A stretch of 64,000 nt of DNA from Phycisphaerales bacterium (GTDB lineage Bacteria > Planctomycetota > Phycisphaerae > Phycisphaerales > JAGLTS01), in contig JAGLTS010000024.1 of NCBI GenBank assembly GCA_023135165.1, positions 62,001-126,000 of the forward strand, given 5' to 3'. Under the pieces are notes generated by a model. It saw only the letters and a list, made by a program, of their open reading frames with translations, did not search any database and was not told where the DNA came from. Shown in pieces: positions 1 to 64,000 of the stretch; position 1 is the stretch's first letter, and each line of letters begins with the position of its first letter. The translations under genes were made by a program, and so were the position numbers.

Positions 1-383
1 TCGACGATGCGGCGGGCGAGGCGGGGACTGCGCAACAGCGCCGCCCCGCCGTTCCTCCCGGTGACCTTCTCGACGGGACAACCCATGTTCAGATCGACGA
101 GATCGGCGCCGTGGTCAACCGCCCATTTTGCCCCGTCTGCCAGAAGCGCCGGATCACACCCGTACAGTTGCATGGCGACCGGGTGCTCTCGCTCGTCGAT
201 CCGCGCGAGCACCAGGCTGCCTGCGGACTCGTCGAGCAGACCGCGTGGATGGAGCAGCTCTGTGCATGTCAGCCCCAGCCCGCCGAGCGAACGGCAGACG
301 AGGCGGAACGCCAGATCGCAGTGACCCGCGATCGGGGCGAGCAGCAGGTTCGTCTCGAGATGAACGTCGCCGATGGCAAGCAT
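1..383 (-). CDS. dus: tRNA-dihydrouridine synthase (Dus), N-terminal part, truncated by window edge
   Basis: Reading the minus strand from ATG at 383 gives 127 codons that run off the window start. The protein opens with LAIGDVHLETNLLLAPIAGH, the flavin-barrel start typical of Dus proteins (the family usually has LAPMAG). It continues with PVAMQLYG and then DLVDLNMGCPVEKVTGRNGG, which matches the Dus signature D-x-N-x-GCP-x-K; the catalytic Cys and FMN-binding region normally follow and lie beyond the edge. An in-frame stop codon lies 15 nt upstream of the ATG, so the start is well bounded. Dus enzymes reduce uridine to dihydrouridine in the tRNA D-loop using FMN and NAD(P)H. The gene is divergent from nadB with about 90 bp between them. 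Which Dus subfamily it belongs to cannot be told from this part. Confidence 0.85.
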   Translation of the reverse strand, partial: MLAIGDVHLETNLLLAPIAGHCDLAFRLVCRSLGGLGLTCTELLHPRGLLDESAGSLVLARIDEREHPVAMQLYGCDPALLADGAKWAVDHGADLVDLNMGCPVEKVTGRNGGAALLRSPRLARRIV

Positions 384-475
384 GGCGTGCTCATGCTAGG
401 CGGCGGGGTGGGAGGATGCGACGCGGGCGCGAAGCCGCGAGCGGCGGCGGCGAGTGAATCGCCTACAATGCAGCC

Positions 476-2146
476 ATGCACGCGCTGTTCAATGACCGTC
501 GATATCTGATCCCGTTCCGCTCGACGCTGTTGCCTCAGATCTTCACGGACACGCTCGTCATCGGGGCGGGCGTCGCAGGGGCGAGGGCGGCGATCGCAGC
601 GGCGGAGCACGGCGATGTCATCATCCTCTGCAAGCAGGAGCTTGAGCAATCCAACACCGCTCGCGCGCAGGGCGGCATGGCGGCGGTGCTCACGGATGAC
701 GACTCGCTCGACTCACACATGAACGACACGATCGCAGGCGGCGCGGGGCTGTGCGACCTTGCTGCCGTCCGCCACATCCTCGGCGGCATCCCCGATCGAG
801 TCCACGAACTCATCAACTGGGGAATGCGTTTTGACCGCGAGGAAAACGGCGAACTCTCGTTCGGCCTGGAAGGAGCGCACAGCCATCGCCGCATCCTCCA
901 CGCGGATGGCGACGCCACGGGCAAGGAACTCGTCCGCTGTCTCGGCGAACGGATCACCCAGCACGAGCGCATCCGCGTCTTCTGCGAATGTTTCGCCCTC
1001 GATCTCATCACGCCACAGACCAACGGCAACGGCCCCGTCATGGGAGCGGTGACGCACCATCCGACGCACGGCTTGCAGATGATCTGGGCGAAGGCGACGA
1101 TCATCGCCACGGGTGGGGTGGGCCAGATCTTCCGCGAGACCACGAATCCCAACGTCGCCACGGGTGACGGCCTGGCGATGGCGCACCGAGCCGGCGCATC
1201 GCTCGCCGACTTGGCGATGGTGCAATTCCACCCGACCACGCTGTACGTCGCGGGAGGCAGCCGATCGCTCATCAGCGAGGCGGTGCGAGGCGAGGGCGCT
1301 CATCTGGTCGACCGCTCCGGCTATCGTTTCATGGTCGATGAACACAAGCTGGCTGAACTCGCCCCGCGCGATGTCGTCAGCCGAGCGATTATGCGCCACA
1401 TTGCGAAAACAGGCGAGACACACGTGTTCCTCGACGTCAGACCCATCGGCCTGGCGCGCTTTGTCCAACGATTCCCCGCCATTTCCGACGTGCTGGAACA
1501 GTTTGGCATCAAGCCGGGCGTGGACCTGATCCCCGTTCACCCCGCAGCGCATTTCATGGTCGGCGGCATTTGGGTTGACCGGTACGCGCGCTCCGATCTG
1601 CCGGGCCTGTACGCCTGCGGCGAGGTCGCATGCACCGGCCTGCACGGCGCGAATCGGCTCGCGAGCAACAGCCTCAGCGAGAGCCTCGTCTGCGGCGCCG
1701 TCGCCGGAGCAACCGCCCGCGAAATGCAGGAACCGACCAACGGCTGGGGCGTTCCGGCCCGGCCCGCACCTACCGCCGTCATCAGCGATATCCCCATCAG
1801 CGAGCACGGCGAACTCGACCTCGCCGACGTTCGCCAGAGCCTGCGATCCGTCATGTGGCGCAACGTCGGCATCGAGCGCCACGGCGCCAAGCTCGCCGAC
1901 GTGCTCGACATGTGCGACTTCTGGGCGCGCTACACGCTGGACAAAATCTTCGACGAACCGGCCGGCTGGGAAACGCAGAACATGCTCCTGCTCGGAGCGA
2001 TGATCACGCGCTCGGCGCTGTGGCGCTGTGAATCGCGCGGCGTGCACATGCGGACGGATCATCCCAAACCGCGTGACGAGTACGTGCTTCACGACATGTG
2101 GAAGACAGGCGCCGCGGACCCGACGCCCATCGCCGTAACGACGTAG
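476..2146 (+). CDS. nadB: L-aspartate oxidase
   Basis: A 556-residue flavoprotein of the NadB/succinate dehydrogenase flavoprotein family. It oxidises L-aspartate to iminoaspartate, the first step of de novo NAD synthesis, and normally works with quinolinate synthase NadA, which is not in this window. The FAD-binding VIGAGVAG lies at residues 28-35, followed by RAQGGMAAVL. HSHRRILHADGDATGKEL occurs near residue 135 and FHPTTLY near 248. The family-specific HGANRLASNSLSESLV lies near 389-404, which separates NadB from fumarate reductase/SdhA. The length is close to that of E. coli NadB (540). The C-terminal helical domain is complete. The next gene starts 9 bp downstream, with its ribosome site overlapping this stop codon. 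Confidence 0.96.
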   Translation: MHALFNDRRYLIPFRSTLLPQIFTDTLVIGAGVAGARAAIAAAEHGDVIILCKQELEQSNTARAQGGMAAVLTDDDSLDSHMNDTIAGGAGLCDLAAVRHILGGIPDRVHELINWGMRFDREENGELSFGLEGAHSHRRILHADGDATGKELVRCLGERITQHERIRVFCECFALDLITPQTNGNGPVMGAVTHHPTHGLQMIWAKATIIATGGVGQIFRETTNPNVATGDGLAMAHRAGASLADLAMVQFHPTTLYVAGGSRSLISEAVRGEGAHLVDRSGYRFMVDEHKLAELAPRDVVSRAIMRHIAKTGETHVFLDVRPIGLARFVQRFPAISDVLEQFGIKPGVDLIPVHPAAHFMVGGIWVDRYARSDLPGLYACGEVACTGLHGANRLASNSLSESLVCGAVAGATAREMQEPTNGWGVPARPAPTAVISDIPISEHGELDLADVRQSLRSVMWRNVGIERHGAKLADVLDMCDFWARYTLDKIFDEPAGWETQNMLLLGAMITRSALWRCESRGVHMRTDHPKPRDEYVLHDMWKTGAADPTPIAVTT

Positions 2147-2155
2147 GAGGAGCTT

Positions 2156-2644
2156 GTGATCCCTCGCTCTGTGTCGACGGCGATCGTACTCATCGCAACC
2201 CTCGCTGCGACCGCATGTACGACTCAGACCGCGCCGACCCCCGCCGCAACCGCTCGGCCGGTCCATCCGTGGATGCACGAAGCCGAGGATGGGGCCATCA
2301 CGCTCGCCACATCCGACCCCATGCAGGTGATGAACGTGATCGCATGGGCGCTCCAGAACCGCCGACACGATCTGTTGCTCGATCAGGTCATCAGCGAGGA
2401 GACCAAGGCGGAATACCGGAGCGTCGGGCGTGATCCCATCGAAGCGGTCCAGTGGCTCGTCGCGAACGAAGGCGATGTCTATCGCATGTTCAATCTCATC
2501 CGCGGTCAGCGCGGCTCGATGCGATCGATCGGGCCGAGGCGCATGCGCCTGCGGGTGGACGGCCAAGCGAGCGAGCACCTCGCTGTGACCATGATGGACA
2601 TCGTGCTCGAGAACCGGAGCTGGCGCCTCGCTGTGATTCGCTGA
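2156..2644 (+). CDS. Putative lipoprotein, unknown function
   Basis: A 162-residue protein starting with GTG at 2156. A strong AGGAGG site overlaps the nadB stop codon, so the two genes are probably co-transcribed. The N-terminus is a lipoprotein signal: two basic or polar residues, a hydrophobic stretch, and a lipobox ending LAATA-C at Cys21. The mature part begins with a Thr/Pro/Ala-rich linker and then a small soluble alpha/beta domain containing a DPMQVMNVIAWALQNRR helix. I do not recognise the family. It is probably exported and lipid-anchored. Any functional link to NAD synthesis is only positional. Confidence 0.8.
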   Translation: MIPRSVSTAIVLIATLAATACTTQTAPTPAATARPVHPWMHEAEDGAITLATSDPMQVMNVIAWALQNRRHDLLLDQVISEETKAEYRSVGRDPIEAVQWLVANEGDVYRMFNLIRGQRGSMRSIGPRRMRLRVDGQASEHLAVTMMDIVLENRSWRLAVIR

Positions 2645-2715
2645 CACGACGCCGGCCACGTGCGTGCGCCTCGCCGATATACTTCTTGTCGTTCCATTCA
2701 CCCGGAGAGTGCATC

Positions 2716-4854
2716 GTGCCCAAACGACAATACCGCTCCGCGCGATCGGTCCGCCAACCGACCGGCGACATCGTGAACCGTCTCCAGCAGCTCGCGCGCA
2801 ACCTCTGGTGGACGTGGAACACCGATGCGCAGCGTCTTTTTCAGGCTGTCGATCCCGGTGAGTGGCGAGCGACGAATCACAACCCGATCACGACCATCGC
2901 CTCCGTTACTCACGAAAGGCGCGCGCAGCTTGAAGCCGACGCTGCGTTCACAGCCAACCTCGCCGACTGCGAGATGCAGCTTGCGCGGTACCTGAAGACG
3001 AAGACGTGGTTCGACCAGACGGCGAGCCGGCGCGAGAAGCGCCTGCACGTCGCCTACTTCTGCGCTGAATACGCGGTTCACGAGTGCATGCAGATGTACG
3101 CGGGCGGGCTGGGCGTCCTTGCGGGCGATCACCTCAAGAGCGCATCGGACCTGGGCATCCCGCTCACCGCCGTCGGACTCATCTACCGACACGGGTACTA
3201 TCGGCAACACCTTGCGCCCGACGGCTCCACGCAGATCGCCTACCCCGAATACGACTTCCGCGACTGGCCCGTCTCCGACACCGGCGTCGTCATTGACATC
3301 CCCTACATGGCGCGAACCGTCAAGGCCAGGATCTGGCGCATGCTCGTCGGCCGCGTCGAACTCTTCCTGCTCGACACCGACATCCCGCACAATCGGCCAC
3401 GCGATCGACACATCACGCAGTTCCTCTACGGCGAAGGCGGCGAGTACCGCATCCAACAGGAGATCATCCTCGGCGTCGGCGGACGCATCGCGCTCGAAAC
3501 GCTCGGCATCGAACCCACCGTCTACCATCTCAACGAGGGACACGCTGCGTTCTGCACACTGCAACGACTGCGACGACTCACCTCGCTCGGCGCTTCCCTC
3601 GACGATGCCATCGACTTCGTCCGCGAGACCACCGTCTTCACAACACACACGCCCGTCCCGGCAGGCAACGATCGCTTTGAGCCGGCGCTTGCGTGGAAGC
3701 ACCTTCAACCGATCGGCCGGGATCTCGGCCTTGCGCGGCGCGATCTGCTCGCTTATGGACGCGAGAACCCCGACGATCCCAACGAGCCGTTCTGCATGCC
3801 CGTCCTGGCGCTCAAGCTCGCTGAACACTGCAACGGCGTGGCGAAACTGCACGGCGAAACGTCGCGCAAGATGTGGCTGCGCGTGTACGGCACGAACGAT
3901 CCTTCGCACGTCCCCATCCGACACGTCACCAACGGCATCCATGTGCAGACATGGCTCGCGCCGGAGGCGACGCCGATCTACCGCAAGTATCTCCGCCCGA
4001 CGTGGGTCGGCGCATTCCCCGATGAGGACTGGTGGGCGAACGTGGATCGCATCCCGCCGGACGAATTGTGGGCCTTGCGCAACGTCCTGCGCGCCAAGCT
4101 CGTTACGTTTATCCGCTCGCGCCTCGCCGACCAGATTGCGAGGCGCAGCGGACCGATCGACGAGCTGATTCACGCCCACCGCACGTTCCGTGAGGATGCG
4201 CTGACGATCGGTTTCGCCCGCAGATTCGCGACGTACAAGCGCGCTCCGCTCATCTTCCGTGACAAGGAACGGCTCGCACGCATCATGGGTGATCCCGATC
4301 GGCCCGTGCAACTCGTCTTCGCGGGCAAGGCGCATCCGCTCGATCCGCAGGGCAAGGCGTTCATCCAACGCATCTATCGCAACGCCAAGTCGGCGGGCTT
4401 CCGCGGGCGCGTGGTGCTCATCGAAGACTACGACATGCACATCGGGCGCATTCTCACCGCCGGCTGCGATGTCTGGCTCAACAACCCCATCAGGCCGATG
4501 GAAGCGTCAGGCACGAGCGGTATGAAGCCGCCGCTGCACGGCGGAATCAACTGCTCCATTCTCGACGGCTGGTGGCCGGAGGGCTACAACAAACGCAACG
4601 GCTGGGCCATCGGCAACGGACAACCGCTCCATTCCCGCGGTGCGCAGGACGCGCATGATGCGCAGTGCATGTACGAACTGCTTGAAAATGACATCATCCC
4701 GAAGTTCTTCGATCGCGGACCGGCCGGCCTGCCCCGGCGCTGGATCACCATGATGAGGGCGTCGATGCGGTCCATCCCCGCCAAGTTCAGTTCGCATCGC
4801 ATGGTCGCGGACTACGTGCAGGACTACTACCTGCCCGCCCACATGGGCGAGTGA
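2716..4854 (+). CDS. glgP: Alpha-glucan (glycogen) phosphorylase
   Basis: A 712-residue phosphorylase of the shorter bacterial/archaeal type (TIGR02094-like). It releases glucose-1-phosphate from glycogen or maltodextrin using pyridoxal phosphate. The N-terminus carries a DUF3417-like region (NRLQQLARNLWWTWN), followed by YFCAEYAVHE and YAGGLGVLAGDHLKSASDLG. The PLP-binding motif EASGTSGMK lies at about residues 596-604, with Lys604 the expected Schiff-base lysine. GTG at 2716 was chosen because GGAGAG lies 7 nt upstream and the family homology begins there; the open frame extends further upstream without similarity. A TATACT -10-like hexamer sits at 2678-2683. The gene follows the lipoprotein gene by about 70 bp and has no other glycogen genes beside it. 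Confidence 0.93.
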   Translation: MPKRQYRSARSVRQPTGDIVNRLQQLARNLWWTWNTDAQRLFQAVDPGEWRATNHNPITTIASVTHERRAQLEADAAFTANLADCEMQLARYLKTKTWFDQTASRREKRLHVAYFCAEYAVHECMQMYAGGLGVLAGDHLKSASDLGIPLTAVGLIYRHGYYRQHLAPDGSTQIAYPEYDFRDWPVSDTGVVIDIPYMARTVKARIWRMLVGRVELFLLDTDIPHNRPRDRHITQFLYGEGGEYRIQQEIILGVGGRIALETLGIEPTVYHLNEGHAAFCTLQRLRRLTSLGASLDDAIDFVRETTVFTTHTPVPAGNDRFEPALAWKHLQPIGRDLGLARRDLLAYGRENPDDPNEPFCMPVLALKLAEHCNGVAKLHGETSRKMWLRVYGTNDPSHVPIRHVTNGIHVQTWLAPEATPIYRKYLRPTWVGAFPDEDWWANVDRIPPDELWALRNVLRAKLVTFIRSRLADQIARRSGPIDELIHAHRTFREDALTIGFARRFATYKRAPLIFRDKERLARIMGDPDRPVQLVFAGKAHPLDPQGKAFIQRIYRNAKSAGFRGRVVLIEDYDMHIGRILTAGCDVWLNNPIRPMEASGTSGMKPPLHGGINCSILDGWWPEGYNKRNGWAIGNGQPLHSRGAQDAHDAQCMYELLENDIIPKFFDRGPAGLPRRWITMMRASMRSIPAKFSSHRMVADYVQDYYLPAHMGE

Positions 4855-4899
4855 TGCCGCGCGACGACCCCGGCAGCAAGCCGTCTACGCCACACATGC

Positions 4900-5877
4900 C
4901 TATTGCCACAACGCGAACGCCGCTGGTATCACCCACCGAAGCAAAACACCACAGAGCAGCACGCTCCCAAGGAGGAATCGACGGGCCCAGACCTGTTGCC
5001 GGTACCGCTCAGCACCGTCGCCAATCAAGAACGTCACTCGCGGAAAAACATAATCGTAGATCTGCGATACAAAGCACCCAGCGACGAGAGCCATCACCAG
5101 AGGGATCCACGATAACAGACCCGCATGAGGCGGAGACATCCTCGAAGCATCCAACTGAGTTTCTAACTCGTGGGCGCTATCGTCTAGTGGGCTCGCCGCC
5201 TCTGGGCTGATGGCCTTCAAGTCCTCATACGCCACAAGCGCCGCCTGTGCCGTTTGCTCCCACTGCACGCTCTGCCTCCACGCGAGGATGCGTGGCACCA
5301 CTGCACCAAGAATGGTCAGGAGAAGGAGGCTGCTCCACAGGGTGATCGCTAGCCGATGATGTCGGCCGAGGAAGCCAAGTAGGCGATCACTGGGGCATCG
5401 AATCACGGAGTACAACTGACGTGTATTCCGAAGTTCATGCACAATGCTGTTATGCACCCGCGATAGAAGCTCTGCATCGCCGGACTCAGCACGAATCAAC
5501 ACTGCTGCGCAATGCACGCTCCCAGTTGCATCATAGGTCAGCCGAACCGCATCTGACGCAGACGTCACGTTGATGCTAACTGCGGCGATTGGGTCGCCCT
5601 TCGGGTTCCTTAGTTCCCCGACCCCGGCCACGGACGGAAGCACGTTGGGCTTCGTGCGTAAGTAGAAGACCTGTACTTGCTCCGCCGCACCACTCGCGAG
5701 GCAGTCGCTCGTGATCTCCTCCCGGAGGATTCTCTCCATCACCTCAAGAGCAGCCTGGTTGACGAGATAGGATCCATGGAAGTCGCGGGACAGGCTACTT
5801 CGTTCCACAGCCGATGGCGGGCGTTCTTGGATCTCATCTGGTGGTTTCGATTCAGAGGTCATGCCAAATGTGAGCAT
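4900..5877 (-). CDS. Hypothetical membrane protein with three C-terminal transmembrane segments
   Basis: About 325 residues. I recognise no family. The N-terminal half is soluble and mixed (ERSSLSRDFHGSYLVNQAAL, then a Cys-containing segment). The second half has three hydrophobic stretches: LAITLWSSLLLLTILGAVV, LLSWIPLVMALVAGCFV and LLGSVLLCGVLLRWVIPAAF. The first and second are separated by a helical stretch of about 60 residues. The start is uncertain: ATG at 5877 (MLTFGM), ATG at 5862 (MTSESK) and GTG at 5940 are all in frame, and none has a good ribosome site. Its DNA looks somewhat less GC-rich than neighbouring genes, which may indicate later acquisition. It lies convergent to glgP and downstream, on the same strand, of tRNA-Gln and its terminator. 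Confidence 0.65.
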   Translation of the reverse strand: MLTFGMTSESKPPDEIQERPPSAVERSSLSRDFHGSYLVNQAALEVMERILREEITSDCLASGAAEQVQVFYLRTKPNVLPSVAGVGELRNPKGDPIAAVSINVTSASDAVRLTYDATGSVHCAAVLIRAESGDAELLSRVHNSIVHELRNTRQLYSVIRCPSDRLLGFLGRHHRLAITLWSSLLLLTILGAVVPRILAWRQSVQWEQTAQAALVAYEDLKAISPEAASPLDDSAHELETQLDASRMSPPHAGLLSWIPLVMALVAGCFVSQIYDYVFPRVTFLIGDGAERYRQQVWARRFLLGSVLLCGVLLRWVIPAAFALWQ

Positions 5878-6045
5878 ACAGACGCCGTGCCGGATGGAGA
5901 AGGGGGGAAAGAAGGTCAGCCCACTTCTTAGCTTTATCACGATTCTCCCCGGTCACCGCGGGCGGATTGCCGGGTGCCAGGGCGTTGGATGTGGGCTGGC
6001 ACGGCGAAGCCACATCGCTATGTGGTCGGGGGGCGTGGAACCCAA

Positions 6046-6074
6046 CAAAAAAGCCCGGCCTTGCGGGCGGGCTT
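6046..6074 (-). terminator. Rho-independent terminator after tRNA-Gln
   Basis: On the minus strand a 7-bp stem AAGCCCG/CGGGCTT with a GC-rich loop is followed by a run of T. It starts about 9 nt after the 3' end of tRNA-Gln, as expected for a tRNA transcription unit ending there. Confidence 0.85.
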
Positions 6075-6082
6075 GGAGGAAG

Positions 6083-6154
6083 CTGGGGATCCAGGACTCG
6101 AACCTGGACTAAATGAACCAGAATCACTCGTGCTACCAATTACACCAATCCCCA
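6083..6154 (-). tRNA. tRNA-Gln (anticodon CTG)
   Basis: The minus strand folds as a cloverleaf. Acceptor TGGGGAT pairs with ATCCCCA, the discriminator is G and no CCA is encoded. The anticodon stem AGTGA/TCATT holds the loop TTCTGGT, giving anticodon CTG. The T-arm contains GGTTCGAGTCC. The U1-A72 acceptor start (TGGGG) is typical of glutamine tRNAs. A terminator follows immediately. Confidence 0.93.
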
Positions 6155-6230
6155 AATCACTCTCGTGATGCCGCATTCTAGCGGCTGCGGCGATCGGCTG
6201 CACGGGAAGATCCGGACGTTTTCGCCGCCG

Positions 6231-7274
6231 TCAACCTGCCTCGGCTCGGGGGTGGGCGTCGTCGTAACTGTCCCGCATCCGCTGCGTCGTCAGGTGCGTG
6301 TACACCTGCGTCGTCGAGAGCGACTGGTGGCCGAGCAACTCCTGCACGCTGCGGAGGTCAGCCCCGTTGTCGAGCAGGTGCGTGGCGAAGCTGTGACGCA
6401 ACGTGTGCGGGCTGATGCCCGGGTCCAGCCCAATGATGCGGAGGTACTTGTCAAGCTTCCGGCGGACGGATCGTGAGCTGAGTCGTCTGCCGTGCTTGTT
6501 GACAAAGAGCGGCCTGGGCGAGCCGTCGGCATGGGTTTCCCATACGCCCTGGAAATGCGCATCCGCCTGGATGACGGTGATGTAGTGTCGCAGTGCGGCG
6601 AGTGCGTGCGAGCCGAGCGGGACGAGTCGTTCGCGCCGACCCTTGCCTTGGACTCGGAGCGCTTCGCCGGTCTCATCCATGTCTTCGAGGTTCAGGCCGA
6701 CCAGTTCGCTCACGCGGATTCCCGTGCTGTAGAGCGTTTCGAGCATGGCGCGGTCACGCGCCCCGAGCGTGGTCGTGTCGTCGGGTGCGGAGAGGAGGTG
6801 TTCGACCTGCTCGACGGTGATGGCCTTCGGAAGGCGTTTGGTCTGCCTCGGCGTGCGAATGAGGATCATCGGGTTGGCGGCGACGGCATTGCGGCGCAGC
6901 GCCCACTTGTAGAAGGACCGGAGCGTGGCGATCTTGCGTGCGAGCGTCGATGAGGAGTAGTTCTGCTCGCTGAGGAAGCTCAGGAAGCCGCGGATGCCGT
7001 CGGCGTCGAGTTCGCAGATGAGCTTGGTGAGCGGCTGGGGCGAGATCGTCGCGATCACGCCGCTGTCGCTGCCCGCGAGTCCGGGTTCTTCGCCGAGCCG
7101 TCGCCTGCACTCGGTGGCCTCGACCTCCGGATCGGGCGTGATGTCGAACTCATCCGCAAGGTATGCGATGTACTGGCGCAGGTCGGCTCCGTAGCATCGC
7201 GCGGTGTACGGGCTGAAGTGCCGTTCGTCGACGAGATAAGACAAGAAGGCGTCAATGAATGGGAGGCTAGTCAT
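6231..7274 (-). CDS. xerC: Xer-family tyrosine recombinase (XerC/XerD-like)
   Basis: A 347-residue site-specific recombinase. The N-terminal SAM-like core-binding domain has FLSYLVDERHFSPYTARCYG near the start. The catalytic domain shows GIRVSELVGLNLED (first Arg), RVQGKGRRERLVPL (Lys-bearing hairpin), HTLRHSFATHLLDNGADL (His-x-x-Arg), LGHQSLSTTQVYTHL (His and nucleophilic Tyr). The pattern is that of the Xer proteins that resolve chromosome dimers at dif, rather than of phage integrases. Compared with the usual ~300 residues it carries an extra segment of roughly 45 residues (about 43-88) inside the core-binding domain. Only one Xer gene is visible, so whether it is the C or D partner is undecided. 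It lies 76 bp upstream of tRNA-Gln on the same strand. Confidence 0.9.
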   Translation of the reverse strand: MTSLPFIDAFLSYLVDERHFSPYTARCYGADLRQYIAYLADEFDITPDPEVEATECRRRLGEEPGLAGSDSGVIATISPQPLTKLICELDADGIRGFLSFLSEQNYSSSTLARKIATLRSFYKWALRRNAVAANPMILIRTPRQTKRLPKAITVEQVEHLLSAPDDTTTLGARDRAMLETLYSTGIRVSELVGLNLEDMDETGEALRVQGKGRRERLVPLGSHALAALRHYITVIQADAHFQGVWETHADGSPRPLFVNKHGRRLSSRSVRRKLDKYLRIIGLDPGISPHTLRHSFATHLLDNGADLRSVQELLGHQSLSTTQVYTHLTTQRMRDSYDDAHPRAEAG

Positions 7275-7530
7275 CGCAACATCGCTCCTGCACTCCCTCG
7301 CAAGGGAGCATGCATGGTGTCATCACACAGGCGTTCGGCGGAGGCGCTCACACGTCACGGCCCGGGCTGGACGGCGTGATGCGACACATCCCGCGGGTGC
7401 GGAACTGGCGCCACGTCGGTGCCCGACCTGTGATGCGATCCCTGTCTTGTTCATGATAGGCTGCGCATCCGCTGAAAACCCTTCTCTCAGCCCGGAACCG
7501 GCCGAGTAGGGATCGGCGCAGCGTCGGGTA

Positions 7531-8256
7531 CTATGGTTCAGCCGCGATTCGGCTCAGTCGCATCCGCTCACGATCGAGCAGCTCGGATACGAGCCGATGG
7601 CTGACGAACTGCGTGTACAGCTCCATGCTCTTGAGGTATCGCTCCCACCCCAGGGCTGTCTTCGGATCGCACCTGCCCTGGGCGTAGAACCGCACAGCAG
7701 CGCGGACATCCTCCGCCGCTGCATTCATGTGGATGGAAGCGCTGGTCGGCTGATTGGCAGCCTGGACTTGCCGAAGTGTGAGATCGGTATGCGAACCGAT
7801 CAAGTCCTTGTGCGGGTCGAAGCTGCCCATTGATCCAGCCGGCTGGGCCGTCACGTACAGAGTGACGTTCACGCCGTACACGGGTGGGTCGTACGGGTCA
7901 TACGCGGTGACGGTCCCGACGACCAAGCCGTCGATCCCCATCGTTCGACAGAGGACGAGCGCCTGCTCGGGTGAGTCGATGGTGGAGACATCCAAGGCAG
8001 TCATGGCCGAGAGAACGCGATTGACCGGGACGGTGTAGATGCCCTGGACGGAGGCGTCGAGCGCGTGCGTGAGCCGGTCGGCGAGGATGATGCCGTCGGC
8101 GAGCGACGTGCCGGACTCATTTCGCAACGGGGCGACGGCCCAGACCTGTTCGTCGAGGTAGGGACTGACGAGCTTGTCAGGATAGGGCGTCCGGCAGCCG
8201 GGCAGCGCGGCGGTGCAGCTCAGCGCGAGCGCCCAGATGATGAGCGAGCGCTTCAC
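7531..8256 (-). CDS. Putative outer-membrane-associated lipoprotein
   Basis: A 241-residue protein starting with GTG at 8256, which is preceded by GGGAAAG and immediately followed by a lipoprotein signal (KRSLIIWALALSC, lipobox ALPG-C). The mature N-terminus contains VWAVAPLRNESGTSLADG, a pattern seen in CsgG/FlgO/GNA1162-type lipoproteins that act in curli, flagellar or surface assembly. A C-terminal helical segment follows. An earlier ATG at 8307 is possible but would put extra residues before the signal. It lies downstream of the PD40 lipoprotein gene with a hairpin-rich 171-bp gap, so the two may form one unit. The family assignment is tentative. Confidence 0.75.
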   Translation of the reverse strand: MKRSLIIWALALSCTAALPGCRTPYPDKLVSPYLDEQVWAVAPLRNESGTSLADGIILADRLTHALDASVQGIYTVPVNRVLSAMTALDVSTIDSPEQALVLCRTMGIDGLVVGTVTAYDPYDPPVYGVNVTLYVTAQPAGSMGSFDPHKDLIGSHTDLTLRQVQAANQPTSASIHMNAAAEDVRAAVRFYAQGRCDPKTALGWERYLKSMELYTQFVSHRLVSELLDRERMRLSRIAAEP

Positions 8257-8359
8257 AGCTTTCCCATGCGCTGCGGCGCGATGAACATGGAACTGTGCAC
8301 TTGTCATGGCGTCCTGCCTCACAACGCGGATCTCCGCCCGCGGATGGTGGACCGACGGT

Positions 8360-8415
8360 GTTCCCGCCCGGCGGGAACGGTCGAAACGATGGTCCAACAG
8401 TTATGTCGGACCATC
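8360..8415 (-). other. Two inverted repeats between two lipoprotein genes
   Basis: GTTCCCGCC-C-GGCGGGAAC (8360-8378) and GATGGTCC/GGACCATC with a 12-nt spacer (8388-8415) lie in tandem in the gap between the PD40 lipoprotein gene and the downstream lipoprotein gene. Both could fold in the minus-strand mRNA. No T-run follows either, so they are not classic intrinsic terminators; they could stabilise mRNA or bind a regulator. Confidence 0.5.
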
Positions 8416-8427
8416 GAGCAGGTAACT

Positions 8428-9735
8428 TCACTCTTGGCCGATAACTGCCGTCTCAGTTGGGACGGCTGCGGTGCTCGGCGTATTCGCCATGTCGGTCGGC
8501 GTGGTGTCAGCGGTGCGGGTCGTCTCGTCAAACTGGATCGTCGCGCTGGCGAGTAGGCCTCGTGTCGGGCCGATCGACCAGATGTTGTCGACGCCTTCCC
8601 GGTTGGAGACGAAGTAGACCTTGCCATCGCCCGCCCAGGTCGGCATGAGGCATGCGAACCGACCGTTCGTCAGGTTGACGCGGTCCATGCCGTTCGCCTT
8701 CACCATCCACAGGTCGGCGACCTCGGGCAGGACATCCTGGCGATCGCCCGCGGGTTCGAGGACGGCGGCGAAGACGATGCGGGATCCGTCGAGGTTCCAC
8801 GTCGGGTTGACCAGCGCCGCATTTGTGGATGCAGCGACCTCCGTCGGATTCATCGCCTCGCCGTTGATGTAGTCGACGGTCCAGACGCCGAAGAGCCTGC
8901 TGTCGCGCTCGCGAGCGCGCTGGAATGTGATGCGAGAGAAGGCGGGGTTGGGCGACCATTCCGGGAACAGGCCGTAGCAGATGAACTGGCGACCGCCGTC
9001 ATCCAGGCCCGCGATCCACAGTTCCCATCGGCCGGTCTGCATGCTGAGCCTGCTGTAGACGAGCTTGGAGCCGTCGGGCGACCAGGATGGGTGCAGTTCC
9101 TGGCTGCCGTCGGCTGTGACCTGCATCGGCTGGCCGCCGGTCGTGGACATGACCCAGATGTCCCAGTTGCCTGAGCGGTCCGAGGCGAACGCGATGCGCC
9201 TGCCGTCCGGGCTGAAGACGGGCATGACATCCTGCGCCGGGTCGGCGGTGAGCTGGGTGACGGATCGGCCGTCGACCGACTTGAGATAGACATCGGCAGT
9301 GCGGTGATGCTGGGTCGAGGAGAAGACCATGTGCTGCCCGTCGGACGAGATGTGCGGGTCGAAGTCGCCGCCGACGGGGCTGAATGTGATGCGTGTGAGG
9401 TTGTCTTCGCCATCGAGTTCCGCCTCGACGAAGATGTCGGGGAGCTTGTCAGGTTGCAGCTCTCCGAAGACGCTCCACCCGGTCATGTGCGGCTGGAAGA
9501 CCTCCATACCGGAGAATGACAGGTCGCTGCCGTCAGCCTGGGGTGTGAACTCGCCTGACGTGCTGAGCGTCGTGCCGTCGGTCCACTCGACAGCCGGGAA
9601 TTCGATCCATGCTTCGTCAGCGGGGGCGGATGCGGTCTGCGGCGGCGTGGCGCAGCCGGCTGTCAGCATGGCTGCGAGCGTGATGGAGGTGACGAGAGGG
9701 GCGGAAACGGATCGGTTTGGTTGCGGGCGAATCAT
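8428..9735 (-). CDS. TolB-like beta-propeller (PD40 repeat) lipoprotein
   Basis: A 435-residue protein. The start ATG at 9735 is fixed by GGAGG 9 nt upstream and by the lipoprotein signal that follows (ITLAAMLTAG-C, Cys28). The body contains repeated PD40/WD40-like blades with the S-x-DG pattern: DPHISSDGQHMVFSS, MPVFSPDGRRIAFASDRSG, HPSWSPDGSKLVYSR and PTWNLDGSRIVFAA. TolB, the best-known PD40 protein, is a periplasmic partner of the Tol-Pal system, but this protein is lipid-anchored and lacks an obvious TolB N-terminal domain. Its role may be periplasmic binding or envelope surveillance. It is the first gene of a probable two-gene unit with the lipoprotein downstream. Confidence 0.88.
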   Translation of the reverse strand: MIRPQPNRSVSAPLVTSITLAAMLTAGCATPPQTASAPADEAWIEFPAVEWTDGTTLSTSGEFTPQADGSDLSFSGMEVFQPHMTGWSVFGELQPDKLPDIFVEAELDGEDNLTRITFSPVGGDFDPHISSDGQHMVFSSTQHHRTADVYLKSVDGRSVTQLTADPAQDVMPVFSPDGRRIAFASDRSGNWDIWVMSTTGGQPMQVTADGSQELHPSWSPDGSKLVYSRLSMQTGRWELWIAGLDDGGRQFICYGLFPEWSPNPAFSRITFQRARERDSRLFGVWTVDYINGEAMNPTEVAASTNAALVNPTWNLDGSRIVFAAVLEPAGDRQDVLPEVADLWMVKANGMDRVNLTNGRFACLMPTWAGDGKVYFVSNREGVDNIWSIGPTRGLLASATIQFDETTRTADTTPTDMANTPSTAAVPTETAVIGQE

Positions 9736-10437
9736 GTTGCAGCCTCCGCAGCAGCAAGGGACGAGATACCGGTCATAACACGGTGGGCCGGCTCCGCCGA
9801 CGGCAACCACGATGATGTATCAACTCCGATGGATGTGATCCATCTCTGCCAGACTCGTCTTGAGTCCGAAGGTGCGCTCCGCGACCGACCCTTTATCGGA
9901 CGAGGTGGATGCCCGGCTTGAGCCGGAGAAGATAACTCAAGAGGAGAAATCGGACGTTTCGGGTCCATCCGTGAGCAGGATCGCGACTTACCGGAACGAA
10001 TCAGAGGAAAACCGGACGAGCGCGATGCGATGGCGCGACCATCGCTCATCAACCCCAGCGTGTCCTTGTGTGTCGTGTGTCGATCCCCGCATAAGAACAG
10101 CAGGATGCGCATCTCCGGACCGCAGAGCACCTCCTCCGAACGCTCGTCAATCAACGGGACACAACAAACCTGCTGTGTTTTGCAGCCCAAGCTGTCGTGG
10201 GCATCTAGTTGTCTCTCGTGCGTCCTTGCATCCCACGAACTCGCTCACCCGCCCGCATGGGGGGATGCTGCCGATCCGCGAGACCACCCGCCCTGGGGCG
10301 TTGACATGGCGGCGATCATGGCCTGCCTTATCGTACTTGAGCATACCAGCCGGTCGGTCGATGACCAGCGAAAAACGGCGGCAACTGCGGATTTTGCGGG
10401 ACAACTCCCAGCCGATCGGCTGCGGCACGTGCGGGGA
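9736..10437. other. Long intergenic region without a supported gene
   Basis: About 700 bp between the PD40 lipoprotein start and the end of the ANTAR regulator gene. Open frames exist on both strands, but their translations are Ser/Arg/Pro-rich and contain no recognisable domain, and none has a convincing ribosome site. The region must hold the promoter of the PD40 gene. A perfect 14-bp palindrome, CAGCCGATCGGCTG, lies at 10409-10422, 15 bp beyond the ANTAR stop codon, and may form a termination hairpin, although no T-run follows. I see no tRNA, repeat array or riboswitch. Confidence 0.6.
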
Positions 10438-11118
10438 TCAGGTCGGCTCGGACGGGGTCGGCCGATCCAACTCGCAGCTCAGCAGCGAATAACTCTCCAG
10501 GATGGACTCAGCAACCTCGGCCATCGACCGGCGTTTGTCGCGGGCCTGCTTCTGGAGCCTGCGATGGGCCTCATCCTCGGAGATGCTGCACCGCTCGACA
10601 AGAACCCACTTCGCCTTTTCGATCGCCTTGCGGGCACTGAGGCTGCTCTGGAGGCGTGATACCTCGGTGCTCAGACCCATGTGCTGCTGGTATCGAGCCC
10701 AGGCCATGGTGATCGCGACCCGAAGCTGCTCGGTGCTTGTGGGTTTGAGCACGTAGCCGTGGATTCCGATCTCGCACGTGTCGCGGAGATAGGCCTCGTC
10801 GGAGTAGGCGGTGATCATGAGGATGGCGATGTTCATCTCGCGGATGAGCACCTGGGCGGCGGCCAGGCCGTCCACCTCGGGCATTCGGATGTCGAGAATC
10901 GCCATGTCGGGCTGCACCTGTCGGGCGAGCTTGATCGCCTGTGCGCCGTTGGCGACGGGGCCGATGACCTCGTAGTCAAGCGAGACGAGCGATTTGCTGA
11001 TGACCTCCGCGACGAGGTGCTCGTCATCCGCCACGAGGATTCGTCGCGGAGGCGGGATCGCGACCGGCCTGGAGTCAGCCGAAGGAATGCTCAACGCATC
11101 GCTCTTGTCTGGCATCAT
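10438..11118 (-). CDS. Response regulator with ANTAR RNA-binding output domain
   Basis: A 226-residue protein starting at ATG 11118, with GGGAGG 7 nt upstream. Residues 27-145 form a receiver domain (RRILVADDEHLVAEVISKSL, phosphoacceptor Asp76 in AILDIRMPEVDG, then MITAYSD and the conserved Lys in GYVLKPTS). Residues ~155-215 form an ANTAR domain (RKAIEKAKWVLVERCSISED, then EAHRRLQKQARDKRRSMAEV). ANTAR proteins such as NasT, AmiR and EutV bind paired hairpins in nascent RNA and prevent termination when phosphorylated or released by a sensor; many control nitrogen assimilation. No histidine kinase is adjacent, so the sensor is elsewhere. The amt gene in this window is a conceivable but unproven target. 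Confidence 0.92.
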   Translation of the reverse strand: MMPDKSDALSIPSADSRPVAIPPPRRILVADDEHLVAEVISKSLVSLDYEVIGPVANGAQAIKLARQVQPDMAILDIRMPEVDGLAAAQVLIREMNIAILMITAYSDEAYLRDTCEIGIHGYVLKPTSTEQLRVAITMAWARYQQHMGLSTEVSRLQSSLSARKAIEKAKWVLVERCSISEDEAHRRLQKQARDKRRSMAEVAESILESYSLLSCELDRPTPSEPT

Positions 11119-11343
11119 CTCAAGTCCTCCCACCCCGGTGAGCCATCATGTGGAGAACAAATCAGTCTCTAATCTAACCCGGTTAGGGGCAATCCGCCAG
11201 AGCAAAGTCAAGGAATCACAGCAGAGAGCACACTCACCGCACAACGAATGCCCGCCAGCGGGAATGCCCAAGGCCCACACACAAGTCGTCGGGCTATGCG
11301 GCAGCCCGGCTAACGCCAGGCGGGCGGGGTTGCACAGCGGCGC

Positions 11344-12534
11344 CTAATCCAGCCAGTCGTGGGCGGCGAGGCGCTCGGGGACGTACACCTCCGTCACGTA
11401 GGAGATGTCCTTGGAGATGAGCGCTTCGACCTCCATCTTGAAGCCGTTACGCAGCATCTGCTTGATCTCCTTCTGCCAGCGCTTCTTGTCCTGGAACCAC
11501 GGATACGCGGCAATCTGCTTGGCTCGCACGACATCGCGCTGACTCAGCTCGATCTGCACATCGTCGGTCAGCCCGCAGCGATCGTGGTCGCACGCCTGGA
11601 TGCCGAGGAACTTCGCGTCAGGCACCGCCATGCGCTTGCTCTCGAACGCCAGGCTGATCGAGCCTTGCTTGATGACGGAGTAGATGTAGTGCCCCCACGG
11701 ATCGCAGTCGAGCAGGCAGTAGATCGGCAGGCCCAGTTCCTTGTTAAGTCGGTGCAAGAGCCGGCGCACGCCGCGCGTCGGTTGGCCTGAACCTTCCGTC
11801 AGGATGCAGTTGTGCGTCTCCCAGAATCGGTCTTCGTTGAACCTGCTCCACACCGTGTCCTTCTCGACGTGCAGGACGAACTCCGCCTCACACTTCTTGA
11901 ACCGGATCGTCTCCGGCTCGACGATGCTCGGAATCGCATACCCGCCCGAACCCATGTGTCGGCAGTCGATCTCGTCGCCGTTGTCCACGACCGTGATGTT
12001 GCCGACCATCGTGCCTCGCTTCTTGGCGAAGACGTGCAGTTCCTCGCGCAGCGCGTCAGCCGTCACCTCCAGATCCTCCAGGACCGCATCGGAATCGTCC
12101 TGGCCGGCAAACGTCTTCTCCTTCGTGCCGGGGATCGTGTGCAGCTTGCGGTAGTACATACCGCGGAGGCTGAGCGTTTTGCCCTGCTCGCAGAGCTCCT
12201 TGCATCCGCTTGCGACGAGCAGCATCTGCATGAACTTCTTCGATTGGCCGAGATTGAAGAGGTTGCGCCGCTGCTTCGCCGACCCCATTTCGAGGATCTT
12301 GCGCGACTTGTTGTACTTGACGTTGCTCGACGCGCGCGTCGGGATGTCAAGGAACGGGTCGCGGTGCGCCAGGCCCGCGCGAACGATGCCTTCCGTCATC
12401 TCCGTGATCTTGCCGACGGTTCGCTCATCGCGCTTCTTCGATGCGGCGCTGCGCGGGGCTGCGGCGGCGGCTCGCGCAACGGTGCGTTTGGTCGTGCGCT
12501 TGCCGGTCTTCTTGCGTGTCGCCTGTTTGGCCAT
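11344..12534 (-). CDS. top6A: DNA topoisomerase VI subunit A (Spo11-like catalytic subunit)
   Basis: A 396-residue type IIB topoisomerase A subunit. It makes the DNA double-strand cut and works with Top6B, encoded just upstream. After a Lys/Arg/Ala-rich tail (residues 1-40) the winged-helix region carries LSLRGMYYRKLHTI, with the catalytic tyrosine expected at Tyr127 or Tyr128. The Toprim domain shows AEFVLHVEKDTVW (acidic Glu) and LLDCDPWGHYIYSV near 275 (DxD and Gly). These match the family motifs well. The ATG at 12534 is the start where the basic tail begins; the frame upstream belongs to the end of top6B in another frame. The gap from top6B is 47 bp, so the genes form one operon. Topo VI is characteristic of archaea and plants and only sporadic in bacteria. 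Confidence 0.93.
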   Translation of the reverse strand: MAKQATRKKTGKRTTKRTVARAAAAAPRSAASKKRDERTVGKITEMTEGIVRAGLAHRDPFLDIPTRASSNVKYNKSRKILEMGSAKQRRNLFNLGQSKKFMQMLLVASGCKELCEQGKTLSLRGMYYRKLHTIPGTKEKTFAGQDDSDAVLEDLEVTADALREELHVFAKKRGTMVGNITVVDNGDEIDCRHMGSGGYAIPSIVEPETIRFKKCEAEFVLHVEKDTVWSRFNEDRFWETHNCILTEGSGQPTRGVRRLLHRLNKELGLPIYCLLDCDPWGHYIYSVIKQGSISLAFESKRMAVPDAKFLGIQACDHDRCGLTDDVQIELSQRDVVRAKQIAAYPWFQDKKRWQKEIKQMLRNGFKMEVEALISKDISYVTEVYVPERLAAHDWLD

Positions 12535-12581
12535 GATCGTCGCGGTTCCGGTTCGTGGGATGTGGGCTTGGTTACGAATGG

Positions 12582-14513
12582 TCAGCGGTTTTGCCGCAGT
12601 TTCTTCGTGACTTTCTTCTTCACCTTCTTGCGGACCTTCTTCTTGGTCTTCTTCCACACAGCCCGGCGCGTCTCGCCGAAGAGCGTCTCATCGCGCCCGT
12701 CGCCGGAGTCCGTCCCGTTAATCGGCGAGGCGAGATCGTCGCGGATGACGACGCTGTCATCGTGATCGAGCCTGCCGTTTCCGTTGGAGATGACCTTGCC
12801 TTCCTCATCGAGAAGTTGGTCGGTCTCGGCGGTCCGCCGTGTCGCAGTCTTCTGGAGCGCTTCGTACAGCGCAGCGGGGTCCGTCCCAGTGATGTCGTGG
12901 CACGCCTTGGCGATCTCACCGATGTACCGCTCAAACGCAGCCCGTCGCTCGCCTTCTCGCTTCATTCGTTGACGCCTGCGGACGTACGTCGCCAGCTTTC
13001 TGCCGCATTCCTGCAGCGCCAGGCGCATTTCCTTGCGGATCTCGTCGTAGTCCGCGACCGCCTCCTTCGACTCGCTCGTGAATGGAACCCAGACAGACGC
13101 CATGTGAATGACGACGACCAGCGGTGCGACGGGCAGCGCGCCGCGCGGCTGCGTCAGGCCGTACCCTCGCCATGCGGTCTCGACGACGGACTTGAACGCA
13201 GCACAGCCGGACTGCTGATAAAGCAGCGGCACACGATTGGCGAAGCGCATGACCTTGGCGGATTTGTCCGCGGGCAAGTCGCCGCCGTACGCGATGCCGA
13301 CTTCGATCAAGAAGGGGTTGCCTCGGTAGACGGTGGGCGATCTGCTGGATGCCGCGTAGAACTCAGCCTTGACCTCCTTGAGCAGGCCTGCCAGGAGCGT
13401 CTTTGTCCCGATCGGCGCGAGGCAATCAGTCGGCGGCGCCATGATGCGCGTGTCTTGAATCGCCTTGTACAGCTTCTCAGCCTCGACATGCCCGACTCGG
13501 CTGACGAAACTCTGCGGCGTCAGACCTGCTTTCTTGGTGATCTCCGCCGCGACGCGCGGGCCGACTCGGCAGAAGTCATCCTTGAGGAACCCGCCGAGCT
13601 TGGTCGCTCTGGTGCGTTCGAGCATCGTGATGAGCGTGCCCAACTCAATGCCCTTGGGATGTGGTTTGATTTCCTTGGTTTCAGGCGGAAGCTCATCGAC
13701 CGCGCGCGGGAACTCGACGCGATCTCCGACGGGCGGGTCGTAGATGATGCGGGTGTGCGGATTGGCGATCGCCGTCTGTTCAAGGTACTCATCGACGGAC
13801 TGTCTGCCCTTGTTGTATCTGCCCTCGAACTCGATGACGATCTGCGTGCCGTGGCCCTCGGCGAAAAGCTGGTCATCCTCGGGATGCTCCGCTTCGGCGA
13901 CGATGACGGGACGGTTCTTACGCGTGTCGATCTTGAGCAGGACTTCATGCGCGGGCTTGCGCTTGCCCGTCTTGGAGATGATGAGTACCGGCTTGCCCGT
14001 CGTCATCAGGCCGTACATCCCGGCTGCGGAGATGCCGATGCCCTGCTGGCCGCGTGACATCTTCAGACGGTGGAACTTCGAGCCGTAGAGCAGCTTGCCG
14101 AAGATGTTGTCGATCTGCTTGCGGACGATGCCAGGCCCGTTGTCACGGACGGTGAGTCGGAAGCGTGTCTCCGCGAGTTCTTCGATGCCGATGAAGAGGT
14201 CGGCGAGAATACCCGCTTCCTCACAAGCGTCCAGCGCGTTGTCCACCGCTTCCTTGACGGTCGTGAGCATCGCCTTGCGAGGGTTGTCGAAGCCGAGCAG
14301 GTGCCGGTTCTTCGCGAAGAACTCGGAGACGGAGATGTCACGCTGCTTCTTGGCCATGGACTCAGCGGTGGCGCGGCGGCGTGTCGGTTTCTTGGGCGTC
14401 TGGGCCTCGGGCATAGCGTCCGGTTCGTGTTGGGTCGCCTCGGGCGGGCCGTCGGCGGGCGGAGTCTCCCGCGTCGATATCCGGGCAGGGGGCGGGGCGA
14501 AAAGCGTTGTCAT
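12582..14513 (-). CDS. top6B: DNA topoisomerase VI subunit B (ATPase)
   Basis: A 643-residue GHKL ATPase subunit of topoisomerase VI. It clamps DNA on ATP binding and drives strand passage through Top6A. The GHKL motifs are clear: EAVDNALDACEEAG (Mg-binding Glu/Asn at about 88 and 92), VRDNGPGI (123-129) and SRGQQGIGISAAG (153-165). The transducer part includes the predicted ATP-contacting lysine region near RFANRVPLLYQQSGCA. The N-terminal ~50 residues are Pro-rich and not part of the ATPase. The C-terminus ends in an extremely Lys-rich tail beginning KKTKKKVRKKV. ATG at 14513 has a weak purine-rich site; a later start at MAKKQRDIS (residue 53) is possible. The gene is first in the top6B-top6A operon. 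Confidence 0.93.
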   Translation of the reverse strand: MTTLFAPPPARISTRETPPADGPPEATQHEPDAMPEAQTPKKPTRRRATAESMAKKQRDISVSEFFAKNRHLLGFDNPRKAMLTTVKEAVDNALDACEEAGILADLFIGIEELAETRFRLTVRDNGPGIVRKQIDNIFGKLLYGSKFHRLKMSRGQQGIGISAAGMYGLMTTGKPVLIISKTGKRKPAHEVLLKIDTRKNRPVIVAEAEHPEDDQLFAEGHGTQIVIEFEGRYNKGRQSVDEYLEQTAIANPHTRIIYDPPVGDRVEFPRAVDELPPETKEIKPHPKGIELGTLITMLERTRATKLGGFLKDDFCRVGPRVAAEITKKAGLTPQSFVSRVGHVEAEKLYKAIQDTRIMAPPTDCLAPIGTKTLLAGLLKEVKAEFYAASSRSPTVYRGNPFLIEVGIAYGGDLPADKSAKVMRFANRVPLLYQQSGCAAFKSVVETAWRGYGLTQPRGALPVAPLVVVIHMASVWVPFTSESKEAVADYDEIRKEMRLALQECGRKLATYVRRRQRMKREGERRAAFERYIGEIAKACHDITGTDPAALYEALQKTATRRTAETDQLLDEEGKVISNGNGRLDHDDSVVIRDDLASPINGTDSGDGRDETLFGETRRAVWKKTKKKVRKKVKKKVTKKLRQNR

Positions 14514-14835
14514 CTGCTGCCTTCCATGGCGTGCACGTTGTGCGAGCAGCGCCGCAGGATCCTCCGGCAGGCGCGCCGCGCATCGCCAATCTACTGTGAT
14601 TACTCGGCCCGTGCAGCGTTTCACCTTGATTTCCGACGCGCGCAACCCGCGCCGGACTGAACATCGCCGTCAGCGGCCGCACGTCCGGGTCTCTCGCGAC
14701 GACGAACGAGACCGCGCACAAGCAAGCCGGCCCGTGCCGGGTCGGGTTTGCATGACGATCAGGCGATGCACACCACGGGTGTGCTGGGAAGCCCGGAACG
14801 GCACGTTCCAGCTCGCTGCAATCTGGTGATGTGCT
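14514..14835. other. Intergenic region upstream of top6B
   Basis: About 320 bp between the GNAT gene end and the top6B start. It should contain the top6BA promoter. Several short GC-rich inverted repeats are present, for example GGCCCGTGCC with neighbours around 14729-14740 and CACCACGGGTGTG near 14771-14783. I could not identify a clear -35/-10 pair, a terminator with a T-run, or a small gene. Confidence 0.45.
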
Positions 14836-15309
14836 TCACGTTTCTCCAATGAATGCTGTGTGGAGTGCTGCCATGCCGTTCTGCTCGTAGAACGTAATCG
14901 CCGCTTGATTGGCGACTGCCGTGTAGACTGTGAAGTACCTGATTCCATTCCGCTGGAAGTAGGCTTTCGCCTCTGCGAGCAGCCGGGTCGCTATGCCCTG
15001 GCGCCGATGCTCCTTCGCCACCATAAGGCCGGAAACGGCGCCGACCTTCTTGATTCTGTAGAAACGGGGTTGCTCGCGCACGGCGACGGAGGCGTAGCCG
15101 ACAATCGCGTCATCAACAAGGGCAATGATCGTAGCGCTGCTGTCTGATTCCATGGACTGCAGGAACCGGCCGGAGATATCAGCATCGCTCAGGTCATCGG
15201 TGTCGAAGAACTCTTTGTGATAACCCTCGTATTCAGAGAAGAAGTCTTTGCACAGCGTGAGGATGGCAGTCAAGTCATCTTCAGGCTGCAATTCGCGTAT
15301 TGAAATCAT
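14836..15309 (-). CDS. GNAT-family N-acetyltransferase
   Basis: A 157-residue acetyltransferase. ATG at 15309 was chosen because GGAGACGGG precedes it and MISIRELQPEDDLTAI is a typical GNAT beginning. The acetyl-CoA-binding motif A is clear: GAVSGLMVAKEHRRQGIATR (the family's V-x-x-x-x-RGxGIG/A loop is RRQGIA), followed by LLAEAKAYFQRNGIRYFTV and the motif B region FYEQNGM. The substrate cannot be predicted. The gene lies 124 bp from the end of the phosphofructokinase gene on the same strand and could be read through from it. Confidence 0.9.
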   Translation of the reverse strand: MISIRELQPEDDLTAILTLCKDFFSEYEGYHKEFFDTDDLSDADISGRFLQSMESDSSATIIALVDDAIVGYASVAVREQPRFYRIKKVGAVSGLMVAKEHRRQGIATRLLAEAKAYFQRNGIRYFTVYTAVANQAAITFYEQNGMAALHTAFIGET

Positions 15310-15433
15310 CCCGTCTCCATCAGAGCACAACAATGAGCAGACTGGAACATACAAGGGGATGAGTACATGGTCGACGGCACGTGTTTGGGATGGGCCGGCC
15401 GCAGCCCGGTGGCACGGACCGCCGCGATTCCGG

Positions 15434-16534
15434 TCAGATGCCGAAGAAGGTGCCGACGGACTCGGCGGCGCGGATGAGCGGGTCGTCGGGCGGGACCGTC
15501 CGCTGCTTGTCCGCCGCCTCGCCGATCTCCGTGTCGGTGACCTCGTGGTTCCGCATGACGACCAGCCGATTGCGTTCACCACGAACGATCAGCTCGACCG
15601 CGTGGCAACCGAAGCGCGTGGCGAGGATTCGATCGGCGGGCAATGGCGTACCGCCTCGCTGAACATGGCCGAGCACCGTCGTTCGCGTCTCAATGCCCGT
15701 GCGCTGCGTGATATCGTCAGCGAGTTGCTCACCAATGCCACCCAAACGGATCGGGTCGGGGCTGGTCGGATCGACCTTGGCGACGACCTGCCCGCCATCT
15801 TTGGGCCGCGCCCCTTCGCTGATACAGATGATCGAGAAGCGTTTGCCGTGGGCGGAGCGTTCCTGGATGAACTCGCAAATCCGTCCCAGGTCGTAGGGGA
15901 TCTCCGGGATGAGGATCACATCCGACCCCGAGGCGACGCCCGCGTGCAGTGCGATCCAGCCGGCGTTCCGCCCCATGACCTCGACGACCATCGCGCGGTG
16001 GTGGCTCGCAGCGGTCGTGTGAATGCGGTCGAGCGCATCGGTGGCGATGTACACAGCCGTCATGAAGCCGAAGGTGATGTCGGTGCCGACGAGATCGTTG
16101 TCGATGGTTTTGGGGACGCCGATACAGTTGACGCCGTGCTCGACGAAGTTCTTGGCTCCGGACATGGTGCCATCCCCGCCGATGCAGATGATCGCGTCGA
16201 GCTTGTGATAGGCGATGTGTTCGAGGCACCGGTCGGTGACATCCCGGAAGATGGGTTGGCCGTCATCGCCGGTCCCGACGACGTACTGTGAGGGGTCGCA
16301 CTTGTTGCTGGTGCCGAGGATCGTGCCGCCGCGTGTGAGGATGCCTGAGACGTCATCTGTGGTGAGTTCGGAGATCCGGTTCTGGACGAGGCCGAGGAAG
16401 CCGTCTTCGATGCCGAAGACCTGGAGTCCGTGCTGCATGATGGCGGACTTGGCGACGGCCCTGATGACAGCGTTGAGTCCGGGGCAGTCGCCTCCTCCGG
16501 TGAGGATGCCGATGCGTTTGATCAAGTTGCTCAT
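15434..16534 (-). CDS. pfkA: 6-phosphofructokinase
   Basis: A 366-residue group A phosphofructokinase that phosphorylates fructose-6-phosphate to the 1,6-bisphosphate in glycolysis. Motifs are GILTGGGDCPGLNAVIRA (phosphate-donor loop), IICIGGDGTMSGA, GVPKTIDNDLVGTD (catalytic Asp region) and VVEVMGRNAGWIALHAG (sugar-phosphate binding). The residue after GGD is Gly, which in this family indicates ATP rather than pyrophosphate use, while PKTIDND carries the Lys found in PPi-dependent and mixed clades (ATP enzymes such as E. coli PfkA have Gly). The donor is therefore probably ATP but not certain. ATG at 16534 fits the usual family start; no strong ribosome site is seen. Confidence 0.93.
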   Translation of the reverse strand: MSNLIKRIGILTGGGDCPGLNAVIRAVAKSAIMQHGLQVFGIEDGFLGLVQNRISELTTDDVSGILTRGGTILGTSNKCDPSQYVVGTGDDGQPIFRDVTDRCLEHIAYHKLDAIICIGGDGTMSGAKNFVEHGVNCIGVPKTIDNDLVGTDITFGFMTAVYIATDALDRIHTTAASHHRAMVVEVMGRNAGWIALHAGVASGSDVILIPEIPYDLGRICEFIQERSAHGKRFSIICISEGARPKDGGQVVAKVDPTSPDPIRLGGIGEQLADDITQRTGIETRTTVLGHVQRGGTPLPADRILATRFGCHAVELIVRGERNRLVVMRNHEVTDTEIGEAADKQRTVPPDDPLIRAAESVGTFFGI

Positions 16535-17104
16535 GTTTGATGCGCCACTTCGGTGTTGGAGGGAATCACACGACTTCACGGATGTCGGCGATCCCAGGCG
16601 GGAGATTCAGCCTGATCGGAGCGGTACCCCGCAAGCCGGTCGGCTCGACGCGCTGAGACACATGCTCACAAGGGCCTCATCGGTCCAATTCCCATCGCCG
16701 CTGGACCAGGCGGCGGATATCCTCGCAAGCGGCATGCGACCCGATCGACTCAACATCGTGAAGCGCCATCGCCCCGAAGGACTGACCGATGCGGGGTTGC
16801 CCCGGGGGTGAACGGTGTGATCGAGCGGGCAGACGGACCGCCCATCACGGCACGTAACTCATTGCGCCATCACGGGATCGGCAAGGCATGGGTGTGGGTC
16901 GGCAGGGCCTGCAAGCTGCTGTCGAGCGTCAAGCGGATGGGAGGCGACCGTCGCCGGCGCTTGTGCCCACGTTGTTTGCGGAAGTCGGAGAATCATCCGT
17001 CACGCCACCTCGACATGTCCTATTATCACGTCTGGTTTTCTGTTTCATTCCCTGACCGCCCCTGATAGAGTTGGCACAACAACCCTCCCGGACCGAGGAT
17101 CCCC
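16535..17104. other. Divergent intergenic region between pfkA and the Rrf2 regulator
   Basis: 570 bp between two divergent genes, with no convincing coding frame. It should hold both promoters. A GGGGTTGCCCC mini-hairpin lies at 16794-16804. A short AT-richer stretch near 17018-17045 (TATTATCACGTCTGG, then TTTTCTGTTTCATT) stands out from the GC-rich surroundings and is the likeliest promoter area for the Rrf2 gene. I could not place a clear operator. Confidence 0.45.
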
Positions 17105-17596
17105 ATGCTCTCCAACACTGCTGAATACGCGCTGCGGGCAATGAGCTGGCTGGCGCTGACACCGGATCGGCTCGTTTCCGCCGCATCGCTCGCGGAGGCC
17201 ACGCACGTCCCCCCCGATTACCTCGCGAAGATCCTCCAGCAGCTTTCGCAGGCCGGACTGATTGCGGGTCGGCGAGGCGTGGGTGGTGGGTATCGCCTGA
17301 GCAAACCCCCCGAGGAGGTGTTTCTCCTGGATGTCCTGCAGGTGATCGGCCCGCTCGAGCGGCTGGACTGCTGCCCACTGAACATCGAGGCCCACGGACG
17401 GAGGCTCTGCCCGCTGCATGAGAAGATTGACGAGGCCGTCACCGCCGTCCGTAACGTTTTCGGAAGCGTGACCTTCGCTGACCTATTGAACGTGCCGGGC
17501 TCCAACGCGCCGCTCTGCGATGGCGGATCCTCGACCGAGCTGACACGCCGCGGCAAGGCCAAGATGAAGGCCGCAGCATCGCCCAAGGCCAAGTGA
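17105..17596 (+). CDS. Rrf2-family transcriptional regulator, possible Fe-S sensor
   Basis: A 163-residue protein. It has the Rrf2 winged-helix start MLSNTAEYALRAMSWLAL, the recognition region VPPDYLAKILQQLSQAGLI, and the wing GRRGVGGGYRLSKPP. Family members include IscR, NsrR and CymR. Three cysteines at 89, 90 and 102 (LDCCPLN and RRLCPLH) fall where IscR and NsrR ligate their Fe-S clusters, so sensing of iron-sulfur status, redox or nitric oxide is plausible but unproven. The C-terminus is a short Lys/Ala tail. GAGGATCCCC precedes the ATG. No Isc/Suf or nitric-oxide genes are adjacent; lysS follows after about 160 bp. Confidence 0.92.
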   Translation: MLSNTAEYALRAMSWLALTPDRLVSAASLAEATHVPPDYLAKILQQLSQAGLIAGRRGVGGGYRLSKPPEEVFLLDVLQVIGPLERLDCCPLNIEAHGRRLCPLHEKIDEAVTAVRNVFGSVTFADLLNVPGSNAPLCDGGSSTELTRRGKAKMKAAASPKAK

Positions 17597-17760
17597 CCCA
17601 GCGCATCCGTTCGACGCAGGTCATTCGATCGGAATTGGGTACGGACAGATCACCTGCACCGTGTGGGCCGTGATCCGAGTCAGCGGACCTTGGGAATGGC
17701 ATTCCTTCAGGCGTCGCGCGCCGGGGAGGCGGCGGACGCTTTGCGGCTATGATCTGCCCC

Positions 17761-19311
17761 ATGAACGAGACGACGACGCACTCGCTGGAAGCGGACCGAC
17801 GGACAAAGCTCGACCGGCTGCGTAACGAGCTGGGGATCAACCCGTTCGGGCAGCGGACTGACGGGCTGTCAACCCTCGCCGATGCAAAGGCGATCTTCGA
17901 TGAACGCGCGCACGACGCTCACAAGGCCTCGATCGCAGCGGTAAAGGAAGACTCGGCGGCGGAGATCGTGGATGATCGACCGAGGGTGAGGATCGCCGGA
18001 CGGGTTGTGCTGCATCGTGACAACGGTCGTCTTCAGTGGCTCAAGCTGCGCGATCACAGCGGAGACTTGCAGGTTGCGGTGTCCAAACGGGATACGGATG
18101 CAACCGCGTTCGCGCAGGCAAAGCTGTGCGACCTGGGCGACATCCTCGTGGCGTCCGGGCCGGTGATGAAAACCAACACGGACGAAGTCACGGTATGGGC
18201 GGAGGATGTGACGATCGCGTGCAAGAGCCTCACGCCGCCGCCTGAGAAGTGGTCGGGCCTCTCCGACCCGGAGCTTCGCTACCGCAGACGGCATGTGGAC
18301 CTCGCCGCCAGCCCCGAGACGCTGCGCGTCTTCCAGATGCGATCAGCCATCGTCAGCGGGCTGAGGCATCTTCTGACCGAGCAGGACTACCTGGAGGTCG
18401 AGACGCCGATGATGCACACGATGGCGGGCGGCGCCGCGGCTCGGCCGTTCACCACGCATATGAACGCACTCAACCTGGATCTGTTCCTTCGCATCGCGCC
18501 TGAGCTTTACCTGAAGCGACTGCTTGTCGGCGGCATGCCTCGCATATTCGAGATCGGCCGGAACTTCCGCAACGAAGGGCTCGATCGTCGCCACAATCCT
18601 GAATTCACGACCGTCGAGGTCTACGAGGCGTTCGGCAACTGCGAGACGATGCTGGAGTTGACCGAATCGCTCATCCGCGCCTCGGCGCGCCTCGTGGCGC
18701 AGCAGGCAGGCAGCGCGACGCTCCCCTTCGGCGACCTCACCATCGACTACGCCGAGCCGTTCGACCAGACCACCTACAGCACGCTCTTCGAGCAAGCGCT
18801 GGGCTATCCGATAACCGACATGGATCGCGCACGGGCCAATGCGAAGGCGCGCGGCCTCAAGCACGAAGGCTTGGCGGATGCGCTGGTGATCAGCGAGCTG
18901 TTCGAGGAAGTGGCGGAGAAGTCGCTGGACCCTGCCCGACCGACGTTTGTGCGCGATTACCCCGCCGCGCTCTCGCCTCTGACCCGGCCCAACCCCGCCG
19001 ATCCGGCGATCGCCGAGCGATGGGAACTCTTGATCGGCGGGATGGAACTGGGCACGGGATACACGGAACTGAACGATCCGGATGTGCAGGCAGCGGCCTT
19101 TCGCCAGCAGTTCGATGGCATCGACGACGAGGAATCGACGTTCCGCAACTTCGATGCTGACTTCATCGACGCGCTCAAGGTCGGGATGCCCCCGGCGGGC
19201 GGGATGGGGCTGGGCGTGGATCGGCTGGTTATGCTGCTGACGAACTGCCGGTCGATCCGCGATGTGATTCTGTTTCCGATGCTTCGCCCGGACCCTCGGG
19301 CCGACGGATGA
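17761..19311 (+). CDS. lysS: Lysyl-tRNA synthetase, class II
   Basis: A 516-residue class IIb synthetase that charges tRNA-Lys. The N-terminal OB-fold anticodon-binding domain shows VRIAGRVVLHRDNGRLQWLK and LRDHSGDLQV. The catalytic core has motif 1 (FLTEQDYLEVETPMMHTMAG region), motif 2 FRNEGLDRRHNPEFTTVE, and motif 3 GGMGLGVDRLVMLLT. ATG at 17761 gives the expected N-terminus; an ATG 12 nt upstream is also in frame. The ABC permease gene starts 30 bp downstream. Confidence 0.96.
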   Translation: MNETTTHSLEADRRTKLDRLRNELGINPFGQRTDGLSTLADAKAIFDERAHDAHKASIAAVKEDSAAEIVDDRPRVRIAGRVVLHRDNGRLQWLKLRDHSGDLQVAVSKRDTDATAFAQAKLCDLGDILVASGPVMKTNTDEVTVWAEDVTIACKSLTPPPEKWSGLSDPELRYRRRHVDLAASPETLRVFQMRSAIVSGLRHLLTEQDYLEVETPMMHTMAGGAAARPFTTHMNALNLDLFLRIAPELYLKRLLVGGMPRIFEIGRNFRNEGLDRRHNPEFTTVEVYEAFGNCETMLELTESLIRASARLVAQQAGSATLPFGDLTIDYAEPFDQTTYSTLFEQALGYPITDMDRARANAKARGLKHEGLADALVISELFEEVAEKSLDPARPTFVRDYPAALSPLTRPNPADPAIAERWELLIGGMELGTGYTELNDPDVQAAAFRQQFDGIDDEESTFRNFDADFIDALKVGMPPAGGMGLGVDRLVMLLTNCRSIRDVILFPMLRPDPRADG

Positions 19312-19341
19312 ACTGACCGCCCCGATACGACGGAGCGACGC

Positions 19342-21162
19342 TTGTACGCATCCCTTCTCACACGCAGATACCTGACCAGGCGCGTCATGCCTTTGCTCGC
19401 GTCGATGGCGGTGATGCTCTGCACCGCGATGATCATCATCATCTGGTCGGTGATGACCGGCTGGCTCGGGCTGGTCACCGACGCCGGGCGGACATTCCTT
19501 GGCGATGTGTCGATCTACCCGCCACAAACGCAGGGGATGCCGCACTACGAGACGCTGTGTGACGAACTCGCCGCGCTACCCGAGATCGAGGCTGCGGCGC
19601 CCCAGCTTGAGACGTTCGGCCTGCTGTCGTTTCCCACCGGGCAACTCCAGCCGGTGCAGGTGGTGGGGATCGACCCGGTGCGCTACCACGCGGTGACGGG
19701 GTATGCCGATGCGCTGTTCTGGGTGCCGCCTGATCCGCCGATGGATGCACAGATGCGATCGCTCGTGCGGTCCGCTGAGCAGTTGCTCGAAGATGCACAA
19801 TCCTCCGCGTACGCGGTGTTTGGTCGTGAAGGGACCGACGCGCAGCGCACAGCAGACCTGTGGCGGTCGCAGGTCGTCGAACGAGAACGGGAGGCGGCTG
19901 AGAAGTTCACCCAGGCGGCGCGGCGCGCAGACGAGTTGGGCATGACGCACGACAAGTTCGATGTCGTGGAGATGTTCCGCGATCGCGCCGACGCAGCCGA
20001 ACGAGCGGGACGCTTGGCCGAGCGGATCGACCTGCGAGACCCGCCTGACTGGGCGATGTTTGAAAAGCTCGACGATGCCATCGAGGAAGCGCTGCGGATC
20101 GACTACCGCGTCGGCCTGACCGAAGCGACTCGCAGGGCGGGGGAGTCGCTGTCACTGCGCATCGGCGATGAGCGTGTACCCGCAATGGTCATGGGCATCG
20201 AGGTTTCGCGGTACAACAAACTCCAGCGTGACGGGTCGTACATCCCTCGCCTGCCGATACTCGGCGAGACGGTGACGCTTGGGATTCTGCCGGTTGATAA
20301 GCAGGGCGGGACCATGACGCCCGACCGCAGACAGATCAGGGTCGCGAACGAGTTTCGCAGCCAGGTATACGAAGCGGATACGCGGCGCGTGTTCGTCCCG
20401 CTCGCCTGGCTTCAGAAGCTGATGCACTTCCACGAAGCGAACCGAAGCGCAGCCGACGACACACACCCCGAAGCGGTCTGGACGGATGGCGTTCCGAGAG
20501 TATTCGACCTGCCGGAGATCGTGGCGACGGACCCTGCGCGGATCACGACGATTCTCGTCAAGGCGGCGCCGGGCACGCAGGCGGATGTGCTGCGCGATCT
20601 CGTTGCGGCGCATTACGCCCGCTTCGCGCAGACACACGACGAGATGCCCAACCCGGCATTCGTCCATGTGATGACGTGGCGGCAGCAAGTCGGACCGCTC
20701 ATCTCTGCGATTCAGACGCAACGCACGCTGATGCTCACAATGTTCATTTTCATCAGCTTCACCGCCGTCTTCCTCGTCTTCGCGATCTTCTGGTCGATCG
20801 TCAGCGAGAAGGTCAAAGACATCGGCATCCTGCGAGCGATCGGCGCATCACGCGCGGGCGTCGCATGGATCTTCCTGCGCTACGGCCTGACGATCGGCGT
20901 CATCGGCTCCATCGCGGGCGCGATCCTCGCGACGATCTTCGTTCGCAACATCAACGAACTGCATGAGTTCGTCGGCCAAGCGACCGGCATGTACATCTGG
21001 ACAGCCGAGGTGTACCAGTTCGCGCGAATACCCGGTGAGGTCGATGTCGTCGAGGCGTGTGCCGTCATGGCGGGCGGCATCCTGTTCAGCATCTTCGGGG
21101 CGCTGCTTCCTGCGGTGAAAGCGGCGAGTCTTGATCCCGTCCAGGCATTGCGATTCGAGTGA
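19342..21162 (+). CDS. ABC transporter permease of the FtsX/LolC-E/MacB type
   Basis: A 606-residue permease starting with TTG at 19342, preceded by CGGAG. One N-terminal TM segment (MPLLASMAVMLCTAMIIIIW) is followed by a very large periplasmic domain (about residues 50-450). That domain contains a charged, probably helical insertion (EQLLEDAQSS to ERIDLRDPPDW) not usual in LolC/E. Three C-terminal TM segments follow, beginning LMLTMFIFISFTAVFLVFAI, with the FtsX-type cytoplasmic loop VKDIGILRAIGASRAGVAWI. LolCDE moves lipoproteins from the inner membrane; MacB-type proteins are mechanotransducers. Lipoprotein sorting fits this lipoprotein-rich window but is inference. The stop codon overlaps the GTG start of the ATPase gene. 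Confidence 0.9.
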   Translation: MYASLLTRRYLTRRVMPLLASMAVMLCTAMIIIIWSVMTGWLGLVTDAGRTFLGDVSIYPPQTQGMPHYETLCDELAALPEIEAAAPQLETFGLLSFPTGQLQPVQVVGIDPVRYHAVTGYADALFWVPPDPPMDAQMRSLVRSAEQLLEDAQSSAYAVFGREGTDAQRTADLWRSQVVEREREAAEKFTQAARRADELGMTHDKFDVVEMFRDRADAAERAGRLAERIDLRDPPDWAMFEKLDDAIEEALRIDYRVGLTEATRRAGESLSLRIGDERVPAMVMGIEVSRYNKLQRDGSYIPRLPILGETVTLGILPVDKQGGTMTPDRRQIRVANEFRSQVYEADTRRVFVPLAWLQKLMHFHEANRSAADDTHPEAVWTDGVPRVFDLPEIVATDPARITTILVKAAPGTQADVLRDLVAAHYARFAQTHDEMPNPAFVHVMTWRQQVGPLISAIQTQRTLMLTMFIFISFTAVFLVFAIFWSIVSEKVKDIGILRAIGASRAGVAWIFLRYGLTIGVIGSIAGAILATIFVRNINELHEFVGQATGMYIWTAEVYQFARIPGEVDVVEACAVMAGGILFSIFGALLPAVKAASLDPVQALRFE

Positions 21163-21842
21163 GTGTGCGTGTGATACTGCTTTCCACGACCAAGTTGAAG
21201 AAGACCTACAGGCTCGGCCGAGTCGATGTGCCCGTCCTGCGCAGCCTCGACCTTCGCGTCGCCCAGGGCGAGTGGGTCGCGGTGCTCGGCAAATCAGGCA
21301 GCGGCAAGTCGACGCTTTTGCACCTGCTCGGCGGGCTCGATCGGCCGGACCGCAATGGCGGGACGATTCTCTTCCGCGACGAAGAGGTGACCGGGGTGGG
21401 CGCGCGTCGGCTCAACCGTTACCGCAACCGCGATGTCGGTTTCGTCTTCCAGTTCTATCACCTGCTCCCCGAGCTGACGGTGCTGGAGAACACGCTCATC
21501 GGCGCGATGGTTCGAGGCAGGCTCTCAACCGACCGCAAACGGCGGGCGCACGAGTTGCTCGAACTGTTCGAGCTCAACGACCGCCTCAAGCATCGGCCGC
21601 GCGAACTGTCCGGCGGCGAGCGTCAGCGCGTCGCCATCGCTCGGTCGCTCATCAACGACCCTCCACTGCTGCTTGCCGACGAGCCGACGGGCAACCTCGA
21701 CCAGCAGACCGGCGAGTCGATCCTCGATGTTCTCAGCGATCTGCACGCTAGAGGTCAAACGATCGTCATGGTGACGCATGATGAAGCGGTCGCCACCCGC
21801 GCCGACCGCAGCGTCCACCTCGCCGACGGCCGAATCGCCTGA
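21159..21842 (+). CDS. lolD: ABC transporter ATP-binding protein, LolD/MacB type
   Basis: A 227-residue ATPase. Walker A is GKSGSGKST, the Q-loop is VGFVFQFYHLLPELT (the FQFYHLLPEL signature common to LolD-type ATPases), the ABC signature is LSGGERQRVAIARSL, and Walker B is LLLADEPTGNLD with the H-loop in VMVTHD. GTG at 21159 overlaps the permease stop codon, so translation is coupled. It energises the preceding permease, probably as a homodimer in an FtsX-family exporter or lipoprotein extractor. The gene symbol reflects family likeness, not proven function. Confidence 0.92.
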   Translation: MSVRVILLSTTKLKKTYRLGRVDVPVLRSLDLRVAQGEWVAVLGKSGSGKSTLLHLLGGLDRPDRNGGTILFRDEEVTGVGARRLNRYRNRDVGFVFQFYHLLPELTVLENTLIGAMVRGRLSTDRKRRAHELLELFELNDRLKHRPRELSGGERQRVAIARSLINDPPLLLADEPTGNLDQQTGESILDVLSDLHARGQTIVMVTHDEAVATRADRSVHLADGRIA

Positions 21843-21945
21843 AGCGAATCCGAACAAAACCCGGAACTGGGTTGCGAGGCCGCGAGGACTGCCGTATCCT
21901 GAGCTGTCGTTCGGAATCTGGTCGGTATACCGAAGGGAGCACATC

Positions 21946-22317
21946 ATGGGCGGCGAACGGAAGGATGCGGGCAAGCCGGCGCGGACGGTTATCAAGCGAT
22001 TCGACTTCGCCTCAAAAGGAACGCACCGCTATGCGATCGAGGTGCAGCAGGCGAGCAACGGCAACCCCGTCCTGGAACTCAAACAACTCGTCCGACGCAA
22101 GGATGGCGGAACCTTCGAAGCGTCCGTCAACGTCTGGTCGGAGGACTTCGACACCTTCTTCAAGACGCTCGGCGATGTCTACCGCTTCATGAAGGCGGAA
22201 GACATCAAGACACCTGCCGACCACGTCACGCCCAAGGCCGGGGCGCGAGGTCGCGGAGGACAGGAGGGTCGTGGGGGTCACGGGGGTCGTGAGGCGAACC
22301 GGGCTGCCTCGGGATAA
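21946..22317 (+). CDS. Small PUR-like protein with Gly/Arg-rich tail
   Basis: A 123-residue protein with AGGGAG 8 nt before ATG at 21946. Residues ~15-90 look like a compact beta-beta-beta-beta-alpha domain (KRFDFASKGTHRYAIEVQQ, then LELKQLVRRKDGGTFEASV, then SEDFDTFFKTLGDVYRFMKA). This order resembles the bacterial PUR-alpha-like DUF3276 fold, which binds single-stranded nucleic acid; I rate that resemblance as suggestive only. The tail (about 98-123) is GARGRGGQEGRGGHGGRE-like with repeated RGG/RGQ units, typical of RNA- or ssDNA-binding tails. The corresponding DNA is a GGGGGTC-type repeat at about 22262-22290. It stands alone, after the ABC ATPase and before the LOG gene. Confidence 0.7.
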   Translation: MGGERKDAGKPARTVIKRFDFASKGTHRYAIEVQQASNGNPVLELKQLVRRKDGGTFEASVNVWSEDFDTFFKTLGDVYRFMKAEDIKTPADHVTPKAGARGRGGQEGRGGHGGREANRAASG

Positions 22318-22384
22318 GTGCGGGATTCCGATCGCACCGGCGTCGTCTGTGATTCACACGCGGACCCCGGTACCATGCCGGGCC

Positions 22385-22993
22385 GTGCCCACACCGATCG
22401 AGTCCATCACGGTCTTCTGCTCATCGAGCGATCGGCTCGCCCCAGCCTATCGCGCTGCTGCGGAAGAGCTTGGCGACTGCCTGTCGCAAGAGGGGCTGAC
22501 GCTCGTGTACGGCGCCGGGTCGGTCGGTCTGATGGGCGTGCTGGCCCGGTCCACGCAACGCAAGGGTGGGCGCATCATCGGTGTCATCACGCAGCGCCTC
22601 ATCGATGCGGAGCAACTTCATACCCGCTGCGACGAGACCATCGTGGTCGACACGATGCGCGAGCGCAAGCTCCTCATGGAGTCACGGGGCGATGCGATCA
22701 TCGTCCTGCCCGGCGGGTGGGGCACCATCGAGGAGTTCTTCGAGATCACCGTCCGCAGGCTCGTCGGCGAGCACACCAAGCCGATCGTCATGGTCAACAC
22801 AGCGGGTTACTTCGACCCCATGCTGGCGATGATCGACCACATGATCGAGGAGGGATTCGCCAAGGCCGCGATGCGGTCGCTGTTCCTCGTGTGCGAGAAG
22901 CCTGCCGAGGCGATCGAGGCGCTGCTGCGCGGTGACGGGCGGATGCAGCCGGATGACAGCATGATGCCATCCGGCGTTGCGAGGGAGGCGTGA
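22385..22993 (+). CDS. LOG-family protein (TIGR00730), short form
   Basis: A 202-residue Rossmann-fold protein. Start GTG at 22385 gives VPTPIESITVFCSSSD, the normal family start; no good ribosome site is visible and the frame is open further upstream. Family motifs are VYGAGSVGLMGVLARS, MRERKLLMESRGDA and the signature PGGWGTIEEFFE. LOG proteins are phosphoribohydrolases that cleave nucleoside 5'-monophosphates with a modified base (cytokinin activation in plants); in bacteria the natural substrate is often unknown. The stop codon overlaps the start of lpxI, so this gene is first in a coupled cluster. A second, longer LOG gene occurs at 47.5 kb. Confidence 0.9.
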   Translation: MPTPIESITVFCSSSDRLAPAYRAAAEELGDCLSQEGLTLVYGAGSVGLMGVLARSTQRKGGRIIGVITQRLIDAEQLHTRCDETIVVDTMRERKLLMESRGDAIIVLPGGWGTIEEFFEITVRRLVGEHTKPIVMVNTAGYFDPMLAMIDHMIEEGFAKAAMRSLFLVCEKPAEAIEALLRGDGRMQPDDSMMPSGVAREA

Positions 22994-23913
22994 TGGAAGG
23001 ACCGCGCCAAGGAGACACTGCGGGAGCGGCGCCCAGCCCGATCGGCCTGATCGCGGGCGGCGGCAGGCTCCCCATCCTCGTCGCGGACGGCATGAAGCGT
23101 CACGGCCACACCGTGCATTCCGTAGGCTTGGCGGGGTTCTTCGACCCGGCGCTTCCCACGCATTGCGACACGTTCCACACAGCGGGCTTCCTGCAAATCG
23201 GCCGATGGGCTCGACTGCTGCGCAGGTGCGGCGTGTCGCAGGCAATCCTCGTCGGCCGGGTCGGCAAGACGCGGATGTACGACCCGCTGATCGCGTTTCG
23301 GCAGATGCCCGATTGGCGCGCCGCCATGATCTGGTACCGTCGGCTCCACAAGGACCGGCGATCCGCCCCACTGCTTAGCGCGGTGGCGGATGCGCTCGAC
23401 AACCTGGGAGTGACGCTGATCGACTCGACCCGACATATACCCGAACACATGGCATCGCCCGGCTTGATGACCGCGAGACGTCCCACGGACCGTCAGCAGC
23501 GCGACATCGAGTTCGGTTGGCCGCTCCTCTGCGCCGCACTGAGCAATGACTTCGGCCAAGCGATGACGGTCTGCGACGGTGACGTCATCGCGGTCGAAGC
23601 GATCGAGGGCACCGACCGCATGATCCAGCGGACGGGCGACCTGTGCCCGAAGAAGGGATGGACGCTGCTCAAGGGTGCCAAGCGCGGCCACGACCTCCGG
23701 GCGGATGTGCCCGCCATTGGCGTTCAGACCGTGGAAAACGTCCAGCGCGCGGGCGGACGGTGCATCGCCGTCGCTGCCGGAGATGTCATCATCATCGACA
23801 AACCGGATGCGCTCAAACGTGCCGATGAACTGGGCATCGCGGTGGTCGGCGTCGTTCCTCCCTGGACTGACCAGGACGATGCAAGCCCTCCGCCCGGCTC
23901 CGACCCCACGTGA
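22993..23913 (+). CDS. lpxI: UDP-2,3-diacylglucosamine pyrophosphatase LpxI
   Basis: A 306-residue LpxI (DUF1009) protein, the alternative to LpxH. It hydrolyses UDP-2,3-diacylglucosamine to lipid X in lipid A synthesis at the inner membrane. The N-terminal domain begins PIGLIAGGGRLPILVADGMK. The C-terminal catalytic domain has VIAVEAIEGTDRMIQRTG, LLKGAKRGHDLRADVPAIG and GGRCIAVAAGDVIIID, all characteristic. The strong site GAGGGAGG sits just upstream; both GTG at 22990 and ATG at 22993 are possible and both overlap the LOG stop. Its presence implies that the organism makes lipid A-type glycolipids. Confidence 0.94.
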   Translation: MEGPRQGDTAGAAPSPIGLIAGGGRLPILVADGMKRHGHTVHSVGLAGFFDPALPTHCDTFHTAGFLQIGRWARLLRRCGVSQAILVGRVGKTRMYDPLIAFRQMPDWRAAMIWYRRLHKDRRSAPLLSAVADALDNLGVTLIDSTRHIPEHMASPGLMTARRPTDRQQRDIEFGWPLLCAALSNDFGQAMTVCDGDVIAVEAIEGTDRMIQRTGDLCPKKGWTLLKGAKRGHDLRADVPAIGVQTVENVQRAGGRCIAVAAGDVIIIDKPDALKRADELGIAVVGVVPPWTDQDDASPPPGSDPT

Positions 23914-23914
23914 G

Positions 23915-24532
23915 ATGCACACGACGCACGACCACGCCCAGCCGTCGGATCACCCGTTTGTGTCGCGCGGCGGACTCAAGCTCGACCACGCGTTGCAAGC
24001 GTTCGATGTCGACGTGGCAGGCTTGCGATGCGCCGACTTCGGGTGCAGCGTCGGCGGGTTCACGGATTGCCTGCTCCAGCGCGGCGCCGCACACGTCGTC
24101 GCGATCGACACCGCCTACGGGATCTTGGACTACCGCCTGCGGACCGACCCGCGCGTGACGGTGATGGAGCGGACAAACGTCTTGCACGTCCCGCCAATCG
24201 AACAGCCGGTCGATCTGGTCGTGATTGACATGGGATGGACGACGCAGCGTCACTGCCTGCCCGCTGCGCTGCCGTGGCTGACGGAGGATGGGCGGATCAT
24301 CACACTGGTCAAGCCGCACTATGAGGCGAAAGGCGGGCCGCAGGAGCGGGATCTGGTCAAGGGCATCCTGCCGGACCACGCAGCCGAATCGGTCCTGCGC
24401 CGTGTTCTGGATGCGCTGGCGGGCGTGGGTCTGACATCCCTGGGCGTTGTCACCAGTCCGATTCGAGGCGGCGGCAAGCGGCATCACGGCCCAGGCAATG
24501 TCGAGTACCTCACGCTCCTGCAGCGCAAGTAG
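23915..24532 (+). CDS. FtsJ-like RNA methyltransferase related to TlyA but lacking the S4 domain
   Basis: A 205-residue SAM-dependent methyltransferase. FVSRGGLKLDHALQAFDVDV, then CADFGCSVGGFTDCLLQRGA (SAM loop), VVIDMGWTTQRH, LVKPHYEAKGG and GPGNVEYL correspond to the FtsJ-type domain of TlyA, including the K-D-K-E catalytic set (Lys in RGGLKL, Asp in VIDMG, Lys in LVKPH, Glu in GNVEY). TlyA enzymes 2'-O-methylate 16S and/or 23S rRNA and normally start with an S4 RNA-binding domain of about 60 residues, which is absent here. ATG at 23915 lies one base after the lpxI stop. Its target RNA is unknown. Confidence 0.85.
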   Translation: MHTTHDHAQPSDHPFVSRGGLKLDHALQAFDVDVAGLRCADFGCSVGGFTDCLLQRGAAHVVAIDTAYGILDYRLRTDPRVTVMERTNVLHVPPIEQPVDLVVIDMGWTTQRHCLPAALPWLTEDGRIITLVKPHYEAKGGPQERDLVKGILPDHAAESVLRRVLDALAGVGLTSLGVVTSPIRGGGKRHHGPGNVEYLTLLQRK

Positions 24533-24575
24533 CAGCGAGCCGCGGCGTCTTCGCCAGTCAGCGAGCCGCGGCGTC
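24533..24575. repeat. Direct repeat pair upstream of gyrA
   Basis: The 17-mer CAGCGAGCCGCGGCGTC occurs at 24533-24549 and again at 24559-24575, directly after the methyltransferase stop codon. Each copy contains the palindrome CCGCGG. Short interspersed GC-rich repeats of this kind often sit in intergenic space in planctomycete genomes; genome-wide copy number cannot be judged here. Confidence 0.7.
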
Positions 24576-24688
24576 CCCGCCAGCGGTACGTCCATCATGC
24601 AACATCCACGCGCCTGCAACCGCCGCAGCATCCGCTCGCGTGGACGCGGCGGCTCGCCCAACCGCCTCAAGACGCCCCGTTTCACCGC

Positions 24689-24713
24689 AGAAACGGCCCG
24701 TTTCTGGTAGAAT
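24689..24713 (+). promoter_or_regulatory. Putative gyrA promoter with overlapping inverted repeat
   Basis: A TAGAAT -10 hexamer at 24708-24713 lies about 40 bp before the gyrA start. Directly upstream, AGAAACGG-C-CCGTTTCT (24689-24705) is a perfect inverted repeat with 8-bp arms that would occupy the -35/spacer region. A good -35 hexamer at the usual distance is lacking, which fits an activator- or repressor-controlled promoter. The site is predicted only. Confidence 0.5.
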
Positions 24714-24752
24714 CACTGTTTTGACCAGCAACGACCGAACACGGCAGTCCAG

Positions 24753-27419
24753 ATGACACATGACACGGCAACTCCCCATGCGACGGCTGGCGACGGATCC
24801 AACGGTTCGCCGGACGGCCTGATCGCCGAGCAGCGCATCGAGCGTGAACTGCAGGATTCGTACCTCACCTACGCGATGAGCACGATCATGGACCGGGCGC
24901 TCCCGGACATCCGTGACGGGCTCAAACCTTCGCAACGGCGAATCCTCGTGGCGATGAACGACCTGAACCTCACGCCCGGCCGAAGGCACATCAAGTGCGC
25001 CAAGGTCGCGGGCGACACATCCGGCAACTACCACCCGCACGGCGAATCGGTGATCTACCCGACGCTCGTCCGCATGGGCCAGGATTGGAGCCTGCGCTGC
25101 CCGCTCATCGACAAGCAGGGGAACTTCGGCTCGATCGACGGCGATCCGCCCGCGGCGATGCGGTACACCGAAGCACGCATGACCGCCGTCGCCGTCGAGA
25201 TGATGCAGGATCTCAAGCTCGACACCGTCGACATGCAGCCGAACTACGACGGCAGGCTCGATGAACCGACGGTGCTCCCGGCCAAGCTCCCGAACCTGCT
25301 CGTCAACGGCGCGCAGGGCATCGCCGTGGGCATGGCATCTTCCATGCCGCCTCACAACCTCCGGGAAATCTGCAACGGCATCATCGCTGTCATCGACAAC
25401 CCGGACATCGGCCTGATGGAACTGATGGAGATCGTCCCGGGGCCGGACTTCCCCACCGGCGGCGTGATCTGCGGCAGGCATGGCATCGCGCAAGGATACG
25501 CGACCGGCCGAAGCAAACTCACCGTGCGCGGTCGGTTGCACCAAGAGCAGTTCAAGACCGGCCGGCTGCAACTCGTGATCGACGAGATCCCGTATGGCAT
25601 CGTGCAACGGACGATCATCGAAAAGATCGTCTCCGCGGTGCGTGACGGCAAGATCCGCGACATCTCCTCGGTTCGCAACGAGTCGGGTAGAAAGGCGCGC
25701 ACGCGCATCGTGATCGAGCTGAAGCGCGCCGGGGATCCGGATGTCGTCGAGAAGCAGCTCTACGAATACACGCCGCTGCAATCAACGTTCAGCATTATGA
25801 ACGTGGCGCTCGTGAACCGTCAGCCGAGAACATTGGGTCTCAAGGCGCTGATGCAAGGGTACGTCGACCACCGCATCATCGTCATCCGCAGACGCACGCA
25901 ACACCTGCTCAAGGAAGCCCAGAAGAAAGCGCACATCCTCGAAGCGCTCATCTACGCGGTCTTCGACATCGACGAGGTGATCCGCCTGATTCGTAGTTCG
26001 CAGACGCGCGCCGACGCCATCGAGAAACTCACGGAACGACGGTTCCGCCTGCCGCCGGATCATCCGTATGCGCCTCGCGTTCCGCAACGTCTCAAAGAGC
26101 ACGTCGCCGGGTTCGATGCTCAGGGCGGCGTCGCGCTGACGCGCGTGCAGGCTGAGGCGATCGGCCGTATGCAGCTCATCCAACTCGTCGGACTCGAAAT
26201 CGAGAAACTCGCGCGCGACTACACGCAGGTGGTCGAAGAGATGGAAGGATATGAAGCGATCCTCGACGAGCATGAGCGAGTGCTCGACATCATCCGAGAG
26301 GACCTGCGAGAACTGGCGACCCGGTATGGCACGGATCGCCTGACCGAAATCGGCGTCCAGGCGGATGATCTGGACATCGCGGATCTCATTCAGGAAGAGG
26401 AGATGGCCGTCATCATCACGCACCATGCGTATGTGATGCGCCTGACGCCCGACACGTATCGCACGCAAAACCGCGGAGGTATGGGTGTCAACACGTTCAA
26501 CCTGAAGGAAGATGACTTCATCGAGTACATCTTCGTCGCCTCGACGCACGATGATCTGCTCTGCTTCACGAACACGGGCAGGGTGTTCAAGATCAAGGTG
26601 TACCAAGTCCCGCAGATGAGCCGAACAAGCATGGGTCGGGCGATTGTCAACCTGCTCAAGCTTCGTGAAGGCGAAACGGTGCGCGCCTTCCTTCCAATCA
26701 AGGACTTCGAGAAGAGCGAGAGCTTCCTGACCTTCGCGACGACGGGCGGGCGCGTGAAGCGGACGCTGCTCAAGGACTACCGCAATGTGAACGTCAGCGG
26801 CATCATCGCGATCAACCTGCGCGAAGGTGATCAGCTTCTGGATGTGACGCTCACGACCGGCAGCGATGACCTGTTGCTCGCGACAAGGCGAGGCATGGCG
26901 ATCCGGTTCGGCGAAGATGATGTCCGTGTCATGGGCCGTAGCGCCGCGGGTGTCCGCGGAATCGCGCTCGGCGACGGCGATGAGGTCGTCGGCCTGGTTC
27001 GCATCGACGAGCAGGAGACCGCGGCGCATGCGGTCAACCTCGTGACGCTCACCGAGAACGGCTACGGCAAGCAGACGCCGCTGCGGGAGTACCTCGTCCA
27101 GAGCGAGACCGGCCCGCCGAGAACGCAATCGCGAGGCGGTAAGGGGCGAATCGACATCAGAACCACACAGCGCAACGGCCAAGTCGTCGCGGCAATGGCG
27201 TCGTTCGATGATGCCGACGTGATGCTCGTCAGCCAGGATGGGAAGCTGACGCGCATTCCGCTCGATTCCATCAGCGTGATCGGCCGAGCAACGCAAGGCG
27301 TGCGCGTCGTTCGTCTGCGTCAGAGCGACAAGCTCATCGCCGCAACGTGTATGGAGCGATCGTCATCAGCCGTTGGCTCGACCACACCCGAAGACGACAA
27401 GTCGACCCAGCCCGCCTGA
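24753..27419 (+). CDS. gyrA: DNA gyrase subunit A
   Basis: An 888-residue type IIA topoisomerase subunit that cuts and rejoins DNA during negative supercoiling together with GyrB, which is not in the window. The N-terminus has [20 protein letters not shown] and [11 protein letters not shown]. The catalytic tyrosine is Tyr138 in [10 protein letters not shown]. The C-terminal beta-pinwheel carries a GyrA box as QSRGGKG near residue 792 (canonical QRRGGKG), supporting gyrase rather than topoisomerase IV. The quinolone-determining loop reads [15 protein letters not shown], so the residue equivalent to E. coli Ser83 is Ser and that equivalent to Asp87 is Pro. The C-terminal tail is short and acidic. 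Confidence 0.95.
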
Positions 27420-27713
27420 CCCACCCCCACCCCCCCACACACCTCGCGCGCACCCGTCTCAAACCATCGGTCGAGACCGCCGATGACGCCGGCATGGGGT
27501 GCCTGCGTCGCGGCACTCATACTGGTCGTACCTTGGCATCGGACGGCAAGGTCGGTAAACTCGGACAAGAACTGGGCCGACAACTCCGCCCCTCATCCGG
27601 TCGGCCGACCACGAAGACGGCCTCAAGACGAGCAAGAAGACCGAAAGAGAGAGCCAGGGGACCTAGATAGGTGATTGCCCCCAGCTATACCCGATCAAAA
27701 CAAGGAGATACCC
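27420..27713 (+). other. gyrA-amt intergenic region with C-tract and palindromes
   Basis: 294 bp. It opens with a C-tract (27420-27436) whose complement has G-runs of 7, 5 and 3. Further on are a possible stem ACCTTG/CAAGGT (27531-27553), a perfect palindrome GGTCGGCCGACC (27599-27610), and a small hairpin ACCT-AGAT-AGGT (27660-27671) flanked by GGGG and CCCC. These could form a structured amt leader. A sigma-54 match (TGGCAT...GGCA) was considered, but its spacing is one base short. Confidence 0.4.
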
Positions 27714-28964
27714 ATGGTTGCATTGGCAACTTTTGACACCGGTAGCACGGGCTTCATGCTCGTGGCGACAAGCCTCGTCATGCTGATGACGCCCGGGCTG
27801 GCGTTCTTCTACGGCGGCCTCGTCGGGCGCAAGCACACGCTGACGATCATGACGCAGAGCTTCGTTTCGCTCGCCTGGACGACCGTCATCTGGTTTATCT
27901 GCGGGTACTCGCTGTGCTTCAGCGGCACGATGGGGGAGGGGACCGACTTCTTCGGGCTGATCGGTAACTTCAAACTCGCGTTCCTGAAGGGAACCGACCT
28001 GAACACGCCCTTCAGCGACGCCATTCCGCTCTATGTGTTTGTGGCCTACCAAATGATGTTCGCGATCATCACGCCCGCGCTAATCACGGGTGCGTTCGCG
28101 AACCGCGTTCGGTTCAGCGCGTACATGGTCTTCCTCACGCTCTGGCTGTTCTTCGTGTACTTCCCGCTCGTGCACATGGTCTGGGGCGGCGGCCTTCTGG
28201 CGACCAACTTCGGCGTGCTGGACTTCGCCGGCGGCATCGTCGTGCACGCGAGTGCGGGCATGGCCGCCCTGGCCTCGGTGCTCTTCGTGGGCAAGCGTCG
28301 TAGCGCCGACTCGGGGCCGCACAGCATTCCACTCGTCGCGTTGGGCACCGGTCTGCTCTGGTTCGGTTGGTATGGCTTCAATGCGGGCAGTGAGCTGGAG
28401 GTCGACACGATCACCGCGACGGCGTTCCTCAACACCGACATCGCCGCCTCGTTCGCAGCGACTACCTGGCTGGCGCTGGCCTGGATACTGGAACGGAAAC
28501 CTAAGTTCGTGGGATTGCTGACCGGTGCGGTGGCCGGGCTGGCCACCATCACCCCCGCAGCCGGCTTCGTCACGCCGTTCTACGCCATGATCATAGGCAT
28601 CGCGGCGGGCGCGGTGTGCTACGGCGCCGTGGCGCTGAAGAACAAACTCAACTGGGACGATGCGCTGGATGTCTGGGGTGTCCACGGCGTCGGCGGCGTC
28701 ATCGGGGTCATCATGCTCGGGCTCTTCGGGTCAGCCGCCGTGAATCCGATGGTTGCGGACAGTTTGGCGCTCGCCGGCGGACGCGGCGGATTCATCCTCA
28801 CGCAGACCATCGTCGTGCTGATCGTGGGCCTTTACTGCTTCCTGTTCACGTGGGCCATGCTGGCCGTGATTAACATGTTTATCACCGTACGCGTGACCAA
28901 GGAAGAAGAGGAAAGCGGTTTGGACGCGAGCTTGCACGGCGAGTCAGCATACATGGCTGACTAG
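27714..28964 (+). CDS. amt: Ammonium transporter Amt
   Basis: A 416-residue inner-membrane ammonium channel with about 11 TM helices. AAGGAGA lies 6 nt before ATG at 27714. Family features are the first TM GFMLVATSLVMLMTPGLAFF, the signature around DFAGGIVVHASAGMAAL (first pore His) and DVWGVHGVGGVIGVIM (second pore His), plus FNAGSELEVD. There is no cleavable signal. A GlnK/PII gene, which usually accompanies amt and gates the channel, is not next to it. Downstream is a strong terminator, so amt is probably monocistronic. The ANTAR regulator in this window belongs to a class that often controls nitrogen genes, but no link is shown. Confidence 0.95.
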   Translation: MVALATFDTGSTGFMLVATSLVMLMTPGLAFFYGGLVGRKHTLTIMTQSFVSLAWTTVIWFICGYSLCFSGTMGEGTDFFGLIGNFKLAFLKGTDLNTPFSDAIPLYVFVAYQMMFAIITPALITGAFANRVRFSAYMVFLTLWLFFVYFPLVHMVWGGGLLATNFGVLDFAGGIVVHASAGMAALASVLFVGKRRSADSGPHSIPLVALGTGLLWFGWYGFNAGSELEVDTITATAFLNTDIAASFAATTWLALAWILERKPKFVGLLTGAVAGLATITPAAGFVTPFYAMIIGIAAGAVCYGAVALKNKLNWDDALDVWGVHGVGGVIGVIMLGLFGSAAVNPMVADSLALAGGRGGFILTQTIVVLIVGLYCFLFTWAMLAVINMFITVRVTKEEEESGLDASLHGESAYMAD

Positions 28965-28994
28965 CGCTCGGCGGAAAACGTCAGCACCGTTACG

Positions 28995-29039
28995 AAGCCG
29001 CGGCCGGCATGCTTCTGCATGTCGGCCGCGGTTTGTTTG
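28995..29039 (+). terminator. Rho-independent terminator of amt
   Basis: AAGCCGCGGCCGGCATGC and GCATGTCGGCCGCGGTTT form an ~18-bp stem (two G-U pairs) with a TTCT loop, followed by TTGTTTGT. It lies 31 bp after the amt stop codon. The opposite strand lacks a T-run, so it acts for the plus strand. Confidence 0.88.
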
Positions 29040-29204
29040 TGATCGGCATGGGCTTCATCCACGGACACCTGGCGCGGATCGTCACTGAGAGTGCCGAAGG
29101 CCGCGTTGTTGACCTATACGCGCTGCGGACGACGCCAACCGATAACGGCACACAGCAACGCGGGCGAGAATGGATGCAGAGCCGATGCGATTCCCTACAA
29201 GCAA

Positions 29205-29276
29205 AGCGGGCGAACGGACTCGAACCGTCAACATCCAGCTTGGAAGGCTGGCGCTCTACCATTGAGCTACGCCCGC
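29205..29276 (-). tRNA. tRNA-Gly (anticodon TCC)
   Basis: The minus strand reads GCGGGCG-TA-GCTCAATGGTAGAGC, then an anticodon arm CCAGC-CTTCCAA-GCTGG giving anticodon TCC, a T-arm GACGG-TTCGAGT-CCGTT, and acceptor CGCCCGC with discriminator T. All stems pair (one G-U in the T-stem). No CCA is encoded. Confidence 0.95.
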
Positions 29277-29351
29277 ATGAATCAACCTGCACCCAGTATA
29301 TCGGAGCCACTGCAACGCCGCGACCGGTGGTCGCCCCCTGGTACACCACCT

Positions 29352-31547
29352 TCATGCGTCGTGCGCGAGGTTCACCAGGTCGCTGCACAACGCACGCAAC
29401 ATCGTCTTCGGCTCCGATGGCGGAATGTGACGCGAGAGCACCTTCCACGCATCCTCAACCATCGCGTGGGCTTCTTCCCGGCAACGAGCGATCACGCCGG
29501 ATCGGCGGACCAGGTCAATCCCCTCCACACACGCTGATGGATCGGCCCGCAACTCCCGCGTCGAGAGGATCGTTCGCAGGCGAGCACCGTCGGCGCCGCT
29601 GAGCTGCTCCATGGCGCGGACGATCACATATGTCAGCTTGCCCGCTGCGAGATCCTCTCCGATCGGTTTCCTCCGTCTCGGCGAGTCGCTGAAATCGTTC
29701 GCATCGTCGATGATCTGGAACGCGACACCCACACTGCGCGCGTACGAGGCGCAAGCGTGCCGTGTGGCTTCATCCGACCCGGCAATGATGCACGCGAGTT
29801 CGGTCAACCCCTCGACGCCCGCCGCGGTCTTGTACGCATACATCTGAAACAGCTTCGCGGGCGCCGAATCGGTGAGCCAGCGCGACAGGTTCTCGCCGGT
29901 CATGTTGCGCGACCAGTAGATGTCCGTACTTTGGCCGAAGTGGGAGCGCACGAAGAAGCGGACCATGAGTCGATACGTGTCGACGCGCTGGCGTTCCGTG
30001 AGGTGTGGGTGGTTGCCGACGAGCAGGAAGGGCAGGAAGTAGACGGTGTTCGCAGCGTTGATGGCGACATCCATGCCGTAGCGCAGGTGCAGACACGCAT
30101 CGCCGCGCCGAATGGTTGAGTCATCTTCCACATCATCGACGACGAGCGCCGCGGTGTGGCACAGTTCGGGCACGACGCAGAAAAGCTCTTCGTACGGCTC
30201 GATTTTCACGCCGAGCGCTTCGAGCATGAGCAGTCCCAAGATCGGCCGCCAGTGCTTGCCCTTGCGCGACATCAGATCCCACATCGGGGCGGCGATCGTC
30301 TCGGTATACGCAGCGGGTTCGTGGCTCCACGTTGGTTCGCCGAGGTATTCCAACGCCTTGGACTGATCGATCGTCCTGGGCAGGAACGTCTCGATGCGCT
30401 GATCGACGCGGGCGACCATCTGATCGACGTACTGCTGGAAGTCGAGGATGTAGCCGTAGCCGTGCAGTTCCAGGCGAGCGGTCCCGGTGACGGGCCTGCC
30501 TGCGACGGTGCCGTGAACGACGGCGGCACCTTCCCATGTGGCGCGCATGGCGCCGAACGTGGGAAGTTCCTGATCGTCAGCGATCGGCTCGATGATCAGT
30601 TCAGCATCCGCATCAGGGATCGTGAAACGCCAGGCGATTGGGTAGACGATGCGCGTCCTTGGGCTTTCCCAGTGCCGGATCGCTTCCGCGCGGACCTCCC
30701 GAGTGAATCGAGGCGCCCGGTCATCGGCGCAGATCACAGCGAACTGATCGACGGCGCAGCGACGGTCCGCCATGTCGCGGAAGATCGTGATGATCCAGTC
30801 TGAGCCGTCGTCGAGGTTGATGCCGCACCACGTCCAGCCGAGCACCTTGCCGCCGCTGCGCTGTTTCAGCAACCAACCCGATCTGCCCCACTGGTGGTCG
30901 AACCACGCCCTGCCTGTGACGGGGATGCCGTCGACGTCACCCGTGAGTTCGAGCGTCGGGCAGGTGGAGTAGACGACTGGTTCGATCGCAGGCTCGCCCA
31001 GGCCTGTCATGTGCAGTCGCGGGCGCAACGGGTCGAGCGTGAATTGGCATCGCCGCTCGCCGTCCGGTTCCGTGAAGGCGAGGCGGAAGCCCGCGCCGTC
31101 CTGGTGCAGCGAGTGGTCGTCCCACGTGATGGAGAACGGATCGGCAGTGAGCAAAACCGGAGCATCGCTCATCCGGATCGGGCTGGGTGGCCCATACGTC
31201 ACAGCCTCGTGTACATAGGCATCGATGACGTTGCGGTCGAGATCCGATTCGTGAAACCGCTTCCTCCAGTCCAGTAGATGCTGCAGAAGCGTCGGCTCGA
31301 TCAGGCTGCGGAGTGAATGCCTGTCGCTGCCCGCCTCGAGCACGGCGAGCGAGAGCGAAGTGCTCTTCACCATCTGCTCACCGTCGATTGGCGCCAGCGC
31401 ATGGCGGAAGAAACTGCACATGAACCGGCGCTGCGGGAGGCCCGGTCCCTCATAGCATCCTTGCGCAAACCACCACTCGATGCCCGCGTCGGCATGCTCA
31501 GCCTCATGTTCGATCGGCGGAACATCGTGCGCCGCGATGCGAACCAT
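29352..31547 (-). CDS. Fusion of CrtC/AttH-like lipocalin domain with polyprenyl diphosphate synthase
   Basis: About 731 residues in two parts. Residues ~1-385 resemble the CrtC/AttH family (carotenoid 1,2-hydratase-like, two lipocalin-type halves): IEWWFAQGCYEG near the start, the hallmark AWFDHQWGRSGW near 212-223 and a final GYGYILDFQQYV strand. Residues ~400-731 are a trans-polyprenyl diphosphate synthase: GKHWRP (substrate Lys/Arg), first Asp-rich motif DDVEDDS near 470, RRGD, and second Asp-rich motif QIIDDANDF near 612. The synthase half should chain-elongate isoprenyl diphosphates with Mg2+; the CrtC-like half, by analogy, would protonate or hydrate an isoprenoid double bond. No frameshift or internal stop separates them. 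ATG 31547 lacks a good ribosome site; TTG 31634 is an alternative. The gene is divergent from a BtuF-like gene. The product is unknown. Confidence 0.85.
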   Translation of the reverse strand: MVRIAAHDVPPIEHEAEHADAGIEWWFAQGCYEGPGLPQRRFMCSFFRHALAPIDGEQMVKSTSLSLAVLEAGSDRHSLRSLIEPTLLQHLLDWRKRFHESDLDRNVIDAYVHEAVTYGPPSPIRMSDAPVLLTADPFSITWDDHSLHQDGAGFRLAFTEPDGERRCQFTLDPLRPRLHMTGLGEPAIEPVVYSTCPTLELTGDVDGIPVTGRAWFDHQWGRSGWLLKQRSGGKVLGWTWCGINLDDGSDWIITIFRDMADRRCAVDQFAVICADDRAPRFTREVRAEAIRHWESPRTRIVYPIAWRFTIPDADAELIIEPIADDQELPTFGAMRATWEGAAVVHGTVAGRPVTGTARLELHGYGYILDFQQYVDQMVARVDQRIETFLPRTIDQSKALEYLGEPTWSHEPAAYTETIAAPMWDLMSRKGKHWRPILGLLMLEALGVKIEPYEELFCVVPELCHTAALVVDDVEDDSTIRRGDACLHLRYGMDVAINAANTVYFLPFLLVGNHPHLTERQRVDTYRLMVRFFVRSHFGQSTDIYWSRNMTGENLSRWLTDSAPAKLFQMYAYKTAAGVEGLTELACIIAGSDEATRHACASYARSVGVAFQIIDDANDFSDSPRRRKPIGEDLAAGKLTYVIVRAMEQLSGADGARLRTILSTRELRADPSACVEGIDLVRRSGVIARCREEAHAMVEDAWKVLSRHIPPSEPKTMLRALCSDLVNLAHDA

Positions 31548-31826
31548 GTCGTCATGCAGGACGTGCTTGCATTCCCGCTGGTTGGTTCTTGTCTGCAAAG
31601 GCTCTGCTTTCCGAGCGGCGTCACATCGCGTCAAGGCGGTATCGAGTGTGCCAAGGTCGCCGGGCGGGCGGCGTGAAGCTGGGCCGGCCCCGGGGTTTCA
31701 CTGCGTGGCAATCATATGCGGCCGGCGAATTCCCGCAAGCCGGGCCTGGTTCGATCGAGGCACCGCGTGGGCGTGCAACTCAGTCTCCAGCGTCACCCAT
31801 CACCTGTCGGGTACGATGGGGGCATC

Positions 31827-32729
31827 ATGAGACTGTGGCTCCCTGTATTGCTCATCCTGGCGCCGCTCGCTATTACGAGCGTATCGTGCGAGCGAAGCGC
31901 TCCCGAGCCATCAACGGACGCCCCGCGCATCGTCGCGCTCAGCCCGGCGATTGCACGAATGCTCGCTGATCTGGGGCTGGAGGACCACATCGTGGGCAGG
32001 CATCAGTGGGACATGGTGCTGCCTGCGGATGTTCCCAAGGTCGGCGATCAGACGGAGATCGACTACGAACTGCTCATCGAGCTTGAGCCGACGGATGTGC
32101 TGCTCCAGTACGGCGAGCGTCCGATCCCGGCGCGATTGAGGACGCTCGCTGCTGAGTATGGGTGGCACATCCGCAGCTTCGACATCGACACGATCGATGA
32201 TGTTCAAGCAGTGGTCAAGGTGCTGCCTCAGTACCTGAGCTTCCCCGACACACAGGCCGGCCGGGCGCATGGTGAGCAGACGGCTGCGCGGGCGGATGCA
32301 CTGGCTGAGGCGCTCGTCGATCACCTTCAGCCGCGCGATGCGGTGCGGCAGGCGGGGCGAATCCTGCTCCTCTTCGCGGTTGATCCGCCGACGGCGTTCG
32401 GCCCGGAGACGTTCCTGGCGCAGGTCGTTACCCGACTCGGCGGGGCGAATGCGCAGACGGTGGGCGACTACCCGCAGCTTTCGCTCGAAGATGTCATCAA
32501 CCTCGACCCGGACACGATCGTGATTGTCCGGTCGGCCGATGAATCGACGCCGATTGAGCTGCTCGCCGGGCCGGTCGGCAGGCTGAACATCCGGGCTGTG
32601 CGGTCCGGTCGGATCACGGCCTTGCGGCATCCGCTCGCGCTCTTGCCATCCACATCGCTGCTTGAAGTAGCGGACGAGTTGGAAGCCCGGCTCGCGGAGC
32701 TTCATGAGGCGGATGAGGTCGCGCCATGA
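31827..32729 (+). CDS. ABC importer substrate-binding lipoprotein, BtuF/FecB type
   Basis: A 300-residue periplasmic binding protein of the cluster that serves vitamin B12, haem and siderophores. ATG at 31827 is preceded by GGGGGC and followed by a lipoprotein signal (MRLWLPVLLILAPLAITSVS-C). The start of the mature domain is RIVALSPAIARMLADLGLED, the standard BtuF/FepB opening. The second lobe has LEDVINLDPDTIVIVRS. The stop codon overlaps the permease ATG. The substrate cannot be told from sequence; cobalamin or an iron chelate is likely. Confidence 0.9.
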   Translation: MRLWLPVLLILAPLAITSVSCERSAPEPSTDAPRIVALSPAIARMLADLGLEDHIVGRHQWDMVLPADVPKVGDQTEIDYELLIELEPTDVLLQYGERPIPARLRTLAAEYGWHIRSFDIDTIDDVQAVVKVLPQYLSFPDTQAGRAHGEQTAARADALAEALVDHLQPRDAVRQAGRILLLFAVDPPTAFGPETFLAQVVTRLGGANAQTVGDYPQLSLEDVINLDPDTIVIVRSADESTPIELLAGPVGRLNIRAVRSGRITALRHPLALLPSTSLLEVADELEARLAELHEADEVAP

Positions 32730-33697
32730 GAGCACGCGTCGTGACCGTCATCGCGTCGCTCGTGATCGTGCTGGTCTTGGTCTGTCTGTGTCGGCTCATC
32801 GCAGGCTCTACGATCGGTTGGCCGGGCACGGACATCCTGGAGTTGCGAGCGGCGCGGCTCACATCGGGCGTGGCGATCGGTGCGGCGCTGGCCGTGAGTG
32901 GTGTGCTGCTCCAGGCGCTCTTGCGAAACCCGCTGGCGTCGCCGTTCATTCTCGGGCTGGCGAGCGGAGCAGGCTTCGGCGTCGTGCTCGCCGTGTACGT
33001 TGGATTTCGATTGGGTATGGATTCAATCCGTTACGCGCCGAACTGGGGGCCTGCGCTCGTCGGCGCGATGGCGAGCCTGGGGCTGGTCTTCGCGTTCGGC
33101 AGGCGACGTGGACAGCTCGATCCGATCGGGCTTATCCTGGTCGGCGTGGTCGTCTCCGCGATCTTCGGGGCCGGGACGCTGCTCGTGTTGCACCTGCTGC
33201 CCGCCGACGAAATGGCGACGCTCACACGCTGGATGATGGGGCGGGTGAGCGAGGATCGTTCGTGGGCCGTGATCGGCTTGATCGCGGGTGGGACGGCGCT
33301 CGGGACGATCGTTGCCACATGGTTGGGGCCTGCGCTGGATGGCGCCGCACTTGGGGATGATGAAGCGATCAGCATCGGGGTTCCGCTGCCCGTTCTCCGG
33401 CCGGTCTTGCTGCTGCTCGCCGGCGCTCTCACAGCCGGGGCCGTGGTGCTCGCCGGGCCGATCGCTTTCGTCGGGCTGATCTGCCCGCATGTGGTGCGAT
33501 TGCTGTCCGGTCCGGGACATCGCTCGCTGGTGATCGGAAGCGCCTTGCTCGGTGCGGCGCTGATCGTCGGCGCGGATGCCCTGGTGAGCAGCTTCCGCGT
33601 CGCGGGCGGCAGGCTCCCGATCGGCATCTTCACCGCGCTGATCGGCGGGCCGATCTTCATCTGGATTCTCCGCAGCCGATGGAGGGCGGGTACGTGA
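32726..33697 (+). CDS. ABC importer permease, BtuC/FecCD family
   Basis: A 323-residue integral membrane protein with about ten hydrophobic helices. FecCD family motifs include LRAARLTSGVAIGAALAVSG (the R-L-x-R region), LLRNPLASPFILGLASGAGFG (conserved LxNPLAxPxxLG-SGA), GPIAFVGLICPHVVRLL (coupling region, very characteristic) and a C-terminal ADALVSSFRVAGGRLPIGIF. It overlaps its neighbours on both sides by 4 bp (ATGA and GTGA), a coupled import operon. Confidence 0.93.
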   Translation: MRARVVTVIASLVIVLVLVCLCRLIAGSTIGWPGTDILELRAARLTSGVAIGAALAVSGVLLQALLRNPLASPFILGLASGAGFGVVLAVYVGFRLGMDSIRYAPNWGPALVGAMASLGLVFAFGRRRGQLDPIGLILVGVVVSAIFGAGTLLVLHLLPADEMATLTRWMMGRVSEDRSWAVIGLIAGGTALGTIVATWLGPALDGAALGDDEAISIGVPLPVLRPVLLLLAGALTAGAVVLAGPIAFVGLICPHVVRLLSGPGHRSLVIGSALLGAALIVGADALVSSFRVAGGRLPIGIFTALIGGPIFIWILRSRWRAGT

Positions 33698-34461
33698 CAC
33701 GGCTGCGGTTCGACAACGTGTCGGCGTCGTACGGCCGGGGCGAGGTCCTCTGCGGTGTGACGTGCTCGCTCCACGCCGGAGCCATCACCGCGATTGTCGG
33801 ACCGAACGGTTCGGGCAAGACGACGCTGTTTCGGACGGTCGTAGCGCCGCGCGGAGCGGGTGTGCGCCGCACAGGTGGAGCGGTGCTACTCGATGGTGAG
33901 CCTGTCGAGCAGCTTGCGACGCGCAGGCGCGTGGCGCGCATCGCGTACATCCCGCAGCGGCCGAGCGTGGCCGGTGCCTTCACCGTGCAGGCGATCGTCG
34001 AGCTTGGCCGGTACGCACTTCGCGATAATGCGCAGGCGGTGCGCCAAGCCGTTCGCCGGGCGGGTCTGCTCGGCATGGAACGGCTCATCTACGGCGAACT
34101 CTCCGTCGGCGAACAGCAGCGCGTCACACTCGCACGCGCGCTGACGCAGATCCACGGCGGCGAAGCCGACGCGGTCGTGCTGGCCGACGAACCGACATCC
34201 GCGATGGACATCCGTCACGAGGTGTCGGCGATGGCGGTCTTCCGGGAACTGTCGCAGGCGGGCGTCGCCGTGGGGCTGGTCGTGCATGACCTGCAACGTG
34301 CAAGGCGATGGGCGGACCGAGCGGTTCTGCTCGATGCGGGTCGCGTCGTGGCGGAAGGTGAGGCCGATGACATCCTGACGCCGCAGCGCCTCGGCCCGGT
34401 CTTCGGCGTACATTTTGTCGACGATTCGTTGGCTGAACCGGTCGCGGACGCGCAGACCTGA
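33694..34461 (+). CDS. ABC importer ATPase, BtuD/FepC type
   Basis: A 255-residue ATPase. Walker A is GPNGSGKTT, the Q-loop is IAYIPQRPSVAGAFTVQ, the signature is LSVGEQQRVTLARAL (Val in place of the usual Gly of LSGGE), and Walker B is AVVLADEPTSAMD followed by His in VVHDLQRA. GTG at 33694 overlaps the permease stop and has GGAGGGCGGG upstream; an in-frame ATG at 33679 would also work. It powers import through the preceding permease. Confidence 0.93.
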   Translation: MTRLRFDNVSASYGRGEVLCGVTCSLHAGAITAIVGPNGSGKTTLFRTVVAPRGAGVRRTGGAVLLDGEPVEQLATRRRVARIAYIPQRPSVAGAFTVQAIVELGRYALRDNAQAVRQAVRRAGLLGMERLIYGELSVGEQQRVTLARALTQIHGGEADAVVLADEPTSAMDIRHEVSAMAVFRELSQAGVAVGLVVHDLQRARRWADRAVLLDAGRVVAEGEADDILTPQRLGPVFGVHFVDDSLAEPVADAQT

Positions 34462-34518
34462 CACGTTCACCGTTCACAGTCGTTCGCCCCCAGCCCGGAG
34501 CCACGGTATCATGGCGGT

Positions 34519-35253
34519 ATGCCTTGGCAATCGTGGTTACCACTGCTGCTGTTTCTCGGGCTGCCGCTCGCGGCGAAGCTGCTGAGCAAGCTGGCGCAGT
34601 CCGCGCAGGCCAAGCGTGAGGAGATGGAGCGACAGGCGAAGCAGGATGCTGGCGAGATCCGGATGATTCGCGCCGGTCGAGACCCGTCGCGCGACGCGGT
34701 CGAAGCTGTGCAGCCGCCCGCTGAGTCACAGGCGCAGCCTGGCCGACCGGCGCGTGGGGACTTGGCGCAGCGTCGCCGGATCGTGATGGAGGAGTTGCGT
34801 CGTCGTCAACAGATGCAGGCAAGCGCTGGTCAAGCGCCGGTGCGCCGGCCGACCACGCCGCAGCCTGCCGCGCCGCCGACGCCTCAACGGATCAGGCCGG
34901 TCGCTGTGCGAGGCGGCTTCCGCCAGGGCCAGGCGGTGGATGATCTCCATGTGGCGGAGAGCACCCGGCAGCGTGACAAGCAGCGCACGCGAAGGCAAGA
35001 TGCCAGGGCACCGAAGCGCCCGGTCCGCGCGAAGCCCTCCGAGCAGCAGATGCAAGGCCTGCACGTGCGACTCAACTCCGTCGATGAACACTACGTGGTT
35101 TATCGTCACGGGATCGGCGTCGAACGGCTGCGGTTTGACGCGCAGTCCATCCGTCAGGCACTTGTCATGGCGGAGTTGCTCGCGCCGCCCCTGGCGATGC
35201 GCGAACCCGCCGACCCGCTCGATACGACAGCCGGTTTCCACACGTACCTGTAG
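34519..35253 (+). CDS. Hypothetical membrane-anchored protein
   Basis: A 244-residue protein with one N-terminal TM helix (WLPLLLFLGLPLAAKLLSKL) and then a long charged, Arg/Gln/Pro-rich region (about 30-175) that looks disordered or coiled. The C-terminal part has a predicted amphipathic helix (AQSIRQALVMAELLAPPLAM). This layout, with an N-terminal anchor and a large cytoplasmic low-complexity region, recurs in planctomycete proteins of unknown function. I do not recognise a domain. It is 57 bp after the ABC ATPase gene. Confidence 0.75.
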   Translation: MPWQSWLPLLLFLGLPLAAKLLSKLAQSAQAKREEMERQAKQDAGEIRMIRAGRDPSRDAVEAVQPPAESQAQPGRPARGDLAQRRRIVMEELRRRQQMQASAGQAPVRRPTTPQPAAPPTPQRIRPVAVRGGFRQGQAVDDLHVAESTRQRDKQRTRRQDARAPKRPVRAKPSEQQMQGLHVRLNSVDEHYVVYRHGIGVERLRFDAQSIRQALVMAELLAPPLAMREPADPLDTTAGFHTYL

Positions 35254-35365
35254 TAGACCGCCCGCTCCCCTTGCATCTTTCCGCAGTGGGCAAGCGGCGA
35301 AGCAGTCGGGTAAACTTCCGCACATGCTGCATGTCGGGTCACACGCTGGCTTCGTCAAGTCACAC

Positions 35366-36028
35366 ATGCGCGTTGCCGCGGTGGTGCTGTTCGCGCTGAG
35401 TGCTTTGGGGTGCCATAGCAATCCACCGGATGTGTTCACGTTTGAAGGCCGACGATACGAGCAAATCAGTGCAGCCGTCATTGAGGCGATGCGGGCTGAA
35501 GGGTTCCAGGTCGATCGCAACGACCCTCGACTGGGCGTATTCACGAGCAAGCCGAAGACGTCGCCGACGCTGCTGGAGTTCTTCAAGCTGGACAACTCGA
35601 ACCTCGCCCAGACATGGGAGAGCACGGTCAACCAGCAGCGACGACGCGTGCGAGTCACCGTCGAGCCTGCGGACCTGCCGGAAACGCCGGATGCCGAGAC
35701 GCTCGCCGCGATGACGCAGGTGACGGTCAACCCCCTGCCGCCGACGTTTGAGCAGCCCGAGGGATTGCTCGACTTGCGCGTCACGGTGTTTGTCGACCGC
35801 GCCCACAAGCCGCTCTGGCGAGTCGAGACGACGACCCGGCGACTAAGCACGCACGCCCGTGACCCGGCCCTCGAGGACAGACACATGCAGCCGATCTACT
35901 GGGAGCCGATCTCGCGCGACCCGCTCATGGAACGCAGGCTCATGCGGCGCATCATCGAGTGCACCATCGCCTCGCCCCAGGTTGCCGACGCCGTAACAGC
36001 CGATGTCAATCAATCAGGCTCCATGTGA
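35366..36028 (+). CDS. Putative lipoprotein, unknown function
   Basis: A 220-residue protein. ATG at 35366 starts directly before a lipoprotein signal (RVAAVVLFALSALG-C); an ATG 42 nt upstream is also in frame. The mature part begins FTFEGRRYEQISAAVIEAMR and alternates predicted strands and helices: RLGVFTSKPKTSPTLLEFFK, then RRRVRVTVEPADLP and LDLRVTVFVDRAHKP. It ends with a basic helix. The arrangement suggests an exported domain, but I cannot name the family. Confidence 0.78.
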   Translation: MRVAAVVLFALSALGCHSNPPDVFTFEGRRYEQISAAVIEAMRAEGFQVDRNDPRLGVFTSKPKTSPTLLEFFKLDNSNLAQTWESTVNQQRRRVRVTVEPADLPETPDAETLAAMTQVTVNPLPPTFEQPEGLLDLRVTVFVDRAHKPLWRVETTTRRLSTHARDPALEDRHMQPIYWEPISRDPLMERRLMRRIIECTIASPQVADAVTADVNQSGSM

Positions 36029-36189
36029 TCCGGCCGAATGCTCGGCTGCACGCGCCCGAACCGACCGCTACAGTATTCGTGGAGCTCCTGCGCTTCCCCC
36101 CACCGCTGACCCCCACGGTTGGCCCTCCGCCGACCGAATCGCCGATGAACCGGACGCCGAGTCACCCCATCCCTGAGAGGAACCGTTCG

Positions 36190-37584
36190 ATGACCGCCAC
36201 GCAGACGACCTCCGTGACCGCCCAAGCCCCTGCCTCCGACATCCGCTCCGCTGATCTCGGCGCGGACCTTCTCGCTCACCTGCGTGAGGCATTCGATGCC
36301 GACCCGGCCGGCAAAATCGCCCAGAACGCCGTCACAAAGGTTCCCCTCGACGATGTCGCGCTCAACCGCTCCGTCGTCGTCAGCACCGACCATACCTTCT
36401 CACACGTCCTCGACGACTGGACTGTCACCGATCAGCAGAAGTCCGGCCGATGCTGGATGTTCGCCGGTCTGAACCTCTTCCGCGTCGGTGCGATGAAGAA
36501 GATGAATCTCAAGGAGTTCGAGTTCAGCCAGAGCTATACGCTCTTCTGGGACAAGCTCGAACGCGCGAACTACTTCCTCGAAACCATCATCGAGACCGCG
36601 GATAAGCCCGTCGATGACCGCGTCGTCGCCCACCTGCTTGATCGTCCGCTCGACGACGGCGGCCAATGGAATATGTTCATCAACATCGTCAAGAAGCACG
36701 GCCTGGTCCCCAAGGCGTTCATGCCCGAGACGCAAAGCTCATCCAACACCGCGCGAATGAACAACATGTTGCTCGCGCGCCTGCGCGAAGGCGCCCGGAC
36801 GCTTCGTAACCTGCGGGCAGGCGGAGCATCCGTTGACGAAACACGCAGCGCCAAGCACGACATCATGCGCGTCATCCACCGCATGCTCTACATCCACCTC
36901 GGAACGCCGCCGACCGAGTTCGACTGGCAGTGGAACGACAAGGACAAGAAGTTCCACCGTGACGGCATGATGACGCCGAAGCAGTTCGCGGAGAAATACA
37001 TCTCGCTTCCGCTCGATGACTACGTCTGTCTTGTGCATGATCCACGGCCGTCAAGCCCGACCGGCAGGACGTTCACCGTGCAACATCTCGGCAATGTCGT
37101 CGGCGGCGACATCGTGAAATACCTCAATGTTGACATCGACGTGATGAAGGATGTCGCCACGCGCATCATCACGGATGGCGAGCCGGTGTGGTTCGGCTGC
37201 GATGTGGGCAAGATGATGCAACGCGACCTCGGCGTGTGGGATGCCGATCTCTATGAATACGGTGCGGTCTATGGCGCGCAGTTCGACCTCGACAAGCCGG
37301 GCCGGCTCGAATACCACCACACGCTCATGACGCACGCCATGCTCTTCACGGGCGTTGATGTCGTCGATGGAAAGGCCCGTCGCTGGCGCGTCGAGAACAG
37401 TTGGGGCGACGAGTCCGGCAAGAAGGGCTTCTACGTTATGAACGACTCATGGTTCGAGCAGTACATGTTCGAGATCGGAGCCCCAAAGAAGTACCTGCCC
37501 GCGGATCTGCAGCAGGCCCTCGATCTTGACCCGATCGTCCTGCCCCCGTGGGATCCCATGGGCGCGTTGGCCCTGGCTCGGTAG
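36190..37584 (+). CDS. pepC: Aminopeptidase C / bleomycin hydrolase (peptidase family C1B)
   Basis: A 464-residue cytoplasmic cysteine aminopeptidase of the papain fold. The catalytic Cys88 lies in QKSGRCWMFAGLN, His382 in YHHTLMTHAMLFTGVD and Asn403 in WRVENSWGDESGKKGF. The family assembles as hexamers with the active sites inside, cleaves N-terminal residues from peptides and, in homologues, inactivates bleomycin and homocysteine thiolactone. GAGAGGAAC precedes ATG 36190; an in-frame ATG at 36145 would add 15 residues. The C-terminus ends in a hydrophobic LALAR-like segment rather than the usual inhibitory tail. Confidence 0.94.
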   Translation: MTATQTTSVTAQAPASDIRSADLGADLLAHLREAFDADPAGKIAQNAVTKVPLDDVALNRSVVVSTDHTFSHVLDDWTVTDQQKSGRCWMFAGLNLFRVGAMKKMNLKEFEFSQSYTLFWDKLERANYFLETIIETADKPVDDRVVAHLLDRPLDDGGQWNMFINIVKKHGLVPKAFMPETQSSSNTARMNNMLLARLREGARTLRNLRAGGASVDETRSAKHDIMRVIHRMLYIHLGTPPTEFDWQWNDKDKKFHRDGMMTPKQFAEKYISLPLDDYVCLVHDPRPSSPTGRTFTVQHLGNVVGGDIVKYLNVDIDVMKDVATRIITDGEPVWFGCDVGKMMQRDLGVWDADLYEYGAVYGAQFDLDKPGRLEYHHTLMTHAMLFTGVDVVDGKARRWRVENSWGDESGKKGFYVMNDSWFEQYMFEIGAPKKYLPADLQQALDLDPIVLPPWDPMGALALAR

Positions 37585-37671
37585 CATCCGCGACCTGCCG
37601 CAGCTTTCCCCATCAGACGATCTCGATCACTTCCGGGTTCCGTCTGAAGCGGGCGCGTAGAATGGGTTGCC

Positions 37672-40362
37672 ATGACCGGCATCGATCGCATCGCGCGGGC
37701 AGCTCGACGACGCATCATCCTGGATTCACTCCAGCGACGTGCGGGGGGAATGACCATCATCGCGCTGACGGTGAGCTTCGTGCTGGTTGCCCTGGATCGG
37801 CTGCTGGGGCTTGACGCCTCCGCCTGGCTGCTGATCGCACTTCCAGTCGGCGTGGGGTTGGCGATCGCAGCCACCTTGGCGATGCTCGCTCGGCCGACCA
37901 CGATCCAGGCCCTCGCCCGTGTCGATCATGCGCTGCGATTGCACGATGCGCTCGGGTCGGCGGCGGCGGAATCACACACAGCAGACAACCAACGTCACGG
38001 GGCGATGCGCATTGCGTTCCGTGAACTCACACAGCGTCGGGCTGAGAAGCTCGCACCAACCGTCCATGTCGCACAGGCTCTCCCGATCACACTGAGCGGG
38101 CGATGGTCGTACGCGACCGGCATGGCGCTGATCGTCGGCCTCTCCGCGTGGCTGATGCCCTCCCTTGACCTGCTTCATGCGTCAACGCCGAGCGACGGCG
38201 ACTTGGCGCAGGCAGAGGCGCAGGATCGCCAGGCGAGAGAAGAGGTGGCGTCAACGATCCATGACGTGCGCGAGACGCTGGATTCAGCGGAGCTTGCCGC
38301 CGGGGTCGAAGATGAACTGGCGCGCCTCGATAACATGCTTGCGCAGCTCGACGCTGCACGGACGAGCGATGCGCTGCGGACCGAGGCTGCCGGCCGATTC
38401 GATGAGTTGGCCGATCGAATCGACGAGCAGGCGCGCGATGAGCAGCGTGAGCTTGACGCGATCGCTGACGAGTTCCGTGCCCTGCCAAAACCTGAAGATG
38501 GACCTGCCGAGTCGTTTGCCGACGCGCTATCCGGCAACGATTACGAGAATGCGATCGAGTCGCTCGATCAGCTCTCGCGCGATGTGGAGAAGATGGATGA
38601 AGCGCAGCGCCGGCAGGCGGCCGACCAGCTTCGCTCGCTTTCCAAACATCTTCAGGATCGTGCGGAGGCGCCAGAGCCGGGCGAGGCGCAGCCGGGCGGG
38701 GAATCCAGTGAAGCGGCACGCGAGTTGACCGAGCAGGGCCTGTCGGAGCCGGATGCCCGGCAGCTCTCGCAACTCGATGATGCCGAGGAGCTTCGCCGTG
38801 AGTTGGAGGAGCGAGGATTCGACCCCGCCGCAGCCGACCGACTGGCGCGTGAGACGATCGACCGTCGAGAACAGGCGCAGGCGGAGGCGTCGGCCGACGA
38901 CGAGCTACGCGATCTCGCCGACACGCTCGAACGCGCAGCCGACGAGTTGGAGCAGCCCCCGGACGAGCCGCCACCTGCCGACGAGTCGCCGACGCCGCCC
39001 GCCCCACCGAGCGAAGAGGAGCAGCCAGCCGAGCCGCAGGAGCAGCCGACGACCACGCCCGAGCCGGACCGGCCGAGTGACACATCACCGACGGAACCGA
39101 CGGAACCTGCGCCAGGCGCAAGTGAAGGTGCGCCACAACAGACCGAGCAGGCTGAAGACACGGAGGCTGAAGAGCAAGCGCCGCGATCAGACGAGTCCGA
39201 GGCAACCGAGCCGAGCGCGACACCGGACTCGGATGCCGTCCCGCAGCCAACTGATCAGCCCGAGTCCCCTCCCGAAACCGAACCAGGACCGGTTGAGACG
39301 CACGATGAGGATCAGCCGGCCCAAGATGACCCGACCGGCACCCCCACCCCCACACCACCCCCAACCCCCACATCGCCCCCCGCCGGGACCGAACCGACGC
39401 CCTCACCAGACACTGAACCCAGCGAAGGTCAGCCGGCCCCGGACACCGACGAGCCTCCGACGCCGGACTCCACCACGCCGCCACCCGATCCCGGTGAGCA
39501 GCCGCCGTCCCAACCAGACCCCGAGCCCGGCACCGAAGCACCAGACACGCCAGCCGACCCGCCCGATACACCGAGCGAAGAACCCGCGCCGGAGGGTGGC
39601 CCCGACTCAACACCCATGCCCACGCCGGGCGAAAAACCCACCCCGGATGGCGACCCCGACTCAACACCCATGCCCACGCCGGGCGAAAAACCCACCCCGG
39701 ATGGCGACCCCGACTCAACACCCATGCCTGCGCCGAGCGATGCCCCCGACCCGACCGCACCTGATTCCCATCCCCCGCCCCCCGGAACTGACACCGATCC
39801 CACGCCCGGCACCGGCACCGACCCTGGATCTCAACCCGACCGGTGGTCTCGACAGCTCGAAGACCATCTGAAACGCTTGCACGAACGCCGAGCGCGAACC
39901 GAACGCCAAAGGCAAGCGGCTGAGGACATCCGTGAGAAGTCAACCGACCTGCTCGACGGCCTGTCACCCGAAGAACAACAGCAACGGCAGCAATGGTCAA
40001 GGCTGCTGGACCGTTCCGACGAATACGAAACGGAGGCGCTCGACATCCGCCGGCCGGAGCAGGGCGATGAGCTTCGTGTGGTCGATGAGTGGACCAGCCC
40101 GCACAGCGAGCAGGAAGGTGAGGACGCGGTGCGAGGCACGGTCACGGGCAGCCCAGCGGATATCGCGCGTCAGTTCGAGCAGGCCCGTGAGGCGGCAGAG
40201 CGCGCCATCGAGGAGACACCGTTGCCGCCAAGGGCCAGAGAGGCCGTCCGACGCTACTTCCTGCGAGCGATGGAACTTATCGAGGATGACGGGGATTCCG
40301 ACAATGAGGCGGCTGAGTCCGGTGACGCTGAGCCGGATGCATCCGGGACGGACTCGGAGTGA
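37672..40362 (+). CDS. Large membrane protein with Pro/Glu/Thr-rich low-complexity region (DUF4175-like)
   Basis: An 896-residue protein. The N-terminus has two adjacent TM helices (about 27-70) and a third near 145-165, a layout like the DUF4175/TIGR02302 proteins. It is followed by a long acidic coiled-coil-like region (about 175-420). Residues ~425-730 are a Pro/Glu/Thr/Asp-rich, probably disordered stretch that includes an exact 18-residue repeat PDSTPMPTPGEKPTPDGD. The C-terminal ~160 residues return to charged helices. The stop codon lies 2 bp before the next ATG, so it is coupled to the double-vWA protein. The two are probably partners in an envelope complex; this is inference. Confidence 0.82.
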   Translation: MTGIDRIARAARRRIILDSLQRRAGGMTIIALTVSFVLVALDRLLGLDASAWLLIALPVGVGLAIAATLAMLARPTTIQALARVDHALRLHDALGSAAAESHTADNQRHGAMRIAFRELTQRRAEKLAPTVHVAQALPITLSGRWSYATGMALIVGLSAWLMPSLDLLHASTPSDGDLAQAEAQDRQAREEVASTIHDVRETLDSAELAAGVEDELARLDNMLAQLDAARTSDALRTEAAGRFDELADRIDEQARDEQRELDAIADEFRALPKPEDGPAESFADALSGNDYENAIESLDQLSRDVEKMDEAQRRQAADQLRSLSKHLQDRAEAPEPGEAQPGGESSEAARELTEQGLSEPDARQLSQLDDAEELRRELEERGFDPAAADRLARETIDRREQAQAEASADDELRDLADTLERAADELEQPPDEPPPADESPTPPAPPSEEEQPAEPQEQPTTTPEPDRPSDTSPTEPTEPAPGASEGAPQQTEQAEDTEAEEQAPRSDESEATEPSATPDSDAVPQPTDQPESPPETEPGPVETHDEDQPAQDDPTGTPTPTPPPTPTSPPAGTEPTPSPDTEPSEGQPAPDTDEPPTPDSTTPPPDPGEQPPSQPDPEPGTEAPDTPADPPDTPSEEPAPEGGPDSTPMPTPGEKPTPDGDPDSTPMPTPGEKPTPDGDPDSTPMPAPSDAPDPTAPDSHPPPPGTDTDPTPGTGTDPGSQPDRWSRQLEDHLKRLHERRARTERQRQAAEDIREKSTDLLDGLSPEEQQQRQQWSRLLDRSDEYETEALDIRRPEQGDELRVVDEWTSPHSEQEGEDAVRGTVTGSPADIARQFEQAREAAERAIEETPLPPRAREAVRRYFLRAMELIEDDGDSDNEAAESGDAEPDASGTDSE
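39601..39728 (+). repeat. 54-bp tandem repeat inside the low-complexity protein
   Basis: Two exact 54-bp copies (39601-39654 and 39655-39708) and a third that matches for 20 bp. The repeat is in frame and encodes PDSTPMPTPGEKPTPDGD. The identity at DNA level implies recent duplication or active homogenisation. Confidence 0.95.
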
Positions 40363-40364
40363 AT

Positions 40365-43300
40365 ATGCGCTTTGACGAGCCCATGATGCTGCTCGTGGTA
40401 CTCATCGGCGTCCCGATGATCTGGCTCGGGCTGAGGAGCCTGCACATGCGGCCGCTTCGCCGATGGTCAGCGATCGTCGCGCGCCTCGCCGTCCTGACGC
40501 TTCTGTCCATGATGCTCGCCGGCACCGCTCTGGTGAGGGAAACGAACAAGGCGACGGTCATCGGCGTGATCGACGTCTCCGGCTCAGTGCGTGACTTCGT
40601 CCGACTGCCGCACGTGCCCGAAGAAGGGTACGGCGACTCATCACTTGCGTACCTCCGCTGGTGGTTTCGCAAGGCGGTCGCTGATCGCGGGCCGGATGAT
40701 CGGTTCGGCCTGATCGTCTTCGACGGGACGACGTTCGCCGTCGCTGCGCCGACCGCAGGCGAGTATGCCGACGATCAACTGGATATTCGACTCGTGGATG
40801 GCACGAACATCGAGCAGGCAATCAGGCTCGCCGCCGCCATGTTCCCACCCGACGCGACCAGGCGCATCATCCTCGCCACGGATGGCAACGAGACAACGGG
40901 TGATGCTGTCGCAGCGGCTGTCGAGGCAGCGGGTGGTGCGCTTGCATCACGCACGCGATCACCAGCGGACGAATCCTACGCTGCCCGCACGCCGATCGAT
41001 GTACTTCCGTTGCCATACCAGGTCAGGCGCGAGGTGATCGTCGAGTCGGTCGATGCACCACCGACCGCGCCGAGCGAATCAACGATCACATTGCGCATCA
41101 CGCTCAGCAGCACGGATGAGACGACTGGCATCCTGCAAGTGACACGAGAAGGCAGACCCGTCGATCTCAACGGTCAACGCACCGGCACCGGCCGACGCAT
41201 CCGGCTCAGGCCCGGACGAAACGTCGAACTGGTCGAGGTCCCGCTCTCACTCAGCGTCGTCCACCGCTTTGAGGCGTTCTTCGAAGCGACCACGGCCACG
41301 GCTGACACGCTCGTCGGCAACAACCGCGGTGAGGCGTTCACCGTGTCGCCCGGCAAAGGCTCGGTCCTCATCGTTGATAACAACGAGAATCCCACCGGCG
41401 GTACGCTTGAGAACACGCTGCGTCGCTTGGCGATCAACACGCAGCGATTCCCAGCGAGCAGCCTGCCGCGCGACTTGCTCTCGCTTCACAAGTATGACCT
41501 CATCATCTTGAACAACGTACCTGCCGAGCAGATTCCGCCCGCCAAGCAGCGCGCCATCGCGGAATACGTCTCGAAGCTCGGCGGCGGACTGGTGATGGTC
41601 GGCGGCGTTGACTCATTAGGGGCAGGTGGATGGAAAGGTACACCCCTGGAACCGATCCTTCCCGTGAAGCTTGATCTGCCTGAACAGCTCATCATTCCCA
41701 CCGCCGCCGTCGCCTTCATCCTCGACAACAGCAGTTCGATGTTCCATACCGTCTTCGGAACGGGCGAGACGCAACAGCAGATCGCCAACGAAGGCGCGGC
41801 GCTGGCGATCGAGACGCTCGATAAGACCGACCTCGTCACGGTCATCACCTTCAACAACACGGCGCGCGAGGTCGTGCCGCTTACCAAGAACGCCGACCCC
41901 AAGCAGATATCGCATCTCGTCCGAAGCATCGCACCAAGCGGAGGCACTCGCATGTATCCCGCGCTCGCTATGGCGCATGAGAGCCTCCGCGACTGCGAAG
42001 CGCAGGTCAAGCACGTCATCCTGCTCAGCGACGGCCGATCAATGCCCGGACCTTTCACCGAACTTGCGAAGCAGATGCGCAACGATCACATCACCGTCTC
42101 CACCATTGCGGTCGGCGATGATGCGGATGATGCGACGCTGCGCGACATCGCGGATTACGGAGATGGAAAGTTCTATCGCGTGCATCAGCCGGCGCTCTTG
42201 CCTCGCATCTTCATCAAGGATGTACGTGTGGTTCGCAAGCCTCTGGTGCGTGAGATCCCGTTCAAGCCGGCGCTGCTGCCAAGCGGGTCGCCTCTCACGA
42301 CCGGGCTATCGACGCTGCCGACGCTCGACGGCCTGGTGCTCACACAGGCGAGGGAGGATGAAACCGTCACGCTGGCTGCGGTTCACCCGGACGGGTCGCC
42401 GGTTCTTGCGCATTGGAACGTCGAGTTGGGTCAGGTCGCAGCGTTCACATCGACTGCTGATGGCGAATGGGCGAGCCGGTGGATCCAGGGCGAGGCGTAT
42501 CAAAAAGTGTGGGGCCAGATCGCGCGCGTCATCGCCAGGCCTGCCGCATCCGGCGACTCGGAACTGCGCGTGGAGATCACGGACGGCCTGCTGCACATCC
42601 GCCTCGACGCTGCGGATCGGCAAGGGACGCCGCTTGATTTGCTGACTGTTCCGGGATTCGTCTATCCGCCGACGGGCGACCCGGTGCGCGTGACGCTCAA
42701 CCAGACCGGGCCCGGCACGTATGAAGCGACGACGCGCGCCGAGGATGCGGGCAACTATGTCGTCGCGCTCACACCCCGAAAGGGCAACGTGCGCATGGCG
42801 CCGATCGTCGGCGGCGCGAACCGAGCGATCGGGCCGGAGTATGGCCGACTGCAATCCAATGAAGCGCTGCTCAAACGTATATCCGACATGACAGGCGGGC
42901 GACTGCTCGCGCTCGACGATCCGTATTCCGCCGGACTATATGACCGGAGCACGCGCGCGCCGGTGTATGCATCGCAGCCGATCTGGATGTCACTCATGTG
43001 GTGGTGCCTGGGATTGCTGCTGCTGGACATCGGGACTCGACGTGTTGCGTGGGATCGTTATGTGAGCAAGGCGGCGGCGATCGAGTTCACGCGGCGCGCA
43101 GCGGAATCGGTGCGATCGCGCGGTCACGAAGCGACGGCAACGCTTGGCGCACTGCGCACGCGAAGCGACCAAGCTGAGTCGCAGCGGGATTCGCTCGCAC
43201 AAGACGTGGACAAGCTCAAAGGCGACGGCGGCGTCATGAAGATCCCCAAACGTCAACGGAAAGGCGAAGAGACGCCCGCGACCGGAAAACCGTCAGCCCG

Positions 43301-43490
43301 TGATGTCCTAGATGCGCTGCGCCAACTTCAGCACGGACCCGCCGCGCCGACGCAGCCAACTGATTCCCCGGAGCAGGATGATGAACCGCGCGACGCTTCC
43401 GACACGACATCCAGTCTGCTCGAAGCCAAACGAAGAGCCCGCGCCCGCTTCCACCACCCCGACGATGAACCGCCCGATGATTCGACGTAA
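40365..43490 (+). CDS. Large membrane protein with two von Willebrand A domains and a glutamine-amidotransferase-like domain
   Basis: About 1041 residues. Two N-terminal TM helices are followed by a first vWA-like domain with a MIDAS (VIGVIDVSGSVRDF; LVDGTNIEQA). After a beta-rich segment comes a class I glutamine-amidotransferase-like Rossmann region (YDLIILNNVPAEQIPPAKQ, GLVMVGGVDSLGAGGW). A second vWA domain follows (AFILDNSSSMFH; PSGGTRMYPAL; ILLSDGRSMPG), then a beta domain, a C-terminal TM (PIWMSLMWWCLGLLLLD) and a charged tail. This composition is common in planctomycetes and related to the BatA/BatB and aerotolerance-type proteins. GGAG lies 5 nt before ATG 40365; GTG at 40359 is an alternative that overlaps the upstream stop. 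A role in envelope assembly or surveillance is inferred. Confidence 0.88.
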   Translation: MRFDEPMMLLVVLIGVPMIWLGLRSLHMRPLRRWSAIVARLAVLTLLSMMLAGTALVRETNKATVIGVIDVSGSVRDFVRLPHVPEEGYGDSSLAYLRWWFRKAVADRGPDDRFGLIVFDGTTFAVAAPTAGEYADDQLDIRLVDGTNIEQAIRLAAAMFPPDATRRIILATDGNETTGDAVAAAVEAAGGALASRTRSPADESYAARTPIDVLPLPYQVRREVIVESVDAPPTAPSESTITLRITLSSTDETTGILQVTREGRPVDLNGQRTGTGRRIRLRPGRNVELVEVPLSLSVVHRFEAFFEATTATADTLVGNNRGEAFTVSPGKGSVLIVDNNENPTGGTLENTLRRLAINTQRFPASSLPRDLLSLHKYDLIILNNVPAEQIPPAKQRAIAEYVSKLGGGLVMVGGVDSLGAGGWKGTPLEPILPVKLDLPEQLIIPTAAVAFILDNSSSMFHTVFGTGETQQQIANEGAALAIETLDKTDLVTVITFNNTAREVVPLTKNADPKQISHLVRSIAPSGGTRMYPALAMAHESLRDCEAQVKHVILLSDGRSMPGPFTELAKQMRNDHITVSTIAVGDDADDATLRDIADYGDGKFYRVHQPALLPRIFIKDVRVVRKPLVREIPFKPALLPSGSPLTTGLSTLPTLDGLVLTQAREDETVTLAAVHPDGSPVLAHWNVELGQVAAFTSTADGEWASRWIQGEAYQKVWGQIARVIARPAASGDSELRVEITDGLLHIRLDAADRQGTPLDLLTVPGFVYPPTGDPVRVTLNQTGPGTYEATTRAEDAGNYVVALTPRKGNVRMAPIVGGANRAIGPEYGRLQSNEALLKRISDMTGGRLLALDDPYSAGLYDRSTRAPVYASQPIWMSLMWWCLGLLLLDIGTRRVAWDRYVSKAAAIEFTRRAAESVRSRGHEATATLGALRTRSDQAESQRDSLAQDVDKLKGDGGVMKIPKRQRKGEETPATGKPSARDVLDALRQLQHGPAAPTQPTDSPEQDDEPRDASDTTSSLLEAKRRARARFHHPDDEPPDDST

Positions 43491-43570
43491 GCACCGGCAC
43501 CGGCAACCCACAGGCTGACACCGCCATTCGCGTTGGTGCGCCTTGCCAACCTCCTCTCCAGACACCGGTA

Positions 43571-44512
43571 TCACCCGAGTTCCAGCTCGCGGAGGCTCAG
43601 GCCGACGATGCCGAGCTTCTCCTTGATCTCCAGCAGGCTCGTTTGGCCGAAGTTCTTGACGCCCATCAGTTCCGCTTCGGTGCATGACGCCAGATCACCG
43701 TAGGTGCGGATGGTCAGCATCGAGAGGGCTTTGCGGGCACGGACGGAAAGCTCCATCTCGGCGACGGACTTGTTGAGCATGCCTTCCTTGCCCGTCCCCT
43801 TGAACTTCTCGAAGACTTCGCGACGGATCTGACGGTGCTGCTCTTCCAGCCCTTGCCCGAGGTGCAGCGCCTTGGCGGAGAGCATCTGCTTGATCTCGGT
43901 CAGGCTCGTCTCGCCGAAGTTCTTGTAGCCGAGCAACTCCGCCTCGGTGATCCGCAACAGGTCGCCGAGCGTGCGGATGTTCATCTTCTTGAGGCAGTTG
44001 CGTGCCCGGACGGAAAGCTCGAAATCCGTGACCGGCGTATCGAGCAGCGCGTTGTGCTTGAGGAGGTTGCGCTCCTGCTCCTCATCATAGAACATGTGCT
44101 CGGAAGCGGTGATGTCGCGCCAGTACAGGCGAGCTCGCTCGTGCAGCGGGTTGGTGTCAAGGACCTGCCGGACACATTTCTCCGCGAGTCCAAACTCACC
44201 GCGGTCCTCATACATGACCGCGAGGTTGAGCAGGGCGTTGACCGGTGCGGGCGAGGAGAGACAGCACTTCTCGTAGAGGCTGATCGCTTCATCCTCTTCG
44301 CCGACGAGGTTCAGGCAATACGCGAGCCGGAACAGGTACTGGGCGTTGTCCGGATCGGCGTTGGCAGCTTTGCGGTAGTGCGTGATCGCCTCTTCCCGCT
44401 CGTAGCGTTCCTCCGCCTCTTTCCCTGCTTCGTGGTGGGCCTTGGCATCCTCCGGGTCGCGGATGCTCGTCTCACTTGTTCCGATCAGGACGTCCATCGG
44501 GTTCTGCGACAT
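43571..44512 (-). CDS. TPR protein with two RNA polymerase alpha-CTD-like domains
   Basis: A 313-residue protein with no RNA polymerase alpha N-terminal domain. Residues ~20-140 are TPR repeats (EAITHYRKAANADPDNAQYL and following). Residues 156-219 and 245-313 each resemble RpoA-CTD: FELSVRARNCLKKMNIRTLG with NFGETSLTEIK, and MELSVRARKALSMLTIRTYG with NFGQTSLLEIK. In E. coli numbering, CTD1 keeps Arg265, Asn268, Cys269, Gly296 and Ser299 but has Thr at Lys298. CTD2 keeps Arg265, Gly296 and Ser299 but has Lys and Ala at 268 and 269. DNA-minor-groove or regulator binding is plausible. The gene stands alone, convergent to the vWA gene. Confidence 0.9.
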   Translation of the reverse strand: MSQNPMDVLIGTSETSIRDPEDAKAHHEAGKEAEERYEREEAITHYRKAANADPDNAQYLFRLAYCLNLVGEEDEAISLYEKCCLSSPAPVNALLNLAVMYEDRGEFGLAEKCVRQVLDTNPLHERARLYWRDITASEHMFYDEEQERNLLKHNALLDTPVTDFELSVRARNCLKKMNIRTLGDLLRITEAELLGYKNFGETSLTEIKQMLSAKALHLGQGLEEQHRQIRREVFEKFKGTGKEGMLNKSVAEMELSVRARKALSMLTIRTYGDLASCTEAELMGVKNFGQTSLLEIKEKLGIVGLSLRELELG

Positions 44513-44690
44513 GCGTTAGCTCCAAGCGCGTACCTGCGGCTGCTCCTGGCCTGTGCCAAGCGTGAATGGGGTATCGTAGGAGAATCGAGGGCGGCAAACA
44601 AACGCCCAGCCGTGATCGGAAGGTATGGGTTGGTCAGGAGAACCCGGAGCGGCACGTATCGGGCCGGATTCGCGAGGTGGGCTGCCCTGC

Positions 44691-46151
44691 TCAGTCGCTG
44701 CCCGCCGGAACCGTCTCGACGCCCAGCTCCTCGGGCGCCTCGGCGCCATCCAGGCCGATTGACGGCCGGGGCGGCTCATCCCTGAGCAGCTTCATGCCCC
44801 GCCAAGGCCCGGCGAGGAAGCGCCAGAGCAGAAGCAGGCTGAGCACGATGATGTACACCGCCGCCCCCATCCACGGGCCGAGCGACTCAAACTGTGGGAA
44901 GTACGCGATCATCACGATCCCCAGGCCGACGATGCACACCCAGCTTGTCACAGCCGCCGCGATCCCAGGCCAGACGGTGTCGCCCGCCCCGCGCAGTGCA
45001 CCGGACATCGTGATGCCGACCGCATCAAAGACCTGGAACACGGCTGCACAAATCAACAATCCGCTGCCGATCCGAAGCATCTCAGCCGCATCGGCGGGAT
45101 CTGCATCGCTGTCGATGAACAGGCTGATCATCTGGTGGCGCAGGATCACGAACAGCGCGGCGCAGAATCCCATGTAGACGACGGTGACTCGCACGCCCAA
45201 CCAGGCGCGGGCTTCAGCCGTCTTCGGATCACCGGCGCCGAGGTACTTACCGACGATGGCGGTCAATGCGAACGAGATGCCGACGGCGGGCATGAAGGAG
45301 AGGTGCATGTAGCGCAGGGCGACCCACCCCATCGCGTTGTGCAGTTCGCCGAACATCCCGACGAGCCATGTCATGAAGATCATCCAGCAGAGCATCTCGT
45401 TGCCGAACTGGAGCGATGCGGGCCAACCGATCTTGAAGACGTCACGGATGGCCCGCCAATCAGGGCGCCATGCGGCGCGTGTGCCGAGTTCACGGTTCAT
45501 CCGCGGTCCAAGAAAGACAGCCAGCGGGATGGCCAGTTCGACCGCCGTGCCGACGACGGTGCCGATCGCCGCGCCAGGCAGGCCGAGCTTGGGGAACCCG
45601 AGTGCGCCGAAGATCAGGATGTAGTTGACGAAGACGTTGATGCCGTTGCCCGTCACGGTGGCGAGCAGGACGACCTTCGGCCGATGCAACCCGTAGAAAA
45701 AGTGGCTGACGCCGCGTGCGCCGAGTGTGAAGACCGCCCCGCCGAGCAGGATCGAGCCGTATGCCGTCTCCATCTCGAGCAGTTCGCCCTGATGACCCAT
45801 GAGGCGGTACGCATAGGGCAGGATGAGCATGTACGGCATCAGCACGAGCGCGGCGGCGACGGACATCCATAGCCCCGCCCAGCCGTACTTGGGCGCTTCG
45901 CGCAGCCGCTTGGCGCCGAGATGCTGACTGACGTAGGTGTTGATGACGCCGAGCAGCCCCATGACGATGGACATCGGGACGAACGCGACCATGCCGCCGT
46001 TGCCTTGCGCCGCGATTTCCGTCGGGCCGAGCTTGGACACCATGTAGGCATCGACCATGTGCATCACGGTGTAGCTGGTCATACCCAGCACGATGGGCGC
46101 AGCGATGACGAACAGTTCCATCATTGGGGAACGCGCGCTGGGCTCGGTCAA
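44691..46151 (-). CDS. MATE-family efflux transporter
   Basis: A 486-residue multidrug/toxin extrusion transporter with twelve predicted TM helices. Typical elements are PIVLGMTSYTVMHMVDAYMV in TM1, QGNGGMVAFVPMSIVMGLLG in TM2, and a second half that begins IGWPASLQFGNEMLCW. It exchanges cationic compounds for H+ or Na+. TTG at 46151, 8 nt after AGGAT, is preferred; ATG at 46124 or 46121 are alternatives. The C-terminal ~30 residues are polar and outside the fold. It is divergent from galK. Confidence 0.93.
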   Translation of the reverse strand: MTEPSARSPMMELFVIAAPIVLGMTSYTVMHMVDAYMVSKLGPTEIAAQGNGGMVAFVPMSIVMGLLGVINTYVSQHLGAKRLREAPKYGWAGLWMSVAAALVLMPYMLILPYAYRLMGHQGELLEMETAYGSILLGGAVFTLGARGVSHFFYGLHRPKVVLLATVTGNGINVFVNYILIFGALGFPKLGLPGAAIGTVVGTAVELAIPLAVFLGPRMNRELGTRAAWRPDWRAIRDVFKIGWPASLQFGNEMLCWMIFMTWLVGMFGELHNAMGWVALRYMHLSFMPAVGISFALTAIVGKYLGAGDPKTAEARAWLGVRVTVVYMGFCAALFVILRHQMISLFIDSDADPADAAEMLRIGSGLLICAAVFQVFDAVGITMSGALRGAGDTVWPGIAAAVTSWVCIVGLGIVMIAYFPQFESLGPWMGAAVYIIVLSLLLLWRFLAGPWRGMKLLRDEPPRPSIGLDGAEAPEELGVETVPAGSD

Positions 46152-46327
46152 CTTCGCATCCTGTAGCGTTGAGATCGTCGCCTCCCGTCTCTTTCACCCG
46201 CGCCGCAGTGGTCCGCGCGCGGCAATCAGCCATCATACCGCCCCTCGCACAGTGGGAATCCGAACAGTCCCGCCGGGGCGCGTTGACCGCTTTACGCATA
46301 CGTGCCCCACTGCTACCGTCAGCACCC

Positions 46328-47497
46328 ATGCCGGTTCCCACGCTTGATGCGCTGTTGACACGCGCCAAAGAGCACTTCGCCGTCTCCTTCGACAAGCAAC
46401 CCACCGTGCTCGCCGCAGCGCCGGGGCGCGTCAACCTCATCGGTGAACACACCGACTACAACCTCGGCTGGTCGCTGCCGATCGCGATCGACCGTCACAC
46501 CGTCATCGCCGCAGCCCCGACCGATGAGCCGACTTCGACGCTCATCGCGATGGATGTCGGCGAGTCCGTCAGCGTCGATCTCACGAAACCGACGCACCGT
46601 GATGCGCCAGCCTGGGCCAACTACTTGCTGGGCGTGGCCAAGAAGATGATGCCCGACGATGGCGTGAACACCCTCGCCGTGATGACATCATCGGTGCCGA
46701 TCGGCGCGGGCCTGTCCTCATCCGCAGCGCTCGAAGTCGCCTTCGCCACCGCGCTGCTGGGGCTGACCGGCGAGGCGATGGAACGCATCGAGCTAGCCAG
46801 ACGATGCCAACGCGCGGAGAACGACTTCGTCGGCGTGCCATGCGGCCTGATGGATCAGCTCGTCTCGTCCTGTGCGCGGGAAGGATGTGCGGCGCTCATC
46901 GACTTCCAGACCGGTGACGTCACGCACATCCCGCTCCCCGACCCGGACACGCTCGCCATTCTCGTTGCCGATACGGGCGTCAAGCATGACCTGGCGCAAT
47001 CCGCCTATGCGGATCGCAGGCGGGAGTGTGAGCAGGCAGCCCAGGCGCTTGGTGTTGATTCACTGCGCAAGGCGACTGTCAGCGACCTGCTCTCGCATAA
47101 GAACTCGCTTGATCCGATCCTCTTCAGCCGCGCCTGGCACGTCATCGGCGAGAACGCCCGCGTGGATATGGCGGTCGATGCCCTCAAGGCAGGCGATTTG
47201 CCCGCCTTCGGCCGACTGATGCACCAGTCACACGCGAGTCTGCGCGATCAGTACGAGGTCAGTTGCCCGGAACTGGACACACTCGTCGAATTGGCGGAGC
47301 ACTTCACGGGTCACGTCTACGGCTCGCGTCTCACCGGCGCAGGCTTCGGCGGATGCACCGTCACGTTGTGCCCGCCGGACATCGCCGGTGAACTCACCAA
47401 CTATCTCCAAGACGGCTACCGCGAGCGTCACGGAAGCACACCCACGGTTCACCACGTCACGCCTGGCTGCGGCGCGATGTTGATCGAGCCTGAGTAG
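46328..47497 (+). CDS. galK: Galactokinase
   Basis: A 389-residue GHMP kinase that phosphorylates galactose at C1 (Leloir pathway). Signatures are GRVNLIGEHTDYNLGWSLP near residue 35 (galactose-binding), the ATP loop PIGAGLSSSAALEVAFA near 128, and GAGFGGCTVTLCP near the C-terminus. The catalytic Asp lies in FVGVPCGLMDQLVS. No galT or galE is adjacent, so it may belong to a scattered pathway. The start ATG 46328 fits the family. Confidence 0.95.
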   Translation: MPVPTLDALLTRAKEHFAVSFDKQPTVLAAAPGRVNLIGEHTDYNLGWSLPIAIDRHTVIAAAPTDEPTSTLIAMDVGESVSVDLTKPTHRDAPAWANYLLGVAKKMMPDDGVNTLAVMTSSVPIGAGLSSSAALEVAFATALLGLTGEAMERIELARRCQRAENDFVGVPCGLMDQLVSSCAREGCAALIDFQTGDVTHIPLPDPDTLAILVADTGVKHDLAQSAYADRRRECEQAAQALGVDSLRKATVSDLLSHKNSLDPILFSRAWHVIGENARVDMAVDALKAGDLPAFGRLMHQSHASLRDQYEVSCPELDTLVELAEHFTGHVYGSRLTGAGFGGCTVTLCPPDIAGELTNYLQDGYRERHGSTPTVHHVTPGCGAMLIEPE

Positions 47498-47513
47498 TCG
47501 GCTGCGAGCCGCA

Positions 47514-48299
47514 TCACACTGCCGGGTCGCCGGGGCGGGGCTTCTTGGGCTGCATGATTCTGCGGGGCGTCGCGCCGATTCGCGTCCCCTCGCCGGTGGG
47601 TTCGCCTTCAGCACCAGCGATGCGGGCGGGGAAACGGGCGGGCCACTCACATCGGCCCTGGACCGCGTCATGCACGATCTTCACGATGTCATCCACATCA
47701 TCCGTGATGTGAAAAAGCTCCAGATCGTCCGCGTCGATCGTCTTGAACCGATCACACATCGCCTGTTTCATCCAGTCCACAAGCCCGCCCCAGAACTCGG
47801 TGCCGACGCAGATGACGGGGAATGGGTCGATCTTGAGCGTCTGGATGAGCGTGAGCGACTCGAAGAACTCATCCATCGTGCCGAAGCCGCCGGGGAAGAT
47901 GACGAGCGCCCGGGCATACTTCACGAGCATGACTTTCCTGCAGAAGAAGTAGTGGAAGTGAAGCTCAAGCGATTGGTAGTCATTTGGCGCCTGCTCGTGG
48001 GGCAGGGAGATGTTCAGGCCGACCGAGACCCCGTCCGCCTCGCTCGCTCCGCGATTGGCAGCCTCCATGATGCCGGGTCCGCCGCCCGTGATGACGGCAT
48101 AACCTCGCTGAGCGATCTTGCTGGCCGTCGTCCGAGCCAGTTCGTAGTGCTCATGCCTCTCCGGCGTGCGGGATGATCCGAAGATCGTGACGGCAGGCGG
48201 AAGCGTGCTCATGACCTCGAACCCCTCCACGAGTTCGCTCATGATCCGCAGTACCCGCCAACTTTCCAAGCTCATGGCCTGCATATCCGCATCGTCCAT
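47514..48299 (-). CDS. LOG-family protein (TIGR00730), long form
   Basis: A 261-residue protein. AGGAGG lies 7 nt before ATG 48299. Motifs are VTIFGSSRTPERHEHYELA, AVITGGGPGIMEAANRGA (nucleotide-binding), CRKVMLVKYARALVIFPGGF and GTMDEFFESLTLIQT (the PGGxGTxxE signature). The C-terminal ~45 residues are basic and Pro-rich and extend past the fold. It shares only family-level motifs with the shorter LOG protein at 22.4 kb, so the two are distant paralogues. The gene is convergent to galK with a 16-bp gap. Confidence 0.93.
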   Translation of the reverse strand: MDDADMQAMSLESWRVLRIMSELVEGFEVMSTLPPAVTIFGSSRTPERHEHYELARTTASKIAQRGYAVITGGGPGIMEAANRGASEADGVSVGLNISLPHEQAPNDYQSLELHFHYFFCRKVMLVKYARALVIFPGGFGTMDEFFESLTLIQTLKIDPFPVICVGTEFWGGLVDWMKQAMCDRFKTIDADDLELFHITDDVDDIVKIVHDAVQGRCEWPARFPARIAGAEGEPTGEGTRIGATPRRIMQPKKPRPGDPAV

Positions 48300-48467
48300 G
48301 GGTGTGCCTCCTCTCGCGGTGCATGTCCAGGCCTGAGAAAACGGCACCACTCGCCGTTTCAGCCATCCTGGCTGGCGACACCGCGTTGCCGCGCAACTTG
48401 TTGAATCACAAGGAGTTGCGTCGCGCAAATTGCATCGCCCGCTCGGACATGGTACGGTAGCTGGACT

Positions 48468-49901
48468 ATGAGCGAAACCTCCTCCAAACCGCGCTCTCGC
48501 AAACGCAGCCCCGCCAAGACCGGCCCGGCCTCCAAGAAGCCAGCGGCGCCACGGCTCCGAACCTATGCCTCCGCCGTCCGCTATCTCTTCAACCACGTGA
48601 ACCACGAACGCATGCGGATGATCCGCCTGAACACGCGCATGTTCAAGCTCGAACGGATGAAGGCCCTCTGCGAAGCCTTGGGTGACCCGCAGGACTCGAT
48701 CCGAGCCGTTCACATCGTCGGCACAAAAGGCAAGGGATCGACCGTCGCGATGCTCACCTCCTCGCTGAAGGCGTGCGGTTACGTCGTCGGTTCATACACC
48801 AGCCCGCACCTCGTGGACCTGCGCGAGCGCATCTGCATCAACGATGCCTGGATCCCACAGAGCGAGTTCACGCAACTCATGAACCGCGTCGGGGCGGCGG
48901 CTGAGTCGGTCAAGGACGAGATCGAGGCTCCGAGCTTCTTTGAGTTGATGACGGGCATCGCGTTCTGCTATTTCGCTGATCAGGCGGTGGACATCGCGGT
49001 GATCGAGGCGGGCCTGGGCGGAAGACTGGACTGCACCAGCGTCATCACACCGATCGTGACCGCCGTCACGGCCATCAGTCATGACCACACGCACATTCTC
49101 GGTGACACGATCGAGAAGATCGCAAGAGAGAAGGCCGGGGCCTTCAAGCCCGGCGTGCCCGTCGTCTCCGTGCGTCAGCCGGTCGAGGCTGAAGAAGTCT
49201 TCAGAGAGGTCGCGGAGGAGATCGGCACGACGTTTGAGATCTGCGGCAAGGACATCGATTTCTCCTCGCGTTTCGAAACCACCGCGGACATCGGCCCGCA
49301 CACACGGGTATGCGTAACGACGGAAACATCCAAATTCGAGCACCTCGCCTGCCCGCTTCCCGGTGAGCACCAGTCGCTCAACTGCGGCCTCGCGCTCGCC
49401 CTGCTGGACAAGCTTCGGACCAGAGGTCTGCACATGGAGGACAACGATGTCATCCACGGCCTGGAGGAAACGAAGCTGGCCGGCCGAATGGACATCGTGT
49501 GGAAGGACCCACAGATCCTCGTGGATGGCGCACACAACACCGCCTCGGTCACGGCGCTGATCCGAGCCATGGGAGCTTATGTCCCGTATGACTCGCTCAT
49601 CATGATCTTCGGATGCGCCGAAGACAAAGATGTCGATGACATGCTCAAAGCGATCTCATTGGGCGCCGACAAGATCATCTTCGTCCGCGCCAAGAGCAAC
49701 CCGCGGTCAATGTACGCTGAAGATCTCCAGCGTCGATTCGCCGAGCAGAGCGGCAAGATGACGCAGGTGGCGGATTCGATTCACGAAGCGCTCACGCTCG
49801 CAACTCGTGCGGCGAGCCGAGAGGATCTGATCTGCGTGACCGGATCGTTCTACCTGGTGGGCGAAGTCAAGAAGCACCTGAGCCAATCCTCCGCCCGCTG
49901 A
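48468..49901 (+). CDS. folC: Folylpolyglutamate synthase / dihydrofolate synthase
   Basis: A 477-residue Mur-ligase-type enzyme that adds glutamate to dihydropteroate or folates. The P-loop VGTKGKGSTVAMLTSSLKAC lies near residue 84, with SYTSPHLVDLRERI (FolC signature), EAGLGGRLDCTSVI, ISHDHTHILGDTIEKIAREK and VDGAHNTASVTALI. The first ~30 residues are basic and outside the enzyme. No other folate gene is nearby. The downstream region carries the leuS leader. Confidence 0.94.
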   Translation: MSETSSKPRSRKRSPAKTGPASKKPAAPRLRTYASAVRYLFNHVNHERMRMIRLNTRMFKLERMKALCEALGDPQDSIRAVHIVGTKGKGSTVAMLTSSLKACGYVVGSYTSPHLVDLRERICINDAWIPQSEFTQLMNRVGAAAESVKDEIEAPSFFELMTGIAFCYFADQAVDIAVIEAGLGGRLDCTSVITPIVTAVTAISHDHTHILGDTIEKIAREKAGAFKPGVPVVSVRQPVEAEEVFREVAEEIGTTFEICGKDIDFSSRFETTADIGPHTRVCVTTETSKFEHLACPLPGEHQSLNCGLALALLDKLRTRGLHMEDNDVIHGLEETKLAGRMDIVWKDPQILVDGAHNTASVTALIRAMGAYVPYDSLIMIFGCAEDKDVDDMLKAISLGADKIIFVRAKSNPRSMYAEDLQRRFAEQSGKMTQVADSIHEALTLATRAASREDLICVTGSFYLVGEVKKHLSQSSAR

Positions 49902-49945
49902 GTCGGGTGCCACTGCGGGAGCCTTGTCCGGGACCGGGCTGGAGC

Positions 49946-49974
49946 TTGCTCACCTTCCAGCCGATGACTAGGAT
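49946..49974 (+). promoter_or_regulatory. Putative leuS promoter
   Basis: TTGCTC (49946-49951) and TAGGAT (49969-49974) are separated by exactly 17 bp, a good sigma-70 arrangement. Transcription would start near 49981, leaving a leader of about 170 nt before the leuS ATG. Confidence 0.5.
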
Positions 49975-50075
49975 ACGCGCGATGATGTATGAGATGATGG
50001 CCAACTAGCGCTCGCCGCTGCTTCAGCTTACGATCGAAGCGATGTAGCGCTGCGCGGCCCCAGTGTGACCCCAAC

Positions 50076-50100
50076 AAAGCCTCGCAGTGCGGGGCTTTTT
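50076..50100 (+). terminator. Rho-independent terminator within the leuS leader
   Basis: AAAGCCTCGC and GCGGGGCTTT pair (two G-U) around an AGT loop, followed by TT and a total run of five T. It ends 49 bp before the leuS start and lies downstream of the predicted promoter at 49946-49974. It may end folC transcription, act as an attenuator for leuS, or end a small RNA. Confidence 0.8.
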
Positions 50101-50149
50101 ACGTGTTTCGCCCGAGTCCCTGACCCACGACCGAGAGGCGGCAAGGACC

Positions 50150-53100
50150 ATGACTGACCAGACTTCCACGAGCAGAACCCAACCGACAGCCCCCACGCCG
50201 CATCGGTACACAGCCGAACTCGCCGGTCGAATCGAAGCGAGGTGGCAGGACCACTGGGAACAGCACCGGACGTTCCACACGCCCAACCCCGGCGATAAGG
50301 GCTTCGATTCAGCCAAACCCAAGAAGTTCATCCTTGACATGTTCCCCTACCCGTCAGGGGCCGGGCTGCACGTCGGGCATCCGCTTGGGTACATCGCCAC
50401 CGATATTTACGCGCGCTACCTCCGCATGACGGGATGGAACGTGCTCCACACGATGGGATACGACGCATTTGGGCTGCCCGCTGAGCAATACGCGGTCCAG
50501 ACCGGGCAGCATCCCCGCATCACGACAGAGAGCAACATCGCCACGATGCGCGTGCAAATGCGACGGCTCGGCCTGGCGCACGACCCGCACCGCAGCTTCG
50601 CCACCACGGATGTGGACTACTACCGCTGGACACAGTGGATCTTCCTCCAGATCTTCAACGCTTGGTATGACACGGATCGCGATAAGGCCCGACCGATCCG
50701 CGAACTGATCGACGATCTCGAGTCCGGCGATCATTCCCCAGCCCATGCCCAGTTCAACCCTGCTGGAACACCTTGGGCGGATCTGCCTGAACCAGTGCGT
50801 GCCGACATCGTGGACAGCTATCGCCTCGCACAAGTCGCCGAGATGCCCGTCAACTGGTGCCCCGGCCTGGGAACCGTCCTGGCCAACGAAGAGGTCACGG
50901 CGGAGGGCAGAAGCGAGCGAGGCAACTTCCCCGTCCACAAGCGGCTGCTGCGGCAGTGGGTGATGCGCATCACCACCTACTGCGAACGGCTGCTCCGTGA
51001 CATGGACGACCTGGACTGGCCCGAACCGATCAAGATCATGCAGCGCAACTGGATCGGCCGAAGCGAAGGCGCTGAGGTGGACTTCCTCGCGCTCTCTTCC
51101 CTGGATGATGATCCATCGCGGTGGTTCGCAGTTCGCAAGAAGGCAGGGTGGACGCCTGACGCGCCGCCTGAGGATATGGCGATCCGCGTCTTCACGACTC
51201 GGCCGGACACGCTCTACGGCGCGACGTACATGGTCTTCGCGCCGGAGCACCCGCTTGTCGATCGTCTCGTCGCCGACGCCTGGCCTGACGGGACAAATCC
51301 GAGGTGGAAAGGCTCATTCCCCGATCGGCCCACGCGCGATCCCTCGCCTCGCGAGCTTGTCGCCGCCTACCGGCGCTACGCCGCCGCCAAGACCGACGTC
51401 GAGCGCCAGGAGGAAAGCAACGAGAAGACGGGCGTCTTCATCGGCGCGTTCGCCGTCAACCCCGTTAATCACGAGCGCATCCCGATCTTCATCGCCGACT
51501 ACGTGCTGATGGGATACGGCACGGGCGCGATCATGGCGGTGCCTGCACATGATGAAAGGGACTTCCAGTTTGCCACACAGTTCGACCTGCCGATCATTCC
51601 CGTCGTCATGCCCGACGCGATGTGGCTTGAGGCGAACGTCGCGCCCGCCGTCCGCACGGACGACGGCTTGGTCGATCTCTCGAATCTCACCGTCTTGGAG
51701 AGCATCTACCGCTACAGCGCCGAACACACGCACGAGCACGGCGGGCTGTACGAACTGAACGAGGCCTTCAGCGAGCACGGCAGCGCGATCAACTCGCCGG
51801 TGATCGACGGGCTGCGCACCGATGAAGCCGGTCAGGTGATGACGACCTACCTTCAACAGCAGGGCCTCGGCACGGGCGCGGTGAACTACCGCCTGCGCGA
51901 TTGGCTCTTCAGCCGGCAACGCTACTGGGGCGAGCCGTTCCCCATCGTCTACGACGACACAGGCAGGCCCATCGCACTTGACGAGTCGGACCTGCCCGTC
52001 GAACTGCCCGAACTCGATGATTACACGCCTCGGACAAGTGACGATCCCGATGCGCCGGTGACCACGCCGCTCGGCCGGGCTGAGGAATGGACACACGTCG
52101 TAATCGACGGGAAGACGTATACGCGCGAGTTGAGCACGATGCCCAACTGGGCCGGCTCGTGCTGGTATTACCTGCGCTATCTGGACCCTGACAACAACGA
52201 CCGGCTCGTCGGACGCAAGGCGGAGCGCTACTGGATGCTCACGCCGAGCAAGTCGGGTGAGATGCCCACGTCATACGATCCGCAGACGTGCAAGCTCGGC
52301 GGCGTCGATCTCTACGTCGGCGGCGTCGAACACGCTGTTCTGCACCTGCTCTACGCACGGTTCTGGCACAAGGTCCTCTACGACCTGGGCCACGTCTCCA
52401 CGCCCGAGCCGTTCCAGTGTCTCTTCAACCAGGGATACGTCCAGGCGCATGCATACACCGACGAACGCGGCATGTACGTCGAGGCGAGCGAAGTCGAGGA
52501 GCGCGACGGCCAATTCTTCCATCATGGCAAGCCCGTCACGCAGGAATATGGGAAGATGGGCAAAAGCCTCAAGAACGTGGCCACGCCCGATGACATCTTC
52601 CACGAATACGGCGCCGACACGCTCCGCCTGTACGAAATGTACATGGGACCACTCGAAGCATCCAAACCCTGGAGCACGCGCGACATCATCGGCGTGCATC
52701 GCTTCCTGCAGCGCGTCTGGCGCACCATCGTCAACGAGGAAACCGGCGAGGTGAACATCACCGACGAACCGGCAAGCGACGCCTTGCGCCGCGCGGTGCA
52801 CAAGACCATCGCCGGCGTCCACGATGACATGGAAGCGCTTGGCTTCAACACCGCCATCGCCAAGATGATCGAGCTGAACAACAAGCTGACCGCGCTTGAC
52901 CGCACGCCGCGCGAGGCAGCCGAGGCGATGGTCACAATGCTCGCACCGTTCGCCCCGCACATCGCGGAAGAACTATGGGCCAAGCTCGGGCACGATTCAT
53001 CCATTACGCACGAGCCGTTCCCGGTCGCTGAGGCGGCGCTGCTCGTCGAGGATCAGATCGAGATCCCGGTGATGGTGAAGGGGAAAGTTCGCGCCAAGCT

Positions 53101-53239
53101 CCAGGTCGCGCCGGGCACCGACGCAGCCGAACTGGAGGAGGCAGCGATGTCGCACCCGCGCATCTGTGAATTCCTCGAAGGAAAGACCGTGAGAAAGGTC
53201 GTCGCCGTGCCCGACAAGATGGTCAACATCGTCGTGTAG
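50150..53239 (+). CDS. leuS: Leucyl-tRNA synthetase
   Basis: A 1029-residue class I synthetase, longer than E. coli LeuRS (860). The HIGH motif is [16 protein letters not shown]. The CP1 editing domain is present ([16 protein letters not shown] and [15 protein letters not shown], with the editing Asp). The KMSKS loop reads [15 protein letters not shown], the KMGKS variant. Extra length lies partly in an insertion after the HIGH region (about residues 180-240) and in the editing region. AAGGA precedes ATG 50150. The C-terminal domain ends in a typical [20 protein letters not shown] strand. The DUF2007 gene starts 19 bp on. Confidence 0.96.
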
Positions 53240-53258
53240 CCGTCGAGGAGCATCGCGG

Positions 53259-53660
53259 ATGAAGAAGCTGACGGTGATGCTGGAATCTCCCCTGGTGGAT
53301 GCGCTGATGAGCCGGCTCGAGGAACAATCGATCAAGGCGACAGTCACAACCGGCCATAACGTGGCACAGCTCTACGGCGGCGGACCTCGCAACGCGACCA
53401 TCTGGATCGAGAATGACGATGATCTGGCGAAGGCGAACGACATTCTTCGCTCATTGCAGCAAGACACAACGCACTCTGCGTGCCCGCGATGCGGCTACGA
53501 CCTCTGCGGACACGCCGGCCCAACGCAATGCCCGGAATGCGGCACGGAGTTGACAGCGTCGATACCCGACGTCACTTGTCCGCATTGCGGCGAGCAGGTG
53601 CCGGGCAACTTCGAGATCTGCTGGAGTTGCGGGCAGGCGATCACGGGTGGGAACACGTAG
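53259..53660 (+). CDS. DUF2007-type protein with zinc-ribbon modules
   Basis: A 133-residue protein. The N-terminal ~70 residues (MLESPLVDALMSRLEEQSIK, then ATIWIENDDDLAKANDIL) match the DUF2007 signal-transducing-type fold. The C-terminal half has three Cys pairs: CPRCGYDLCG with CPECG, then CPHCG, with CWSCG at the end, forming at least two zinc-ribbon-like modules. It might bind metal or a protein partner. The gap to leuS is 19 bp, so it is probably co-transcribed. The function is unknown. Confidence 0.82.
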   Translation: MKKLTVMLESPLVDALMSRLEEQSIKATVTTGHNVAQLYGGGPRNATIWIENDDDLAKANDILRSLQQDTTHSACPRCGYDLCGHAGPTQCPECGTELTASIPDVTCPHCGEQVPGNFEICWSCGQAITGGNT

Positions 53661-53816
53661 TCGATCGTGTGGGCGCCCTCATGGCAGCGGAGTGAGCTGA
53701 ATCGAGGAACCCCGATATGTCATGCAATCGTCGCGGGGGTTGTACGTGGTACTACGGTGGGGTGATGATGGTCGACATGCCGCCTGACTCGGGTGGCGAA
53801 ACAGGAGACTCGCCCG

Positions 53817-55100
53817 ATGGAATCGCAACTACGCAGGCTTGGCCGACTCATGCGGGGCTGTGTTCTCGCAACTGGACTCCTGATCGCCGCGATGCCGGCC
53901 ACAGCGCAGCCCGGAGGCGGGGGACGACCCGGCGGCGGTCGTGGCGGTGGCGGCGAGGAGTGGATGACCAGGCTGTTCCTGCCTGATGTGACCTCGCGCG
54001 AGATCGACGAGATGGCTCGGACGCTCGGCATGGATGACGATCAGCAGGCAGCAGCCGACGCCATGCTTGAGACGTACCTCGACGAGTTCACCGAGACCGC
54101 CCGCGAGCGACGCACCGAGTGGGAAACGCTCCGCGACGAGATCCGCGAGAGTCGGGATCGCAGCCGATTCGCGGAACTGGCTGCCCTGCACGCAGCATGG
54201 CGAGGCGAGAAGCGGACGCTCGAAGCCGCCTTGCTCGACGACATCCAACTGCTGCTGGATGAGACGCAGGCACAGCGCTGGCCGATCATGGAACGCAATC
54301 GCCGCCGTCTGAAGGTGCTGCCGCGAGGCCGACTGAGCGGCGAAACGCTGAACATCATCGACCTCGTCGAGAAGCTGGACCTTTCCCAGGAAGCGGCAAT
54401 GACGCTCGTCGAGCCGCTGGGCGACTACGAACTTGACCTGGACCGGGCGCTCGTCGAACGTGAAGCGGTCGTCGAGGTCGAGGAACCCAGGCTGCCCGAG
54501 CTTCTGATGAACCAGGACTTCGTCGCGGCGAGCGAGGTATACCGACGAGTCACCGCCGCCCGACGCATCGTCCAGAAAGTGAACAAGCGATACGCCCGCC
54601 AGATCGAGGCGCTTCTGCCCGACGAGCAGGCATCCATCTTTGCCAGGCAGGTGCTCGAAAAGAGCTATCCACGGGTTTTTGAACGATCGGCTGTCGATCG
54701 CATCGCCCCCCTCGTGCAGTCGTTGGAGAGTCTGGATGCCGAGCAAGGCTCCACCGTCGATGCGCTGATGGCGAGCTTTGAGCGTGACCGCGAGGTGAAA
54801 CGAATGAAAGCGGTCAAGCTCATCGAGCGGGAGGAAGCGACTGACACGCCACGCTGGGAACGCCGTGACATGAGCGGTGCGGGAGAGATGGATGAGCGCC
54901 GGCAGCTTCGCCAGGAGATCCGCCAGATCGAGATTCGAACGCTACGGAGCATTCGCAGCCTGCTGACGGATGAACAGATCCAAGAACTGCCCGCCGACCT
55001 TCTCAACGAACTGGACAGGCGCGACGATCGTGATCGCCAGAACAGGCCCGGCGATGGCAACCGACGTGAGCGGCCAGGCCGTTCACGGCCAGGCGACTGA
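53817..55100 (+). CDS. Secreted helical protein, unknown function
   Basis: A 427-residue protein with AGGAGA upstream of ATG 53817; a GTG at 53793 is also in frame. It has a signal peptide ending LLIAAMPATA-Q, then a Gly/Arg-rich linker (PGGGGRPGGGRGGGGEEW), then long charged helices with several heptad-like stretches (about 60-410) and a basic Arg/Asp/Gly-rich tail. It resembles the Spy/CpxP-like and LTXXQ-type helical periplasmic proteins that planctomycetes carry, but I see no decisive motif. It lies 179 bp before the secretion operon and on the same strand. Confidence 0.75.
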   Translation: MESQLRRLGRLMRGCVLATGLLIAAMPATAQPGGGGRPGGGRGGGGEEWMTRLFLPDVTSREIDEMARTLGMDDDQQAAADAMLETYLDEFTETARERRTEWETLRDEIRESRDRSRFAELAALHAAWRGEKRTLEAALLDDIQLLLDETQAQRWPIMERNRRRLKVLPRGRLSGETLNIIDLVEKLDLSQEAAMTLVEPLGDYELDLDRALVEREAVVEVEEPRLPELLMNQDFVAASEVYRRVTAARRIVQKVNKRYARQIEALLPDEQASIFARQVLEKSYPRVFERSAVDRIAPLVQSLESLDAEQGSTVDALMASFERDREVKRMKAVKLIEREEATDTPRWERRDMSGAGEMDERRQLRQEIRQIEIRTLRSIRSLLTDEQIQELPADLLNELDRRDDRDRQNRPGDGNRRERPGRSRPGD

Positions 55101-55279
55101 CGCGGACGCACGTCATGGTCTCTGCCCCGTTGAGCCGCAACGCACAGCGGAGCGCGATCGGCGCGTCCCCGTCGGTCACATGGACCTCGGTCGTTGCACG
55201 ATGCCGTGAAACTGTCATGCTACGGGGACGCCGCAAGGCGGTATCACGATAATCGGGGGATGGATCACCTGGAGAGGGC

Positions 55280-56884
55280 ATGACGGAACCGACATCCAAC
55301 GGCCGACGAGCCCGGTGTGAGCTTCTGGGAATCGACTGGCTCACCGACCCGCCCGAGCCTGACGCCGAGGCGGTGCGATTCGTGTCCGCTGAGGTCGCCG
55401 CGCGACTGGGCGTCGTGCCGCTGCGCGTGCTGAGCGCAGGTGATGAGGGCGGTCGTGAGGATCGTGGGGGTCTGCTGGTGGGGATGGCGGACCCACTGGA
55501 CCTCGCCGCGATCGACGAGCTTTCCTCACTGCTCGGTTGCGTCGTACAGCGCGTCGGCATCGATGCCGAACCTCTCGAACAGCTCATGCGCGACTGTTAC
55601 GGAACCACGGCAGCACGCATGGCAGCGGACCTGGACGGCACGGGCGATCAGTCCGCGACGATCGAGCACAATCTCGACGCGATCGACACCGACGACCTGC
55701 ACCGCATGGCCGAGCAGCCGAGCCTCATCAACCTCGTCAACCTGCTCCTCCTCGAAGCGATCCGCAGCCGGGCGTCGGATGTCCACATCGAACCGTTCGA
55801 GAAAGAGCTGACCGTCAAGTACCGCGTGGACGGCGTGCTCTACGAGCAATCCTCCCCACCCAAGCATCTTCAGCCCGCCATCACCAGCCGAATCAAGATC
55901 ATGGCGGGGATGAACATCGCCGAACGCTACGTCCCGCAGGATGGGCACATCACGCTGCGTTTCGAGGGTCGCAAGGTCGACTTGCGCGTCTCAACCGTCC
56001 CCACGCTCTACGGCGAGTCGGTCGTCATGCGAATCCTCGACAAGCAGTCCATCTCGCTGAACCTCGAATCGCTCGGCATGAGCGACGGCGACCGCGCCGT
56101 AATGGACCGTATGCTCGACGCGCCGCACGGGATGATCCTTGTCACCGGGCCGACCGGGTCGGGCAAGACGACGACGCTGTACGCCTGCCTGCAACGGATC
56201 TACACGCCCGCAGCCAAGATCATCACGATCGAAGATCCCGTGGAATACGAACTGTCGGGAATCAACCAGATCCCGGTGAACCCCAAACGAGGTCTTTCAT
56301 TCGCCAGCGGCTTGCGCAGCATTCTTCGTCAAGACCCGGACATCATCATGGTTGGCGAGATCCGCGACGGCGAGACGGCCGAGATCGCCATCCGCGCCGC
56401 ACTGACCGGGCACCTCATTTTCTCGACACTGCATACCAACAACGCCACAGCGGCGATCGGCCGGCTGTTTGATATGGGCGCTGAGCCGTTCCTTGTCAGC
56501 AGCGTGACCGAGGGCATCCTCGCGCAACGCCTCGGCAGGCGGGTCTGCATGCACTGCGCCGAGCAGTCGCCGATCGACGACCGGGCGAAACGCAGGTTGA
56601 CGGACCAGGAGCTTTCGCTCTTCCCAGGTGAGATGTCGTTCGTCGGGCACGGCTGTGATGCGTGCGCCAACCTCGGGACGCACGGCAGGATCGGGTACTT
56701 CGAACTGCTTCGCGTCACGCCTGCGATGCGCGCTGTCACCAGCGAGCGAGGCGGCGAGAAAGCACTGCGCGATGCCGCATCCGCGGATCACGTGTCGATG
56801 CGCACCGACGGACTTCGCAAGGCGGCGGCGGGGCTGACGACCATCGAGGAAGTGCTTCGAGCAACGCAGGACACACAGGAGTAG
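55280..56884 (+). CDS. gspE: Type II secretion ATPase GspE
   Basis: A 534-residue cytoplasmic ATPase that drives pseudopilus assembly. The N-terminal domain is followed by RASDVHIEPFEKELTVKYRV, Walker A GPTGSGKTTTLY near residue 290, the Asp box IITIEDPVEYEL, Walker B ILRQDPDIIMVGEIRDGETA and the His box TGHLIFSTLHTNNA. The zinc-binding tetracysteine segment CMHC...CDAC is present. GGAGAGGGC precedes the ATG. The gene opens the operon gspE-F-G-H-I-J-K-L-M. A PilB-type pilus role is a formal alternative, but the downstream pseudopilins fit type II secretion. Confidence 0.94.
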   Translation: MTEPTSNGRRARCELLGIDWLTDPPEPDAEAVRFVSAEVAARLGVVPLRVLSAGDEGGREDRGGLLVGMADPLDLAAIDELSSLLGCVVQRVGIDAEPLEQLMRDCYGTTAARMAADLDGTGDQSATIEHNLDAIDTDDLHRMAEQPSLINLVNLLLLEAIRSRASDVHIEPFEKELTVKYRVDGVLYEQSSPPKHLQPAITSRIKIMAGMNIAERYVPQDGHITLRFEGRKVDLRVSTVPTLYGESVVMRILDKQSISLNLESLGMSDGDRAVMDRMLDAPHGMILVTGPTGSGKTTTLYACLQRIYTPAAKIITIEDPVEYELSGINQIPVNPKRGLSFASGLRSILRQDPDIIMVGEIRDGETAEIAIRAALTGHLIFSTLHTNNATAAIGRLFDMGAEPFLVSSVTEGILAQRLGRRVCMHCAEQSPIDDRAKRRLTDQELSLFPGEMSFVGHGCDACANLGTHGRIGYFELLRVTPAMRAVTSERGGEKALRDAASADHVSMRTDGLRKAAAGLTTIEEVLRATQDTQE

Positions 56885-56893
56885 CAGCATCCG

Positions 56894-58147
56894 ATGGCTC
56901 GATTCGAGTACCACGCCAGGACCGCGGGAGGATCGCCTGCAAGCGGGACCATGACCGCGGCAAGCCGATCGGAGGTGGTCCGCCTGCTCGCACAGCGTGG
57001 TGAAACCGCGACAAAGGTTGTCATGGCGACCGGCGGACGCGATGTGCCTCGCTCGCCACGGGGGGCCAGTCAGACGCGCGTTGCCGTCACTCGTGGGGGT
57101 GGGGGTGGTCGGGCGATGAGTGGGTTGGAGCTTGCGAGCTTCGTGCGCGAGATGTCCACCGCTGTGGAAGCCGGGTTGCCGCTGCTCAAGGCGCTCCAGT
57201 CAATCGCACATCAGCCGAGGTCAGCCCGTCAAAAAGCGATGCTCGACCACCTGATCACGGGCGTCGAGTCGGGTCAAAGCCTGGCCGACGCCGCGGGTTC
57301 GTGGGGCAAGCCGTTCACCCAGATGACGGTGAGCGTCATCCACGCAGGCGAAGTGTCAGGACGATTCGCCGAAGTCACCAGCCAACTCGCCGACCTGCTT
57401 GACCGCGACATCGAGCTTCGCCGATCCATCCTCTCCGCGACGCTTTATCCGCTCATCGTGCTCGGCGTGGTCATCGCAGCGGTGGTAATCGTCGTCACGC
57501 TGATCGTTCCGCCGATCCTCACCGCGGTCGCCGGCGAGGTCTCATCGCTGCCGCTTCCCACGCGGATCGTCGAGGCATTCGCCTCGGTCATGGCGTCGTA
57601 CTGGCTGTACATACTCGTCGCCCTGCTCGGCGTCGTGCTCGGCGCGAAACACCTGCTCAGCCTGCCCGGCCCGCGCCTGAAGTTCGATCGCGCGCTGCTG
57701 CACACCCCGATCCTCGGCCGATTGCTGCGCGAAGTCGCTGTCGCGCGTTTCACACGGCTGCTCGGCACGCTCATCGGCGCGGGGCTTCCAATCCTCGATT
57801 CGCTGCGAATCACACGCGACACGCTCGGCAACATGGAACTGGCGCGCGTAATCGACGATGTGCAGGATCAGATCGCGCATGGCCACTCGATCGCGGTTCC
57901 TCTTGAACGATCAGGTTACTTTCCATCGCTGCTCGTGCAGATCGTGGACCTTGGCGAGCGATCGGGCAGGCTCGAGTCAATGCTGCTGCGTGCCGCGGAT
58001 TCATTCGATCGGCGAACGCAGTCAGCGATCAAGCTGTTCACAGCCGTGTTGCCGCCCGTGATGATTCTCATCCTCGCCGCGATCGTCGGCTTCGTGCTCG
58101 CAGCGATACTTCTTCCACTGATTGAATTGCAGTCGGCGCTCGGGTAG
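56894..58147 (+). CDS. gspF: Type II secretion inner-membrane platform protein GspF
   Basis: A 417-residue GspF/PilC protein with three TM segments (about residues 175-205, 225-250 and 385-410). The two cytoplasmic GspF domains show ELASFVREMSTAVEAGLPLL and FTRLLGTLIGAGLPILDSLR, each with the family G-x-P-L-L/I pattern. The N-terminus (YHARTAGGSPASGTMTAASR) is the usual GspF opening. It anchors the ATPase to the inner membrane. A Gly-rich linker (about 65-75) is encoded by a GGGGGTGGGGGTGG run. It starts 9 bp after gspE. Confidence 0.94.
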   Translation: MARFEYHARTAGGSPASGTMTAASRSEVVRLLAQRGETATKVVMATGGRDVPRSPRGASQTRVAVTRGGGGGRAMSGLELASFVREMSTAVEAGLPLLKALQSIAHQPRSARQKAMLDHLITGVESGQSLADAAGSWGKPFTQMTVSVIHAGEVSGRFAEVTSQLADLLDRDIELRRSILSATLYPLIVLGVVIAAVVIVVTLIVPPILTAVAGEVSSLPLPTRIVEAFASVMASYWLYILVALLGVVLGAKHLLSLPGPRLKFDRALLHTPILGRLLREVAVARFTRLLGTLIGAGLPILDSLRITRDTLGNMELARVIDDVQDQIAHGHSIAVPLERSGYFPSLLVQIVDLGERSGRLESMLLRAADSFDRRTQSAIKLFTAVLPPVMILILAAIVGFVLAAILLPLIELQSALG

Positions 58148-58171
58148 CCGGCGGATGACATGGAGACGGTG

Positions 58172-58612
58172 ATGTCAGGTCGAAACAAAAGGATATGCAC
58201 ACGGCGGCGGGCGTTCACGCTGATCGAAGTGATCGTCGTCGTCATCATCATCGGCGTACTCGCAGCAGTGATCGCGCCGCGGCTTCTGAGCCGGATCGGT
58301 CAGTCCAAGCAGGCCGTCGCGCAGCTCGGCGCCTCAACGCTGGCTGGGCAGCTCAACCTGTTCCTCGCCGACACGGGTTGGACCGCCTCATCGGTCTCCG
58401 ATCTGGATCTCCTGTGGCAGCGCCCCGACGATGTTCCCGAGGAGCAGTGGCACGGCCCGTACATCGAGTCCGCCCAAGACCTGCTCGACCCCTGGGGCAA
58501 CCCATTCATCGTGATCGTGCCCGGCGAGAAGAACTTCGATTTTGATGTCATCAGCTACGGATCGGACGGCGAGCCCGGCGGCGAAGGCGAAGCCAAAGAC
58601 ATCGTCCACTAG
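58172..58612 (+). CDS. gspG: Major pseudopilin GspG
   Basis: A 146-residue pseudopilin. The prepilin site reads RRRA-FTLIEVIVVVIIIGVL: a hydrophobic helix with Glu at +5 and Ala instead of Gly at -1. The C-terminal domain contains WHGPYIESAQDLLDPWGNPF and a calcium-loop-type acidic end SYGSDGEPGGEGEAKDI, which is characteristic of GspG. GGAGACGG lies before ATG 58172; an ATG 12 nt earlier is in frame. Cleavage by a GspO/PilD peptidase is expected although the -1 residue is unusual. Confidence 0.92.
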   Translation: MSGRNKRICTRRRAFTLIEVIVVVIIIGVLAAVIAPRLLSRIGQSKQAVAQLGASTLAGQLNLFLADTGWTASSVSDLDLLWQRPDDVPEEQWHGPYIESAQDLLDPWGNPFIVIVPGEKNFDFDVISYGSDGEPGGEGEAKDIVH

Positions 58613-58674
58613 CGCCCGGGCGGGCGGGCGATTCAGCGACCCCGCTGCGGCGCGGTTCAAGGTGCGGACACAGC

Positions 58675-59253
58675 GTGAAAACCAATCAACGGGCAGAGCG
58701 ACACAGGCACGGCTTCACGATGATGGAGATGATCATCGTCGTGATCGTGCTCGGCCTGCTCGCCACGGCCATCGTGCCTCGCATGGCGGGAACCGACGCC
58801 CGCCGTGCGCGCATCACGCACGACGCCACCGTCGATCTGCTGACCGTCTTGGCGTACCGGACCGCGATCAGCCTGCATCCGCTGGGGCTTGAGTACGACG
58901 CCGACGCACGCCTTCTGCGGATCGTCACGCTCAGCGTGGATGAGCAGACAGGTCGGCCGCAATGGCGGGCGGATCGACTCTCCACAGCGGTGCAATTCCC
59001 ATTGGACGTTCAGATCGCCGACTGCCGTGCCGCCGGCCGACTCATCAAGGAAAGCAGTTGGCTGATCGAGTTCCCCGTCGAGGAGCCTCGCCCGGAACTG
59101 TCATTGCATCTGGTCGGCCCGAAACTGGACGTCGTGTGCATGCTCGAAACGCATGCGACCGCTGCGAAGTCGGTGCGCCTCGGTGAAGAGATCGACGATG
59201 CGCTCAACCCGATCGACCTCGACGCCATCGGACGGGGGCTTCAGTCATGGTAG
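58675..59253 (+). CDS. gspH: Minor pseudopilin GspH-like
   Basis: A 192-residue protein with a canonical prepilin site RHG-FTMMEMIIVVIVLGLLA (Gly at -1, Glu at +5) and a single N-terminal helix. The rest is a beta-rich domain with no strong motif. Start GTG at 58675 gives a short basic leader; no good ribosome site is visible. Assignment to GspH rests on position between gspG and gspI and on size. Confidence 0.82.
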   Translation: MKTNQRAERHRHGFTMMEMIIVVIVLGLLATAIVPRMAGTDARRARITHDATVDLLTVLAYRTAISLHPLGLEYDADARLLRIVTLSVDEQTGRPQWRADRLSTAVQFPLDVQIADCRAAGRLIKESSWLIEFPVEEPRPELSLHLVGPKLDVVCMLETHATAAKSVRLGEEIDDALNPIDLDAIGRGLQSW

Positions 59254-59696
59254 GAACCGTGCGATGGACAACGCGCCGACCTCGCCGGGGATTCGCGCTG
59301 ATGGATGTCCTCGTCGCCGGGACGGTGCTCGGCGTGTCGCTGGTCATCCTCGTCGGATTGATCAGCAAATCAATGACGAGCCAACTGCGAAGCGAACGGC
59401 TGGCGACGGCCGCGATGCTGCTCGATGAAACGCTCAGCCAAGTGCTCGTGGAAGATCCGGAGAACTTCAAGAAGTTCCAATCACTCGAGGGTCGATGCGA
59501 GTCGCCCTACGAGATGTTCTCATACGAGGTCGATCTTGTGACCCCGGCCGAAGGTGAGCCGTACCATGTGACGGCGACGATTCTCTGGCCCGAGGGTGAC
59601 CAGATGCGCCGCGTGTCGGCACAGACGCTCATCGCGCCTCGCCTCGGTGACGAGCAGCCCGTCGATCGCCTTCTCGAATTCACGGTGGAGCGCTAG
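59247..59696 (+). CDS. gspI: Minor pseudopilin GspI-like
   Basis: A 149-residue protein. The prepilin site is RRG-FALMDVLVAGTVLGVSL, with Gly at -1 and Asp rather than Glu at +5. A small C-terminal domain contains LVTPAEGEPYHVTATILWPE. The ATG overlaps the end of gspH, and the stop codon is followed within 2 bp by the gspJ ATG. Identity as GspI is from order and size. Confidence 0.82.
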   Translation: MVGTVRWTTRRPRRGFALMDVLVAGTVLGVSLVILVGLISKSMTSQLRSERLATAAMLLDETLSQVLVEDPENFKKFQSLEGRCESPYEMFSYEVDLVTPAEGEPYHVTATILWPEGDQMRRVSAQTLIAPRLGDEQPVDRLLEFTVER

Positions 59697-59697
59697 C

Positions 59698-60426
59698 ATG
59701 GCCGGGCACGCACGACAACGCCGCAACGGCAGCGCTTTCACGCTCATCGAGCTGATCGTGGCCGGGATCATCGCGGCATTGCTCACCGGCGCGACGACCT
59801 ACACGGTCAGCCGGGCCGTCGAGGCGCGGACGATCTCGCGCGGCAGGCAGCAGGCGCACGGTCGGGCCGACGCCGCCCTGGCGCGAATCACGCGCGAGGC
59901 GTCCGCGATCCTGCGAAACCGGGAGCCGTCAGCCGTCCTCGTTCGGGTGCGCGACGGCGATGCGACGGACGACATGGGACGCTCATGGTCCGACGATGAA
60001 CTGCTGCTCTTTGCGCGGAACCTGCACCCGGTTCGGCCGGACTCGGACCAGGCGGAGGGTGGCGACTACGAATCGCAGTTCCGCATCGAGCGCGAGGCCG
60101 GCCGACCGGCGGTGCTCTGGCATCGACGCGATCCAGTGATTGACGAGATCTACGACGGCGGCGGCGTGGCGTCGCCGATCGCCGAGCACGTCGTCGGCCT
60201 GGAGTTCTCAGTCTTCGACGGCGCCGGGTGGCAAGATTCATGGGACAGCGACAACCTCGGCGTGCCGCTCGGGCTTCGCATCACGGTGATAGCCACATCC
60301 GATGACGGACGCGCGATCGTGCAACGGCGCGGAATCGTCAGCTTCGACCGGACACCGCTTCCGTACAAAATGTCCGATGCGCTGGAGAGCCTCGGCGTAA
60401 TGGATGCGCAGGAGGGTGGGCGATGA
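59698..60426 (+). CDS. gspJ: Minor pseudopilin GspJ-like
   Basis: A 242-residue protein. The prepilin site is GSA-FTLIELIVAGIIAALLT, with Ala at -1 and Glu at +5. The C-terminal domain has the beta pattern of GspJ (HVVGLEFSVFDGAGWQDSWD, then LGLRITVIATSDDGR). It starts 2 bp after the gspI stop, and its stop overlaps the gspK ATG (ATGA). Confidence 0.85.
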   Translation: MAGHARQRRNGSAFTLIELIVAGIIAALLTGATTYTVSRAVEARTISRGRQQAHGRADAALARITREASAILRNREPSAVLVRVRDGDATDDMGRSWSDDELLLFARNLHPVRPDSDQAEGGDYESQFRIEREAGRPAVLWHRRDPVIDEIYDGGGVASPIAEHVVGLEFSVFDGAGWQDSWDSDNLGVPLGLRITVIATSDDGRAIVQRRGIVSFDRTPLPYKMSDALESLGVMDAQEGGR

Positions 60427-61736
60427 GGCGATCGCGCGCACAAGGCAGCACGCTCCTGGTCGTTCTGTGGACGGTGTCGCTCCTGAGTCTTGTCGTGGTA
60501 TCGGTGCAGGTGTCATCCCTGCGGCAGGCGGCAAGTTCGCGCGAAGTCCTCGCGCAAGTCCGCGCACGATGGGCGGCGCGCGCCGGCGTCGAACGCATCA
60601 TCGCCCGACTCGGCTGGGAGAACGAGAATCCGACGCCGACCGGGCCGATCACGCTCATCGCCGACCTCGCATCGCTGGCGGAGGGTGAACTCGGCGGCGC
60701 GACGTATCAGGCCGCCTACTCCGAGGGCGCATCGCTCGTTGCCGGACCAGTTGATTCACACGCCAAGCTCAACGTCAACGCAATGACGCGCGACGGCCTG
60801 TTGCTCCTTCCCGACATGACCGAGGATGTCGCCGACGCGATTCTCGACTGGATCGACGCTGATGACGATGTGCGCGAGCAGGGCGCCGAAGCGGGGTACT
60901 ACCTCACAGCAGCGTTCCCGTACGAACCTCGCAACGGCCCGGTGCGATCGCTCGTCGAGTTGGAACTCATCCGCAACGTCCTGCCCGAGTTCGTCCGAGG
61001 CGAGGATTGGAACCAGAACGGTCGGCTCGATCTGAACGAAGATGACGGCTCGACGACGTGGCCTCCTGATAACGCGGATGGCGAACTCGACGCGGGCTGG
61101 TCGGCGATCCTGACAGCTCATTCCGTCGAAGGCGGCCTGACCGACGGCGGGGAAGAACGCATCAACCTGCGAACCACAACGCCTGAAGAGATCGCGACCC
61201 GACTCCGCATCGAGGAGGATCAGGCGACCGCGATCTCGAACTACGCATCGAATCAGGGCAACATCATGGAAGGGCTGCTCCGTGATTCGCTCGATCGGGT
61301 AGCGCCCAACGGGTCCGTCTCGCCGCAAGTTGTCTCACAGGTTCGGCCTCTCACCCAGGGCGAGCTGCGGACGCTGTTCGCCGAGGCGACGTTCGACGAC
61401 TCAACGCAGCGCGTGCCCGGCAAGCTGAACATCAACACGGCCCCCGCCGAGGTCTTCGAATACCTGCCGAACCTCAGCCCGGCCCTCGCGGATCAGATCG
61501 TATACGGCAGGGATCGTCGACGAGAGGGGTTCGAGAGTATCGTCGATCTGCGAGACATCCCCGGAATCACCGGCAGCGTCCTCGCGGAACTCGCCACGTT
61601 CCTCAGTGTGCGTGGGAATGTGTATCGTGTGTGTTCACGCGGTCGAGACGAAGCGACCGGCATTGAGGTCGAGATCATTGCCGTACTCGATCGCAGCACG
61701 CTTCCGGTGAAGATCGTGGAGTATTCCGTTCGTTGA
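60423..61736 (+). CDS. gspK: Pseudopilin-tip protein GspK
   Basis: A 437-residue protein with a GspK-type start (RAQG-STLLVVLWTVSLLSLV: hydrophobic helix without Glu at +5, as in known GspK). A large periplasmic domain contains HVKLN-like DSHAKLNVNAMTRDGLLLLP, DAILDWIDADDDVREQGAEA and a C-terminal helix-hairpin-helix region (KLNINTAPAEVFEYLPNLSP; IVDLRDIPGITGSVLAELAT). It caps the pseudopilus with I and J. Its stop overlaps the TTG start of gspL. Confidence 0.92.
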   Translation: MRRSRAQGSTLLVVLWTVSLLSLVVVSVQVSSLRQAASSREVLAQVRARWAARAGVERIIARLGWENENPTPTGPITLIADLASLAEGELGGATYQAAYSEGASLVAGPVDSHAKLNVNAMTRDGLLLLPDMTEDVADAILDWIDADDDVREQGAEAGYYLTAAFPYEPRNGPVRSLVELELIRNVLPEFVRGEDWNQNGRLDLNEDDGSTTWPPDNADGELDAGWSAILTAHSVEGGLTDGGEERINLRTTTPEEIATRLRIEEDQATAISNYASNQGNIMEGLLRDSLDRVAPNGSVSPQVVSQVRPLTQGELRTLFAEATFDDSTQRVPGKLNINTAPAEVFEYLPNLSPALADQIVYGRDRRREGFESIVDLRDIPGITGSVLAELATFLSVRGNVYRVCSRGRDEATGIEVEIIAVLDRSTLPVKIVEYSVR

Positions 61737-63493
61737 GCAAGAAGCCGCGACAACCCGGTTCAAGACGAGGCGCGAAGCGCTTCGCTGCGGCGCATCAGCA
61801 AGGCAAGATTGCCCGGCTGGTTATCGTCGATCGCAGCAGCGGCGGTGATCGTCTTGCCGCTGTGTCGCTTGTTGAGGTGAAGGATGTCGCGCTCGATGCA
61901 TCGGCGCCGGGGCGGTTGCGCGAGGCGCTGCGCGCGGCGCAATGTGACGCGGTCGTTGGCGTGCTGCCCAGCTCGCTGCTCGTGCTGCGTGAGACGACCG
62001 TCAGCGTTGCCCCTGAGGATGATCCTCGCGATGTAGTTGTGCTGCAATGCGAAGCGCATCTTCCGGAGACGATTCCAGCGCATCGACGAGTCGGCGGCTT
62101 GCTGATGTCGCCTGACGGGTCCGCCCGGGCGATGATGCTTGGATGGCCCGAGCAGCGCGACAAGGATGAAAACTCGCTGTGCGCCGCGCTTGGTGAAGAA
62201 GCGCTGTACACCGGCGAGATCGCGGCGCTGACGATGCTGCTCGGGGCTGACCATGCGGACGACGCAGCGCTCTATGCCGACGGCGAAGCAGGGACGGTCG
62301 CGCTGAGTCTCGGCGGCGAACATCATCGCGCCGCCCGCGCAGCGTCTCGGCCGGACCAGGCGTGGTTCGCATCCGTTGAACGATTCGTCATCGAATCAGC
62401 GCTTGCCGCCGGATTGCCCGAAGATCGCGCGGCGAGGTGGGGTGAGACCGCTGCAATCGCGTGTGCTCGTCGAACACACGCGCTGTATCTGCCCGGCGAT
62501 GCCGCTGAGCGCCATGCAGAGGTAACGGGTAGGCCGAAGGATGATACATGGTGGGATGCGTATGGAATCGCGATCGGCGCTGTGCTTGGCGCTGCGTCCG
62601 AGGAACCGGCGTTGCGTGGGCTCTTTCAACTTCGCGCGGCGCCGGTGGATGCCACCCCGACCGTTGCGACCAGGACGCTGTCGCTCTTCGCGACGCCGCG
62701 GCGCGCAGCCGTCGCCGTGATCGTCTGCCTGCTCCTGTGGGCGATCATCCCGCTCACGACCGCAGCGATCCGCACGGCCGTCCTCCATGCCCGCGTCGGC
62801 GATCTGGCGACGTTCCAGGAACGTCATGGTGCGCTTCGCAAGCGGCTGGCTCTGCATACGGAACTTGCGGATCAGCGCTGGCCGATGTCCAAGCTGCTTG
62901 CCGATGTCAGCGGCGCGGCGCCGCCCGGCATTGAGTTGGATGACCTTACGCTTTCCCACGGGCAGCAGCTTCAACTGTCAGGCTTCGCCGGCTCGCTCGA
63001 CGAGGTGATTGACTTCCAAAACAACCTGCAACGGACGCGGATCTTCGAGGAGGTGCAGCTCCCGAGGCGAGATGTGGGCGAGACGGGCAAAGTCGAGTTC
63101 ACGCTGCGCGCCAACGTCGTGCATCCCTACATCGTCACCGATGCCGCGTTTGACTACGCAGAATCAAGCCTCGCCGATCGACTGTACGGCCCGGGTTCGA
63201 CAGCCGGGCCGGATGAAGGCGAGGATGCTAACGCCGCTGCAACAACGCGCGATGACGGCGGTTCAACATCGCAGCTCGCGCAGCCGCGCGCGGTCCGTGA
63301 CGCCGAACCTGCCCAGGCGCCAACGCCGATCACGATCGAGGATGTCAAGGCGATGGATGATGAAGCGCTTCGCAAGGCATTCATCAAATGGGCGACGGAG
63401 AAGTCGCGCCGCGCATACGACGATCAGACGCGGCAGCGCCTGGCGGATGAGTTCGAGATGATCAAGGCGGAGCGAGCAAGGAGGACGGGATGA
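61733..63493 (+). CDS. gspL: Type II secretion assembly protein GspL-like (PilM/PilN-type)
   Basis: A 586-residue protein starting with TTG that overlaps the gspK stop. The N-terminal ~300 residues are an actin-like/PilM-type region (IARLVIVDRSSGGDRLAAVS, then AVVGVLPSSLLVLRETTV). A single TM helix (AVAVIVCLLLWAIIPLTTAA) lies near residue 330, followed by a coiled coil and a ferredoxin-like periplasmic domain (SGAAPPGIELDDLTLSHGQQ). A Gly/Asp/Ala linker and a charged helical tail (EALRKAFIKWATEKSRRAY onward) extend beyond usual GspL. It recruits GspE to the membrane. Confidence 0.85.
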   Translation: MSKKPRQPGSRRGAKRFAAAHQQGKIARLVIVDRSSGGDRLAAVSLVEVKDVALDASAPGRLREALRAAQCDAVVGVLPSSLLVLRETTVSVAPEDDPRDVVVLQCEAHLPETIPAHRRVGGLLMSPDGSARAMMLGWPEQRDKDENSLCAALGEEALYTGEIAALTMLLGADHADDAALYADGEAGTVALSLGGEHHRAARAASRPDQAWFASVERFVIESALAAGLPEDRAARWGETAAIACARRTHALYLPGDAAERHAEVTGRPKDDTWWDAYGIAIGAVLGAASEEPALRGLFQLRAAPVDATPTVATRTLSLFATPRRAAVAVIVCLLLWAIIPLTTAAIRTAVLHARVGDLATFQERHGALRKRLALHTELADQRWPMSKLLADVSGAAPPGIELDDLTLSHGQQLQLSGFAGSLDEVIDFQNNLQRTRIFEEVQLPRRDVGETGKVEFTLRANVVHPYIVTDAAFDYAESSLADRLYGPGSTAGPDEGEDANAAATTRDDGGSTSQLAQPRAVRDAEPAQAPTPITIEDVKAMDDEALRKAFIKWATEKSRRAYDDQTRQRLADEFEMIKAERARRTG

Positions 63494-64000
63494 CAGGCGA
63501 ATCGGCCGGCAACCCGTCGCACGCGCATCCCCGCAGGCCCCTGCCCCGCGCCGCATGGTGGCTCATCTGGGCTGGCAGCGCGATGGCTGCGTACTTCCTG
63601 ATCGTCGAACCTATGCTGGGGCTGATGAATCGGCTGAATCTCCAGGCGGATCGCCTGACCGCGGCGCTTGAGTCGGATCGCCGGCTGCTCTCTGAGTCGT
63701 CACGCCTCATGTCGGCGATCGGCGTGAGCGCAGCCGGCGACGATCTGGCGACACACCTGCGCCTGGCTGAAGCTCGGCTCGGCGTGCCCGCCATGCCCGG
63801 TGATCCGTTGAAGAGAACCAACGATATGGAGGAGGCCGTCGCCGCCCTGCTGCGCGACCATGACGTAGCCGATGTCGTCATCCGGTCCAAGCCGCCCGCG
63901 GTGATCGGCCGAAACGCGCTTCCCGAAATCGCAGGCCCGAGGCATCAGATCGAACGCCTCATCCTAGACATTGAGTTCACCGCGCTTCCCGAGACGGTGA
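63490..64000 (+). CDS. gspM: Type II secretion protein GspM-like, truncated by window end
   Basis: At least 170 residues. ATG at 63490 overlaps the gspL stop. A basic leader is followed by one TM helix (AAWWLIWAGSAMAAYFLIVE), a coiled coil (MNRLNLQADRLTAALESDRR) and the start of a beta domain. This single-pass layout and position right after gspL fit GspM/PilO, the GspL partner. The C-terminus is cut off. Confidence 0.78.
   Translation, partial: MTGESAGNPSHAHPRRPLPRAAWWLIWAGSAMAAYFLIVEPMLGLMNRLNLQADRLTAALESDRRLLSESSRLMSAIGVSAAGDDLATHLRLAEARLGVPAMPGDPLKRTNDMEEAVAALLRDHDVADVVIRSKPPAVIGRNALPEIAGPRHQIERLILDIEFTALPETV

Follow-up and report, generated by a model that had tools for sequence, protein, structure and literature searches.

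Three described enzymes of one lipocalin fold, the carotenoid 1,2-hydratase CrtC (EC 4.2.1.131), kievitone hydratase (KHS, EC 4.2.1.95; PDB 7A0Q/7A0T) and 25-phosphosteroid lyase (25-PSL; PDB 9FZN), all work on an isoprenoid unit at its terminal dimethyl carbon (PMC5805349; PMC11061730; PMC12402844). KHS is a proven prenyl hydratase, whose addition of water to the prenyl double bond yields a tertiary alcohol (PMC5805349), 25-PSL is thought to catalyse an elimination at the terminal isoprenoid carbon of the sterol side chain (PMC11061730), and His239, Tyr266, Asp268 and Trp residues of CrtC are essential by mutagenesis (PMC4717167; PMC12402844). AttH proteins, which are related, have been linked to ABC transporters, and a role in lipid transport has been proposed for them (PMC2954199). 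Here we describe a protein in which a lipocalin module of this kind is joined to a prenyl diphosphate synthase, encoded in a 64,000-nucleotide stretch of a Phycisphaerales contig that we refer to as the window. Fungal chimeric prenyltransferase-terpene synthases follow a similar plan, in that a single polypeptide carries a tailoring domain ahead of the prenyl synthase that makes the chain. At the N-terminus these chimeras have a class I terpene cyclase of alpha fold, whereas the fusion has a beta-barrel lipocalin; no Pfam terpene synthase profile matched the fusion protein, which falls outside the chimeric class.

The fusion gene and its distribution

The fusion gene occupies 29352..31547 on the minus strand of the window, running from an ATG at 31547 to a stop codon at 29352 and encoding 731 aa with no internal stop. 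An alternative in-frame TTG start lies upstream at 31634; we favour the ATG because homologues begin 14-30 aa before the EWW motif. An earlier sequence-only reading had placed a single uninterrupted frame at these coordinates, which proved right, and had left the strand unstated; the AWFDHQWG, GKHWRP and two Asp-rich motifs that it listed were all located in the protein. It had also proposed a domain search and structure prediction. CrtC (PF07143; residues 134-221, E 2.3e-8) and Lipocalin_9 (PF17186; residues 236-364, E 1.6e-21) scored above their curated cut-offs, as did polyprenyl_synt (PF00348; residues 416-665, E 1.2e-48, 165.9 bits against a cut-off of 27), so the N-terminus is not an unrelated sequence. 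The full-length AlphaFold2 (AF2) model is a confident two-part structure with two beta-barrels followed by an all-helical synthase (pLDDT 90.8, pTM 0.90), and the lipocalin half modelled alone gave pLDDT 83.0 and pTM 0.84. The N-terminal half is thus a double lipocalin barrel of the AttH/kievitone-hydratase type by Pfam, AF2 and Foldseek (residues 1-364; 30456..31547, minus strand), and the C-terminal half is a trans-prenyl diphosphate synthase by its Pfam core (416-665), its all-alpha AF2 model (370-726) and phylogeny (residues 370-731; 29352..30440, minus strand).

About 20 independent homologous fusions were found in Planctomycetota, Alphaproteobacteria, Desulfobacterota, Bacteroidota, Actinomycetota, Cyanobacteria and methanogenic archaea, and many unrelated genomes hold homologues that match the window protein in domain order and length. 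Scanning 84,980 species genomes with the synthase half recovered the fusion in Bauldia litoralis, a Rhodobiaceae MAG, Desulfatitalea alkaliphila, two Methanoculleus MAGs and a Bacteroidetes MAG. Translated plasmid searches added Streptomyces canus, two Tolypothrix records and a Nitrosomonas protein whose N-terminal half is degenerate, and a phage collection yielded synthase-half matches only. A survey of Planctomycetota, suggested by the sequence-only reading, did find the fusion there, in 3 of ~757 different genomes (overlapping samples of 61, 397 and 392): the window genome itself, G027 from its order and G500, which belongs to a different class. The fusion is therefore rare in this phylum, and its scatter over several phyla and methanogens means that it is not specific to planctomycetes. 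It was also found in 6 of 40 sampled Methanomicrobiaceae genomes, two of them with broken copies, in 7 of 378 sampled genomes of the order of Bauldia (one with the lipocalin only), and in 6 of 375 from the class to which the Bacteroidetes MAG belongs, where one copy is a 3' piece and another runs up to the end of its contig. Broken copies with split frames and 3' remnants were seen in two methanogens (G763 and G789; L153-L156). Because the distribution is patchy and includes broken copies, it suggests an accessory gene that has moved horizontally.

Such rarity among planctomycetes is also what would be expected if the fused frame were an assembly join or a chance read-through without functional meaning. 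However, the same architecture occurs in the isolates B. litoralis and D. alkaliphila, on complete plasmids of S. canus and Tolypothrix, and on a 1.2-Mb archaeal contig. These independent copies led us to reject an assembly chimera, the error against which the sequence-only reading had cautioned, and purifying selection on both halves speaks against read-through; we give this explanation a vanishingly small chance. Among five Methanomicrobiaceae copies, pairs with dS > ~0.19 gave dN/dS of ~0.19-0.29 for the lipocalin half versus ~0.12-0.21 for the synthase half; closer pairs (dS ~0.12 or less) gave lipocalin values of up to 0.54, which are unreliable. Both halves are constrained in methanogens, the synthase half more strongly.

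The prenyl synthase half

The synthase half of the window protein contains both Asp-rich metal-binding motifs, DDVED (residues 471-475; 30123..30137, minus strand) and DDAND (residues 614-618; 29694..29708, minus strand). It also has Lys431, Arg434 and His464, the first two of which lie in GKHWRP (residues 430-435; 30243..30260, minus strand) and would bind the IPP diphosphate. In an alignment of 21 fusions, the first DDxxD motif is present in all, and the second (DDxx[DN]) in 20, the Nitrosomonas protein having Ser at the last position; Arg434 and His464 are found in 21/21 and Lys431 in 19/21. Foldseek retrieved GGPP and polyprenyl synthases, with TMt of 0.80-0.88 for most of the best matches. 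The claim of a catalytically complete synthase was borne out at the level of motifs by the PF00348 match, both Asp-rich motifs and the retained Lys and Arg, and with every catalytic motif kept this half is predicted to be an active trans-prenyl diphosphate synthase. A short (C15) product appears disfavoured because small residues, Ala466 and Ala467, precede the first Asp-rich motif.

Phylogenetic analysis of 52 synthase sequences placed 12 fusions in one group (94/91). Their nearest relatives are archaeal-type synthases of Bathyarchaeota and others, together with a few from planctomycetes and spirochaetes, and they are well separated (100/98) from ordinary bacterial synthases of the same order. 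The fused synthase halves therefore share a common ancestry, and because they cluster together in the tree, a single origin is the simplest reading. The archaeal-type IdsA/GGPP synthases (PDB 1WY0; NCBIfam NF040698), closest in the tree, have the same fold and all of the catalytic motifs; the fusion differs from them in having GKHWRP where GKRxRP is usual and in its fused lipocalin, and it scores 121 bits with NF040698, below the equivalog cut-off of 468 bits. The same synthase group also includes a different fusion, DUF116 followed by polyprenyl synthetase, in bacterium PL23a_bin.76 (L107:5137-7008).

The lipocalin half among its relatives

AF2 and Foldseek both revealed two orthogonal lipocalin barrels in the N-terminal half, which carries the EWW...YxxxP...WxD...GWxW signature that also marks AttH. 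Sequence matches include AttH (2ICH, E 3e-20) and kievitone hydratase (7A0Q, E 2e-7), and Foldseek matched the same two structures with E 1e-20 and 7e-14, respectively. AttH/DUF2006 (NE1406, PDB 2ICH) is the nearest relative in both sequence and fold, with ~25% identity. Unlike the fusion, it is a stand-alone protein, often encoded next to ABC transporters, and its crystal structure has no assigned activity.

The sequence-only reading had called this half CrtC/AttH-like. We compared it with six bona fide CrtC proteins; crtD is a neighbour in five cases, and the record from Methylobacterium lacks annotation. PF07143 is detected in both groups, and the acid Asp and the Trp-x-Trp of CrtC are kept: Asp217 (30897-30899), the proposed acid within AWFDHQWG (residues 214-221; 30885..30908, minus strand), aligns with RgCrtC Asp268, and Trp238-x-Trp240 (30828..30836, minus strand) aligns with RgCrtC Trp283/Trp285. 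The EWW motif (residues 24-26; 31470..31478, minus strand) is the probable counterpart of RgCrtC Trp110, an equivalent of which is probably kept in the fusions. In contrast, two of the four CrtC-essential residues are missing from the fusions; the window protein has no His at the His239-x-Trp241 position (at best Tyr193, one column off) and Trp215 in place of Tyr266. In the lipocalin tree, a long branch (3.66 changes per column, 100/100) splits CrtC from the fusions plus AttH. A true CrtC identity was rejected on the two missing residues and on this placement outside the CrtC clade. What holds of the earlier description is the fold, which includes prenyl and carotenoid hydratases; the module itself belongs to the AttH side of the split, and its best functional match is kievitone hydratase. 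Since the fused lipocalin halves are poorly resolved relative to AttH, this tree fits one or several fusion events.

KHS shares with the window protein the double-barrel fold and the W-aromatic-D-basic-Q-W-G and WTW motifs, and its site of action is the dimethyl-alkene at the end of a prenyl group. Unlike the fusion, it is a secreted fungal enzyme for prenylated isoflavonoids without a fused prenyl synthase, and identity over the fold alignment is ~15%. The absence of CrtC His239 and Tyr266 would count against a hydratase-like function of the lipocalin half. The missing Tyr alone is no argument against hydration, because the aligned part of KHS, W-Y-D-R-Q-W-G followed by WTW, also has Trp at the Tyr266 position. 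Across the 21 aligned fusions, the Asp217 equivalent is present in 18 and Trp238/Trp240 in 19; the Methanoculleus copies keep the Asp and not the subsequent His/Trp. Three fusions, those of G027, Nitrosomonas and S. canus, have lost or changed the acid residue yet keep the synthase, and the lipocalin half would therefore not always be catalytic through this residue.

Foldseek also matched the fungal lipocalin-like Diels-Alderases Fsa2, CghA and Phm7 (E ~1e-6), raising the idea of a pericyclic or cation-free cyclisation. These matches have 8-11% identity, known enzymes of this type use polyketide polyenes, and we saw no polyketide genes in the contexts read around the fusions. The conserved Asp and Trp cluster would fit acid-cation chemistry better, and a Diels-Alderase-type activity is, in our judgement, highly improbable.

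Gene neighbourhoods and proposed function

In the window, the fusion gene stands alone. A divergent ABC import operon (binding protein, FecCD and ATPase) lies upstream, and tRNA-Gly, an ammonium transporter gene and a gyrA-like gene lie downstream; a reading of the neighbours found no adjoining tailoring gene. The sequence-only reading had noted a lack of carotenoid genes nearby, and there are indeed none among the adjacent genes. As the window genome also lacks a Lycopene_cyc homologue, a carotenoid role in this organism was rejected. The fusion gene is the only Lipocalin_9 gene of this genome, which has two further prenyl synthase matches and a hopanoid-type set of two tandem squalene/phytoene-synthase-type genes and one strong squalene-hopene-cyclase match; because of these genes, housekeeping chain synthesis and the hopanoid-type route can do without the fusion. 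Elsewhere in the window, an 896-aa reading frame without a Pfam match was observed at 37672-40362 (+).

Several relatives have more informative surroundings. In Bacteroidota G1289 (L180:3471-11783), genes for a GT28-like glycosyltransferase, the fusion, an LMF1-like membrane protein and two P450s follow one another on one strand with gaps of <=9 nt, a compact arrangement resembling a terpenoid cluster. A Lycopene_cyc (PF18916) membrane-protein gene overlaps the fusion in Alphaproteobacteria G887, and such a gene adjoins a separate, unfused lipocalin gene in G850. A plasmid of Tolypothrix sp. PCC 7601 encodes a 1509-aa protein (L124:9655-14184) that combines sulfotransferase, glycosyltransferase 28/UGT, CrtC, Lipocalin_9 and polyprenyl synthetase domains, with DevC-type exporter genes beside it; this protein is a candidate all-in-one enzyme for a sulfated or glycosylated terpenoid. 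The Nitrosomonas fusion is followed by FMO-like monooxygenase and LCM methyltransferase genes, an MMPL exporter gene lies ~40 nt upstream of the fusion in Desulfatitalea, and ABC genes are found near it in S. canus. Finally, G068 (L031/L120), from the same class as the window organism, has an unfused pair in which an AttH-like lipocalin gene overlaps a separate prenyl synthase gene by 4 nt. No single neighbour recurs from one phylum to another among the loci compared, and the classes of neighbour are those of specialised terpenoid metabolism and lipid export. The membrane or signalling lipid suggested by the sequence-only reading finds no support here: the contexts point to specialised metabolites, several of them adjoining export genes.

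All five Methanomicrobiaceae loci that were read carry an RPH-like phosphotransferase gene immediately upstream of the fusion (L035:2157-4811; L038:1942-4668, split into two frames; L157:6564-9380; L158:744-3395; L159:10737-13397). It belongs to the family of PDB 5FBS (E 2e-72), a rifampin phosphotransferase, and its substrate may be a prenol. A kinase in this position, together with a Foldseek match of the lipocalin half to 25-PSL (9FZN, E 4e-5), which is distantly similar in fold and acts at a terminal isoprenoid carbon, would suit a lyase or isomerase that turns a prenyl (di)phosphate into a diene, or shifts its double bond, by eliminating phosphate or diphosphate. The 9FZN match is, however, far weaker than those to AttH or kievitone hydratase, 25-PSL differs in catalysing an elimination, and the kinase neighbour is seen in methanogens only. 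Moreover, the kinase that supplies 25-PSL with its steroid substrate has a size of 40 kDa, is reported to show little similarity to known phosphotransferases and is not described as RPH-like (PMC8449060), in view of which we dropped a parallel between the methanogen gene and steroid 25-kinase. We consider a lyase or isomerase of this kind distinctly improbable.

The main rival view is that the lipocalin half is no catalyst and binds or solubilises instead: it would shield the long hydrophobic chain, hand it to the next enzyme or exporter, or set chain length, leaving prenyl synthesis as the only chemistry. The exporters near the Desulfatitalea, Tolypothrix and S. canus fusions fit such a role, as do the loss or change of the acid residue in three fusions, the higher dN/dS of the lipocalin half and the linkage of AttH to ABC transporters (PMC2954199), seen also in Eleftheria, where AttH comes after an ABC permease. 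That many AttH proteins with the same motif adjoin ABC transporters and have no assigned activity would likewise weigh against a catalytic reading. Nevertheless, most fusions in several phyla retain Asp217 and the Trp cluster, a degree of conservation beyond what simple binding would need, and the relatives of this fold with described activity that we met in the analysis are all enzymes. A purely carrier role therefore seems to us somewhat unlikely.

We propose instead that the fusion is a cytosolic bifunctional terpenoid enzyme that would make an all-trans prenyl chain and then hydrate or acid-cyclise its terminal isoprene unit, a proposal whose chances we regard as evenly balanced. The C-terminal domain would extend an allylic diphosphate with IPP into an all-trans prenyl diphosphate, whose length is probably C20 or slightly more, and the chain would then pass into the N-terminal double barrel. 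There Asp217, amid Trp25/26, Trp238 and Trp240, would protonate the terminal dimethyl-alkene, and the tertiary cation may be captured by water, the course taken in kievitone hydratase and CrtC, or may cyclise through attack by a nearby double bond; different genes in different lineages would then modify the product further. By analogy, action of the lipocalin half on the newly made chain is most likely, because barrel and synthase are joined in one polypeptide and encoded by neighbouring genes in G068. Hydration to a tertiary alcohol would be the best-supported reaction, from the nearest characterised relative, and proton-started cyclisation the alternative that the same residues may allow. 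We infer both activities, the chain length, the order of steps, the hand-over of the substrate and the choice between hydration and cyclisation from these comparisons.

Public records name the fusion 'polyprenyl synthetase family protein', and our search of the openly accessible literature, with subscription papers and InterPro architectures outside its scope, found no paper on a lipocalin-prenyl synthase fusion. Its domains and its design logic, a prenyl synthase fused to a tailoring domain, are known, and their combination is apparently undescribed. As a tentative and broader view, the fusion may represent a new bifunctional terpene-forming enzyme, a lipocalin-fold acid-initiated hydratase/cyclase with its own prenyl synthase, shared horizontally among bacteria and methanogens and opening terpenoid pathways to glycosylated, sulfated, oxidised or exported products. 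Should the synthase product be the substrate of the lipocalin half, this would be an undescribed terpene architecture that couples chain-making to protonation chemistry in a beta-barrel, not in a class I/II alpha fold. Part of the large AttH family would thereby gain a function, and the fusion would serve as a marker for terpenoid gene clusters so far overlooked in planctomycetes, Bacteroidota, alphaproteobacteria, cyanobacteria and methanogens.
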